Assembly (NCBI GenBank): GCA_014377625.1
Contig: JACMPG010000255.1
Location: 1-42,266 of the forward strand
Direction of reading: 5' to 3'
From: Spirosoma sp.
Lineage (GTDB): Bacteria; Bacteroidota; Bacteroidia; Cytophagales; Spirosomataceae
Length of the DNA stretch: 42,266 bases
Below are positions 1-42,266 of this stretch, piece after piece. A model generated the notes under the pieces. That model was not told the origin of the DNA. It ran no database searches and saw nothing but the letters and a program-made list of their open reading frames with translations. Numbering within the stretch: the first letter of the stretch is position 1; the number at the start of each line of letters is the position of its first letter. Both the position numbers and the translations under genes were made by a program.

Positions 1-968
1 AGCGGACAGGCTTTTTTACCGTGCAGTCCACAGGGTTTGCAGTCGAGCGGTTCGGAACTTTGCACCGTCACGGCTCCATCGGCCAGCGGCCCGAACCCAA
101 ATTCCGGCACCGTAGAGCAGAATACCGCCGTTGTGGGCGCGTTCATGGCTGAACACAAATGCAGCGGGGCCGAGTCGTTCATGTAGTTCATATTTGCCCG
201 CTGCAACAGGGCGGCAGACTGAAGCAAACTGAGTTTTCCGGCGAGGTTCTGGACTTTCCTGCGCCCGCTCTCCTGCGCAATACGTTCGCAAACGGCAGCA
301 TCGGCGGGGGCACCGAGAAGATAAACGGTCAGATCATTGGGCAGCGTACGGATCAGATCAATCCAGCCATCGGCAGGAAACTGCTTAGTGAACCAGACCG
401 ACGTAGGGGCAATACATACGTAGAGGACCTGCTGCAACGGCCTGACGTGACCATAGTCGGACAGCGACGGGTAGAGTTTAGGACGGGTGATTTTCTCCGA
501 CGGGGGTATGCCCAGCGGCAGCAGCAGATCGGCGTTACGGTCTATTTCGTGTAGCCCCGGCGCAAATCGGTAGGGAATCTGATGCGTGAAAAACGACGCG
601 AAGGGATTTACGTCGAAGCCAACGGTTATCGTTGCCTTAGAAAATGCGGTCAACAAACCGGTGGCTCCGTGGCGTTGCAGGTTCAGGACGGCAGTGTACT
701 GGCTGGCGCGGATAATGGTCAGCAACCGGCGCAGATTACCGTACTTGGCGAGCGCGCCCCCGGTACCCTTCTTGTCCCAGATTAGTAACTCGTTCAGGAA
801 GGGATGTCCGGCCAGCAGACTCTCGTTACCTTTGCGCACCAGCATGTCGATCCAAGCATTGGGAAGAGCCTGATGAAGCTGCTCCAGCAGGGCCGTACTC
901 AGGATCACATCGCCGATAAAAGCGGTCTGAATAATTAGGAACCGGGGTTGAGGAGGAAGGGTTATCAT
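1..968 (-). CDS. GT9 family glycosyltransferase (ADP-heptose:LPS heptosyltransferase-like), 3' end cut by window edge
   Basis: The frame is open from an ATG at 968 to the window edge, giving 322 codons with no stop. The N-terminus reads RFLIIQTAFIGDVILSTALL, the usual start of heptosyltransferase family 9, where GDV-L-T lies in the acceptor domain. The C-terminal half has NDSAPLHLCSAMNAPTTAVF, the nucleotide-sugar binding region, and near the edge CKPCGLHGKKACP, a Cys-rich motif common in Bacteroidota members. These enzymes add heptose to lipopolysaccharide core on the cytoplasmic side of the inner membrane. Family length is about 330-350 residues, so only a short tail is missing. The gene is divergent from the M16 peptidase with a 45-base gap. 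Sugar donor and acceptor cannot be told from sequence. Confidence 0.88.
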   Translation of the reverse strand, partial: MITLPPQPRFLIIQTAFIGDVILSTALLEQLHQALPNAWIDMLVRKGNESLLAGHPFLNELLIWDKKGTGGALAKYGNLRRLLTIIRASQYTAVLNLQRHGATGLLTAFSKATITVGFDVNPFASFFTHQIPYRFAPGLHEIDRNADLLLPLGIPPSEKITRPKLYPSLSDYGHVRPLQQVLYVCIAPTSVWFTKQFPADGWIDLIRTLPNDLTVYLLGAPADAAVCERIAQESGRRKVQNLAGKLSLLQSAALLQRANMNYMNDSAPLHLCSAMNAPTTAVFCSTVPEFGFGPLADGAVTVQSSEPLDCKPCGLHGKKACP

Positions 969-1013
969 GAGTACATTGAGCTGCGCCAGCTATACAGGCG
1001 TCAACATCTATAC

Positions 1014-2252
1014 ATGGAGGATTACGACGTTCATATCCTGCCCAACGGCATTCGCATTGCCCACCGGCAGGTTCTGCATACACAAATTGCCCATTGCGGT
1101 ATTATGCTCGACATTGGCAGCCGCGACGAACAGCCACATCAGCAGGGACTGGCCCACTTTTGGGAACATATGGCGTTCAAAGGTACAACCAAGCGAAAAT
1201 CGTACCACATAATTACCAAGTTAGAAACGATTGGTGGTGAACTGAATGCATATACCACTAAAGAAAAAGTCTGTTTCCACGCATCGGTGCTGAGCAATCA
1301 CTTCGAGAAGGCCACTGACCTGCTCGCTGACATCACGTTTCAGTCGGTGTTTCCCGAAAAACAGATCGAGCGCGAGCGGGGAGTTATTCTCGAAGAGATG
1401 GCTATGTACTACGACTCGCCCGAAGATGCCATTCAGGATGATTTCGATGAGCTGATCTACCCCAATCATCCGCTGGGCGGCAACATTCTGGGTACGCCCG
1501 AAACCGTGGAATCGTTCAACCGCGAGGATTTGCAGCGGTTCATCGCCGAGAATTACGACACCCACCGCATCGTCTTTGCATCGGTCAGCAATTTACCATT
1601 TACGCAGGTCGTAAAAATTGCCGAAAAGTATTTCAGCGACGTACCCGCCCAGCATTCCTACCGCAAACGCCGGGTCCCCACCGACTACGTACCGCAGCAG
1701 ACCCGCGTAGAGCGGCCTATTACGCAGGCCCAGTGCGCCCTCGGTCGCCCCGCCTACGGCCTGACCGACCCGCGCCGACTGCCGTTTTTCATGCTTGTAA
1801 ACCTGCTCGGCGGGCCGGGTATGAACTCAAGGCTGAACCTGAACCTGCGCGAAAAAAACGGGCTGGTCTACTCCATCGACGCCAGTTATACACCGTATCT
1901 GGACACGGGTTTTCTGGGTATCTACTTTGGCACCGACCTCAAAAAAATGGACCGGGCGCAGACGCTGATTATGAAGGAAATGAAACGCCTGCGCGATCAG
2001 CCGCTTACGACGCTGCAACTGCACCAGACCAAAGAACAACTGATAGGTCAGTTAGCCATGGCCGAGGAGAGCAACAACAGCTTCATGCTAATGATGGCCA
2101 AAAGCCTGCTGGACATTGACCGTGTAGAGTCGCTGAATGACATCTTTAACGACATCAAAGCCGTTACGTCAGTGCAGTTACAGGACCTGGCGCAGGAGTC
2201 CTTTGTCGAAGACCAGTTTAGTTCGCTGACATTCGTCCCGGAGAAAGTTTAG
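1014..2252 (+). CDS. M16 family zinc metallopeptidase (pitrilysin/processing peptidase-like)
   Basis: A 412-residue protein with the inverted zinc motif HFWEH at residues 48-52 and a downstream ERERGVILEE segment that supplies the third metal ligand, so the active site looks complete. A second M16 domain follows (about residues 180-400, with the NLLGGPGMNSRLNLNLREK stretch typical of the inactive C-terminal half). Length fits single-chain bacterial M16B peptidases. The ATG at 1014 (MEDYDVHILPNG) is preferred over a TTG at 948, since the latter would overlap the divergent glycosyltransferase and add residues that do not resemble the family. Substrate unknown; family members degrade peptides or process signal sequences. 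Confidence 0.92.
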   Translation: MEDYDVHILPNGIRIAHRQVLHTQIAHCGIMLDIGSRDEQPHQQGLAHFWEHMAFKGTTKRKSYHIITKLETIGGELNAYTTKEKVCFHASVLSNHFEKATDLLADITFQSVFPEKQIERERGVILEEMAMYYDSPEDAIQDDFDELIYPNHPLGGNILGTPETVESFNREDLQRFIAENYDTHRIVFASVSNLPFTQVVKIAEKYFSDVPAQHSYRKRRVPTDYVPQQTRVERPITQAQCALGRPAYGLTDPRRLPFFMLVNLLGGPGMNSRLNLNLREKNGLVYSIDASYTPYLDTGFLGIYFGTDLKKMDRAQTLIMKEMKRLRDQPLTTLQLHQTKEQLIGQLAMAEESNNSFMLMMAKSLLDIDRVESLNDIFNDIKAVTSVQLQDLAQESFVEDQFSSLTFVPEKV

Positions 2253-2266
2253 TAAGTTTTCTTGGG

Positions 2267-2359
2267 GACACGGAGAAGACACAGAGGTTCACAGAGTTCT
2301 CTTTTTATCTTCTTTTTCTCTGTGAAACTCTGCGTCTCTTTTGTGTATCTCTGTGTCTC
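2267..2359. repeat. Imperfect palindromic intergenic repeat, CACAGAG family (copy 1)
   Basis: The gap between the M16 and MazG-like genes is filled by an imperfect inverted repeat. The left part has GACACGGAG and GACACAGAGGTTCACAGAG; the right part has CTCTGTGAAACTCTGCGTCTC and ends CTCTGTGTCTC. A related element lies at 37527-37632. Such elements are scattered between genes in many Bacteroidota genomes. Transcribed, it would form a long hairpin, so it could also separate the two genes at the mRNA level. Confidence 0.7.
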
Positions 2360-2365
2360 AAAAAC

Positions 2366-2692
2366 ATGACTATACAGCAAGCCCAGATCACCGTCGATGA
2401 GTGGATCAAGACCGTTGGTGTGCGGTATTTTTCGGAGTTGACCAACATGGCACAGTTGACCGAAGAGGTGGGCGAGGTGGCCCGCATTATCGCACGTCGG
2501 TACGGAGAGCAGTCGGAGAAGGAGTCGGATAAGGGGAAAGATCTCGGCGACGAACTGGCCGATGTGTTGTGGGTCGTCATCTGCCTGGCCAACCAGACCG
2601 GCGTTGACCTGACAGACGCCTTTGAGAAAAATCTGGCCAAAAAAAATAGCCGGGACGCGACCCGGCATTTGGAAAATAAGAAGCTCAAGTAG
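2366..2692 (+). CDS. MazG-like nucleotide pyrophosphohydrolase
   Basis: A 108-residue all-alpha protein of the MazG/dUTPase-like superfamily. The metal-binding pattern is visible: LTEEVGEVARII (ExxE) and DLGDELADVLWVVICLANQ (ExxD). Single-domain members hydrolyse nucleoside triphosphates to monophosphates and pyrophosphate and often act on abnormal nucleotides. The ATG follows directly after the palindromic repeat. The stop codon lies inside a hairpin shared with the convergent hydroxylase gene. Confidence 0.85.
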   Translation: MTIQQAQITVDEWIKTVGVRYFSELTNMAQLTEEVGEVARIIARRYGEQSEKESDKGKDLGDELADVLWVVICLANQTGVDLTDAFEKNLAKKNSRDATRHLENKKLK

Positions 2693-2716
2693 CGCGGGCT
2701 TTCGCCCGCGCTACTT
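2687..2716. terminator. Bidirectional hairpin between convergent genes
   Basis: A perfect inverted repeat: 13-base arms AAGTAGCGCGGGC / GCCCGCGCTACTT around a TTTC loop. It contains the stop codon of the MazG-like gene and reaches the stop of the convergent fatty acid hydroxylase. A GC-rich stem at a tail-to-tail junction fits a terminator for both, though there is no long T run. The TAGCGCGGGC core resembles the hairpin at 7578-7613. Confidence 0.7.
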
Positions 2717-3362
2717 ATTTCTGAAAGGAACTGAAAATATAGTCCCACATGGGTGAGGAGACGCCGTAGTTACTTTCAGGATTTTTGTAGTGGTGAACAC
2801 TGTGGTTGACCCAGAGTGCCTTGAGGAAATTCTTCGGCGGGCTGTACGCATGAACAATGAAGTGTACCGACAAATAGCCCGTGTACCCCACCAGAAAACC
2901 CGGGAAAAACGCATAGGCCGACTCGCCCATTAACAAAAAAAACAGGCCAAAGAAACCACCTGCCATAAAAATAGCAACTACCGGGGGCATGGCCAGCCGG
3001 GTTTTGTCTTTGGGATACTCGTGGTGAACGCCGTGCAATGTGTACTGTAGTTTGGCACGACTCTCGGTCTTCGGCGCAATGTGATATAGGTACCGATGTA
3101 GAATGTACTCGAATAGCGTAAACGAAAACACGCCAACAATAAAAAGTAGACCGATGGTGGGTGTGTTCATGTCCGTATGCGTAAGAGCGTACCAGCCAAA
3201 GAAGATCGACAGTGCAATCCACATCGTGACCGGAATCATAATGTGCGTGCGCGACAGAGCTTCCAGAATCGGGTTTTCGAACAGTTGCTTTGTGCCGGTG
3301 TGCTTGGGGCGCGTTTTGCCGTGACCAGCCAGCGTGTGCAATCTTTCTTTCGTCTGTTCCAT
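2715..3362 (-). CDS. Fatty acid hydroxylase / sterol desaturase superfamily membrane protein
   Basis: A 215-residue membrane protein with the di-iron histidine boxes of the superfamily: HRYLYH (89-94), HGVHHE (110-115) and HSVHH (186-190), between hydrophobic segments at about 40-60, 70-88, 125-165. The C-terminal pattern KNPESNYGVSSPMWDYIF is typical of fatty acid 2-hydroxylase-like members. Likely role: oxygen-dependent hydroxylation of a membrane lipid chain, for example of sphingolipids or ceramide-like lipids made by some Bacteroidota. The ATG at 3362 (MEQTKERL) is chosen over an upstream start at 3401 because alignment-like features begin only after it. Confidence 0.85.
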   Translation of the reverse strand: MEQTKERLHTLAGHGKTRPKHTGTKQLFENPILEALSRTHIMIPVTMWIALSIFFGWYALTHTDMNTPTIGLLFIVGVFSFTLFEYILHRYLYHIAPKTESRAKLQYTLHGVHHEYPKDKTRLAMPPVVAIFMAGGFFGLFFLLMGESAYAFFPGFLVGYTGYLSVHFIVHAYSPPKNFLKALWVNHSVHHYKNPESNYGVSSPMWDYIFSSFQK

Positions 3363-3446
3363 AAAAAGAGTAGAGTCTGTAATGTTACAAAAATACAACA
3401 AATTGGGTGTCTGTGTTCCAGATACGGTAAATCTGGTTTACTACAG

Positions 3447-4790
3447 TCAGGCTGGCTTCCCTACCTCAACCTGGTCATCCAGCTTACGTTTCATGGCGGC
3501 AATGTCGCCGGCTGGAATCTTGGGACGAATAATCAGCCGGAGCGAATTATTATAGGTCAGGTAGTTGACCATCCAGTTGATAAAAATCAGCAGCCGATTT
3601 TTTACGCCCACAATAGACATCAGGTGAACGAACAGCCACGTAAGCCAGGCCAGAAATCCCTGAAATTTTATGAAAGGCAAATCCACTACCGCCAGCCCGC
3701 GCCCGATGGTCGCCATTGTACCGAGGTTACGATACGTAAAATCTTCCGGCTGTTTGCCTGCCACCCAACGAGTTAGATTTTTAGCTAAAAGTCTCCCCTG
3801 CTGAATAGCAGGCTGCGCAATTTGTGGGTGCCCGTTGGGATAATCAGGCTCCTCGCTCATGATGGCCACGTCGCCAATGGCGAAGATATCGGTAAAGCCC
3901 TGCACCTGATTATGGCGGTTCACGGTGATGCGGTTTCCCCGCCCAATCACTTCTGCCGGTAAGCCAGCCACCGGGTTCGCTTTGACACCAGCCGCCCAGA
4001 TCAGGTTGTTGGTACGCAGGACAGACCCGTCATTCATGGTTACGGTACGCCCGTCGAAATCCTTGACGCGGGTATTGAGCATAACTTTCACGCCCAGTTC
4101 CTGCAAATACTCCAGCGAATGCGTCTGCGACTGCACCGACATTGGTCCCAGCAGCTCGGCCCCCGATTCGATGAGGTAGATGTCCATGTTCATGAAATTG
4201 AGTTCGGGGTAGTCGCTGGGTAGTACGGTCTTGCGCATTTCGGCCAGGGTACCGCAAAGCTCAACGCCAGTTGGCCCCCCACCCACCACCACCACGTCCA
4301 TGAAGCCTTCGCGCTCGTCTTCGGTTTGTACGCTTAGGGCGTCCTCAAAGTTTTGCAGCATCCGGTTGCGCAGGGCAATGGCTTCCGTCACCGACTTCAT
4401 GGGCAGGGCTTTGTCGATGATATTCTGCTGCCCGAAGAAATTGGTATCGGCCCCGGTAGCAATCACGAGCGAGTCGTACGCAATTGGCCCCAGTTCGGTA
4501 TCGATACACTTTTCGGCGGGCCGGACGCCCGTTACGGTCGTGACGCGAATATGGACGTTTTTGCAGTCGCTGAATATGGCCCGCAGCGGAAACAGAATAC
4601 TGTTCGCTTCCAGCCCCGCCGTAGCTACCTGATAATACAGCGGCTGAAACTCGTGGTAGTTGTACTTATTGAGCAACACGACCTGAAATTCGGTACGCCT
4701 TGCCAGTTTTTGGGCCAGTTTCAGCCCGCCAAAGCCCGCGCCGACAATCACGACCCGTTTCCGGTCTGTATTGGGTATGTTTGGTTCCAC
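3447..4790 (-). CDS. ndh: Type II NADH:quinone oxidoreductase (NDH-2)
   Basis: A 447-residue flavoprotein. The N-terminal FAD-binding motif is VVIVGAGFGGLKLAQKL; the second Rossmann motif for NADH is VVVVGGGPTGVELCGTLAEM near residues 166-185; the FAD-contacting segment is DIFAIGDVA. The C-terminal part contains hydrophobic stretches (FLAWLTWLFVHLMSIVG, LLIFINWMVNYL) that anchor this family to the inner membrane. It passes electrons from NADH to menaquinone without pumping protons. Length and motifs match the family well. It lies downstream of bshA on the same strand but a repeat-filled gap separates them. Confidence 0.93.
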   Translation of the reverse strand: MEPNIPNTDRKRVVIVGAGFGGLKLAQKLARRTEFQVVLLNKYNYHEFQPLYYQVATAGLEANSILFPLRAIFSDCKNVHIRVTTVTGVRPAEKCIDTELGPIAYDSLVIATGADTNFFGQQNIIDKALPMKSVTEAIALRNRMLQNFEDALSVQTEDEREGFMDVVVVGGGPTGVELCGTLAEMRKTVLPSDYPELNFMNMDIYLIESGAELLGPMSVQSQTHSLEYLQELGVKVMLNTRVKDFDGRTVTMNDGSVLRTNNLIWAAGVKANPVAGLPAEVIGRGNRITVNRHNQVQGFTDIFAIGDVAIMSEEPDYPNGHPQIAQPAIQQGRLLAKNLTRWVAGKQPEDFTYRNLGTMATIGRGLAVVDLPFIKFQGFLAWLTWLFVHLMSIVGVKNRLLIFINWMVNYLTYNNSLRLIIRPKIPAGDIAAMKRKLDDQVEVGKPA

Positions 4791-4795
4791 GTTTC

Positions 4796-4912
4796 AGTCA
4801 ATAGTTATCAGTAAGCAGTTATCAAATCTCCAGCTATCAACGATCAGGTACGTAATCAACAGGAAACAATCAACTGTTCACTGATAATTGCTCATTGCTA
4901 ACTGCCAAAACC
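4796..4912. repeat. AGTTATCA-type repeat running into the 3' end of bshA
   Basis: The region holds many copies of short words such as AGTTATCAGTAAGCAGTTATCA, partly inverted, including TGTTCACTGATAATTGC and TCATTGCTAACTGC. It fills the ndh-bshA gap and continues into the bshA coding region, where it encodes the last residues SNEQLSVNS. Low-complexity repeats of this kind (reading out as NEQLSVNS-like tails) are common in Bacteroidota genomes. No transposase or clear boundaries are seen. Confidence 0.6.
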
Positions 4913-6018
4913 CGCTCGTAGTAGGCTTCGTACAGCGGCAGGATACGCGACAGTTCAAATTCTTTAGCTTTGGCGAGGGCATTGGCCTGAAATGTCGGCA
5001 AATTAGCATCGTCCAGAACATAGAGTGCGTTTTTAACCATATCGTCCACATCGCCTACGTTGCTCAAAAAGCCCGTGACACCCTGAATATTCAGTTCGGG
5101 CAGGCCACCAACGTTCGAGGAAATGACCGGCACCTGACAGGCCATTGCTTCGAGCGCGGCCAGGCCAAAACTTTCCTGCTCCGATGGCATCAGAAACAGA
5201 TCGGCCACCGACAGCACCTCTTCTACGGCATCTAACTTACCTAAAAACCGGACCTGATCGTAAATATCGAGGTCGCGCACAAGCCGCTCGATGCGGGCGC
5301 GTTCGGGGCCGTCGCCCACGAGCAGGAGTTTAGCGGGTATGTTTTTCTGGATTTCGTAAAAGACCATCACGGCATCGTCAATGCGTTTTACGCGCCTAAA
5401 GTTGGACGTGTGCACAATCAGCTTCTCGCCGTTCGGGCAAATGGCTTTCTTGAAATGCTCTTTCTGCTGCCGTTTGAAACGGCTCAGGTCAATGAAGTTG
5501 GGAATTACCTCAATCTCGCGGTGTATGTCGAAGTGCTTGTAGGTGTCCCTGCGCAGGTCTTCCGACACCGCCGTGACACCGTCGGACTGGTTAATACTGA
5601 ACGTTACAACCGGCTCATACGAAGCGTCTTTGCCCACCAGCGTAATATCCGTGCCGTGCAGCGTAGTTACGATGGGTACCGTGCGACCCCGCGACTGCAA
5701 AATCATTTTGGCCATGTAAGCCGCCGATGCGTGCGGAATAGCGTAATGTACGTGCAGTAGATCGACGTTTTCATTCAGCACCACATTCACCATCTCACTG
5801 GTCAACGCCGACTCGTAGGGCGCGTACTGAAACAGCGGATACGACGGAACGTTGACTTCGTGGTAAAAAACGTTTTCGTTGAAGAAATCGAGCCGGGGCG
5901 GCTGCTGATACGTAATAAAGTGAACCTGATGACCATTCTGGGCCAGGGCTTTGCCCAGTTCGGTAGCTACCACACCGCTACCACCGAAAGTTGGGTAGCA
6001 TACAATGCCAATTTTCAT
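4870..6018 (-). CDS. bshA: N-acetyl-alpha-D-glucosaminyl L-malate synthase (bacillithiol biosynthesis)
   Basis: A 382-residue GT4 family retaining glycosyltransferase. The start MKIGIVCYPTFGGSGVVATE is the BshA signature; the donor site is seen in HTSNFRRVKRIDD, LLLVGDGPER and SEQESFGLAALEAMACQVPV. It joins UDP-GlcNAc to L-malate, the first step of bacillithiol synthesis in the cytoplasm. The ATG at 6018 is chosen; a 43-residue extension up to 6147 lacks family similarity. The last residues (SNEQLSVNS) come from the neighbouring repeat, so the natural tail has probably been replaced or extended. bshB and bshC are not in the window. Confidence 0.92.
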   Translation of the reverse strand: MKIGIVCYPTFGGSGVVATELGKALAQNGHQVHFITYQQPPRLDFFNENVFYHEVNVPSYPLFQYAPYESALTSEMVNVVLNENVDLLHVHYAIPHASAAYMAKMILQSRGRTVPIVTTLHGTDITLVGKDASYEPVVTFSINQSDGVTAVSEDLRRDTYKHFDIHREIEVIPNFIDLSRFKRQQKEHFKKAICPNGEKLIVHTSNFRRVKRIDDAVMVFYEIQKNIPAKLLLVGDGPERARIERLVRDLDIYDQVRFLGKLDAVEEVLSVADLFLMPSEQESFGLAALEAMACQVPVISSNVGGLPELNIQGVTGFLSNVGDVDDMVKNALYVLDDANLPTFQANALAKAKEFELSRILPLYEAYYERVLAVSNEQLSVNS

Positions 6019-6181
6019 ACGTGAGTGACCCGCAGGTCGGGAACGGTTTGGTTTTGAACAATAAAAATGCCCGAAAAAAATCCCGCATCCAATTAAGTTG
6101 CAAAGAATGGCATTGGCATCGGGTACTGGTTTACCGTTTGCTAACATGATCGTAAAACCGGCATTCCTGCGGGTATTCCAC

Positions 6182-6189
6182 TAAATTTG
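6182..6189 (+). promoter_or_regulatory. Candidate -7 promoter element for the UbiA gene
   Basis: TAAATTTG matches the Bacteroidota -7 consensus TAnnTTTG and sits 29 bases before the ATG. No clear TTG at the usual -33 distance is visible, so support is moderate. Confidence 0.4.
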
Positions 6190-6218
6190 TCATTTAAACA
6201 GTCTAATCACCCCGTTCC

Positions 6219-7094
6219 ATGGTCATGCGTCAGCCCGTTACTTTTCAGGCCTTTGCGGTCGGATTTCTGCGGCTGATTCGCGTCCAGAACCTGCTGATCG
6301 TGGTGATGACGCAGTTTCTGGCCCGCATTGCCCTGGTAGGGCCGCGTCACGAATGGCTGCGTATCCTGACCGACCCCACGATCTGGCTGCTGTCGTTCTC
6401 AACGGTCTGCATTGCGGCAGCGGGCTACATCATCAACGATTATTTCGACGTCAAGATCGACCTCATCAACAAGCCGGAGCGGGTCGTGATTGGGCGGTAC
6501 CTAAAGCGACGCGTGGCCATCGGTACTCACCAGATTCTTAGCGTACTGGGCTGTCTAATTGGCCTGTACCTAAGCAAATGGGTGTTTTTACTGGACGTGG
6601 TGTCGGTATCGCTACTATGGTTTTACTCGGCCCGGCTCAAACGGGAACCATTTATAGGCAACGTCGTGATTGCGCTGCTAACGGCCTTCTCACTGCTGGT
6701 GCTGGCGGTCTATTACCGAAAAAACGCCGATATAATCCTGATCTACGCGCTGTTTTCGTTCGGCATTTCGCTGGTGCGCGAGGTTATCAAAGACATGCAG
6801 GACATTCGGGGCGATGCGCGTTTTGGTTGCCGTACCCTGCCAATTGTCTGGGGCCTGCGCCGAACCAAGTACCTGCTCTACGTGCTGATTGCGTCGTTTA
6901 TCATGACGCTTTTTCTGATTGCCAACGATCTCGATAATCAGAAACTATCCTTAATTTTTCTACTGCTGCTCGCTCCCATAACCTGGCTTATCTACCGGCT
7001 CGTCTATGCCGATAAACGAAGCGATTTCGGCTATCTCAGCTCCCTCTGCAAGATTATTATGCTAATTGGCATCCTGAGTATGATTTGGGCGTAG
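6219..7094 (+). CDS. UbiA family prenyltransferase
   Basis: A 291-residue polytopic membrane protein with the two Asp-rich motifs of the family: NDYFDVKID (73-81) and DMQDIRGD (190-197), which bind Mg-pyrophosphate of the prenyl donor. About eight to nine hydrophobic helices are visible. The family attaches a polyprenyl chain to an aromatic or glycerol-phosphate acceptor; Bacteroidota paralogues like this one are often labelled geranylgeranylglycerol-phosphate geranylgeranyltransferase, but the acceptor cannot be read from sequence. It is divergent from bshA. The ATG at 6219 or a second at 6225 are both possible. Confidence 0.85.
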   Translation: MVMRQPVTFQAFAVGFLRLIRVQNLLIVVMTQFLARIALVGPRHEWLRILTDPTIWLLSFSTVCIAAAGYIINDYFDVKIDLINKPERVVIGRYLKRRVAIGTHQILSVLGCLIGLYLSKWVFLLDVVSVSLLWFYSARLKREPFIGNVVIALLTAFSLLVLAVYYRKNADIILIYALFSFGISLVREVIKDMQDIRGDARFGCRTLPIVWGLRRTKYLLYVLIASFIMTLFLIANDLDNQKLSLIFLLLLAPITWLIYRLVYADKRSDFGYLSSLCKIIMLIGILSMIWA

Positions 7095-7117
7095 CTCTCC
7101 CAACAATCATTTTTTGC

Positions 7118-7146
7118 AACTCTTCGCAACTTTGTTGCAAAGAGTT
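7118..7146. promoter_or_regulatory. 29-base operator-like palindrome upstream of merC-like gene
   Basis: The sequence reads AACTCTT-c-GCAAC-TTT-GTTGC-a-AAGAGTT: twelve of thirteen arm positions pair around a TTT centre. An extra half-site TTGCAAC lies just upstream (7114-7120). Its right end touches a -7-like element (TAAGTTTG, 7146-7153). The length and GCAAC/GTTGC core suggest a dimeric metal-sensing repressor site, possibly Fur/Zur-type. This is inference; no such regulator is encoded nearby. A hairpin in the UbiA transcript is the alternative. Confidence 0.6.
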
Positions 7147-7153
7147 AAGTTTG
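7146..7153 (+). promoter_or_regulatory. Candidate -7 element for the merC-like gene
   Basis: TAAGTTTG matches TAnnTTTG and starts at the last base of the 29-base palindrome, 43 bases before the ATG. Operator and promoter would therefore compete, as expected for repression. Confidence 0.45.
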
Positions 7154-7195
7154 TAAAACGTACGGCATCTCAACGCGCTGTATGTTTGCCCAGCT

Positions 7196-7576
7196 ATGAG
7201 GACGGATTCTTCCACTAATAAGGCCGATTACGTAGGTATTACCGGATCAATACTTTGCCTGATTCACTGTATCGGTACGCCTTTTCTTCTGGTAGGCTCG
7301 GCCCTGACGCCACATAAGCACCTGACAATTGGTTTTTTAAGTCTCGATTACCTCTTCATCGGCGTCAACGTCATCGCCGTTTTCTTAGCCACCCGGCACT
7401 ACGCCCAGCCTGTCATCAAGCGCGCCCTGTGGGGGTTTCTGATCCTGTTTGCGGGTAGTCTGCTGCTCGAAAACGTCAGTGGTGCTTTCCACTACATAGG
7501 CTACTTAGCCTCCGCCGGGCTGGTCCTTACCCATCTCACCAACATCTGGCAGCACCGGCTCAACCACACACATTGA
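7196..7576 (+). CDS. MerC domain-containing membrane protein
   Basis: A 126-residue protein with four hydrophobic segments (about 12-32, 44-63, 75-92, 97-115) and the CLIHC motif at residues 21-25 in the first helix, the cysteine pair characteristic of MerC. The C-terminus ends HRLNHTH. MerC proteins were first known as mercuric ion transporters; in Bacteroidota solitary members often belong to zinc or other metal homeostasis rather than mer operons. No other mer genes are present. The palindrome over its promoter supports metal-dependent control. It converges on the di-heme enzyme gene. Confidence 0.8.
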   Translation: MRTDSSTNKADYVGITGSILCLIHCIGTPFLLVGSALTPHKHLTIGFLSLDYLFIGVNVIAVFLATRHYAQPVIKRALWGFLILFAGSLLLENVSGAFHYIGYLASAGLVLTHLTNIWQHRLNHTH

Positions 7577-7577
7577 C

Positions 7578-7613
7578 TGACGCAGCCCGGACTTCCCGGT
7601 CCGGGCTACGTCA
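7578..7613. terminator. Bidirectional hairpin between merC-like and di-heme enzyme genes
   Basis: TGACGCAGCCCGGACT then TCCC then GGTCCGGGCTACGTCA form a long GC-rich stem with few mismatches between two convergent genes. The stop codon of the minus-strand gene (TCA at 7611-7613) lies in its right arm. It shares the TAGC-CCGG style with the hairpin at 2687-2716. Confidence 0.7.
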
Positions 7614-8714
7614 ATTTGGTGCGCTGAACTGCCGGTCGGCAATGTAGGCGGTATCGGTGAGGGTGTTGAGGAAAGCGATAATCTGCTGCTTTTCTGGATC
7701 GGTGAGCAACACACCGGGTTTGCCGTTCTGGCGCAGGACCGGGTCGAGTTCCGGCACCTCCTGCATGGTAGTATAATGATTCAGCACATCGTTGAGGGTC
7801 CAGAACCGGCCATCGTGCATGTAGGGCGGAGTACGGGCCACGTTGCGCAGACTTGGCACTTTGAATTTGAATTTATCTTCAGTTCGCAGGGTAATGCCGT
7901 ACCGCCCCACGTCCTGATTGAGAACACGGCTCAGGCCGTTGTTCCGGAACGACTGGTCAGTGAATAACTCACCGGCGTGGCAACTGCTGCACTTTTGCTG
8001 AAACAGGTTTAGCCCAGCCAGCTCATCTGAGGTCAACTGCCCCCCTGCTTCTTTGCGAGCGTGTTTATCGTACCGACTGTTGGCCGACACCATTGTCAGC
8101 ATAAACTGCGACAAACTCTTTAAAAACCGCGCCGTCGTAACCGAGTCCGACCCAAAAGCCGACTGGAACAGGGGCCGGTATTTGGCCGATTGCCGCACTG
8201 CGTTCAACAAATTGGGCATGGAATGGGCCATCTCAACCGGATTTTCGATGGGCGCTATCGGTAGTAAGTCAAGGTCCGCTACCCCCCCGTCCCAGAAAAA
8301 GTTTTTGTAAAACGCCAGATTCTGCAAGCCGAGGTTATTACGAGTGCCAATCTTGTCATTCACGCCATGACTCAGGGCGTGGTCGGGGTGAGCAAAAGCG
8401 GCTGGCTGCTGATGGCAGAAGGCACAACTGACCGTTCCGTTCACCGAGAGCATATCGTCGTAAAATAGTGTCCGGCCCAGCGCAACACCCTCCAGCGTCA
8501 GCGGATTATTGGCAAAGTTATAAACAGGGTCAGGAAAATTGGTGGGCTTTTTCCAGGGGTAGGGCGTCGTCTGGTACACAACTGGTGGCTTCATATCGGG
8601 TTTGCCCGGCACCGGTGCGGGCGTCACCACCTCGCTCCCACCCGACTGGCACGATGCCACCACACCGAACAACGCGGCACTGAGCAGGAAACCGATGAGT
8701 TGAAGCTGTTTCAT
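7611..8714 (-). CDS. Di-heme cytochrome c peroxidase/MauG family lipoprotein (MbnH-like)
   Basis: A 367-residue lipoprotein (Cys22 after a hydrophobic signal). Two c-type heme sites are present: CAFCH (97-101) and CSSCH (242-246). Between them lie GTRNNLGLQNL and FFWDGG (139-144), typical of the MauG/CcpA superfamily. Known members either reduce peroxide or, like MauG and MbnH, oxidise a partner protein through high-valent heme. The gene starts only 2 bases after the stop of an MbnP-like gene, the same pairing as in methanobactin-linked operons, where MbnH converts a Trp of MbnP to kynurenine to build a copper site. A plain cytochrome c peroxidase is the alternative; pairing makes the MbnH role more likely. 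Confidence 0.85.
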   Translation of the reverse strand: MKQLQLIGFLLSAALFGVVASCQSGGSEVVTPAPVPGKPDMKPPVVYQTTPYPWKKPTNFPDPVYNFANNPLTLEGVALGRTLFYDDMLSVNGTVSCAFCHQQPAAFAHPDHALSHGVNDKIGTRNNLGLQNLAFYKNFFWDGGVADLDLLPIAPIENPVEMAHSMPNLLNAVRQSAKYRPLFQSAFGSDSVTTARFLKSLSQFMLTMVSANSRYDKHARKEAGGQLTSDELAGLNLFQQKCSSCHAGELFTDQSFRNNGLSRVLNQDVGRYGITLRTEDKFKFKVPSLRNVARTPPYMHDGRFWTLNDVLNHYTTMQEVPELDPVLRQNGKPGVLLTDPEKQQIIAFLNTLTDTAYIADRQFSAPN

Positions 8715-8716
8715 AG

Positions 8717-9547
8717 TCAGTCCGTAACTGCCGTTTTTAGTCCTTTGTACGAAAACATACCGGCGTAGTTTTTGGCCACCGTAGCGGAAAACGGCGAGAT
8801 CATTACTTCAGGATACGCTTTGATACTGATGGGTGTTGTTCCGTCAAAAATCGTCAGCACGTCGGCCTGTATCTGCACCGCTGGCTGGCGGAATGGATCA
8901 ACCTGCGCTACGTCAGCACCGAAGGACACCGTGATGGTTTTCAGATTATTAATCGTTTTGGTATCGCGCCCGCCGAAATAGCCAATGTGGTAGCGAAAGT
9001 TGCCCCTGCCCGTAGCATCGCGGGGCGCGCTGGGCGAGGTGCCTTCGAGTTTCATAAAAATATACCCCGAATTCCACGACCAGTACATGCCGTTGGCCCC
9101 CGTATGGTCAACTGCCGGGTCGAGCGCGCCCGTCCGTTTGCTGATATCTGCCGTACTGCGCAGACTATCGACCCCCAGCACGAACGAAACGGCTTTATAA
9201 CTACCCTCCGGTACGTTGTTGAGCGTGATTTTCTGCGTGGCCGGGTCTGTCTGGCGAATCAGAAAATAGCTGCTGTCCTGCGGCACCACGTAAGCCGAGC
9301 CATCGGTACGGATAAGCCGGATATTGCTCACGAAGTAGTTGAAATTCGTGGGTGTAAACGACTCGCCCGATGCATTTTTATACGCAACAGTCCCCAGTTG
9401 CAGCGGCTGAGTACCAACTACGTTGCTAAAGTCCAGCCCGAATTTGGCTGGTGGCCTGGCCGCTTCGGGATCGTTGGTATTGCAGGCCAGAAACCCCGCC
9501 AGCAGCGCAGCGGTGAGCAGGGAGAGAGACAGGAATAAACGGCGCAT
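8717..9547 (-). CDS. MbnP family copper-binding lipoprotein
   Basis: A 276-residue protein with a signal peptide ending in a probable lipobox (GFLAC, Cys22). Residues about 35-240 match the MbnP family; the signature GMYWSWNSGYIFMKLEG lies at 153-169 and holds two Trp (156, 158) that are candidates for oxidation. In studied MbnP, one Trp is converted to kynurenine by the partner di-heme enzyme and the site binds Cu(I). Conserved His-containing HTGANGMYW and FRYHIGYFGG segments could add ligands. Two bases separate it from the di-heme gene. The protein should sit in the outer membrane facing periplasm or surface. Which Trp is modified is not known here. Confidence 0.85.
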   Translation of the reverse strand: MRRLFLSLSLLTAALLAGFLACNTNDPEAARPPAKFGLDFSNVVGTQPLQLGTVAYKNASGESFTPTNFNYFVSNIRLIRTDGSAYVVPQDSSYFLIRQTDPATQKITLNNVPEGSYKAVSFVLGVDSLRSTADISKRTGALDPAVDHTGANGMYWSWNSGYIFMKLEGTSPSAPRDATGRGNFRYHIGYFGGRDTKTINNLKTITVSFGADVAQVDPFRQPAVQIQADVLTIFDGTTPISIKAYPEVMISPFSATVAKNYAGMFSYKGLKTAVTD

Positions 9548-9573
9548 GTACGATCTGGTTTACTGGTTTAGTA

Positions 9574-9609
9574 AAACCTGTCAGGTCTCCAAAAAGACCT
9601 GACAGGTTT
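9574..9609. repeat. Perfect inverted repeat, AACCTGTCAGGTC family
   Basis: Arms AAACCTGTCAGGTC / GACCTGACAGGTTT (14 bases, perfect) around TCCAAAAA, in the 73-base gap between the small membrane protein gene and mbnP-like gene. The motif is of a kind repeated between genes in Bacteroidota. It could act as an attenuator or RNA stabiliser inside the cluster. Confidence 0.75.
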
Positions 9610-9620
9610 AGAGATAATAG

Positions 9621-9824
9621 TCAATCGAATTTACCCCGCCCGTACATCGTAATGGCCGTGGCAATGCAGGCACTGATAATCATCAGGAATAACCACACCA
9701 GCGCGTTACTTGCGCTGAATGGTTTCTGAAAAAGCTCGTTAACTAGTCCGGCAATGGTACCGAAGAAAACACCGATCACACCGATGTAAATAAACTGAAC
9801 AACAGGCGGTAAGCGTCGAAACAT
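9621..9824 (-). CDS. Small two-helix membrane protein
   Basis: A 67-residue protein with two hydrophobic segments (about 8-28 and 41-61) joined by a short polar loop with NELFQKPFS, ending in YGRGKFD. I do not recognise a family. It lies between the TonB receptor and the mbnP-like gene on the same strand, with 102 bases upstream and a perfect hairpin downstream, so it may have its own transcript. Its ATG start at 9824 and compact membrane design support a real gene. A role in the cluster is only suggested by position. Confidence 0.6.
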   Translation of the reverse strand: MFRRLPPVVQFIYIGVIGVFFGTIAGLVNELFQKPFSASNALVWLFLMIISACIATAITMYGRGKFD

Positions 9825-9926
9825 AAACGATCAGACTTTGTCTATTTTCAACGAACAGCCAGCAAAAATCGTTAGTGGTATCCCGTTTTTTTCTGCCAGC
9901 CAGAGCGGAAACGTAACATGCCTAAT

Positions 9927-12329
9927 CTAAAGCTTGAACTGAAGCGTTACGTAGTAGTTGCGGATGTCGGCGGGGAGGATGCCGGGGCCGGGGTAGCCAT
10001 CGGCCCGGCGGGTGAAGTATTTGGCGTTGGCCAGGTTGTTGACGCCCGAATACAGCGTAAACTGCCGCCAGTTATAGCTTGCACTCAGATCCATGACCGA
10101 GAATGCCGGAATGGCCCCATCAACGGCGGTGGGCGTTTGCTCGGTGTTGGTTGCATCGGAATATTGCTTCGTCTGGAAAGCAAACTGGTACGTTACGTTA
10201 AACCGCTGATTGCCCGTACTCAGACCGGTACGCAGCAAAACGGGCGGTACGTTCTCAACCAGTTTATTAGCGATGGCAGTGTTCTGCGTATTGACGTACC
10301 GGGCATTGATCAGCGACAGACTCGTGTAAAGGTTTAGCTTGTAGGGCGATTTGCCGCGCGTAATGGCCCGTAGAATATCGCCGTCGAGCAGAAATTCGAT
10401 ACCGAGGTTACGGCTGTCCGATACGTTGGTACGCAGCCGGTAGGTCATAAAGCTACTATCGGTCGTGAAAATGGAGCCAATCCTATCGTTGTATTTGAGA
10501 TAAAACAGGCTCACATCGGCGTAGAGCCAGTTTTTGTACGTACCGCGCACCCCCAAGTCGATGTTGAAGCCGGTTTCGTCTTTCAGGTTGGGGTCCACCC
10601 GCGCGTTGGTATTGACCACCCGGATGTCGTTAAAGTTAATGGACCGGTAGTTTTGCGAGATGTTGGCGTAGAACTCGGCCCCCTGCCCAAACTTCCGGCT
10701 GGCCCCGATACCCAGTAGCATAAACGTGCGGGGGTTGGCGCGGGTCTCGAAAATCTGCTCGTTGGCAATGAATTTGTTTTCCTTGAAATAATACCCGTCC
10801 GCTTTGGTGTTGATAAACTCGAACCGCGCGCCCGGTGTGATGCTCCAGTTTTTGCCCAGCCGGAAGATGTTCTCCGCAAAAACCGCCACGTTGTTCCCCG
10901 GAAACCGGAAACTGGATTTATTAGGCTGGGCATCGAGAAAGGCAAAATCCGGCCCGTCGTTGTTGTTGCCGTCGCCCTGTTTCCGAGTGGTCAGGCCCTT
11001 GTAAAGTCTGGCTCCAATCAGGAAGGTGTTGTCGGGCTGACCGAGCAGCCTGTACTGATGAATGAACCGGAATTCGCTGCCAAAATTATTGTAACGGTCG
11101 GCCATGTAATCACGGTTTACGCCCAAGTCAGGCCGGTTTATGTAGGTCAGCGCACCAATGGCTTCGCGCCCACCCTGCAACGTATAAGTACGCCAGTTGA
11201 TGCGGGTATTTTTGGCGAAGGCGTAATCCAGATTGAAGCTGATTAGATTCCAGTCCACCTTAAACCAGTTTCTGGCCCGCACTGACACCGATGGGTCATC
11301 GGCAAACTGCGCGTCGGTCAGGCCACCGGGCTGCTGAGCCAGGTAGGTCATGCGGGTGTACTGGCCGGTTAGTTTGAGTTTCGGGCTGACCTCGTAGCTT
11401 AGGTGAACATAGCCGTTTTGCTGGTCGAACTGGCTGTTGGGTCGCCAGCTATCGCCCCGCTTGTACTGAAAAAAGGCGTAGTAGTTGAGTTTACCCTTTG
11501 CCACCGTTCCGCCCACGCTGTTGAAGGAGTTGACGAAGCCGAACGAGCCGCCGGTCTGCCGAAGGGTCAGCTCGATGGGTTTATTGCGCGGCCCTTCGCG
11601 CATGACGAAATTAACCAGCCCGCCAAACTGCGGACCGTACTGCAAACTGGCTGCGCCCCGCACAATTTCAATTTTACTAAGGGCCTCTGCCGAAGGCGTA
11701 TAATAGCTTTCGGGATAACCCAGTGCATCGGCACTGATGTCGTAACCGTTTTGGCGGATGTTGAAGTTGGACGAGCGGTTGGGACTCAACCCGCGCCCAC
11801 CAATACCGAGCTGCAAGCCACCCCGGTCGTATTCCCAGATGTTGAGGCCGGGGATGCGGGCGTAAATCTGGCGGCTGTTATTGGTGGCCAGGTTAGCGTT
11901 CAGATTTTTGACATTGATAAGTTCCGTCTTTTTGCTGGCGTAAATCGACGTACCCAGCACGTCGCTGAGTTTGCCCGATACGTCGGTGGTCTGACCAACC
12001 ACCGTCACTTCATTGATGAGAACCCCGCCCGCTTCTTCGAGCCGAATATCGAGTTTTAGGCCCGCATTGGCAACGGTAACCGTATCGACTCGGGGTTTAT
12101 AGCCCAGCGAACTCACTTCGAGCCGGTACTGTCCCGGCGTGATGTTACCAAACCGGAAAAAGCCGTTGTCGTTGCTGATTTCCACCGCGTCTGCCGGGTA
12201 CAGCCGCACCACCGCCCCCGGAATGGCTTCGGTACCATCGCGGACGGTGCCTTCTACAAACAGCGTCTGACCAGTCGCCAGCAACGTGGATAGACAAAAA
12301 AGTGACAGGTAAATAATTCGCCAGATCAT
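9927..12329 (-). CDS. TonB-dependent outer-membrane receptor with carboxypeptidase-like N-terminal domain
   Basis: An 800-residue receptor: signal peptide (1-21), a carboxypeptidase D regulatory-like beta domain (about 24-100, with GYKPRVDTV), plug domain (about 115-245, with IEIVRGAASLQYGPQFGGLVNF), then a 22-strand type barrel ending in YYVTLQFKL with terminal aromatic/hydrophobic residues. The style resembles FecA-like siderophore receptors. It would import a metal complex using TonB-ExbBD energy (not in the window). The gene starts 2 bases after the HTTM gene stop, so translation is likely coupled. Substrate is not readable; the imelysin partner suggests iron, the MbnP pair copper. Confidence 0.92.
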   Translation of the reverse strand: MIWRIIYLSLFCLSTLLATGQTLFVEGTVRDGTEAIPGAVVRLYPADAVEISNDNGFFRFGNITPGQYRLEVSSLGYKPRVDTVTVANAGLKLDIRLEEAGGVLINEVTVVGQTTDVSGKLSDVLGTSIYASKKTELINVKNLNANLATNNSRQIYARIPGLNIWEYDRGGLQLGIGGRGLSPNRSSNFNIRQNGYDISADALGYPESYYTPSAEALSKIEIVRGAASLQYGPQFGGLVNFVMREGPRNKPIELTLRQTGGSFGFVNSFNSVGGTVAKGKLNYYAFFQYKRGDSWRPNSQFDQQNGYVHLSYEVSPKLKLTGQYTRMTYLAQQPGGLTDAQFADDPSVSVRARNWFKVDWNLISFNLDYAFAKNTRINWRTYTLQGGREAIGALTYINRPDLGVNRDYMADRYNNFGSEFRFIHQYRLLGQPDNTFLIGARLYKGLTTRKQGDGNNNDGPDFAFLDAQPNKSSFRFPGNNVAVFAENIFRLGKNWSITPGARFEFINTKADGYYFKENKFIANEQIFETRANPRTFMLLGIGASRKFGQGAEFYANISQNYRSINFNDIRVVNTNARVDPNLKDETGFNIDLGVRGTYKNWLYADVSLFYLKYNDRIGSIFTTDSSFMTYRLRTNVSDSRNLGIEFLLDGDILRAITRGKSPYKLNLYTSLSLINARYVNTQNTAIANKLVENVPPVLLRTGLSTGNQRFNVTYQFAFQTKQYSDATNTEQTPTAVDGAIPAFSVMDLSASYNWRQFTLYSGVNNLANAKYFTRRADGYPGPGILPADIRNYYVTLQFKL

Positions 12330-12331
12330 AA

Positions 12332-13666
12332 TCAGTTGGTATCAAAAGGCAGTACCCAGTCGTAGGGTCGCCAGCTTAGTTTTTTAGCCGCCAGATTCAC
12401 CGTCGAATCGACAAACAGCCGCGACGGTTCGCCGTTAAGCGTTACGTATACCTCGGCATACACCTTTGGCCCGGCCACACCTTTGGCTTTGAATTGGTCA
12501 GCTACGTAGTGGGCATATTTTAAAATCAAATCGGGCTGACTACTCATCATTTTCTCCTGCAAGGGCGTCAGGTACTGCCCGTTATCGACCGTCCAGGATT
12601 TTTTACCGGTCTGGTCTTTGACCGTAAAATAGGCCGCACCGGCTTTTTCCATGAGCATCACGCGCCACGAAAAGCGGTAGCCCTGTTCGGTCCAGAACAG
12701 CTTGCCCGGATACAGCAGGTAGCGTATGGGCACTAGGAGCTGTACACAGACATACACCACCACCAGCCCAGCAGCAACGTTCCTGTACCAGAACTGGTAC
12801 GGCTCAGCGGGTAACGCAACTTGCCTGAAGGGCAGAAACGACAGCAGCTTCTGATGAAATTCGCCCGAAAAGAAAATCAGGCTGCTGGCAATCATAACGT
12901 AGGGAAACATACCGATGGCCGGAAAAAACAGGGCTGTGGCGGCATGGAACAGCAGGACGAATCCGTAGGCGGTGGGGCGGGTTTTACGGTTCAGCAGGAA
13001 GAAGACAATGAACAAATCGTAGCCCGCCCCAAACCACGAGAACAGATACGCCACCCAGTCGTCGTACATAAACGACCCCACAATGGGCAGGTGGCTTTTA
13101 GACGGCAGCCAGGTTTTCATCGGTTCGGCCCGCAGCAGCCAGTCGGCGTTGAGTTTGGCCAGCCCGGCAAAGACGTAGACCAGTGCCATCTGAAACCGCA
13201 GAATGCCGATGGTCCAGCGCGGCACCCGCAGCCGGGGTTTGATGAATCCGAAATACGCATCGAGCGAGTAATAGCGGTTGGCAGGTAACCAGACCAACAG
13301 AAACGCCACCAGGCTGATGAAGTAGTAATGGTTGAGGTAGGTTGTTACGTCGATCAGCTCTACGTAGGTGAACCCGAGGAAAAAAATAACGATGGCCGGG
13401 CGATAGAACAGCCCCAGTGTTACCAGCAACGCGCAGCTAATCAGCACGAAAACCAGCAGGTACATCCCGGTATCGCCCAGGGGTTGCACCCACTCAAAGC
13501 CCCAGTACGTGAAATGAAACGGGGGCGTAACGTACAAAGCCGTAATCCAGCCCCGCCACCAGAACCGAATCAGACTACCCAGCATCAGCAGCCCGAACGT
13601 AATCCTGAACGTGACCAACGGGGCAATGGAAACCGACCGATTACTGCCGAATTCCTTAATCACCAT
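12332..13666 (-). CDS. HTTM domain (vitamin K-dependent gamma-carboxylase-like) membrane protein
   Basis: A 444-residue protein with many hydrophobic helices in the first 310 residues and a soluble C-terminal region (about 345-444). The helical part has LRFQMALVYVFAGLAKLNADWL and FGLLMLGSLIRFWW, typical of the HTTM domain of vitamin K-dependent gamma-carboxylase relatives. The animal enzyme carboxylates glutamate; bacterial HTTM proteins mostly lack a proven reaction. The ATG at 13666 (MVIKEFG) overlaps the imelysin gene by 11 bases; a longer start at 13708 would overlap more. It sits between imelysin and TonB receptor genes, so a role in modifying or assembling a metal-uptake protein is plausible but unproven. 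Confidence 0.82.
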   Translation of the reverse strand: MVIKEFGSNRSVSIAPLVTFRITFGLLMLGSLIRFWWRGWITALYVTPPFHFTYWGFEWVQPLGDTGMYLLVFVLISCALLVTLGLFYRPAIVIFFLGFTYVELIDVTTYLNHYYFISLVAFLLVWLPANRYYSLDAYFGFIKPRLRVPRWTIGILRFQMALVYVFAGLAKLNADWLLRAEPMKTWLPSKSHLPIVGSFMYDDWVAYLFSWFGAGYDLFIVFFLLNRKTRPTAYGFVLLFHAATALFFPAIGMFPYVMIASSLIFFSGEFHQKLLSFLPFRQVALPAEPYQFWYRNVAAGLVVVYVCVQLLVPIRYLLYPGKLFWTEQGYRFSWRVMLMEKAGAAYFTVKDQTGKKSWTVDNGQYLTPLQEKMMSSQPDLILKYAHYVADQFKAKGVAGPKVYAEVYVTLNGEPSRLFVDSTVNLAAKKLSWRPYDWVLPFDTN

Positions 13667-14741
13667 CGTTATCCATGTACGTAATCTGCACCGATGTGGC
13701 CGACGCAACGTCGGTTTTTATCAGCGTCAGCAATTTCTGCACCTGACGGTACGCTTCTTCCACCTGCGCAGGATTTTTAGCGAACGACTCGGACATGGGC
13801 TGCGGAATGGCGTTAAGGGCGCTGATGGCCACATCGAACTGGGCCGACACCTGATTGGCCAGGGCTTCTTTTTTCAGCAGCACCAAATAATCCGCGATGC
13901 CGTTGCCGGAACCGCCGACGTAGTAATTTTTCAGATTGGTCAGGTTAGCCACGGCCAGTTCTTTGGTCAGCCCCGAGTAATAGCCTTCGCATTTGTCGGC
14001 AAAGACGATATTGTTGGAGCGTTTGCCAAAGGGCCAGCCAATGCGCGGGCCTTTCATCGCGTCGAGCTCGTAGGCAAACTGATTGACCAGAAACGCAATA
14101 GAACTGCCCACATCGGTTTTGAGCGAGGTCTCGAACGACGCACGGTACGGCCCGTTCCACTGCGCAGCCGTATTGCTCACCAGCGTTTTCATCCGGGCCA
14201 TCACATCACGCACGTATTTTTTCCGGGCCGGGGAATCGGTTCCCGAAAACTTTCCAACGGCATTGGGCGCGAACAGCAGATAATCCAGGGCCGGAAATCC
14301 CTGAATGCTGTCGCTGACAACGGGCTGATCGAACCGGTAGTTGCCCGACGCAATACCCCGCTCGATTTGAGACGTAGCGGGCGGAAACGTGTTGATATAA
14401 TTGTTCAATAACAGGGCGGACGCCGGACCGAAATACACAGCCGACGTAGCCTGGTAACTCAGGTAAGCCGCTTTGTAGGCAGGTTTGGCAGCGTCTAAGG
14501 TGGTTGCCGACGGATTATCCAGAAACCCGTTTACCTGCGTTTCCAGCGTTGTCAGTTTAGCAGACAGATCGGCGTAGGCCGGAATAATGAGGTTGCCCGC
14601 ATAATTGGTAAGCATGCCGGTTTTAAAAGCATCATTACCCGACGGCGCGGGGTCGGTCGTGCCTTTGTTTTCGGTACAGGCGTAAAAAACGGCACCGGTC
14701 AGGATGGTGGCTACGGCCAGAGTAATGCGGGGAAATTTCAT
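13656..14741 (-). CDS. Imelysin family lipoprotein (IrpA/insulin-cleaving metalloprotease-like)
   Basis: A 361-residue protein with signal peptide and lipobox Cys22 (VFYAC). It contains the imelysin helical bundle: YKAAYLSYQATSAVYFGPA and the region QGFPALDYLLF (147-157), which corresponds to the GxHxxE motif but here reads G-F-P-A-L-D, lacking the His. Imelysin proteins are iron-regulated, periplasmic or outer membrane, and are linked to iron uptake; classical peptidase activity is doubtful with this motif. The ATG at 14741 is used; a start at 14804 would translate part of a palindromic repeat. It overlaps the HTTM gene by 11 bases. Confidence 0.88.
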   Translation of the reverse strand: MKFPRITLAVATILTGAVFYACTENKGTTDPAPSGNDAFKTGMLTNYAGNLIIPAYADLSAKLTTLETQVNGFLDNPSATTLDAAKPAYKAAYLSYQATSAVYFGPASALLLNNYINTFPPATSQIERGIASGNYRFDQPVVSDSIQGFPALDYLLFAPNAVGKFSGTDSPARKKYVRDVMARMKTLVSNTAAQWNGPYRASFETSLKTDVGSSIAFLVNQFAYELDAMKGPRIGWPFGKRSNNIVFADKCEGYYSGLTKELAVANLTNLKNYYVGGSGNGIADYLVLLKKEALANQVSAQFDVAISALNAIPQPMSESFAKNPAQVEEAYRQVQKLLTLIKTDVASATSVQITYMDNDGD

Positions 14742-14766
14742 GCTGATAGTGAGTTTTGATACTGGC

Positions 14767-14847
14767 TTTGTCATGCTGAGGAAGGAAGCATCTCGCTGTA
14801 GCAAAACTCTCTCTACAACGAGATGCTTCCTTCCTCAGCATGACAAA
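14767..14847. repeat. Long palindromic repeat with perfect 29-base arms
   Basis: Left arm 14767-14795 starts TTTGTCATGCTGAGGAAGG; the right arm 14819-14847 is its exact reverse complement. The centre adds TGTAG/CTACA, leaving an 11-base loop. It begins one base after the DUF4856 stop and ends 26 bases before the imelysin ATG. The TGTCATGCTGAGG-AAGCATCTCG pattern is a widespread Bacteroidota intergenic repeat. Inside an operon, it would make a very stable RNA hairpin and could lower or process downstream message. Confidence 0.85.
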
Positions 14848-15960
14848 CTATGGTTGTAATTGTCCATACGCGCCGGTCAGAATAGCCTGAGCCTGCTTCA
14901 GTTTGGCATTGGTAGCATCTTCGGCCAGCACATAGTAACTGGTGTTCATAATCGAGACCAGCGTCTGGTAATTGGCAGCGGTCAGTTTGCTATTGGCGGG
15001 CCGGTATTTCAGAGCCGCCACAAACCCGGCCCCTTCTGACAGACCATGAAACTTAGCATCGATGGCCGTCTGGGTTTGTGGATTCGTTACGTAGTAATAA
15101 GCCGACGCGGCCAACGCCTTTTCGAGGTATTCTTTGATGGTGATGATAGCAGCATCGCGGACCGCGTAGTCTTTGGCTGTAATGGCAGCCCGGCCCGTGC
15201 GGAATGCCTCAAACACCCGGCCACCGGCCTGGATGTAATTGCCCCGTTCGGCAAAGTAACCGCCAAGGGCCAGCGGACGATCGGCTTTTACGGGTGTGGT
15301 GCCGTAATTATAGGTCACATCATAGTCCATTGGGATGCCAACGTAGCCGAAGGCAAGGTCCCAGTTGTGTTCCATTTCGGTGCCTTTACCCGCAATAACC
15401 ATCGTATTGTTGCTGGCGGGAATTTTATCGAGGAGGGCGTTTATATTGGCCAGTATCAGCCCGCCCATCAGCCCTTTGGCCACGATTTGGTTGTATTCAA
15501 CGCCGTTGCTATTGAACAGACGGGTATCAATCCTGCCCGGTACCCCTTTCGAGGCCGCCGTTTTGTTGAATTTGCTGATATAAACCGTAGAGTCGGCCAG
15601 CGTTTTGAACAGACCAGCGTCGGTTACTTTACCGGAGAGGTTATAGCCCAGTCCGTTCAGGTCGGTGAAAGAATACGGAACATTGCTGGCCAGTTCGGGC
15701 GTGAAGGCGTTATTAGTGTTATTCCAGAGGTAGTTGACCGTATCCGCGCTTAATACCCGCGTATTGCTTTTACCCAGGTAGGTCTGAAACCCCTGCCACA
15801 TGCCGATTCGCGTGGCCGATTCTTTGTAGTCAACATTGGTGAAGGCGTACGTTGCCGGTACGGTATAGGCCTTGACAGGATCAGGCTCAACAATGCTGCT
15901 GTCGGTACAGGAAATAAGCAGGGCAGCAAATGAAAGGGCTACGTAGTAAGAGGTCTTCAT
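14848..15960 (-). CDS. DUF4856 domain lipoprotein
   Basis: A 370-residue lipoprotein (LLISC, Cys18). Residues about 30-365 match the DUF4856 family; the landmark motifs are TEMEHNWDLAFGYVG (about 194-208) and FHGLSEGAGFVAALKY near residue 305. The acidic/His residues of the EMEHNWD motif resemble a metal-binding patch. The family is largely restricted to Bacteroidota and often neighbours imelysin genes; its function is unknown. It is the first gene of the minus-strand cluster, with a TAnnTTTG promoter element 30 bases upstream. Confidence 0.82.
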   Translation of the reverse strand: MKTSYYVALSFAALLISCTDSSIVEPDPVKAYTVPATYAFTNVDYKESATRIGMWQGFQTYLGKSNTRVLSADTVNYLWNNTNNAFTPELASNVPYSFTDLNGLGYNLSGKVTDAGLFKTLADSTVYISKFNKTAASKGVPGRIDTRLFNSNGVEYNQIVAKGLMGGLILANINALLDKIPASNNTMVIAGKGTEMEHNWDLAFGYVGIPMDYDVTYNYGTTPVKADRPLALGGYFAERGNYIQAGGRVFEAFRTGRAAITAKDYAVRDAAIITIKEYLEKALAASAYYYVTNPQTQTAIDAKFHGLSEGAGFVAALKYRPANSKLTAANYQTLVSIMNTSYYVLAEDATNAKLKQAQAILTGAYGQLQP

Positions 15961-16286
15961 CGTGAATGATTATTAGGTTGTATCTGCTACAAAGCTACAA
16001 CAACTTCTTTATTTAGAATAATTAAAGATAATTTTTTTAGGATTTTCAACGATGAAACTTGGTCAACCACCCCCCAATACCAACATCAACGTAGAAGGGG
16101 CGACTACTAAAAAAGCTCTTTGGTTGAGCAGAGAGCCTTTTTTACATGCATACAGCCGGGCTGCTTTGGCCATGCGGGAGCCGGAGACTGCCAACCAGCG
16201 TTTATTTCAGGGCAAATCAATCGTTTTTCGGTGGGTTACGTTTATTGGGTGTTGATTCTATTTAGTTTACCAAAACGCACTACAAA
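15961..16286. other. Divergent intergenic region with terminator-like hairpin
   Basis: This 326-base gap separates the DUF4856 cluster from the ABM gene. It has an AT-rich stretch near 16008-16040 and a hairpin at 16109-16143 (AAAAAAGCTCT, 12-base loop, AGAGC-c-TTTTTT), which has T runs on both strands. No gene is convincing; a 67-codon frame at 16052-16255 has no family features. Confidence 0.45.
15990..15997 (-). promoter_or_regulatory. Candidate -7 element for the DUF4856-imelysin cluster
   Basis: On the minus strand TAGCTTTG matches TAnnTTTG, 30 bases before the DUF4856 ATG. AT-rich sequence with GAATAATTAAAGATAAT lies just upstream and weakly resembles Fur-type GATAAT repeats. Confidence 0.45.
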
Positions 16287-16586
16287 ATGATTACGAAAGG
16301 ATTGTTAGTACGGCTCGAAGCCAAACCCGGCAAAGAGCAGGCCGTTGCTGATTTTTTGAAAGGTGGTCTGCCTATGGCGCAGAACGAACCCGCCACCATT
16401 ACGTGGTACGGCATTCAGCTGGGGCCATCAACGTTCGGCATTTTCGATACATTTCCCGATGAGGCCGGTCGGCAGGCGCACCTCAATGGTCCCATTGCAG
16501 CGGCTTTGATGGCGAATGCCGCCGACTTGCTGGCTTCCGATCCCGTCATTGAAATGACCGACATTCTGGCCGCCAAAGGCGTGTGA
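16287..16586 (+). CDS. Antibiotic biosynthesis monooxygenase (ABM) domain protein
   Basis: A 99-residue dimeric alpha-beta barrel-type protein. It starts KGLLVRLEAKPGKEQAVADF, the usual ABM opening, and has ITWYGIQLGPSTFGIFDTF in the central strands. ABM proteins include quinol or heme monooxygenases and many uncharacterised members. The gene is single, followed by a clear terminator hairpin and then the convergent DoxX-like gene. Confidence 0.8.
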   Translation: MITKGLLVRLEAKPGKEQAVADFLKGGLPMAQNEPATITWYGIQLGPSTFGIFDTFPDEAGRQAHLNGPIAAALMANAADLLASDPVIEMTDILAAKGV

Positions 16587-16608
16587 GTCATTGGTTAACA
16601 CCCATGCA

Positions 16609-16651
16609 AAAGCCGGACCATCAGGAAATAAATATCTGATAGTCCGGCTTT
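16609..16651. terminator. Bidirectional intrinsic terminator (ABM / DoxX)
   Basis: AAAGCCGGACCATCAG / CTGATAGTCCGGCTTT form a 16-base stem with one mismatch around an 11-base AT-rich loop, between convergent genes. The A and T ends on both sides suit termination in both directions. Confidence 0.8.
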
Positions 16652-16689
16652 CGAGTTTGCCCCTGTTAACGAAGTCGATTTGGTCTGTA

Positions 16690-17070
16690 CTATGCGATTC
16701 CGGTTTGCCGAATGTTGATTTTGTGATAGTAGACATACGAGACAATCAGAAACCCAAAAAGCACTATGGGCGTGATTATGCTGCTGGCTGGGTCGTTACT
16801 GCTGGCGTGGGCAATGGCTGCCGAAACGAAGTCGATGCCCACCCCCACATAAACCCATTCTTTGAGTCGGCGCGGCACCTGAGGTACGAGCAACAGCGGC
16901 ACCGCAATCAGCTTGGCGATGCCCAGTTCGACCCGAAAATAGTCCGGGAAACCAAGGTGCAGAAAAGCTCCCTTCATGTCGGGATTGATAAAATACATGA
17001 TTCCCGAAAACCCCAGAATCAGGGCTAAAGTGGCGGTGGCAATCCAGTAAATAATCCTATCTCGTTTCAT
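16690..17070 (-). CDS. DoxX-like membrane protein
   Basis: A 126-residue protein with four hydrophobic helices (about 8-28, 48-64, 71-90, 98-117). The pattern FSGIMYFINPDMKGAFLHLGFPDYF and LGIAKLIAVPLLL fits the DoxX-like family (quinol oxidase small-subunit-like), which is common in Bacteroidota and mostly uncharacterised. It stands alone between the ABM gene and the frameshifted quinone oxidoreductase. Confidence 0.8.
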   Translation of the reverse strand: MKRDRIIYWIATATLALILGFSGIMYFINPDMKGAFLHLGFPDYFRVELGIAKLIAVPLLLVPQVPRRLKEWVYVGVGIDFVSAAIAHASSNDPASSIITPIVLFGFLIVSYVYYHKINIRQTGIA

Positions 17071-17185
17071 AGGTCTGTGTTTTGTGAATGGTGAAGTTGG
17101 TTATACACTATACACCCTTGTAAACGTACGGACACTAACCGTATAAACAGGCAGTACATCGTGCAACGCCGAGTTTATGACTTAA

Positions 17186-18158
17186 TCAGGGCACCAGCAG
17201 TAGTTTTCCGGTTGTTTTGCGGCTCTCCAAATCGCGGTGGGCTTGGGCGGCATCGGCCAGTTTGTAGGGTGGCTGAATGTGGACGTTCAGTTGGCCCGAT
17301 GCCACCATGTTAAATACCATACCGGCGCGTTCGAGCAGGGCGGCCCGTGTCAGGGTGTAGTGACCCAGGCTGGGGCGGGTGAACATCAGCGACCCTTTCT
17401 GAGCCAGCAGAGCCGGAGCAAATGGCTCGACGGGGCCGCTGGCATTACCGAACGACACCATCGTACCCAGTGGGCGCAGGCTGTTCAGGCTTCCCTCGAA
17501 CGTAGTTTTACCCACCGAATCATACACGGCATGAACACCCTGACCGCCCGTCAGCCGTTTCACTTCGTCGGCAAAGTCGGTCTGGGTGTACAGAATCACC
17601 TCATCGGCCCCATTCTGACGTGACAGTTCGGCCTTTTCTTCCGTCGAAACCGTTGTAATAACCCTTGCCCCCCGCATCCGGGCCATCTGGGTCAGCAACA
17701 ATCCTACGCCCCCGGCCCCGGCATGAATCAGGACCGTGTCGCCGGGCCGGATCGGGTACGTTGTGTAGGCCAGGTACTGCGCCGTCATCCCCTGCAACAG
17801 CACCGCAGCCGCCTGCTCATCTTGTCACTCCATCAGGAATGAGTACGAGTTTATCGGCAGGTACCACCGCGTATTCGGCGTAGGAGCCGGGCTGCATGGT
17901 GTAGTAGGCAACCCGCTGCCCCACGGCCACATCCAGTACGCCCTCCCCCACCTGTTCAATCACGCCAGCCCCTTCGGTACCGGGCGTAAACGGCAGCGGC
18001 ATAGCGTATAGTCCTGTACGGTGATACGTATCGATGTAGTTGACGCCGATGGCGGTGAGCCGAATCAGGGCTTCACCCGTTTTGGGCGTAGGTATGACAA
18101 CCTCAGTCAGCGTTAATACCTCGGGGCCACCGGTTTTCTGAACTTGAATACTATGCAT
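17186..18158 (-). pseudogene. NADPH:quinone oxidoreductase (zinc-independent MDR family), single-base frameshift
   Basis: Two frames together make a full quinone oxidoreductase of about 323 residues. The first (from the ATG at 18158, MHSIQVQKTGGPEVL) covers the GroES-like domain with GVNYIDTYHRTGLY and ends PDGVTR-stop. The second starts inside MTAQYLAYTT and carries the NADPH-binding IHAGAGGVGLLLTQMA. On the minus strand GTGACAAGATGAGCAG holds one extra A (one of 17822-17823); removing it restores VTDEQAAA, the expected join. The whole span is 973 bases, one more than a multiple of three. Everything else looks conserved, so this is either a sequencing error or a very recent inactivation. Confidence 0.85.
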
Positions 18159-18394
18159 GAATCCTGTAGGTAATAGAAAGTTATTGTACGCAGAACGGCT
18201 CTGTTCCGTTAATGAGTTCGTGGGGGTTACAAAGACGGATTGGCTGGCAGCGAAACTGCCCGTCTTCACCGGCTGCGCTAACGTCTGAGTTTGTATATCC
18301 GGCAATTATCGAGTATTTTTCTAACGTATACACATTCCCGGCACTTTCCTGCTCAAAACAATCCGGTCTGTTCACCAATATACCGAACCTATTT

Positions 18395-18838
18395 ATGCTT
18401 CTGCTTGGCCAGCGCAGTTTCTTTGAATTGATGATTCTCGATTACGAGAATGCACCGGACAGCCCATCGTCGGCAGACCGGAATTTACTGTGGCTGGCTA
18501 TTCGGTCGGGCTGGCAGCAGCATCAGTCTGCCTCAACATCAGCCATTTTGCACACCTACGAAATCGCAAAGCTACTTAGCTGGCTGCGTACGCTGTACGC
18601 TACGGGGCGGTCGCCGGGGCGGCTGGTCTTTACCGAACCCTGCCTGAGCATTGAGTGCATCTCGGCTGATGCCGATGAGTTTCTGCTTCAGATCAAATTA
18701 GCCTTCGAGATTGCACCCGACTGGCACAATGACCCCCTCTCTCCATTCTGGTTACCGGTTATCGTCACAAAAAACAAGCTGGCCGATGCCATCAGTCAGT
18801 TAGCGGACCAGTCAATCAGTTTTCCGGTACGCTACTAA
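18395..18838 (+). CDS. WapI-like (immunity-family) protein
   Basis: A 147-residue protein. The opening GQRSFFELMILDYENAP and the pattern ADRNLLWLAI, TYEIAKLLSWL and FTEPCLSIECI resemble the WapI family, first described as immunity proteins to WapA toxins but now found widely as solitary genes. No toxin gene is next to it. The ATG at 18395 fits the family start; the frame is open further upstream to 18212 but that part looks non-coding. Confidence in the family is moderate. Confidence 0.6.
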   Translation: MLLLGQRSFFELMILDYENAPDSPSSADRNLLWLAIRSGWQQHQSASTSAILHTYEIAKLLSWLRTLYATGRSPGRLVFTEPCLSIECISADADEFLLQIKLAFEIAPDWHNDPLSPFWLPVIVTKNKLADAISQLADQSISFPVRY

Positions 18839-18839
18839 C

Positions 18840-18866
18840 GTTACCGCTTGGTAACATGGCCATGTT
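18840..18866. promoter_or_regulatory. Two overlapping palindromes upstream of the TetR gene
   Basis: GTTACC-GCTT-GGTAAC (18840-18855) and the perfect 14-base AACATGGCCATGTT (18853-18866) overlap by three bases, directly after the WapI-like stop and about 104 bases before the TetR start. The first may be a small terminator hairpin; the second has the symmetry of a TetR-type operator. Confidence 0.4.
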
Positions 18867-18969
18867 TGCCCATCTTTGTACCCAGACTATTGTTTCGGTA
18901 GAGTTATTTTCATAACCCGACCGATCAATGCCTTTGTAATACCTCATACACTAATAACCAAAAATTAAA

Positions 18970-19611
18970 ATGAAAGTCGTTAAACGCAGAAACCGCCAGA
19001 TGACCATGGAACGCATTCTTCGGGCTATGGGCGATACGATGGCTGAACGGGGTACCGAAAAAGCCGGCATCAATGCCGTAGCTGAGCGGGCCGGTGTCAA
19101 TAAAGTTCTGATTTATCGCTATTTCGGCGGCTGGAATGGCCTACTGGAAGCCTATGTGCAGCGCGGGTTTTTCCTGTCGATGTTTAACGAGAAATTCCTT
19201 GAATCAGTCCCTGAAAACCTACCCGTCGAAAGCCGCAGCAAGGTTTGGTCAGAGTACACCATCCAGTTTCTTCGCGAGTTCCGCACCCGCAAGCCCTCAC
19301 AGGAGTTGATTCGCTGGGAGATGACCCACGGAGAAACCGAACTGGCCCGTCGGCTGGCCGATTTCCGCGACAAATCGTACAAGGAACTCGTTGAAAAGCT
19401 GGCCCCTTACGACGACTTTGACCCTGTTGCCATCATGAGCCTGATGATTTCGGGGGTTACGTACCTGGTCCTGACCAGCACCCAGCGCGAAACCCTCGTC
19501 GACATCAACCTCCACTCCGACGAAGGCTGGGAGCGCATTGAAAAGGCAATCCGCCGTATTTACGCTGGTCTCAATATCGCCCTCGAGCGCGAAAAGGCTA
19601 AAACAAAATAG
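18970..19611 (+). CDS. TetR/AcrR family transcriptional regulator
   Basis: A 213-residue regulator with an N-terminal helix-turn-helix: RILRAMGDTMAERGTEKAG then INAVAERAGVNKVLIYRYFG, the typical TetR DNA-recognition helix. The C-terminal helical domain (about 60-205) is variable, as expected for ligand binding. No transporter or enzyme target is adjacent on the same strand, so the target may be itself or a distant gene. Confidence 0.9.
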   Translation: MKVVKRRNRQMTMERILRAMGDTMAERGTEKAGINAVAERAGVNKVLIYRYFGGWNGLLEAYVQRGFFLSMFNEKFLESVPENLPVESRSKVWSEYTIQFLREFRTRKPSQELIRWEMTHGETELARRLADFRDKSYKELVEKLAPYDDFDPVAIMSLMISGVTYLVLTSTQRETLVDINLHSDEGWERIEKAIRRIYAGLNIALEREKAKTK

Positions 19612-19614
19612 ACG

Positions 19615-19679
19615 GTTTACGGTATTCGGTTGGCTGACGCGGGGAACATTCATGCGTCAGCCAACCGAATACCATAAAC
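19615..19679. terminator. Long bidirectional hairpin (TetR / aminopeptidase P)
   Basis: Perfect 20-base arms (19621-19640 and 19654-19673; GGTATTCGGTTGGCTGACGC and its complement) extended by GTTTA/TAAAC after one mismatch, loop of 13 bases. It lies between convergent genes right after the TetR stop. Confidence 0.85.
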
Positions 19680-19685
19680 TACCTG

Positions 19686-20978
19686 TCAGTTCATTAGCTC
19701 CTCAATTTCTTCTGCTTCCAGCGGGATACGGGCCATCAGGTCAGTATTGCCGGTTTCGGTAATCAGCACGTTATTTTCGAGCCGGATGCCCAGCCCTTCC
19801 TGCGGGATATAAATGCCCGGCTCGACGGTAAAGACCATACCCGACTCCATACGTCGGTATTTGTTGCCCACGTCGTGTACGTCGAGACCCAGAAAATGTG
19901 AGGTGCCGTGCATGAAATACTTCTTGTATAACGGCGCGTCGGGGTTCTGATGCGCTACGTCGTGCCGGTCCAGCAGCCCCAGCCCGATCAGTTCAGACTC
20001 CATAACTTTGGTCACTTCATGATGATGTTCATCCCAGAGGTTACCGGGACGAAGCATCTGGGTGGCTTCTTTCATGACACGCAGTACCGCATCATACACC
20101 GCCCGCTGCCGGGCTGTAAACCGACCGTTTACCGGCACGCTCCGGGTCATATCGGCATTATAGTTGGCATATTCAGCACCGAGGTCGAGCAGGATCACGT
20201 CCCCGTCCTGGCAGAGGGCACTGTTGTCGATGTAATGCAGCACGCAGGCATTGGACCCCGACGCAATAATGGGTGAGTAGGCCGCTCCGCGTGAGCGGTG
20301 GCGCAAAAACTCATGCATCATTTCGGCCTCAATTTCGTATTCCCACACGCCGGGTTTAATGAATCCCAGCAGCCGCCGAAGCATTTTTTCAGTAATATCA
20401 ACCGCCGTCTGGATCAGGGCAACCTCCTGCGGCTGCTTGATGGCCCGCAACTGGTGCATGAGTGGCGCGAGTCGTTCCAGCGGGTGCAGCGGGTACTGCT
20501 GCCGAAACTGCGCGATAAAACGGGCGTCGCGGCTTTGCACTTCTGCAATGGCGCGGGTGTGTTCATTAGTGTTCAGATAAACACGCTCAGCTTCGAAGAT
20601 CATCTGCACAAACACCTGCTCAAACTGGGCGGTCCAGTAAATCTGATGCTGCGGAATACCGGTTGTGGCTTCGGCTTCGGCTTTGGTGAGTTTGTGACCT
20701 TCCCAGACTTCGATCAGCTCGGAGGTTTCGCGCAGGAACAGGGCCTGCCGGTATTTAGGGTCTGGATGATCGGGAAACAGCACCAGCCGCGTTTCTTCCT
20801 GATCTACGCCAGTGAGGTAAAACAGATCATTATTTTGCCGAAACGTCATGGTTCCGTCGGCATTGGTGGGCAGTACATCGTTGGCGTTGAGTACAACCAG
20901 CGATTGGGGTTTAAGTAAGACGGTGAGCCGTTGCCGGTTACTGACGAACAGGACCGGGTCGATGGGTAAATAGCGCAT
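19686..20978 (-). CDS. pepP: Xaa-Pro aminopeptidase (aminopeptidase P, M24B)
   Basis: A 430-residue enzyme with an N-terminal AMP_N domain (about 1-150) and the pita-bread catalytic domain. All five dimetal ligands are visible: Asp in LLDLGAEY, Asp in YNADMTRSVPV, His in HGTSHFLGLDVHD, Glu in FTVEPGIYIP and Glu in IRLENNVLIT. It removes N-terminal residues before proline in the cytoplasm, using manganese. Length is normal for bacterial PepP. Confidence 0.93.
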   Translation of the reverse strand: MRYLPIDPVLFVSNRQRLTVLLKPQSLVVLNANDVLPTNADGTMTFRQNNDLFYLTGVDQEETRLVLFPDHPDPKYRQALFLRETSELIEVWEGHKLTKAEAEATTGIPQHQIYWTAQFEQVFVQMIFEAERVYLNTNEHTRAIAEVQSRDARFIAQFRQQYPLHPLERLAPLMHQLRAIKQPQEVALIQTAVDITEKMLRRLLGFIKPGVWEYEIEAEMMHEFLRHRSRGAAYSPIIASGSNACVLHYIDNSALCQDGDVILLDLGAEYANYNADMTRSVPVNGRFTARQRAVYDAVLRVMKEATQMLRPGNLWDEHHHEVTKVMESELIGLGLLDRHDVAHQNPDAPLYKKYFMHGTSHFLGLDVHDVGNKYRRMESGMVFTVEPGIYIPQEGLGIRLENNVLITETGNTDLMARIPLEAEEIEELMN

Positions 20979-21014
20979 GAATTGGCGAAAACGTAAGAAA
21001 AAATAAAGATACCA

Positions 21015-21379
21015 CTACTTCAGTTTAACCAGGCCGGCGTTGATCTGATTATCATCCATAAGGTCTTTGGCAAACTGGTAATTACCACGCGGAGCCATCA
21101 AATACAACGTGCCCCCCGCCGACCGGCCAACACGCTCATCAGCTTGAGTTTGGAGATAAGCCTCCGGGTTTCATTGGTCTTTAAAATTACTTCAAAATAC
21201 GATTTACCCGCCAGCGATTTACCCGTTACATCAGGAATAAACTCGTCGTCGTCGGCCTGCCGCTCGTAGCTGATAGGCGTCTCGAAATCGTCATCGTTGG
21301 GCAGATTGGCTTTTATTTCGTCGTAGCCCTGGGTTTGGGCAAAGGCAATGACTGTGGGTATATGATCTTGCTTCGTCAT
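21015..21379 (-). pseudogene. Conserved small protein gene with frameshift in a G6 run
   Basis: From the ATG at 21379 (MTKQDHIPTVIAF) the frame runs to SVLAGRRGARCI-stop, but the alternative frame directly after continues GTLYLMAPRGNYQFAKDLM and ends at 21015 (LVKLK-stop). Adding one G to the G6 tract (plus strand C6, 21112-21117) fuses them into a 121-residue protein. The FEVILKT and KLKLMSVLAG segments look like folded beta-alpha elements; I do not recognise the family. It follows the APC permease by 12 bases and is likely in its operon. A sequencing indel in the homopolymer is the simplest explanation; slippage-based switching is possible. Confidence 0.7.
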
Positions 21380-21391
21380 GGTTGTAAGGGG

Positions 21392-23128
21392 TTAAATAAT
21401 TAATCGTACTCCACCGAGTTCTTCGATGCGGTACTGAAACTTCTGGCTCGGCGAGCCGATAAACATAAAATTGGTGGGAATATTCCACCGTTCCGACAGG
21501 TCTTTGATGAGTTCGGGACCAAAATGTCCCTGAATCCGCTCGTACTGCACGTCAATGTCGGGGTAGGCACGGTCGAGGGTTTCGATATCCCGACTCAGGT
21601 TTTCGGGGGCTTTGAACGCTTCATTCTCGATGGTTACAATCAGCAGCCGATTGGTCTCTTCGTTGTTCTGAATATAAATCATCACCCGGTTGAGAGAAGC
21701 GATATCGTCGCCTTTTGAGAAGAAGACAAACTCCTGATCGTTAATCTCCTTAATGGTTTTGTTGGTCCATTTCGTAAATCCGGCAATGACGTGGGTAATG
21801 GGCCGGAATAGGTACAGAATCGTGAACAGCAGCCCGCGCAGGATCAATGTCCTATCCATCATCATCAGCGCAATCAGAAACGTTGGGATGAAATACTCAA
21901 AAAACACCCAGACGTACTCAGGATTGAGTTTGATATTACCCACCAGTGCAATGCCCACGGCAATCAGGGCAATAAACACCGACATCACCGTGGCGCGTTC
22001 GGGCCGGGGCAGGCGTCTTCGGCGGAGTTTGAGCAGCAGGTTGCCGATCCCGAACAGCCCCATCACGGCCAGGAATGAGAGTGTATATACGCCCGCCAAA
22101 GCCTGTAACTCACCCCCGGTACTGAGCAGAATAGCTACGCAAAGCAGGAAGAAAATAGTCAGAACATAGTACGGTGCCTGCCGCCCATTTTCTTTCAGCA
22201 GAAACTGCGGAAAAATCCGGTCCAGCGTCATGCGCTTTACCAGACCACTTACGCCAACAAACGAGGTCAACACGGCCCCGCTCAGCACCAGCGCAGCATC
22301 TATAGACACGAGCCACGCCAGCCACTGCCCGCCCGCCTGATCGCCCATGAACGCCAGCAACGACTGCTGATGGTTCTGCACCTCACCAATAGGCATGACG
22401 CCGAGGGCCAGCAGCGCAATGAGCGGGTTAAACACCGTAACAATGATCCACATGTTGCGCAGCGTCTTCGGAAAAACACCCTCAGCCTGCTCTTCTACGT
22501 AGTTAGCCGAACTCTCGAACCCCGAAATACCGAGCATAGCCGCCGAGAAACCCGCCAGAAGCTGGAATGTCAGACTGTGTTCCGATTTGGCAGCAAAGTT
22601 GATTTTGAAATTCCCGGTCCCGTTCTGCACCAGATACCAGCCGCAGGCCAGACACAAAATGACGAGTGTACTGATGTGGATAATAAAAATAACCACTGCC
22701 GCCTTCGACGATTCTTTCAGCCCCAGCAGGTTGAGCAGCAAAAACAGCAGCAACAGCCCGATGGTACCGGCAATAATGGGCAGCGAGTCGCTGAACGAGG
22801 CCGCGTAGTGGATGGCTTCATTGGCCGAAATGACACCCGTTGCCACGTAGGACAGAATCGTTAAACAGGCCGCCAGCGAGGCTATCGACTTGTTGGCCGA
22901 ATTGAGCAACACGTTGTAAGCCCCGCCGTTGAGTGGTAGCGCACCGACCACCTCGCCATAAATTTTACGGAACAAAAACAGCGTGCCGCCCACGAGGAGC
23001 AGCGAAATCCAGGCGTATTGACCCGCGTACATAATGCTGATGGCCGATACATACAGACAGGACGAACTGATGTCGTTACCGCAGATGGCCGATGCGGGCA
23101 GTTCGCTTAACTTAGTTTGCGCACTCAT
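21392..23128 (-). CDS. APC superfamily amino acid/polyamine permease with cytosolic C-terminal domain
   Basis: A 578-residue transporter. About twelve hydrophobic helices fill residues 15-440 (for example GGAYNVLLN in helix 2, LLAGFSAAMLGISGFESSANYVEE in helix 6, a region of substrate contact in this family). The last about 135 residues are soluble with an alternating alpha-beta pattern that could be a regulatory domain. The ATG at 23128 (MSAQTKLSE) is chosen over one at 23158. It lies 32 bases after the MscS gene. The substrate cannot be inferred. Confidence 0.88.
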   Translation of the reverse strand: MSAQTKLSELPASAICGNDISSSCLYVSAISIMYAGQYAWISLLLVGGTLFLFRKIYGEVVGALPLNGGAYNVLLNSANKSIASLAACLTILSYVATGVISANEAIHYAASFSDSLPIIAGTIGLLLLFLLLNLLGLKESSKAAVVIFIIHISTLVILCLACGWYLVQNGTGNFKINFAAKSEHSLTFQLLAGFSAAMLGISGFESSANYVEEQAEGVFPKTLRNMWIIVTVFNPLIALLALGVMPIGEVQNHQQSLLAFMGDQAGGQWLAWLVSIDAALVLSGAVLTSFVGVSGLVKRMTLDRIFPQFLLKENGRQAPYYVLTIFFLLCVAILLSTGGELQALAGVYTLSFLAVMGLFGIGNLLLKLRRRRLPRPERATVMSVFIALIAVGIALVGNIKLNPEYVWVFFEYFIPTFLIALMMMDRTLILRGLLFTILYLFRPITHVIAGFTKWTNKTIKEINDQEFVFFSKGDDIASLNRVMIYIQNNEETNRLLIVTIENEAFKAPENLSRDIETLDRAYPDIDVQYERIQGHFGPELIKDLSERWNIPTNFMFIGSPSQKFQYRIEELGGVRLII

Positions 23129-23160
23129 GCATAGAGAATCAGGACAATAATTGGACAATA

Positions 23161-24051
23161 CTACGCATTTGCGCCATTTCCCGGTGCCGCTGTAATCAAT
23201 TCATTCCTGAACCATACTTCCTGCTGCGGGAACGGAATATTGATCTTGTTTTGACGAAACAACTCATCGATCCGAAACCGCAGGTCACTCTTCACCGATT
23301 CGATACGCAGAAACTCGTAGCTGTAAAAAAACAGTTTAAAATCGAGCGACGACGCGCCAAAATTCCTGAACTGCACGTCTGTGTCGGGGTGTTGCAGTAC
23401 TTTTTTGTGTTCACTACCAGCCTTCAGCAACAAATCCCGCACTAACGACACGTTACTGCCATACGCCACGCCCACGTCGAGATTAAAGCGGGTAAGGCGA
23501 TTATTGTGCGACCAGTTTGTGACGATATCTTCAACTAACTTGGAGTTCGGGACGATGTTAACGGTTTCATCACGGGTTTCTACTTTCGAGGTTCGCAGAC
23601 CAATTTCCTTCACAATCCCAATCGTTTCGCCGATCACGAGCAGATCACCAATTTTCACGGTGCCTTCAATGAGCAGAATGATACCGGAGAACAGGTCTTT
23701 GAACGTTTGCTGTAACCCCAGCCCGATACCGACCAGCAAAGCCGCTGCCCCGGCCAGAAACACCGATAACTGAATGCCGATGGCCTGAAATGTCAAAAGG
23801 AACGTAACTGGATAAACGATGTACTTAACCAGTTGGTTAATGGCGAACTGCTGACCAGGTGCCACGCCTTTGCGCCGGAAGAACAGCCGCAATACGTAGT
23901 GTTTGAGTACGTACAAAAATGCCCAGGCCAGAAAAATAATGAGCAAAGCCGAACACATATCAGCTACCGTGAGGGTGTATGACTTAAGTTTAATCAACTC
24001 AAAATTCAAAAACTGACGTAGGGTAGTCAGGAAGTCGCGCAGTGTTTTCAT
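23161..24051 (-). CDS. MscS family mechanosensitive ion channel
   Basis: A 296-residue channel. Transmembrane segments lie at about 30-50, 75-95 and 98-115; the pore helix region is LSVFLAGAAALLVGIGLGLQQ, followed by the beta domain with the family signature GTVKIGDLLVIGETIGIVKEI and the VPNSKLVEDIVTNWSHN stretch. It opens under membrane tension to release solutes. The ATG at 24051 (MKTLRDFL) suits the family start. Head gene of a likely three-gene operon with the permease and the frameshifted small gene. Confidence 0.9.
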   Translation of the reverse strand: MKTLRDFLTTLRQFLNFELIKLKSYTLTVADMCSALLIIFLAWAFLYVLKHYVLRLFFRRKGVAPGQQFAINQLVKYIVYPVTFLLTFQAIGIQLSVFLAGAAALLVGIGLGLQQTFKDLFSGIILLIEGTVKIGDLLVIGETIGIVKEIGLRTSKVETRDETVNIVPNSKLVEDIVTNWSHNNRLTRFNLDVGVAYGSNVSLVRDLLLKAGSEHKKVLQHPDTDVQFRNFGASSLDFKLFFYSYEFLRIESVKSDLRFRIDELFRQNKINIPFPQQEVWFRNELITAAPGNGANA

Positions 24052-24128
24052 GCAGGAATAGAAGTAAGGCCGGATCAACCGGTTTAAACAGGTAGAGACA
24101 GGGTAAACTCGATCAATGTGGTACCAGA

Positions 24129-24136
24129 CAAATCTA
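24129..24136 (-). promoter_or_regulatory. Candidate -7 element for the MscS operon
   Basis: On the minus strand TAGATTTG matches TAnnTTTG, 77 bases before the MscS ATG. No convincing -33 TTG is seen. Confidence 0.35.
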
Positions 24137-24421
24137 ACGGTGCCGTGGCGCAGGAGCAGAGAAGATATGGCAATGAAGCATTCGGGGGCGAATACGCCAT
24201 CAGACCAACCGTTACAATATGGCTCACACTACTTAACCTACAATTAAGGCTAACTTAGAATTTTATTAGAACAGTTTTCCCGAACTGGTTTACTACTCCC
24301 GAAACGAATGATTAATGCGGCTGGGATGTACCGGCGGCAGAATGCTTTTTTTGCTACGTTAAATAATTTTGATCTCATCCGTGGCGTTATTACTGTGAAT
24401 TTAACCTACGTTTATGTCAGG

Positions 24422-24451
24422 TTGACTTTCCAAAAAGTATGTTACTTTTTG
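24422..24451 (+). promoter_or_regulatory. Candidate promoter containing a perfect palindrome
   Basis: TTG (24422-24424) is 18 bases before TACTTTTTG (24443-24451), close to the Bacteroidota -33/-7 pattern, though the -7 has one extra base. The same bases form a perfect inverted repeat: CAAAAAGTA-TGT-TACTTTTTG (24431-24451). It could be a repressible promoter for the structured RNA downstream. Confidence 0.45.
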
Positions 24452-24457
24452 AACCAA

Positions 24458-24600
24458 AGAGAAATTTGCTTGTTTTTAGCATAACAATCCTTTACAAAGG
24501 GAAGGTTGAACATCAGGATACACTGGCCACCTGGTCACAAATCCTGAAATGGTGTGGATAGAAGCGGAAAGCCGCCCCGATTTTCGGAGCGGCTTTTTTG
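24458..24600 (+). ncRNA. Candidate structured small RNA or 5' leader
   Basis: No frame of note is present, but the stretch has ordered inverted repeats: CCTTT-AC-AAAGG (24489-24500), TCAGGAT (24513-24519) pairing with ATCCTGA (24541-24547) and enclosing TGGCCA-CC-TGGTCA (24524-24537), then a GC-rich intrinsic terminator at 24569-24599. A promoter-like site lies just before. An RNA of roughly 140 nt would result, either independent or an attenuated leader of the two-component operon that starts 93 bases on. I cannot place it in a known RNA family. Confidence 0.5.
24569..24599 (+). terminator. Intrinsic terminator
   Basis: AAGCCGCCCCGA-TTT-TCGGAGCGGCTT followed by TTTT is a classic stem (12 base pairs, one mismatch) with a T run on the plus strand. 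No protein gene on the plus strand ends before it within 5 kb, which is why an RNA gene is proposed. Confidence 0.85.
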
Positions 24601-24674
24601 TTTTTAGTTATCTTGCGTACACTTAATCCTATTTACCAGCTAAGTACTCTGTTTATTTCTCAGTTAACAAAATA

Positions 24675-24688
24675 GCAACGAACGTTGC
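24675..24688. promoter_or_regulatory. Short palindrome just upstream of the response regulator
   Basis: GCAACG-AA-CGTTGC, perfect 6-base arms, ends 4 bases before the ATG of the response regulator. It could be an autoregulatory or translational site. Its GCAAC/GTTGC arms resemble the core of the palindrome at 7118-7146, but with different spacing. Confidence 0.35.
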
Positions 24689-24692
24689 CGAT

Positions 24693-25370
24693 ATGAAGAT
24701 TCTACTAGTCGAAGACGAGCCGAAACTGGCATCATTCGTAAAGAAAGGACTTGAAGAGCAGTCATGTGAAGTCGATGTGGCCTTCGATGGGCAAATAGGC
24801 CGTACAATGGCTTTAAGCAACAACTACGACGTGATCGTGATGGATGTAAATTTACCTGTAATGAATGGCTACGAGGTAGTGAAGATCCTCCGGCAGGAGC
24901 AGAACCGTACGCCTATACTGATGCTGACAGCCATGGGATCAATGGATGATAAGCTGACAGGCTTTGAATCAGGAGCTGATGACTACCTCGTAAAACCCTT
25001 TGAGTTTCGGGAATTGATGGCGCGGCTGCGGGCACTTGCCAAACGTGGGCTGGAGACAGGTACGCAGGCTAACGTAATCAGGCTGGCAGATCTGGAACTG
25101 GATCTTAATGAGAAAGTGGCCCGCCGGGGTACCAAACGAATTGACCTCACTGCCAAAGAATTTGGTCTGCTCGAATTTCTAATGCGTAACCGGGGTCGGG
25201 TAGTTTCGCGCATCGACATTGCCGAGAAGGTTTGGGATATTCACTTCGACACCGGCACCAACGTCATTGACGTGTATGTGAACTTCCTGCGCAAAAAAAT
25301 TGACAAGGACTTTCCGCAGAAACTCATTCATACGGTTATTGGCATGGGCTACATTCTCAAAGAAGAATGA
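24693..25370 (+). CDS. OmpR/PhoB family response regulator
   Basis: A 225-residue regulator. Receiver domain: MKILLVEDEP (acidic pocket E7/D8), phospho-acceptor D51 in DVIVMDVNLP, TA-switch LMLTAMGS and LVKPFEF. The C-terminal winged helix (about 130-225) has LTAKEFGLLEFLMRNRGRVVS and NVIDVYVNFLRKKID. It should bind DNA when phosphorylated by the next gene product. The two genes overlap by 4 bases (ATGA). Similar pairs in Bacteroidota often respond to metals or envelope stress, but no target is visible. Confidence 0.95.
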   Translation: MKILLVEDEPKLASFVKKGLEEQSCEVDVAFDGQIGRTMALSNNYDVIVMDVNLPVMNGYEVVKILRQEQNRTPILMLTAMGSMDDKLTGFESGADDYLVKPFEFRELMARLRALAKRGLETGTQANVIRLADLELDLNEKVARRGTKRIDLTAKEFGLLEFLMRNRGRVVSRIDIAEKVWDIHFDTGTNVIDVYVNFLRKKIDKDFPQKLIHTVIGMGYILKEE

Positions 25371-26746
25371 AAATTCGTACCCGTCTAACACTGCTCTTCG
25401 TGGTACTGGTAGCTCTGATTATGCTGCTGTTTACGGTAGTGATCTATTTTTTCTATCAGCAGTTCAGAGAGCAGGAGTTCAGGCAGCGGCTCGAAGAAAA
25501 AGCGCTTACTACCATTCGGCTGCGCGAAGATGTAGGCGAGGTTCCTCCCAACGATCTGCCCGTTATGAACAGCGAGCGGGTAACCATTTACAATAGTCAG
25601 GGCCTTGTTTTATATAGTCGTGGCAACCGGCATAACCGCATTCCGGCAACACCTGATCTTGTCCGGCGCATTACTCCTCACCAGCCCTACTACCTGCGCC
25701 TTGGCGATATTGAAGCGGTAGGAGTCCGGTACCAGAATAAACGAGGTAAGTCATATGTCGTCATAGCCTCGGGCAATGACCGCTACGGACTGAGCAAACT
25801 GGACCGGCTGCGCGAGCTACTGATCTATGGCTGGCTCATGAGCCTGAGTATTGCCGGACTGGCCGGGTACCTATTTGCCACCGATGCCCTGCGCCCGGTG
25901 GCCGAACTTATTGGTCAGGTTAACGCCATTTCGGCCATCAACATGCACAAGCGGCTGCGCGTAGGTCGGCAACGCGACGAGCTGGCCGACCTGGCCCGCA
26001 CGTTCAACAACCTGCTCAGCCGGCTTGAGGAGGCATTTGTATCGCAGAAAAGCTTTGTTTCTCACGCGTCGCACGAGTTACGAACACCCCTCACCGTAAT
26101 GATGGGGCAGATTGAGGTAACGAGGCTCAACCACCGTTCCGGCCCCGAATACGAAACGGTCTTAGACAGTCTGCTCGACGAGGTACAAGGCATGATCCGG
26201 CTGGTGAACGGTCTGCTCGAACTGGCGCAGGCCAATGCCAATCTCACTACGCTCAACCACCAGCCCCTGCGCATCGACGAACTACTATGGCAGGTGCAGA
26301 GCCAGTTGCAGCAAAAAAAAGCCGACGCCCATATAGACATCGACTTTGTTAATTTCCCTGACCAGGAAGAAGACCTCGTTATTCTGGGCGATGAATCATT
26401 GCTGCACACGGCCCTGATGAACCTGATTGAAAACGGCTGTAAATACTCATCCGATCAGCGCGTTTCGGTGCGCATTGCGTTTGGACCGGACGAGGTAATT
26501 CTTACGATCAGCGACAATGGGCAGGGTATTCCACCCGGCGACCTGCCTCATATTTTCGAGCCGTTTTTTCGGTCTGAGAACGCGCTGCCTATCCAGGGTC
26601 ATGGCATTGGCCTGGCCCTGACCAAACGCGTTATTGACATGCATCAGGGACGTCTTCAGGTTGAATCTGTGTTAGGCCGGGGCACTTCTGTCATGCTCGC
26701 ATTACCCACGCAGCGGAGCGGAAAAACGGCAGAAACCGTTAGCTGA
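25367..26746 (+). CDS. Sensor histidine kinase
   Basis: A 459-residue membrane kinase: first helix at about 7-29, periplasmic region about 30-150, second helix about 152-172, HAMP-like linker about 175-225 (RPVAELIGQVNAISA), dimerisation domain with the phospho-acceptor His236 in SHASHELRTPLTV, and ATPase domain with N box NLIENGCKYS, G1 ISDNGQGIP and G2 GHGIGLALTKRVI. The layout resembles CusS/heavy-metal-type kinases. Overlap with the regulator gene shows a cognate pair. The signal is unknown. Confidence 0.93.
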   Translation: MKIRTRLTLLFVVLVALIMLLFTVVIYFFYQQFREQEFRQRLEEKALTTIRLREDVGEVPPNDLPVMNSERVTIYNSQGLVLYSRGNRHNRIPATPDLVRRITPHQPYYLRLGDIEAVGVRYQNKRGKSYVVIASGNDRYGLSKLDRLRELLIYGWLMSLSIAGLAGYLFATDALRPVAELIGQVNAISAINMHKRLRVGRQRDELADLARTFNNLLSRLEEAFVSQKSFVSHASHELRTPLTVMMGQIEVTRLNHRSGPEYETVLDSLLDEVQGMIRLVNGLLELAQANANLTTLNHQPLRIDELLWQVQSQLQQKKADAHIDIDFVNFPDQEEDLVILGDESLLHTALMNLIENGCKYSSDQRVSVRIAFGPDEVILTISDNGQGIPPGDLPHIFEPFFRSENALPIQGHGIGLALTKRVIDMHQGRLQVESVLGRGTSVMLALPTQRSGKTAETVS

Positions 26747-26761
26747 GTCATCAACACGATC

Positions 26762-27034
26762 TTATACGGTACGTATCGTTACCATGCCGTCGATATCGAC
26801 CTGACCGCTGCCATCGGCACTGATTTTTATGTGCTGAAGCGCGTCGCGCAAGCCGCTTTCGATCTCGCGAATGCGTTTCTCCAGAAACTTGATGTCTTCC
26901 TCGGCATTATCCTGCCAGGAAAGTCGGCGCATATGGTGCTGAATCTTGGCCTGTGCCAGTTCGCGCAGTAGCAACTCGGCTTCGCTTACGCTGAAGCGGC
27001 CTTTTATCAGGTTAAAATCGTGTTGGGTGTTCAT
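26762..27034 (-). CDS. Conserved hypothetical small helical protein
   Basis: A 90-residue protein, MNTQHDFNLIKGRFSVSEAE at the start, then a long charged helical stretch (about 18-70, ELLLRELAQAKIQHHMRRL and FLEKRIREIESGLRDAL) with heptad-like hydrophobics that suggests a coiled coil, and a short beta-like tail DGSGQVDIDGMVTI. I do not recognise it. The ATG at 27034 is preferred to one at 27076, which lies in a hairpin. It follows the isocitrate dehydrogenase gene with a 60-base gap and converges on the histidine kinase gene. Confidence 0.65.
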   Translation of the reverse strand: MNTQHDFNLIKGRFSVSEAELLLRELAQAKIQHHMRRLSWQDNAEEDIKFLEKRIREIESGLRDALQHIKISADGSGQVDIDGMVTIRTV

Positions 27035-27052
27035 AAGAATGATGAATTGTGA

Positions 27053-27086
27053 GTTATGTTGACTGCCGGAAGGCAATCAACATAAC
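27053..27086. other. Intercistronic hairpin after icd
   Basis: GTTATGTTGA / TCAACATAAC (10-base arms) with inner TGCC/GGCA around GGAA. It lies just past the isocitrate dehydrogenase stop. No T run follows on the minus strand, so it may stabilise the icd message rather than end it. Confidence 0.55.
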
Positions 27087-27094
27087 TGAAAAAG

Positions 27095-28540
27095 TTAAGC
27101 TCCCTGTCCAGCAGAGAAAACGGCTTCTCCGTTGAATGTACACAGGTTTTCGGTCTTGATAATGTCGAAACCTGCCGTAGTAATGGCCTGCTGTAAATCC
27201 AGAATATCCTGGTACGACGAGGCTTCCAGTTCTTCTGACTTGAAACGGCAACGCCAGTGATCAGTACAGAACGTTTCGGAGAAACCGTCGGGCCATACTT
27301 TTACGCCCCGGTTGGTAATCATAGTCAAATGCATCTTACCAACCTTGTACGGCGATAAGGCATTACCCAGTTTGTTGGGGTCACGGTCGGTGCAGCGCAG
27401 GAAAATATCGACACCTACCGTTTCTATATTGACCGGCTCCTGGGCCTTTGGTGTTACGTTGAAACTCACGTTGCTGGCGTTCTCATAACTGACGGGTGTG
27501 AGTTTTTCGGGTTTCTGCCCCATCCGCTCAATCACGGCCTGAGCAAACTCGCGGGTGCCTACTTTCTGGGTGCTGACGCCCTCATCGAAAATATCGTACG
27601 TATGGATACCATCTTCGAGGGTTTTGAGCCAGGCATTGTGTACCCGCTCGGCCACGTCGTTCTGCCCAATGTGTACCATCATCATAATTGATCCCAGCAA
27701 CAAACCCGACGGGTTGGCCAGATTCTGACCGGCCCGGCGCGGTGCCGATCCGTGAATAGCCTCAAACATGGCTACTTCCTCACCGATGTTCGAGCTGCCC
27801 GCCAGTCCTACCGACCCGGCAATCTGAGCGGCCACGTCGGAGAGGATATCGCCGTACAGGTTCGGCATCACGATCACATCGAAGAGTTCGGGTGTGTCGG
27901 CAAGTTTGGCCGCGCCGATGTCCACAATCCAGTGTTCGTTTTCGATATCAGGGTATTCGGTAGCGACTTCGTCGAATACTTTATGAAACAGCCCGTCGGT
28001 CTGCTTCATGATGTTGTCTTTGGTGAAGCAGGTCACTTTCTTCCGGCCGTAGGCACGGGCGTACTCAAATGCGTAGCGTACAATTTTTTCGGTACCGGGC
28101 CGTGAAATAAGTTTCAGGCACTGTACCACTTCCTGCGTTTGCTGGTGCTCGATACCAGCGTAGAGATCTTCTTCGTTTTCGCGTACAATCACCACATCCA
28201 TTTTAGGGTGTTTGGTGCTGACAAAGGGTGCATAGGCTACGCAGGGCCGCACATTGGCAAACAGGCCCAGTACTTTGCGGGTGGTTACGTTCAGGCTCTT
28301 GAAGCCGCCCCCCTGTGGGGTAGTAATGGGTGCTTTGAGAAATACTTTGGTTCGGCGGAGTGACTCCCAGGCCGAAGGCGCAATACCCGCCGAGTTGCCG
28401 CTGAGATAGACCTTCTCGCCAATTTCAATGGTTTCAATATCGAGTTGTGCACCGCCCGCCTGAAGAATGTCGAGGGTGGCCTGCATAATTTCGGGACCGA
28501 TACCGTCCCCGTAAGCTACTGTGATGGGTATTTTTTCCAT
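27095..28540 (-). CDS. icd: NADP-dependent isocitrate dehydrogenase (long, Thermus-like type)
   Basis: A 481-residue enzyme. The catalytic part (about 1-335) shows ITVAYGDGIGPEIMQATLDI, the substrate segment LNVTTRKVLGLFANVRPC, VVIVRENEEDLYAGIE, the Mg-binding PNLYGDILSDVAAQIAGSVG, and the cofactor loop EAIHGSAPRRAGQNLANPSG. About 130 extra C-terminal residues match the extended type known from Thermus. It makes 2-oxoglutarate in the TCA cycle. Two palindromes lie over its promoter region (28587-28634). Confidence 0.93.
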   Translation of the reverse strand: MEKIPITVAYGDGIGPEIMQATLDILQAGGAQLDIETIEIGEKVYLSGNSAGIAPSAWESLRRTKVFLKAPITTPQGGGFKSLNVTTRKVLGLFANVRPCVAYAPFVSTKHPKMDVVIVRENEEDLYAGIEHQQTQEVVQCLKLISRPGTEKIVRYAFEYARAYGRKKVTCFTKDNIMKQTDGLFHKVFDEVATEYPDIENEHWIVDIGAAKLADTPELFDVIVMPNLYGDILSDVAAQIAGSVGLAGSSNIGEEVAMFEAIHGSAPRRAGQNLANPSGLLLGSIMMMVHIGQNDVAERVHNAWLKTLEDGIHTYDIFDEGVSTQKVGTREFAQAVIERMGQKPEKLTPVSYENASNVSFNVTPKAQEPVNIETVGVDIFLRCTDRDPNKLGNALSPYKVGKMHLTMITNRGVKVWPDGFSETFCTDHWRCRFKSEELEASSYQDILDLQQAITTAGFDIIKTENLCTFNGEAVFSAGQGA

Positions 28541-28586
28541 TGTACGTGTCAGTTAACGCCACAAAGGAAACGGATATTTTTAAAAA

Positions 28587-28634
28587 TGATAGCATTACTA
28601 TCAAAAATAATTGTGTTACTATGAATTTTAGTAA
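28587..28634. promoter_or_regulatory. Paired operator-like palindromes flanking an icd -7 element
   Basis: TGATAG-CATTA-CTATCA (28587-28603) and TTACTA-TGAATTT-TAGTAA (28616-28634) both hold TACTAT-type half-sites; their centres are 30 bases apart, about three helical turns. A minus-strand TATTTTTG (28602-28609) matching TAnnTTTG lies between them. The TTACTA...TAGTAA form resembles known HxlR (DUF24) operators. It suggests transcriptional control of the isocitrate dehydrogenase gene. Confidence 0.55.
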
Positions 28635-28713
28635 TCTGCCTACAATTTCGACATTTCTACCCTGACTCAGCGCGGGTCCATACTACGCATCGGTATACAA
28701 CTTCCCTGGCAAC

Positions 28714-30285
28714 TCATCCGCGTGTAGCGTCGTGGCTCGATACCCAGTCCAGCGAGGAGATGGCAGCTGCAAGAGATAACTCCCCGGCCACAACGACCCC
28801 GACCATTATTTCGGCCAATTTATGGGCCTTGCCATCGCCGTAGCAATCCATCAACGCCAGGCATTCGCGCTGCGTGGGCAGGCCGGTGCCGCCCCCAACG
28901 GTGCCAACAATGAGCGAGGGTAGCGTGACGGAGCCGTACAAATCGCCGTTGGGCAGAATTTCCGAATAGGTAATAGCCGCCGACGATTCGGCCAGACAGG
29001 CCACGTCCTGACCGGTGGCAATGAACAGCGCGGCCAGCCCATTTACCGAGTGCAGCCCGTTGTTATTGGTTCCGGCCAGCTGCGCCCCTACGTTGCCAAT
29101 ACGGGCATGGCGTACAAGTTGCTCCGGCTCCACCTGCAACTCCCGGATGAGCAGTTCGCGCGGAATCCTGACCTCGCCCGTTACGCGCTTACCCCGCGTG
29201 TTCAGCACGTTGATCTGCGACGGTTTCTTGTCCGTAGCCATATTTGATTCCAGAAAAAAATGCTCAATCTGGCTGTTCGTTTCCGTCGGGAACACGTCCA
29301 GAATGTAGTTACAGGCCGCCAGCGTGGCTTTGCTAACCATGTTTTGCCCGGCGGCATCGCCTGTGTAGTAGCCAAAACGCAGGAACGCAAACCGCCCGTT
29401 CAGGTAAGCATCCACGTACCGGAGTTTAGCGAAGCGCGAGGTGCTTTCGGCTTCGGCGGCCAGTTCGGGTTGATGGGCTTCAATCCAGCGAACGAAGTGG
29501 CGGGCCTGGCGGGCGTCGGCAAACTGAAACACGGGTGCCCGCTGCATGGCTTCGTCCTGCACGGTACATAACACCCCCCCGCTGGCGTTGATGAGTTTCA
29601 TACCCCGGTTGTAGCTCGCTACCAGCGTACCCTCGGTAGTGGCCATCGGAATCAGAAAATCGCCCTGCGCGTATTCGCCGTTGATACGTAGTGGTCCGGC
29701 CAGGCCAATGGGTACCTGCGCTACGCCTACGAAGTTTTCGCACTTGCCCTGCATCACGGCAGGGTCGAACGAGTAACGCGTCAGGTGTTGCGGCTGTGTT
29801 TGAGCAAATTCGCACATGAATTGCTGCCGGTTACCAATGGCTTCGGGACTGTAGTCGTTTACGCCATCGCGCGGAATGGCGGGCTGTTCGGATGACGATG
29901 GGACGGGTTCGTCGGGTTGCAGTTCATCCTCGACGGTTAACGTAATGGTCCCGAATGGGTGCGTATTCAGCGTGATTTCGAGCGTGTGCCTGCCCAGTGT
30001 CAACGGCAGTGCCGTGGCCCGTACCCGCACCGACCGGCGCAGGGGAAATGCCAGCGGTTGCTGCGCTGAAATGTCGGTAACGGCTACTACGTCGCCCGCG
30101 TCGGTTTCCAGCACAAACGCATCGGCGGGGTACTCATATCCGTCAATGCGGGCGCGTTCGAGACCGGTAAACCGGGCGTCGGATAGCCGATTTTTGAGCG
30201 AGAAGGCAAAGCCACCGGGCGTGTTGCGCAGACTGTTGCGCGTGTAGAGCTGTTTCAGCAGAACGTTAGGCAGAAATTTGAACAC
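28714..30285 (-). CDS. HMG-CoA reductase, class I-like, with extra N-terminal domain
   Basis: A 523-residue protein. The catalytic region (about 145-523) shows ENFVGVAQVPIGLAGPL, catalytic Glu218 in ATTEGTLVASYNRG, GDAAGQNMVSKA, Lys in TDKKPSQIN (353/354), Asp427 in GQDVACL, NAD(P) loop GTVGGGTGLPTQ and the terminal His518 (SSHDATRG). These are class I features, as in eukaryotes and archaea. It makes mevalonate from HMG-CoA for isoprenoids. Residues 1-122 form a beta-rich domain (FAFSLKNRLSDARFTGLE) and are followed by an acidic linker. No other mevalonate pathway gene is in the window. Confidence 0.92.
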   Translation of the reverse strand: MFKFLPNVLLKQLYTRNSLRNTPGGFAFSLKNRLSDARFTGLERARIDGYEYPADAFVLETDAGDVVAVTDISAQQPLAFPLRRSVRVRATALPLTLGRHTLEITLNTHPFGTITLTVEDELQPDEPVPSSSEQPAIPRDGVNDYSPEAIGNRQQFMCEFAQTQPQHLTRYSFDPAVMQGKCENFVGVAQVPIGLAGPLRINGEYAQGDFLIPMATTEGTLVASYNRGMKLINASGGVLCTVQDEAMQRAPVFQFADARQARHFVRWIEAHQPELAAEAESTSRFAKLRYVDAYLNGRFAFLRFGYYTGDAAGQNMVSKATLAACNYILDVFPTETNSQIEHFFLESNMATDKKPSQINVLNTRGKRVTGEVRIPRELLIRELQVEPEQLVRHARIGNVGAQLAGTNNNGLHSVNGLAALFIATGQDVACLAESSAAITYSEILPNGDLYGSVTLPSLIVGTVGGGTGLPTQRECLALMDCYGDGKAHKLAEIMVGVVVAGELSLAAAISSLDWVSSHDATRG

Positions 30286-30309
30286 GGGGCGGTAGTTGAT
30301 GCGTTAACC

Positions 30310-30359
30310 TGTCGGCAAATTTCCCAATAATCCGCTGACTATTGGCCAACTTGCCGACA
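30310..30359. repeat. Nested inverted repeat between divergent genes
   Basis: TGTCGGCAA (30310-30318) pairs with TTGCCGACA (30351-30359); inside, CCAATA (30324-30329) pairs with TATTGG (30340-30345). It lies between the HMG-CoA reductase and the glycosyltransferase starts, so it may be a regulatory site or a repeat copy. Confidence 0.5.
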
Positions 30360-30409
30360 AACTACCCACTCTATAACCGATACCGTCGGGTCAATCTATC
30401 TACTGCCGC

Positions 30410-31156
30410 ATGTTGAGCGTGTCTATTATCATTCCAACGCTGAACGAAGCGCAGCACTTACCACGAACGTTACGGCTGCTACAGCGACTGTATCCCGAAC
30501 CCGCCGAAATCATCATTGCCGACGGCGGCAGTACCGATCAGACCATCCTGCTGGCCGAGGCTATGCGCCCGCACTTCCGCTCCATGAAGATCGTGAAGTG
30601 CCAGCAAACGGGCCGAGCCTGTCAGATGAACGCCGGGGCCACCGAAGCCACCGGCGACATGCTCTGTTTCCTCCACGCCGATACCGCCCTGCCTGACGAT
30701 GCCTTGTGCGTCATTCGCCGAACCCTGGCCAATCCGGGTACCGTGGCGGGTGGGTTTGTGTCGCTCATGCGCGGTCCGCACAGTACGCAGTGGCTTACTT
30801 CGTTCCACAATTACATCAAGACGTACTACGCTCCGCTGCTGTTTCGGCCACTCCTTTTTTTCCGGGGAGCGCGGCTGTTGTTTGGCGATCAGGCCATCTT
30901 TTGCCGTCGCGAACAGTTTCTTGCCGTTGGGGGCTATACCGACGCGATGCCGATCATGGAAGAGGCCGACCTGCTGATTCGGATGGTGCGGTTCGGGCGC
31001 GTCCGGCAGGTGAACCGCGTGGTCGAATCGTCGGACCGGCGCGTAGCGAAGTGGGGCTTCTGGAAGGCAAACGGCATTTTTCTGACCATTGGCTTCCTGT
31101 GGGGCGTGGGCTATCCGCCCGCTAAGCTAAAGCGTTGGTTCACGGACATTCGATAA
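30410..31156 (+). CDS. GT2 glycosyltransferase, TIGR04283 (arsenosugar biosynthesis-type) family
   Basis: A 248-residue GT-A fold transferase: SVSIIIPTLNEAQHLPRTL, IIIADGGSTDQT, the RACQMNAGATEATGDMLCFL stretch and the DXD-like HADTALP, then FGDQAIFCRREQFLAVGGY and the catalytic-base-like EEADLLIRMVR. This combination fits the TIGR04283 family. Members can be linked to arsenosugar synthesis, but no ArsS/radical SAM partner is here, so the product is unknown. Confidence 0.83.
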   Translation: MLSVSIIIPTLNEAQHLPRTLRLLQRLYPEPAEIIIADGGSTDQTILLAEAMRPHFRSMKIVKCQQTGRACQMNAGATEATGDMLCFLHADTALPDDALCVIRRTLANPGTVAGGFVSLMRGPHSTQWLTSFHNYIKTYYAPLLFRPLLFFRGARLLFGDQAIFCRREQFLAVGGYTDAMPIMEEADLLIRMVRFGRVRQVNRVVESSDRRVAKWGFWKANGIFLTIGFLWGVGYPPAKLKRWFTDIR

Positions 31157-31218
31157 AATCCGGTGTTCTATTAAACGCCTGATTTTACTAACTTTCTGCA
31201 TTCCTGACTTATCAGTTT

Positions 31219-33366
31219 ATGAAACGATTTCTCTTCCCGCTCGCAGCGGTTGCCGCGCTGGCCCTCGGCTGGTCGCAACTGGCGCAAAACCCGACCGATA
31301 CCAACGCCAATGATTATACCAACTGGGGCGAATACCTCGGTGGGCCGGACCGCAGCCACTATTCTGCCCTGGCGCAGCTTACCCCCCGAAATGTGACACA
31401 GCTCAAGGTAGCCTGGACGTACCATACCGGCAGCAGTGGACAGATTCAGACCAACCCGATTATTATTGACGGCGTGTTGTATGGCGTTACGCCCACGGTG
31501 CAGGCCTTCGCGCTCGACGCGGCTACGGGCCGCGAAATCTGGAAATATGGGGATTCGCTCAAAGCCTGGCATAGCACGAGCCGGGGCGTAGCGTACTGGC
31601 AAAGCAAAGACGGTTCGGACAAACGAATCCTCTATACGGTTGGCCCCAAACTCCTCGCTCTCGACGCCACAACGGGACAACCCATCATGAGTTTCGGCAA
31701 CAACGGCACCGCCGATCTGCACGACGGACTGGGCGAACAGGCCAAAGACAAATTCGTTATCTCCAACACGCCCGGTACTATTTTCGATGATCTGATTGTG
31801 ATGCCTGTGCGGCTGTCCGAAGGGGCTGATGCCGCGCCCGGCTACGTGCGGGCTTTTAATGTGCGCACCGGTAAACTGGCCTGGACATTCCGAACCATTC
31901 CCAAACCCGGCGACTATGGCTATACCACCTGGCCCAAGGACGCGTACAAAAACGAAACGGTGGGCGCGGCCAACAACTGGGCGGGCATGGCCATTGACCG
32001 ACCACGCGGCATTTTATACGTACCCACCGGCTCGGCAGCTTATGACTTTTATGGGGGCAACCGCGTGGGGCAGAACCTGTTCGCCAACTGCCTGCTGGCT
32101 CTCGACGCCCGCACCGGCAAACGGCTCTGGCATTTTCAGGCCGTTCACCACGACATCTGGGATCGCGACTTCCCGGCCCCGCCCAACCTGCTGACGGTAC
32201 GTCACGATGGCAGGAAAATCGACGCTGTGGCACAGGTTACCAAGTCAGGCCACGTCTTTGTGTTTGACCGGGTAACGGGTAAGCCGCTCTTCCCCATTGT
32301 TGAAACGCCCGTACCCAGATCGGATATTCCCGGCGAGGTGAGCTGGCCCACACAGCCCATTCCGCAAAAACCAGCGGCTTTTGCCCGGCAGCAAATGACC
32401 GAAGCCGACATCAACCCCTACTCTACCGACCGCGATTCGCTACTGGCTGTGTTTCGGGGCATTGGTACCCGGCAGTACGAACCCATCAGTAAGCGCGGCA
32501 GTCTGCTGTTTCCCGGCTGCGACGGCGGGGCCGAGTGGGGCGGGGCCGCCACCGATCCCGACGGCATTATGTACGTGAATGCCAACGATATACCCTGGAT
32601 TTTTACGATGGTCGACGCCCCCCGGCCCGATGAACTGGCCGGTTTGTCGCCCGGTCGGCGGGTGTATACCCAGAGCTGCCAGAGCTGCCACGGCCCCGAC
32701 CGAAAAGGCAACGCCCGCAGTGGGTACCCATCATTAGTTGATATCAGCCAACGGCGCGACCGGCCTTACGTCAGCAACATTGTGCAGCATGGCAAAGGCA
32801 TGATGCCGGGGTTCACGGCCCTATCTACCGCTGACCGGCAGGCATTGCTGGCCTTTTTATTTGACGATGAGAAACAGGAAGTAGCCAGCGCATCGCCGTA
32901 TCCGCCCAAAGCAAAAGAGCCGTATCTGCCGTACAAAGTGACGGGCTACCACAAGTTTCAGGACAGCCAGGGTTTGCCCGCCGTGGCCCCGCCCTGGGGA
33001 ACGCTCAACGCTATTGACCTCAACACGGGTGAGTACCGCTGGAAAATCCCCCTCGGCAGTGAGCCTCTTCTGGCCGGAAAAGGCCCGGAAAGCACGGGGT
33101 CCATCCAGACCGGTACCGAAAACTATGGCGGGCCGGTTGTTACAGCCAGTGGGTTACTGTTCATTGCCGCCACCAAAGACGCTAAATTCCGGGCGTTCGA
33201 CAAGAAAACAGGCAAATTACTCTGGGAAACGCAGCTCCCGGCGGCTGGTTTTGCCACGCCCGCTACGTATCAGGTGGGGGGTAAGCAGTTTGTGGTTATT
33301 GCGTGTGGCGGGGCCAAACTGGGCACAAAATCGGGGAATCAGTACGTTGCGTTTGCGTTGCCCTGA
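31219..33366 (+). CDS. PQQ-dependent dehydrogenase (glucose dehydrogenase-like) with inserted cytochrome c domain
   Basis: A 715-residue periplasmic quinoprotein: signal peptide (1-22), eight-bladed propeller with repeated W-motifs (VQAFALDAATGREIWKY, LLALDARTGKRLWHF, AIDLNTGEYRWKIPLG, FRAFDKKTGKLLWETQL), and the active-site-type HHDIWDRDFP. A cytochrome c domain (about 470-560, heme site CQSCH at 487-491, distal Met in GKGMMPGF) is inserted before the last two blades. It likely oxidises a sugar or alcohol and passes electrons through the heme to the respiratory chain. No PQQ synthesis genes are in the window, so the cofactor must be made elsewhere or taken up. Confidence 0.9.
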   Translation: MKRFLFPLAAVAALALGWSQLAQNPTDTNANDYTNWGEYLGGPDRSHYSALAQLTPRNVTQLKVAWTYHTGSSGQIQTNPIIIDGVLYGVTPTVQAFALDAATGREIWKYGDSLKAWHSTSRGVAYWQSKDGSDKRILYTVGPKLLALDATTGQPIMSFGNNGTADLHDGLGEQAKDKFVISNTPGTIFDDLIVMPVRLSEGADAAPGYVRAFNVRTGKLAWTFRTIPKPGDYGYTTWPKDAYKNETVGAANNWAGMAIDRPRGILYVPTGSAAYDFYGGNRVGQNLFANCLLALDARTGKRLWHFQAVHHDIWDRDFPAPPNLLTVRHDGRKIDAVAQVTKSGHVFVFDRVTGKPLFPIVETPVPRSDIPGEVSWPTQPIPQKPAAFARQQMTEADINPYSTDRDSLLAVFRGIGTRQYEPISKRGSLLFPGCDGGAEWGGAATDPDGIMYVNANDIPWIFTMVDAPRPDELAGLSPGRRVYTQSCQSCHGPDRKGNARSGYPSLVDISQRRDRPYVSNIVQHGKGMMPGFTALSTADRQALLAFLFDDEKQEVASASPYPPKAKEPYLPYKVTGYHKFQDSQGLPAVAPPWGTLNAIDLNTGEYRWKIPLGSEPLLAGKGPESTGSIQTGTENYGGPVVTASGLLFIAATKDAKFRAFDKKTGKLLWETQLPAAGFATPATYQVGGKQFVVIACGGAKLGTKSGNQYVAFALP

Positions 33367-33409
33367 CGGGAAAGTGATAAGTTTGCCTCACAATCGCTAC
33401 CCTCTGAAA

Positions 33410-34876
33410 ATGCGCGTCCGCTCAACTGCTCTTATTTTTCTCGTTAGCATCACCGTAGCTTTGGCTCAACCATTGCGGTTGCTTCCCAAAAATCCGCATT
33501 ATTTTGAGTATAACGGTCGGCAGACGCTCCTGATCGGGTCGGGTGAACATTACGGCGCGGTTATCAATCAGGATTTTGATTACCGGACGTACCTCGCTAC
33601 CCTGGCCGCCGACGGGCTGAACAATACGCGTCTCTTTACGGGTGCCTACGTTGAAAAGACGGGCGATTTTGGCATCCAGAAAAACACCCTCGCCCCCCGC
33701 GAAAATCGGCTGCGGCTACCCTGGGCGCGGAGCGAACAACCCGGCTACGCGCTCGGCGGTAACCGCGTCGATCTTGACCGCTGGGATGAAGTGTATTTTG
33801 AACGATTGCGCAGTTTTATGGCACGGGCGCAGGAGTTGGGTATCATTGTAGAAGTCACGCTCTTCTCGTCGTACTACGGCACCGGCTGGCCATACAGTCC
33901 GTTCAATGTGGCCAACAACGTTAATCAGACCGACAACATCCAGCCGATTCAGGCCAATACGCTCAACAATGGCAACCTGCTGGCGTTTCAGGAGCGGTAC
34001 GTACGCAGGCTGGTACGGGAGTTGGGCAGCTTTCAGAATCTGTACTACGAAATCCAGAACGAACCCTGGGCCGACCAGAAAGACACGGTCCTGACCCGCA
34101 ACGAATACCACACCGGGGCCGACGGCAAACGCGACTTTCGGGCCACAATCGAACTCACCAGCGATGCATCGCTGAAATGGCAACGGCGGGTGGCGTCGTG
34201 GATCGTGGACGAAGAGCGCGACCGGCTGCAAAAGCACCTCATCTCGCAGAACGTCGGTAACTTCCGCTATCCTATTCTTGACCTCGACCCCAACGTCTCG
34301 ATATATACCTTTCACTACGCCCTGCCCGAAGCCGTGCAGGACAACTACGCCCTGAACCGGGTCATTGGCTTCAACGAAACGGGCTTTGCCGGACAGGCCG
34401 ACCGGACGTACCGACGGCAGGCGTGGCGTTTTATCATGGCGGGGGGCGGTCTGTTTAACCAGCTTGATTATTCCTTTGCCGTGGGGGCCGAAAATGGGCA
34501 GGACACTACGTACCGCAAAGGAGCAACGCCCGGTGGCGGCAGTCCGGCCCTGCGCAGACAGCTTGGCGTACTCAAACGCTATTTTGAGCGGCTCGATCTG
34601 ACCCAGCTTGTACCCGACGAGTCGTTCGTGCGGGCATCGCCGGGGGCTATTACCCAGACGCTCCGCCAGGGCAAAAACGGCTGGATAGTTTACGCCGAGC
34701 CACTATCCAAAAAGTCATTCCTGCTCCGGGTCAACCTGCCCGCCGGCGACTACCATACCGAATGGACCGACGCCGAAACGGGCGACATTCTCAAGAGTGA
34801 CTCTGCCGAACCGAACGGCTTGCTTGCCCCTCCGCCCGTCATGCGCGACATGGTACTGCGGATTATCAAAATCTAA
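33410..34876 (+). CDS. Secreted glycoside hydrolase, clan GH-A (cellulase-like TIM barrel)
   Basis: A 488-residue protein with a signal peptide (1-20, ending VALAQ). The TIM-barrel core shows NTRLFTGAYVEKTGDFG, ELGIIVEVTLFSSYYGTGW, the acid/base Glu218 in YYEIQNEPWADQ and a likely nucleophile Glu323 in GFNETGFAG, the usual clan A layout. A small beta C-terminal domain (about 400-488) follows. It probably cleaves beta-linked polysaccharide or a glycoside; the exact family cannot be fixed here. The ATG at 33410 is used because it begins the signal peptide. The stop overlaps the convergent SGNH gene by 4 bases. Confidence 0.8.
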   Translation: MRVRSTALIFLVSITVALAQPLRLLPKNPHYFEYNGRQTLLIGSGEHYGAVINQDFDYRTYLATLAADGLNNTRLFTGAYVEKTGDFGIQKNTLAPRENRLRLPWARSEQPGYALGGNRVDLDRWDEVYFERLRSFMARAQELGIIVEVTLFSSYYGTGWPYSPFNVANNVNQTDNIQPIQANTLNNGNLLAFQERYVRRLVRELGSFQNLYYEIQNEPWADQKDTVLTRNEYHTGADGKRDFRATIELTSDASLKWQRRVASWIVDEERDRLQKHLISQNVGNFRYPILDLDPNVSIYTFHYALPEAVQDNYALNRVIGFNETGFAGQADRTYRRQAWRFIMAGGGLFNQLDYSFAVGAENGQDTTYRKGATPGGGSPALRRQLGVLKRYFERLDLTQLVPDESFVRASPGAITQTLRQGKNGWIVYAEPLSKKSFLLRVNLPAGDYHTEWTDAETGDILKSDSAEPNGLLAPPPVMRDMVLRIIKI

Positions 34877-35535
34877 AGTGTTCGCAGCAATTTAGCCATT
34901 TGGTCGGCTACGAACTGGTTGCCCGCTTCGTTGAGGTGAACGCGGTCGGAGGTCAGGATACCCCGGTCTTTATTGCTGCTATTGGCTTTCAGATTATGGG
35001 CCAGGAATTCTTTGCGCAGGTCAACCACGGGCAGGTTGTATTTGGCGGCCAGGTCGCGGATAAGTTGACTGTACAGGTTGAGGTCGCCATCCTGCTGATT
35101 ACTAAAATCGGTTTTCTCGCCGATAGTGGCGGGCGTCACCAGCACCACGCGGGCGTTGGCAGCCTGAAGTTTTTTGACGACCGCTTCGTAGAACTTCACG
35201 AATTTATCGGGATCAGTGCCGGTACCAGACGTGTTTTTGTGCCAGACGTCGTTTACCCCTACCCAAATTACCACTACATCGGGCTTTTTGGCGAGTACAT
35301 CGTCGTCCATGCGCAGGTAGAGGTCGTAGATTTTGTTGCCGCTGACGCCCGCGCCCATTAGTTCGAACGCATCGGCAGGGAGCATTTTCTGGAGCAGGTC
35401 AATGTAGCCGCCGGGTTTCACGCCCGCCTGCGTAATAGAATCGCCAAAGAACACGACGCGGGTCGGTTTGGCAGTGGTGAGGGCCAGCAACACAGCGGCC
35501 AGCAGCAAAAACAGGGAAATTTTAGTCGTTTTCAT
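34873..35535 (-). CDS. SGNH/GDSL hydrolase, secreted
   Basis: A 220-residue protein with a signal peptide (1-22). The nucleophile Ser33 lies in FFGDSITQAG; the block II Gly in GAGVSGNK; block III IWVGVNDVW; and the DxxH motif in SDRVHLNEAG. All four SGNH blocks are present. It likely removes acyl groups from a carbohydrate or lipid, which suits its position beside a glycoside hydrolase. Confidence 0.9.
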   Translation of the reverse strand: MKTTKISLFLLLAAVLLALTTAKPTRVVFFGDSITQAGVKPGGYIDLLQKMLPADAFELMGAGVSGNKIYDLYLRMDDDVLAKKPDVVVIWVGVNDVWHKNTSGTGTDPDKFVKFYEAVVKKLQAANARVVLVTPATIGEKTDFSNQQDGDLNLYSQLIRDLAAKYNLPVVDLRKEFLAHNLKANSSNKDRGILTSDRVHLNEAGNQFVADQMAKLLRTL

Positions 35536-35612
35536 ACAGGTAAAAGTAACACAGCAGGCAGCGTTACCTATGCTGGAGGTATCCGTTTCGGTGTTGATGC
35601 CGATGATTTGTG

Positions 35613-35620
35613 TATTTTTG
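35613..35620 (+). promoter_or_regulatory. Candidate -7 element for the DUF433/DUF5615 pair
   Basis: TATTTTTG matches TAnnTTTG, 16 bases before the antitoxin ATG; a TTG at 35594-35596 precedes it by 16 bases, slightly short of the usual spacing. Confidence 0.5.
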
Positions 35621-35636
35621 GGTAAACAGAACGAAC

Positions 35637-35870
35637 ATGGAAAAGCGAATCATCAATATCGACCCCGAAATTCTTGGTGGGACCCCAGTCTTCTACGGCA
35701 CACGGGTACCAATCAAAAATCTGTTCGATTACTTAGAAACCGGCGAATCCATTGATTACTTTCTCGACGATTTCAGTGGCGTTCAGCGAGAGCAGGTTAT
35801 CCGACTGCTTGAGATGTCACAAAAACTCATCGAAACCTCATCGAACATCCTCCATGAAAATTTTGCTTGA
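35637..35870 (+). CDS. DUF433 family antitoxin
   Basis: A 77-residue protein: MEKRIINIDPEILGGTPVFY, then GTRVPIKNLFDYLETG and VQREQVIRLLEM. This is the DUF433 family, a winged-helix antitoxin usually paired with a PIN-like protein. The gene overlaps the next by 17 bases, the classic toxin-antitoxin layout. It should bind its own promoter. Confidence 0.88.
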   Translation: MEKRIINIDPEILGGTPVFYGTRVPIKNLFDYLETGESIDYFLDDFSGVQREQVIRLLEMSQKLIETSSNILHENFA

Positions 35871-36177
35871 CGAATGCGTCACCAAACATCTGAAACCGTA
35901 CCTGCCCGACCATGATGTTTATACAGTGCGACAGATGGAATGGAGCGGTATAAAAAACGGCAAATTGATGACGCTCTGTGTCGAGAATGGGGTCGACATT
36001 TTGTTGACCATCGACAAAAATTTGCAATACCAGCAGAACCTTGACAAATATCCGGTGACAGTTGTCGTGCTGAACAGTTTCAGCAGTAAGGTAGAAGACT
36101 TAGCTTTGTTTATCCCTTCGTTTGACGCGCAAGTTGGCAGTTTCGAGCGGCACAGAGCGTATCTGATCGACAAATAA
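35854..36177 (+). CDS. DUF5615 family PIN-like toxin
   Basis: A 107-residue protein of the DUF5615 PIN-like family. MKILLDECVTKHLKPYL holds the first acidic residues (D6/E7), and DILLTIDKNL (about 50-59) the central Asp. The overall fold should be a reduced PIN domain nuclease. It overlaps the DUF433 gene by 17 bases, so the ATG at 35854 is used rather than an earlier start. Confidence 0.85.
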   Translation: MKILLDECVTKHLKPYLPDHDVYTVRQMEWSGIKNGKLMTLCVENGVDILLTIDKNLQYQQNLDKYPVTVVVLNSFSSKVEDLALFIPSFDAQVGSFERHRAYLIDK

Positions 36178-36179
36178 AC

Positions 36180-37514
36180 TTACGAGATAATCAGATTCAG
36201 GGCCAGAACGCCCAGCAGACCGATGACCGACACCAACGATTCCATGACCGTCCAGGTACGGAGCGTGTCGGCAATGCTCAGGTTGAAATACTCCTTGAAC
36301 AGCCAGAACCCGGCGTCGTTCACGTGCGACAGCATCAGGCTGCCCGCGCCAATGGCCAGCACCATCAGCTCCGGGCTGACCGTCTGCGCCTGAATCAAGG
36401 GCAGGATAATCCCCACCGTAGTCAGTCCCGCAATCGTGGCCGAACCGACGCACACCCGAATCATGGCGGCCATGCCCCAGCCCAGCAGCAACGGTGAGAT
36501 ATTGACACCCGCCAGTTGCGCCCCAATGTACAGGCTCGTGCCGGAATCATTAAAAATCTGCTTCAGCGCGCCCGCGCCCGCAATGACGAGCAAAATGGGC
36601 GAGGCCGCTTTGATAGCTTCTTCGAGGTCTTTCATCACCATTTTCATAGTCTGCCCCTCCCCCGCCGAATTTTTGCGCAAACCCAGCGCATAAATAGCCA
36701 CCAGCACCGACACCAGCATTCCGATATAGGGTTCGGCCAGAAACGTAAAAACCGGGCGCAGGGCCGAATCTTCGGGCAGTAGTCCTTTGAGTGGGCCAAA
36801 TACGGTAAGCATGACCACGGGTAACAGGGCCACAAAAAAGCTGATGCCTACGCCGGGCAAATCGGCAATGGGGGCTTGGCGCAGGTTAAACAGTTTAGGG
36901 TCGGGTTTGGGGTTATACTTGCCCAGGGTTTTGCCAAAAATCGGCCCGGCCACGATGATGGCAGGCGTGGCCACGATTATTCCGTATAACAGCGTTTTGC
37001 CAAGATCGGCGTTGAGTTGTCCGGCAATGGCAGCTGGCGACGGGTGCGGGGGCAGATACCCATGCGCCACCGACAACGCCGATAACATCGGGATGGCTAT
37101 CGTCAGCATGGGCAGGCCCGACGAGGCCGCAAGAGTGAAAATCAGGGGGACGACAATGATGAACCCGGCATTGTAAAACAGCGGAATGCCAATAATAAAA
37201 CCCGCTAATGCTACACCCCACCGGATATTTTTGATCCCAAACCAGCCAATCAGTACATTGGTGATTTGCCGGGCAGCCCCACTCTCGGCCACAATCCGCC
37301 CCAGCATGGCCCCAAAACCGATAATCAGGACCAGATCGCCCAGTGTACTGCCAATACCGGTCTGAATGGCCTTACCCACAGCCGTTACGCCCATACCCGA
37401 CGCCAGACCGATACCAATGGAAACGAGAATGAAGGAGATAAAAGCGTCTAACTTGACATAGACGATCAGGAAAATCAGGGTCAGAATCCCGACAACGGTG
37501 AGTAGTATGGGCAT
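36180..37514 (-). CDS. GntP family gluconate permease
   Basis: A 444-residue transporter with about twelve to fourteen hydrophobic segments. Family motifs: GSTLGDLVLIIGFGAMLGRI, the HGYLPPHPSPAAIAGQL loop and MLSHVNDAGFWLFKEYF. The family moves gluconate or related sugar acids with protons across the inner membrane. A link with the PQQ dehydrogenase upstream, whose product may be a sugar acid, is plausible. Confidence 0.92.
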   Translation of the reverse strand: MPILLTVVGILTLIFLIVYVKLDAFISFILVSIGIGLASGMGVTAVGKAIQTGIGSTLGDLVLIIGFGAMLGRIVAESGAARQITNVLIGWFGIKNIRWGVALAGFIIGIPLFYNAGFIIVVPLIFTLAASSGLPMLTIAIPMLSALSVAHGYLPPHPSPAAIAGQLNADLGKTLLYGIIVATPAIIVAGPIFGKTLGKYNPKPDPKLFNLRQAPIADLPGVGISFFVALLPVVMLTVFGPLKGLLPEDSALRPVFTFLAEPYIGMLVSVLVAIYALGLRKNSAGEGQTMKMVMKDLEEAIKAASPILLVIAGAGALKQIFNDSGTSLYIGAQLAGVNISPLLLGWGMAAMIRVCVGSATIAGLTTVGIILPLIQAQTVSPELMVLAIGAGSLMLSHVNDAGFWLFKEYFNLSIADTLRTWTVMESLVSVIGLLGVLALNLIIS

Positions 37515-37526
37515 ACGGTGTTTTTT

Positions 37527-37632
37527 TTAACACGGAGAAAACGGAGATTCTTACGGAGAACACAAAGGAGAAAAAGCCGTAGCGACGGATCTCTCTGTTT
37601 CCTCTGTGGGTACCTCCGTCCCTCTGTGTTAA
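37527..37632. repeat. Imperfect palindromic intergenic repeat, CACAGAG family (copy 2)
   Basis: It begins TTAACACGGAGAAAACGGAG and ends CCTCCGTCCCTCTGTGTTAA, with a middle of related purine-rich words (GGAGAACACAAAGGAG) and CTCTCTGTTTCCTCTGTGGG. The stop codon of the mcrC-like gene lies in its right end. It resembles the element at 2267-2359. Confidence 0.7.
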
Positions 37633-38915
37633 AAAGACAAAGCGTAGCTACTCAGTTTTTCTACTTCGAGAGCCAGCGGCTGGGCGCAGTCGAAAGGGAC
37701 AACGTGCAGGCGGGTGGTGGCGTCGTAGCCGAAGACCGACAGCGGTTTCTGGAACGTGTTGTTGGCCGGGTAAATCAGAAACAGATCGGTGGCCGCGTAC
37801 TTTTTACCGTAGGCGTACAACTGGTACAAATCGCTTTGATCAATGCCGTAACTACCTGTTGCGCTCTGGCCATCGACCTGCTTCCATTTGGTATCCAGCA
37901 CCAGCGTTCGGTCGGCCTGCCGGATAAGGATGTCGGGGCGTAGCTTGAACCTGGGGCTGCCCACGTGTTCATCCACCAGATGCGCCGACGATTCCTGCAC
38001 CGATACCGCTCCGCCATCCGGCCAGTACCTGCGCACGCCCTGCGCCACATACTCCTCAAACACCCGCTCCATCGGGAACAGCAGCGACTGCCCCGTCACA
38101 CTCCCCGCCCGAACACCCGGCAACTGCTGGTTCAACAACGCCACGGCCCAGCGCAGAGCCGGTTCGTAGCGGGCAAACAACCGGCTCGTACGTTGGGTAG
38201 CAGCTTCATCGGCTGTAATAGATTCAGACACGGGAACATCAGTCAGAGCGATCAGTATGCGCCGAATTCGCTGTTGACTCCGAGCTGACTCAGTCCGGTT
38301 ATTCAGGTACAGCAGGGCCGTTTTCAGGATACGGTTGGGGGGTACATCAACGGTGAGAGACTCGTAACGAATGGCCAGCCGCTCTGCGTGGTACTGGTTT
38401 TCGCGCTGTTGCCGGGCGGGTTGGAACTGGCCTTTCCAGAACCGTTCGTTCCGTTCCGTTACTACGTACGCCCGTTGCAGTCCCTGATGCAGCAGCGGCT
38501 CCAGCACGTCGAGAAAGGTGGATACAAATACTTCCCAAAGCGGCAGTTGGGCGGTGCCGGTACGGGCCTTGAGCGTTCGGAACGGGCTATTGCGCAGCGA
38601 ACGCAGCATGGTCAGCAGCGTTTGCCGGGCGTTGGCAGGTTCACCGATTTTCGGCAGAATCTCGATCTGCGTTCCGTCGGTCAGTTGCAGCAGCCCCACG
38701 TAGGTTCGGAAGCGTACAAACTGTTGCCCTTTCCGTACCGTCAGCGTCAGCAGGGCATCCGTATCGTCGGTACCAAGCGCGAGTTGCCGCAGAGCCGCAA
38801 ACGTCGCGTCCGGTACCAGCGTTACGTCGGGCGTCGCTACGTCGTATTGGTCGCTGGCGATCAGGCCGTTTTCGGTGATCGTTACCAGCCTGGATGCGCT
38901 ACTTTCCAAACTCAA
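37629..38915 (-). CDS. McrC family nuclease subunit (5-methylcytosine-type restriction), orphan
   Basis: A 428-residue protein. N-terminal part has LLQLTDGTQIEILPKIG, typical of McrC; the C-terminal PD-(D/E)xK nuclease shows Asp328 in RPDILI, Asp341 and Lys343 in LVLDTKWK and the helix DLYQLYAYGKKY. In known systems McrC works with the GTPase McrB to cut methylated DNA; no McrB, nor any AAA+ gene, is present nearby. Its start overlaps the upstream sorbosone-dehydrogenase-like gene by 17 bases. Its stop lies within a palindromic repeat. Confidence 0.88.
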   Translation of the reverse strand: MSLESSASRLVTITENGLIASDQYDVATPDVTLVPDATFAALRQLALGTDDTDALLTLTVRKGQQFVRFRTYVGLLQLTDGTQIEILPKIGEPANARQTLLTMLRSLRNSPFRTLKARTGTAQLPLWEVFVSTFLDVLEPLLHQGLQRAYVVTERNERFWKGQFQPARQQRENQYHAERLAIRYESLTVDVPPNRILKTALLYLNNRTESARSQQRIRRILIALTDVPVSESITADEAATQRTSRLFARYEPALRWAVALLNQQLPGVRAGSVTGQSLLFPMERVFEEYVAQGVRRYWPDGGAVSVQESSAHLVDEHVGSPRFKLRPDILIRQADRTLVLDTKWKQVDGQSATGSYGIDQSDLYQLYAYGKKYAATDLFLIYPANNTFQKPLSVFGYDATTRLHVVPFDCAQPLALEVEKLSSYALSF

Positions 38916-41562
38916 TCCAGTCCAGCGAAATCAGATGATCGGCGGGAGTATCGTCTTTATGAACTACAAAATACAGATCGTGCAGACCGGTGGTGGGCTT
39001 GACCGGAGCCGACTCTTTTGAGTACACATCCCATTTACCGGTAGCGTTATACGCCAGACTACTCACCACCGGCCCCGTCGGCGAATCCAGATGGAGATCA
39101 ACAACGGCTGCGTAATCTTTGGACGACAATCGATATGTAATCTTCTGAATATCCGTCAGGTCAACGTTTTTAAAGACGAAATACGAGCCATTCATGGCAT
39201 TGCCGAGCCGCTTGCCCTGCTTCGCTATTTTATGCAGCACATCGGCGCTGCCCGCTTCTACATGCGCAGGCCGCAGGACCAGCACGTCGGTTTGGGTGAG
39301 TTTGCCGTTGGGTTTGGCAGCAATAGCCCCACCCCCGTCGGTGTACAACGCCGTCAGTACGTACCGCCCCGATTCAGGCTTGCTCAGGTGTTCGGTCAGT
39401 TCGCGGCTTCCGCGCTGCGGCAGTCGTACATCAGCCTGTTCATTACCCAGCGACAGCACGTATTTCACGATCTCGGCGGCATCTTCCCGGGCCAGTTGCG
39501 GGTGGGCATTCATGGCGTGTTCGCCCCAGACACCCCCACCCCCGACAATGACCTTATTGGCCAGCCGAACCACCGCCCCGTCGTCGCCCCGGTAGCGTTT
39601 GGCCACCTCTACAAAGGCGGGTCCTACCGATTTGGCGTTCAGTTGATGACAGGCTTTACAGTCGCTGGCGGCCATTAGGTTCTTGCCAAGGTTATACGAT
39701 CCCGTTACCATCTGATGACCAATTTCCTGATCGGAGCCACTTACTTTGGGCAGGTAATTGAGGGCCACCAGCACCCGGTTTTTGTCAATGACCCTGTCTT
39801 CCTTATCCGTCACCGAGACCGTATAATTCAGCGAAGTTTTCTCGGGAAAGAAGAACGTACGGTTCGAGGTCGTCTGGATGGCTACCTGCGGCATGGTGTT
39901 ACCCACCCGTACCAGCAGCGTGTCAGTATGGCGCAGCCCGGCAGGGTCCGTAACGGTCAACGTGGTGGTATAGACACCGTTTTTGCGGAAAATGTGCGTT
40001 GGGTTCGGCTCGGTCGAGGCTACAGTATTGTTCTCAAACCGCCATTCATAGCGCAGTCGATCGGCATCGAAATCGTAGCTTTTCTTACTGCTGAACGCCA
40101 CGGTTAGCGGGGCTATGCCAATGCTGTCGGGCGTCGTAATCAGGGCCACGGGAGCGCGGTTACCCCGGTTAAAGTCAACACGCACCAGCCGGGCGTCTAC
40201 GTTGTCAATGCCGTAGACCGAACCGTATTCAAGCATGTATAGAACCCCATCGGCACTGATTTCGATATCGACCGGGCGCCGAAAATCGCCGGAGGTGGGC
40301 ATAAACTGATCCATACTTTTGTAATTCTGCTGATCGTCGAGCCGCATGGCAAATACCCAGTTGCGCATCCAGTCACCCCCCAGTACAGCCTTGTCATAGT
40401 AGTCGGGCAGGCGGTTGGGGTTGGTACCGTTAGGATCGTAGTGATAAACCGGCCCGCCAATGGCGCAGCGGCCTCCTTTGCCCAATTCAGGGAACTCTGC
40501 AGATTCGTTATACGGATACCAGACCATTGCTTTCTGCACCGGCGGCAGTGTTTTTGCTCCCGTATTATTTGGCGAGTTGTTTGTTGGCCCGTTCCCGTCG
40601 AATAGCGGCCCGGCGGCTTTGGTTGCGAAATCGTATTGGTGGTACGCTTTGTTGTCGCCCACGAAATAGGGCCAGCCATAGTTACCCGCTTTCCGTGCCT
40701 GATTGAACTCGTCGTAGCCGCGCGGTCCCTGCGGCCCGTCGGTACCGGAGTCCGGCCCAATTTCACCCCAATACAGGATGTCCGTAACCGGATCGACCGA
40801 AATCCGGTACGGGTTGCGGCAACCCATTACGTAAATTTCCGGGCGCGTCCCGGGTGTTCCTTTTGCGAACAAATTACCATCCGGTACGGTATAGGCGGGG
40901 CCATTGTCAGGAATGTTCTCCTCAACGTGAATACGCAGAATTTTACCGCGCAGATCGTTCGGATTACCCGCCGACCGTTCGGCATCGAACGTAAGCCGAC
41001 CGGGCCGCTGGTCAATCGGCGCGAACCCGTTCGACTCGAAGGGCACGGTATTATCGCCGGTGGAGATGAACAGATTCCGGTGCGTATCCCAGGCCAGCGA
41101 ACCGCCCGTATGCGCCGACACTTCCAGATCAATCGGCACCTCGATAATAACCTTTTCGGATGCCAGATCGAGCGAGCCATCCTGGGCAACTTTGATCCTC
41201 GAAATCAATTGCTTGTGCTGCTGTGCCTCGACTCCGGTATAGAAAAAATACAGAAATTGGTTTTTGGCGAAGTTCGGGTCGATGGTCATGCCAAGCAGTC
41301 CGTTCAGGTACTTATCGACGGCTTTGACCGGAAAATCGTGCAGCAACCGCGTCTTTTTAGTGGTGGGTTCATAGACGTAGAACTTACCGGTCCGCTCCAC
41401 AAAAAACACCCGGCCATCGGGCGCAATGGCCAGTTCCATCGGCTCGTTGAGGTCATTGCTGAGTACGGTTTTGGTAAACCGGTTTTCTTCCGGGGCTTGC
41501 CGCGTCTGGCCATAAGCTGCCGTAGTCAGGCTGAGGGCAGTCAGGAAAAGAAGTACTTTCAT
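38899..41562 (-). CDS. Sorbosone/glucose dehydrogenase propeller - PKD - cytochrome c - CBM-like fusion protein
   Basis: An 887-residue secreted protein. After a signal peptide (1-18) a six-bladed GSDH-type propeller fills about 30-470 (GLLGMTIDPNF, SAHTGGSLAWD, GCRNPYRISVDP, YGWPYFVGDN); a PKD domain follows (about 475-555, IAPLTVAFSSKKSYDFDADR); then a cytochrome c domain with heme site CKACH (635-639); and a C-terminal beta-sandwich (about 745-887, YRLSSKDYAAVVDLHLD) resembling a CBM6-type carbohydrate module. It likely oxidises a sugar bound at the surface. The upstream VCBS gene overlaps it by 4 bases (ATGA), so they are co-transcribed. Confidence 0.88.
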   Translation of the reverse strand: MKVLLFLTALSLTTAAYGQTRQAPEENRFTKTVLSNDLNEPMELAIAPDGRVFFVERTGKFYVYEPTTKKTRLLHDFPVKAVDKYLNGLLGMTIDPNFAKNQFLYFFYTGVEAQQHKQLISRIKVAQDGSLDLASEKVIIEVPIDLEVSAHTGGSLAWDTHRNLFISTGDNTVPFESNGFAPIDQRPGRLTFDAERSAGNPNDLRGKILRIHVEENIPDNGPAYTVPDGNLFAKGTPGTRPEIYVMGCRNPYRISVDPVTDILYWGEIGPDSGTDGPQGPRGYDEFNQARKAGNYGWPYFVGDNKAYHQYDFATKAAGPLFDGNGPTNNSPNNTGAKTLPPVQKAMVWYPYNESAEFPELGKGGRCAIGGPVYHYDPNGTNPNRLPDYYDKAVLGGDWMRNWVFAMRLDDQQNYKSMDQFMPTSGDFRRPVDIEISADGVLYMLEYGSVYGIDNVDARLVRVDFNRGNRAPVALITTPDSIGIAPLTVAFSSKKSYDFDADRLRYEWRFENNTVASTEPNPTHIFRKNGVYTTTLTVTDPAGLRHTDTLLVRVGNTMPQVAIQTTSNRTFFFPEKTSLNYTVSVTDKEDRVIDKNRVLVALNYLPKVSGSDQEIGHQMVTGSYNLGKNLMAASDCKACHQLNAKSVGPAFVEVAKRYRGDDGAVVRLANKVIVGGGGVWGEHAMNAHPQLAREDAAEIVKYVLSLGNEQADVRLPQRGSRELTEHLSKPESGRYVLTALYTDGGGAIAAKPNGKLTQTDVLVLRPAHVEAGSADVLHKIAKQGKRLGNAMNGSYFVFKNVDLTDIQKITYRLSSKDYAAVVDLHLDSPTGPVVSSLAYNATGKWDVYSKESAPVKPTTGLHDLYFVVHKDDTPADHLISLDWIEFGK

Positions 41563-42266
41563 AGGACGGTATTGGTTTGAGGGACGTACTGCGGGTTTAG
41601 TGAATACCCGCGAACAGGTTGCTGATTGATACCGAAAAGAAGCAGATTACCAACGGGCAATACGCTGCGAACGTCGCCGGTAAGCCGGAAACCCGATTGG
41701 TCCTGCGGAACAGTTACGAAACCGCCCCGCCCATTGTTCCGCAGCAGTACGCCAAAATTAGCGTCGGACCGGCCAAAACGCAGCCTTGCCTGCCGGGCGT
41801 TTCCACACAGCAGCAGGTCTTTGTGGCCATCGTGGTTGTAATCCAGTGCCGTAATGGTAAACACGGGGGCAATCTGCGCAGCCAGCGGTAATTCGTTTTC
41901 CACAAGTGTTCCGGTGGGCGTACTGGCCAGATAAAGGGTTTTCAATTCGTTGGCGGTTAGCCGTTTGGCATCACTCAGTTCGTCAGCCGTAAACAGATCG
42001 GTGAGGGCTGCAGTGGCGTAGGCGTCGTAGGTAGTAAATCGTTTTTTGAGCATCGGCACCTGATCAAAAAGTTCGTCGCGGCTGGCGTGGGGCCACGCTT
42101 TTCCCTGAATGTATAAACACAGTACAGGGTCTATTTTACCGTTGTTGTCGAAGTCTTTATACACCAGCTCGGCGGGTTCGCGGTCACTGGCGCGGCATTG
42201 CGTATTCAGGCCCTGATTGCCAATGACCAGATCGGGCCGACCGTCGCCGTTGAGGTCATCGACCAG
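41559..42266 (-). CDS. VCBS/FG-GAP repeat protein, C-terminal part (5' end outside window)
   Basis: The frame is open to the right edge (236 codons visible). FG-GAP-like calcium motifs are seen: DLNGDGRPDLVIGN, DFDNNGKIDPVLCLY and DYNHDGHKDLLLCGN. A spacer with DELFDQVPMLKKRFTTYDAY is typical of large Bacteroidota VCBS repeat proteins found with SusCD or sugar-oxidation loci. It is probably secreted and surface-bound. The start is not in the window, and an internal GTG at 42164 should not be taken as the start. Confidence 0.85.
   Translation of the reverse strand: MVDDLNGDGRPDLVIGNQGLNTQCRASDREPAELVYKDFDNNGKIDPVLCLYIQGKAWPHASRDELFDQVPMLKKRFTTYDAYATAALTDLFTADELSDAKRLTANELKTLYLASTPTGTLVENELPLAAQIAPVFTITALDYNHDGHKDLLLCGNARQARLRFGRSDANFGVLLRNNGRGGFVTVPQDQSGFRLTGDVRSVLPVGNLLLFGINQQPVRGYSLNPQYVPQTNTVL

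Follow-up and report, generated by a model that had tools for sequence, protein, structure and literature searches.

Can a copper site of the kind known from methanobactin-linked systems be made without methanobactin in a Bacteroidota host? The question is raised by a Spirosoma locus at which an earlier note had placed the genes for an MbnP-like protein and a two-heme MauG-type protein 2 bases apart. In the window, the whole stretch of 42,266 nucleotides analysed here, the two open reading frames were found at 8717-9547 and 7611-8714, both on the minus strand and separated by bases 8715-8716, as had been proposed. Judged from sequence comparison, they represent two adjacent putative lipoproteins, an MbnP with a WxW motif and a di-heme enzyme nearest to MbnH, which stay paired across Bacteroidota.

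MbnP and its WxW motif

The gene at 8717..9547 (minus strand) encodes a 276-aa lipoprotein that was assigned to the MbnP family by Pfam PF20243 (189.3 bits, E 8.3e-56; gathering cut-off 27) and by its fold. The AlphaFold2 model (single chain, mean pLDDT 89.3) had six PDB fold matches at E <= 0.001, all of which were chains of the Methylosinus MbnP (7l6g); the match was moderate, with a TM-score of 0.50-0.59 on the query and 13-14% identity. The NCBIfam model TIGR04052 (MbnP_like_WxW) gave 55.5 bits, below its equivalog cut-off of 140. The closest named relatives were those of Spirosoma lacussanchae (71%), S. sordidisoli (70%) and S. utsteinense (63%).

The WxW motif of TIGR04052 is present as W156-S-W158, at the positions that the earlier note had given, and these are the sole Trp residues of the protein. 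W156 (codon 9080..9082, minus strand) falls on the first Trp of WNW in 7l6g, and this alignment together with its conservation marks it as the candidate Trp for kynurenine, as had been suggested; W158 (9074..9076, minus strand) is the second Trp of the motif. Judged by conservation, M154 (9086..9088, minus strand) and H187 (8987..8989, minus strand) may be copper ligands, H187 also being aligned with a His of 7l6g. The four-Cys motif is absent from this MbnP, whose one Cys is the lipid anchor, Cys22; in both MbnP and the di-heme protein, Cys22 follows a hydrophobic N-terminus, which resembles a lipoprotein signal.

The di-heme protein and its nearest relatives

The partner (7611..8714, minus strand) is a 367-aa di-heme MauG-type protein that matched PF03150 (CCP_MauG) with an E value of 2.1e-48. 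Its top-scoring NCBIfam model was TIGR04039, 'MbnH family di-heme enzyme' (E 2.6e-63), at 214.1 bits against a cut-off of 362.85, and TIGR03791, for MauG of the mau operon, gave 166.9 bits against an equivalog cut-off of 443.85. With a profile of 18 relatives, 6e1c ranked first (5.5e-70), followed by the peroxidase 1iqc (1.2e-60) and MauG 3l4m (1e-43); among PDB structures, the single-chain model (pLDDT 81.2) matched 6e1c best (3.1e-18), followed by cytochrome c peroxidases (2.7e-17) and MauG (1.5e-15). The entry 6e1c is the solved MbnH, a MauG-like protein of copper homeostasis, and the family names proposed for both proteins of the pair were thus borne out. Because the two proteins score below the NCBIfam MbnP and MbnH cut-offs, we consider them to be of the broad kind and not of the curated equivalog groups, and these scores, together with the lack of the four-Cys motif, indicate a divergent Bacteroidota branch.

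Pairing and conservation across Bacteroidota

The set of loci used to assess conservation (numbered L below) comprised 60 regions, of 16 kb to 20 kb unless the contig was too short, from a draw of 198 Bacteroidota genomes, which cover most, not all, of the MbnP places of that draw, as well as 24 named loci and 20 regions from the family of the host. These loci yielded 117 MbnP matches, of which 111 were kept after the removal of two below 60 bits and four duplicates. For 105 of the 111 distinct MbnP genes, an MbnH homologue followed on the same strand at a distance of no more than 3 kb. The loci had been selected because they carry MbnP and are mutually related, so that the counts do not represent independent events. 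The pairing of MbnP and MbnH is not due to chance. Among the six exceptions, L194 runs off its stretch, L105 has MbnH directly upstream and the MbnH genes of L202 lie about 4 kb away; no MbnH was found in the fetched stretches around the MbnP genes of L104, L106 and L113. In a mirror-tree comparison, MbnP and MbnH distances were correlated with an r of 0.85, a value that includes shared species history, and the maximum in 500 shuffles was 0.17.

The conservation of the Trp residues in MbnP homologues, which the earlier note had named as a check, was clear among the 105 pairs: W156, the most conserved of the MbnP sites tested, was Trp in 104 and W158 was Trp in 96, while H187 was His in 99 and M154 was Met in 94. 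An earlier set of 91 MbnPs, unfiltered for pairing or score, gave 88, 80, 83 and 80 for W156, W158, H187 and M154, respectively. PF20243 was found in 51 of the 198 sampled Bacteroidota genomes, and of 81 genomes from the family to which the host belongs, 63 had a relative of the MbnP in the window. Relatives with 28-31% identity are also carried on the Deinococcus plasmid records AP021851.1 and NZ_OV024759.1.

Within MbnH, both heme-binding motifs are of the CxxCH type. C97AFCH101 of heme 1 (8412..8426, minus strand) retains C97, C100 and H101 in 105/105 pairs, and C242SSCH246 of heme 2 (7977..7991, minus strand) is kept in 104/105, the remaining one being truncated. E161 (codon 8232..8234, minus strand), which we take to be the distal-side Glu of bCcP/MauG, is Glu in all 105. 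At Y314 (codon 7773..7775, minus strand) Tyr occurs 99 times, Phe five times and a gap once; this residue is probably the Tyr ligand of the MauG/MbnH type, at a site occupied by Met in classical peroxidases. In the profile alignment, this column holds Tyr in 6e1c and Met in 1iqc. Tyr was also present at this column in both other PF03150 proteins of the host genome, and Tyr314 was therefore rejected as proof of MbnH identity; the residue argues against a classical Met-ligated peroxidase without singling out MbnH. The MbnH-like features that were found are the two CxxCH hemes, the Tyr replacing the Met ligand and the adjacency to MbnP. In addition, W141 of MbnH aligns with a Trp of 6e1c, and just 83 of the 105 pairs have Trp at this site.

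These data bear on whether the di-heme protein might act mainly as an H2O2-removing peroxidase, for which MbnP would be a docking or electron-transfer partner and no Trp would be converted. Cytochrome c peroxidases belong to the same superfamily and score close behind MbnH in the profile and fold rankings given above, as such a role would predict. However, the ligand position, which holds Tyr and not Met, the near-invariant W156 of the partner and the tight pairing of the two genes argue against it, and we consider this explanation unlikely.

WxW and Y314 do not covary, because nine of the 105 MbnPs lack the WxW pair and adjoin MbnHs with Y314 intact, and the five MbnHs with Phe314 adjoin MbnPs with an intact WxW. 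W158 or the entire WxW is lost in MbnP paralogues at L076, L079 and L090 and at L070, L078, L081, L082, L085 and L086; some of these variants adjoin an intact MbnH and are natural variants for testing the motif. Two tandem MbnH genes each were found at L050, L069, L077, L080, L084, L085, L088 and L111, and at L088 and at L111 Phe replaces Tyr314 in one of these genes. At L105, L107, L108, L110, L112 and L114 (L107 and L108 being duplicates), a T9SS-type protein with CxxxxCH, the L105 copy of which is choice-of-anchor V, is encoded between MbnP and MbnH; the same six loci have Ser at H187 of MbnP.

Genes around the pair

A small membrane ORF of 67 aa (9621..9824, minus strand) lies just upstream of MbnP and precedes it in three named Spirosoma as well (L091, L092 and L093, with the duplicates L185 and L186). 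A MerC-like protein is encoded at 7196-7576 on the plus strand, convergent with MbnH; this side feature of the window recurs near MbnP in L091-L093 and in L193, L196, L200 and L204. A pattern scan of 9501-10150 on the minus strand for a Bacteroidota promoter motif gave no match.

In other Bacteroidota, the pair has further neighbours. A small membrane protein with three Cys is encoded immediately upstream of MbnP in 41/105 pairs, and a protein headed by CxxC immediately downstream of MbnH in 30/105. The three-Cys family (for example, L091:5506-5931 (+)) has 68 distinct members of 100-179 aa in the fetched loci, with C..CxGxC (three Cys and one Gly) in 68/68 and a late PP in 67; two members that were scanned had no Pfam match above cut-off. 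The CxxC-headed family (298-339 aa; for example, L091:8070-8981 (+) and L045:7436-8455 (-)) has the N-terminal CxxC in 36/36, and for two scanned members neither Pfam nor NCBIfam gave a family above cut-off. Searches of the host's own genome for the cl2 and cl4 proteins, with one query sequence each, gave no match, an empty answer that is uninformative alone. Five loci (L050, L058, L061, L089 and L109) share a cluster of proteins near MbnP/MbnH, of which the L050 member matches Pfam YHYH. TonB receptors of a wider kind were located no more than 5 kb from MbnP on the same strand in 18/105 pairs.

The three-Cys membrane protein is possibly a copper-binding leader protein. We tentatively consider that this protein (C..CxGxC..PP) before MbnP and the CxxC-headed protein after MbnH could take part in copper uptake. 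A methanobactin-free copper uptake system of the Bacteroidota's own, consisting of the pair, the three-Cys protein, the barrel-sized CxxC protein and TonB receptors, where present, is a conceivable though rather doubtful reading. If it were true, kynurenine-copper sites would be common and largely unstudied across the phylum, with variants in WxW or the His, and the window would represent a stripped-down form with the pair and the small membrane ORF only.

The upstream TonB operon

Upstream of MbnP, an operon encoding DUF4856, imelysin, HTTM (VKGC-like) and TonB receptor proteins, identified by family matches, extends over 9927-15960 on the minus strand. It shares its strand with the pair, and the receptor stop is separated by 102 bases from the small ORF, which in turn is 73 bases from MbnP. 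This arrangement would fit the pair being a new extension of an iron-type operon that handles iron or another metal, and a Fur-regulation table for Riemerella in PMC5609570 gives consecutive loci as a TonB receptor, a vitamin K-dependent gamma-carboxylase, an imelysin and a hypothetical protein. A TonB receptor near the MbnP of L040, 34% identical to that of the window, points in the same direction and, like the wider-kind TonB receptors close to MbnP in 18/105 pairs, blurs a clean split. However, HTTM was found beside MbnP in the window only, among the loci fetched, and when 20 HTTM-centred stretches (16-19 kb) from the host's family were inspected, all four family types occurred together in 17 and MbnP or MbnH in none. 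Moreover, MerC and the small upstream ORF stay with MbnP in other Spirosoma that have no TonB operon at that place. We therefore regard such an extension as very improbable. On the counts from the HTTM-centred stretches, a single copper operon that joins the pair to all four of these upstream genes was also rejected. Based on the same counts and the Riemerella table, the receptor adjoining MbnP most likely belongs to a separate iron-type operon, and it is probably not part of the MbnP/MbnH system.

The HTTM protein itself resembles the human vitamin K-dependent gamma-carboxylase across both domains (E 3.9e-37). Its Lys185 and His127, which are kept in 21/21, each align with a residue of the same type in the human enzyme, and we take these to be K218 and H160. 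A literature search found no paper on imelysin together with HTTM.

Methanobactin genes and a proposed maturation of MbnP

The earlier note had seen no MbnB or MbnC genes, and the host's own genome (85% complete) likewise gave no match to TIGR04159 (MbnB), a profile that matched 1 of 14 control genomes, or to TIGR04160 (MbnC), for which the absence of any control match makes the result weak on its own. The pair is thus probably outside a methanobactin operon here, as the note had claimed. As a novelty, this claim did not hold: as stated in a part of PMC3621798 (2013), conservation of the pair, for which TIGRFAM models exist, reaches well outside the methanobactin producers, and a passage of PMC9426467 describes copper operons that are organized around DUF2946 genes and include MbnPH-like genes. 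An MbnP/MbnH pair away from methanobactin genes is already known, and the Spirosoma pair adds a further case without changing the known picture in kind. Literature searches gave no paper on MbnP in Bacteroidetes and none on the term 'metallo-mystery pair'.

We favour, as the probable explanation, a divergent Bacteroidota MbnP/MbnH pair in which MbnH would convert W156 and MbnP would hold Cu(I). In its favour are the family assignments, the profile and fold rankings, the WxW alignment with 7l6g, the conserved sites, the pairing with its distance correlation, the Tyr at the Met-ligand column and the precedents of CorA/CorB and MopE. Weighing against it are the scores below the NCBIfam cut-offs, the lack of Cys other than the lipid anchor in MbnP, the moderate fold match, the nonspecific Tyr314, the failure of WxW and Y314 to covary and the lower conservation of W141. 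Work of Manesis in 2021 reportedly traced the kynurenine of Methylosinus MbnP to the action of MbnH on the first Trp of its WxW. For the Spirosoma pair, we infer kynurenine formation and copper binding as follows. Both proteins would act in the periplasm or at the outer membrane, where either peroxide or O2 together with electrons would oxidize MbnH, and the oxidized MbnH would draw electrons from W156 over a distance. W156 would be converted to kynurenine (+4 Da), and kynurenine-156 and H187, perhaps also M154, would bind one Cu(I); the matured MbnP would then serve in copper binding or uptake, and methanobactin would not be required. Overall, the earlier interpretation is plausible and partly supported. 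Should this chemistry be borne out, copper sites with protein-bound kynurenine would be widespread in Bacteroidota, given the proportion of sampled genomes with an MbnP-family gene (51/198), and cultured Spirosoma would offer a methanotroph-free setting for such sites.

Comparison with known systems

MauG (3l4m) is, like the proposed MbnH, a di-heme enzyme that oxidizes a Trp of a partner protein; it differs in its lower profile score (1e-43) and in its substrate, methylamine dehydrogenase. The CorA/CorB and MopE/SACCP systems of methanotrophs resemble what is proposed for the Spirosoma pair in having a copper protein co-transcribed with a di-heme protein of the bCcP/MauG type and a kynurenine near copper. 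As described in part of PMC3912023, copper sites with kynurenine are known in CorA and MopE, the copper of CorA has two His, water and kynurenine as its ligands, and the di-heme CorB is co-transcribed; a passage of PMC3621798 names the organisms of CorA and MopE as ones in which no methanobactin operon was detected. The CorA site has H64, H114 and Kyn62, with Kyn and the first His two residues apart (PMC3912023, in part), whereas the Spirosoma MbnP combines WxW with a single conserved His; the sequences are, according to PMC3621798, not markedly similar. The system most alike is that of Methylosinus trichosporium (7l6g and 6e1c; TIGR04052 and TIGR04039), which shares the adjacent pair, the WxW motif, the MbnP fold and a MauG-like di-heme partner that carries Tyr at the matching column. 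Unlike it, the Spirosoma pair has no methanobactin genes found with it, lacks the four-Cys motif and scores below the NCBIfam cut-offs, and both its MbnP and its MbnH are lipoprotein-like.
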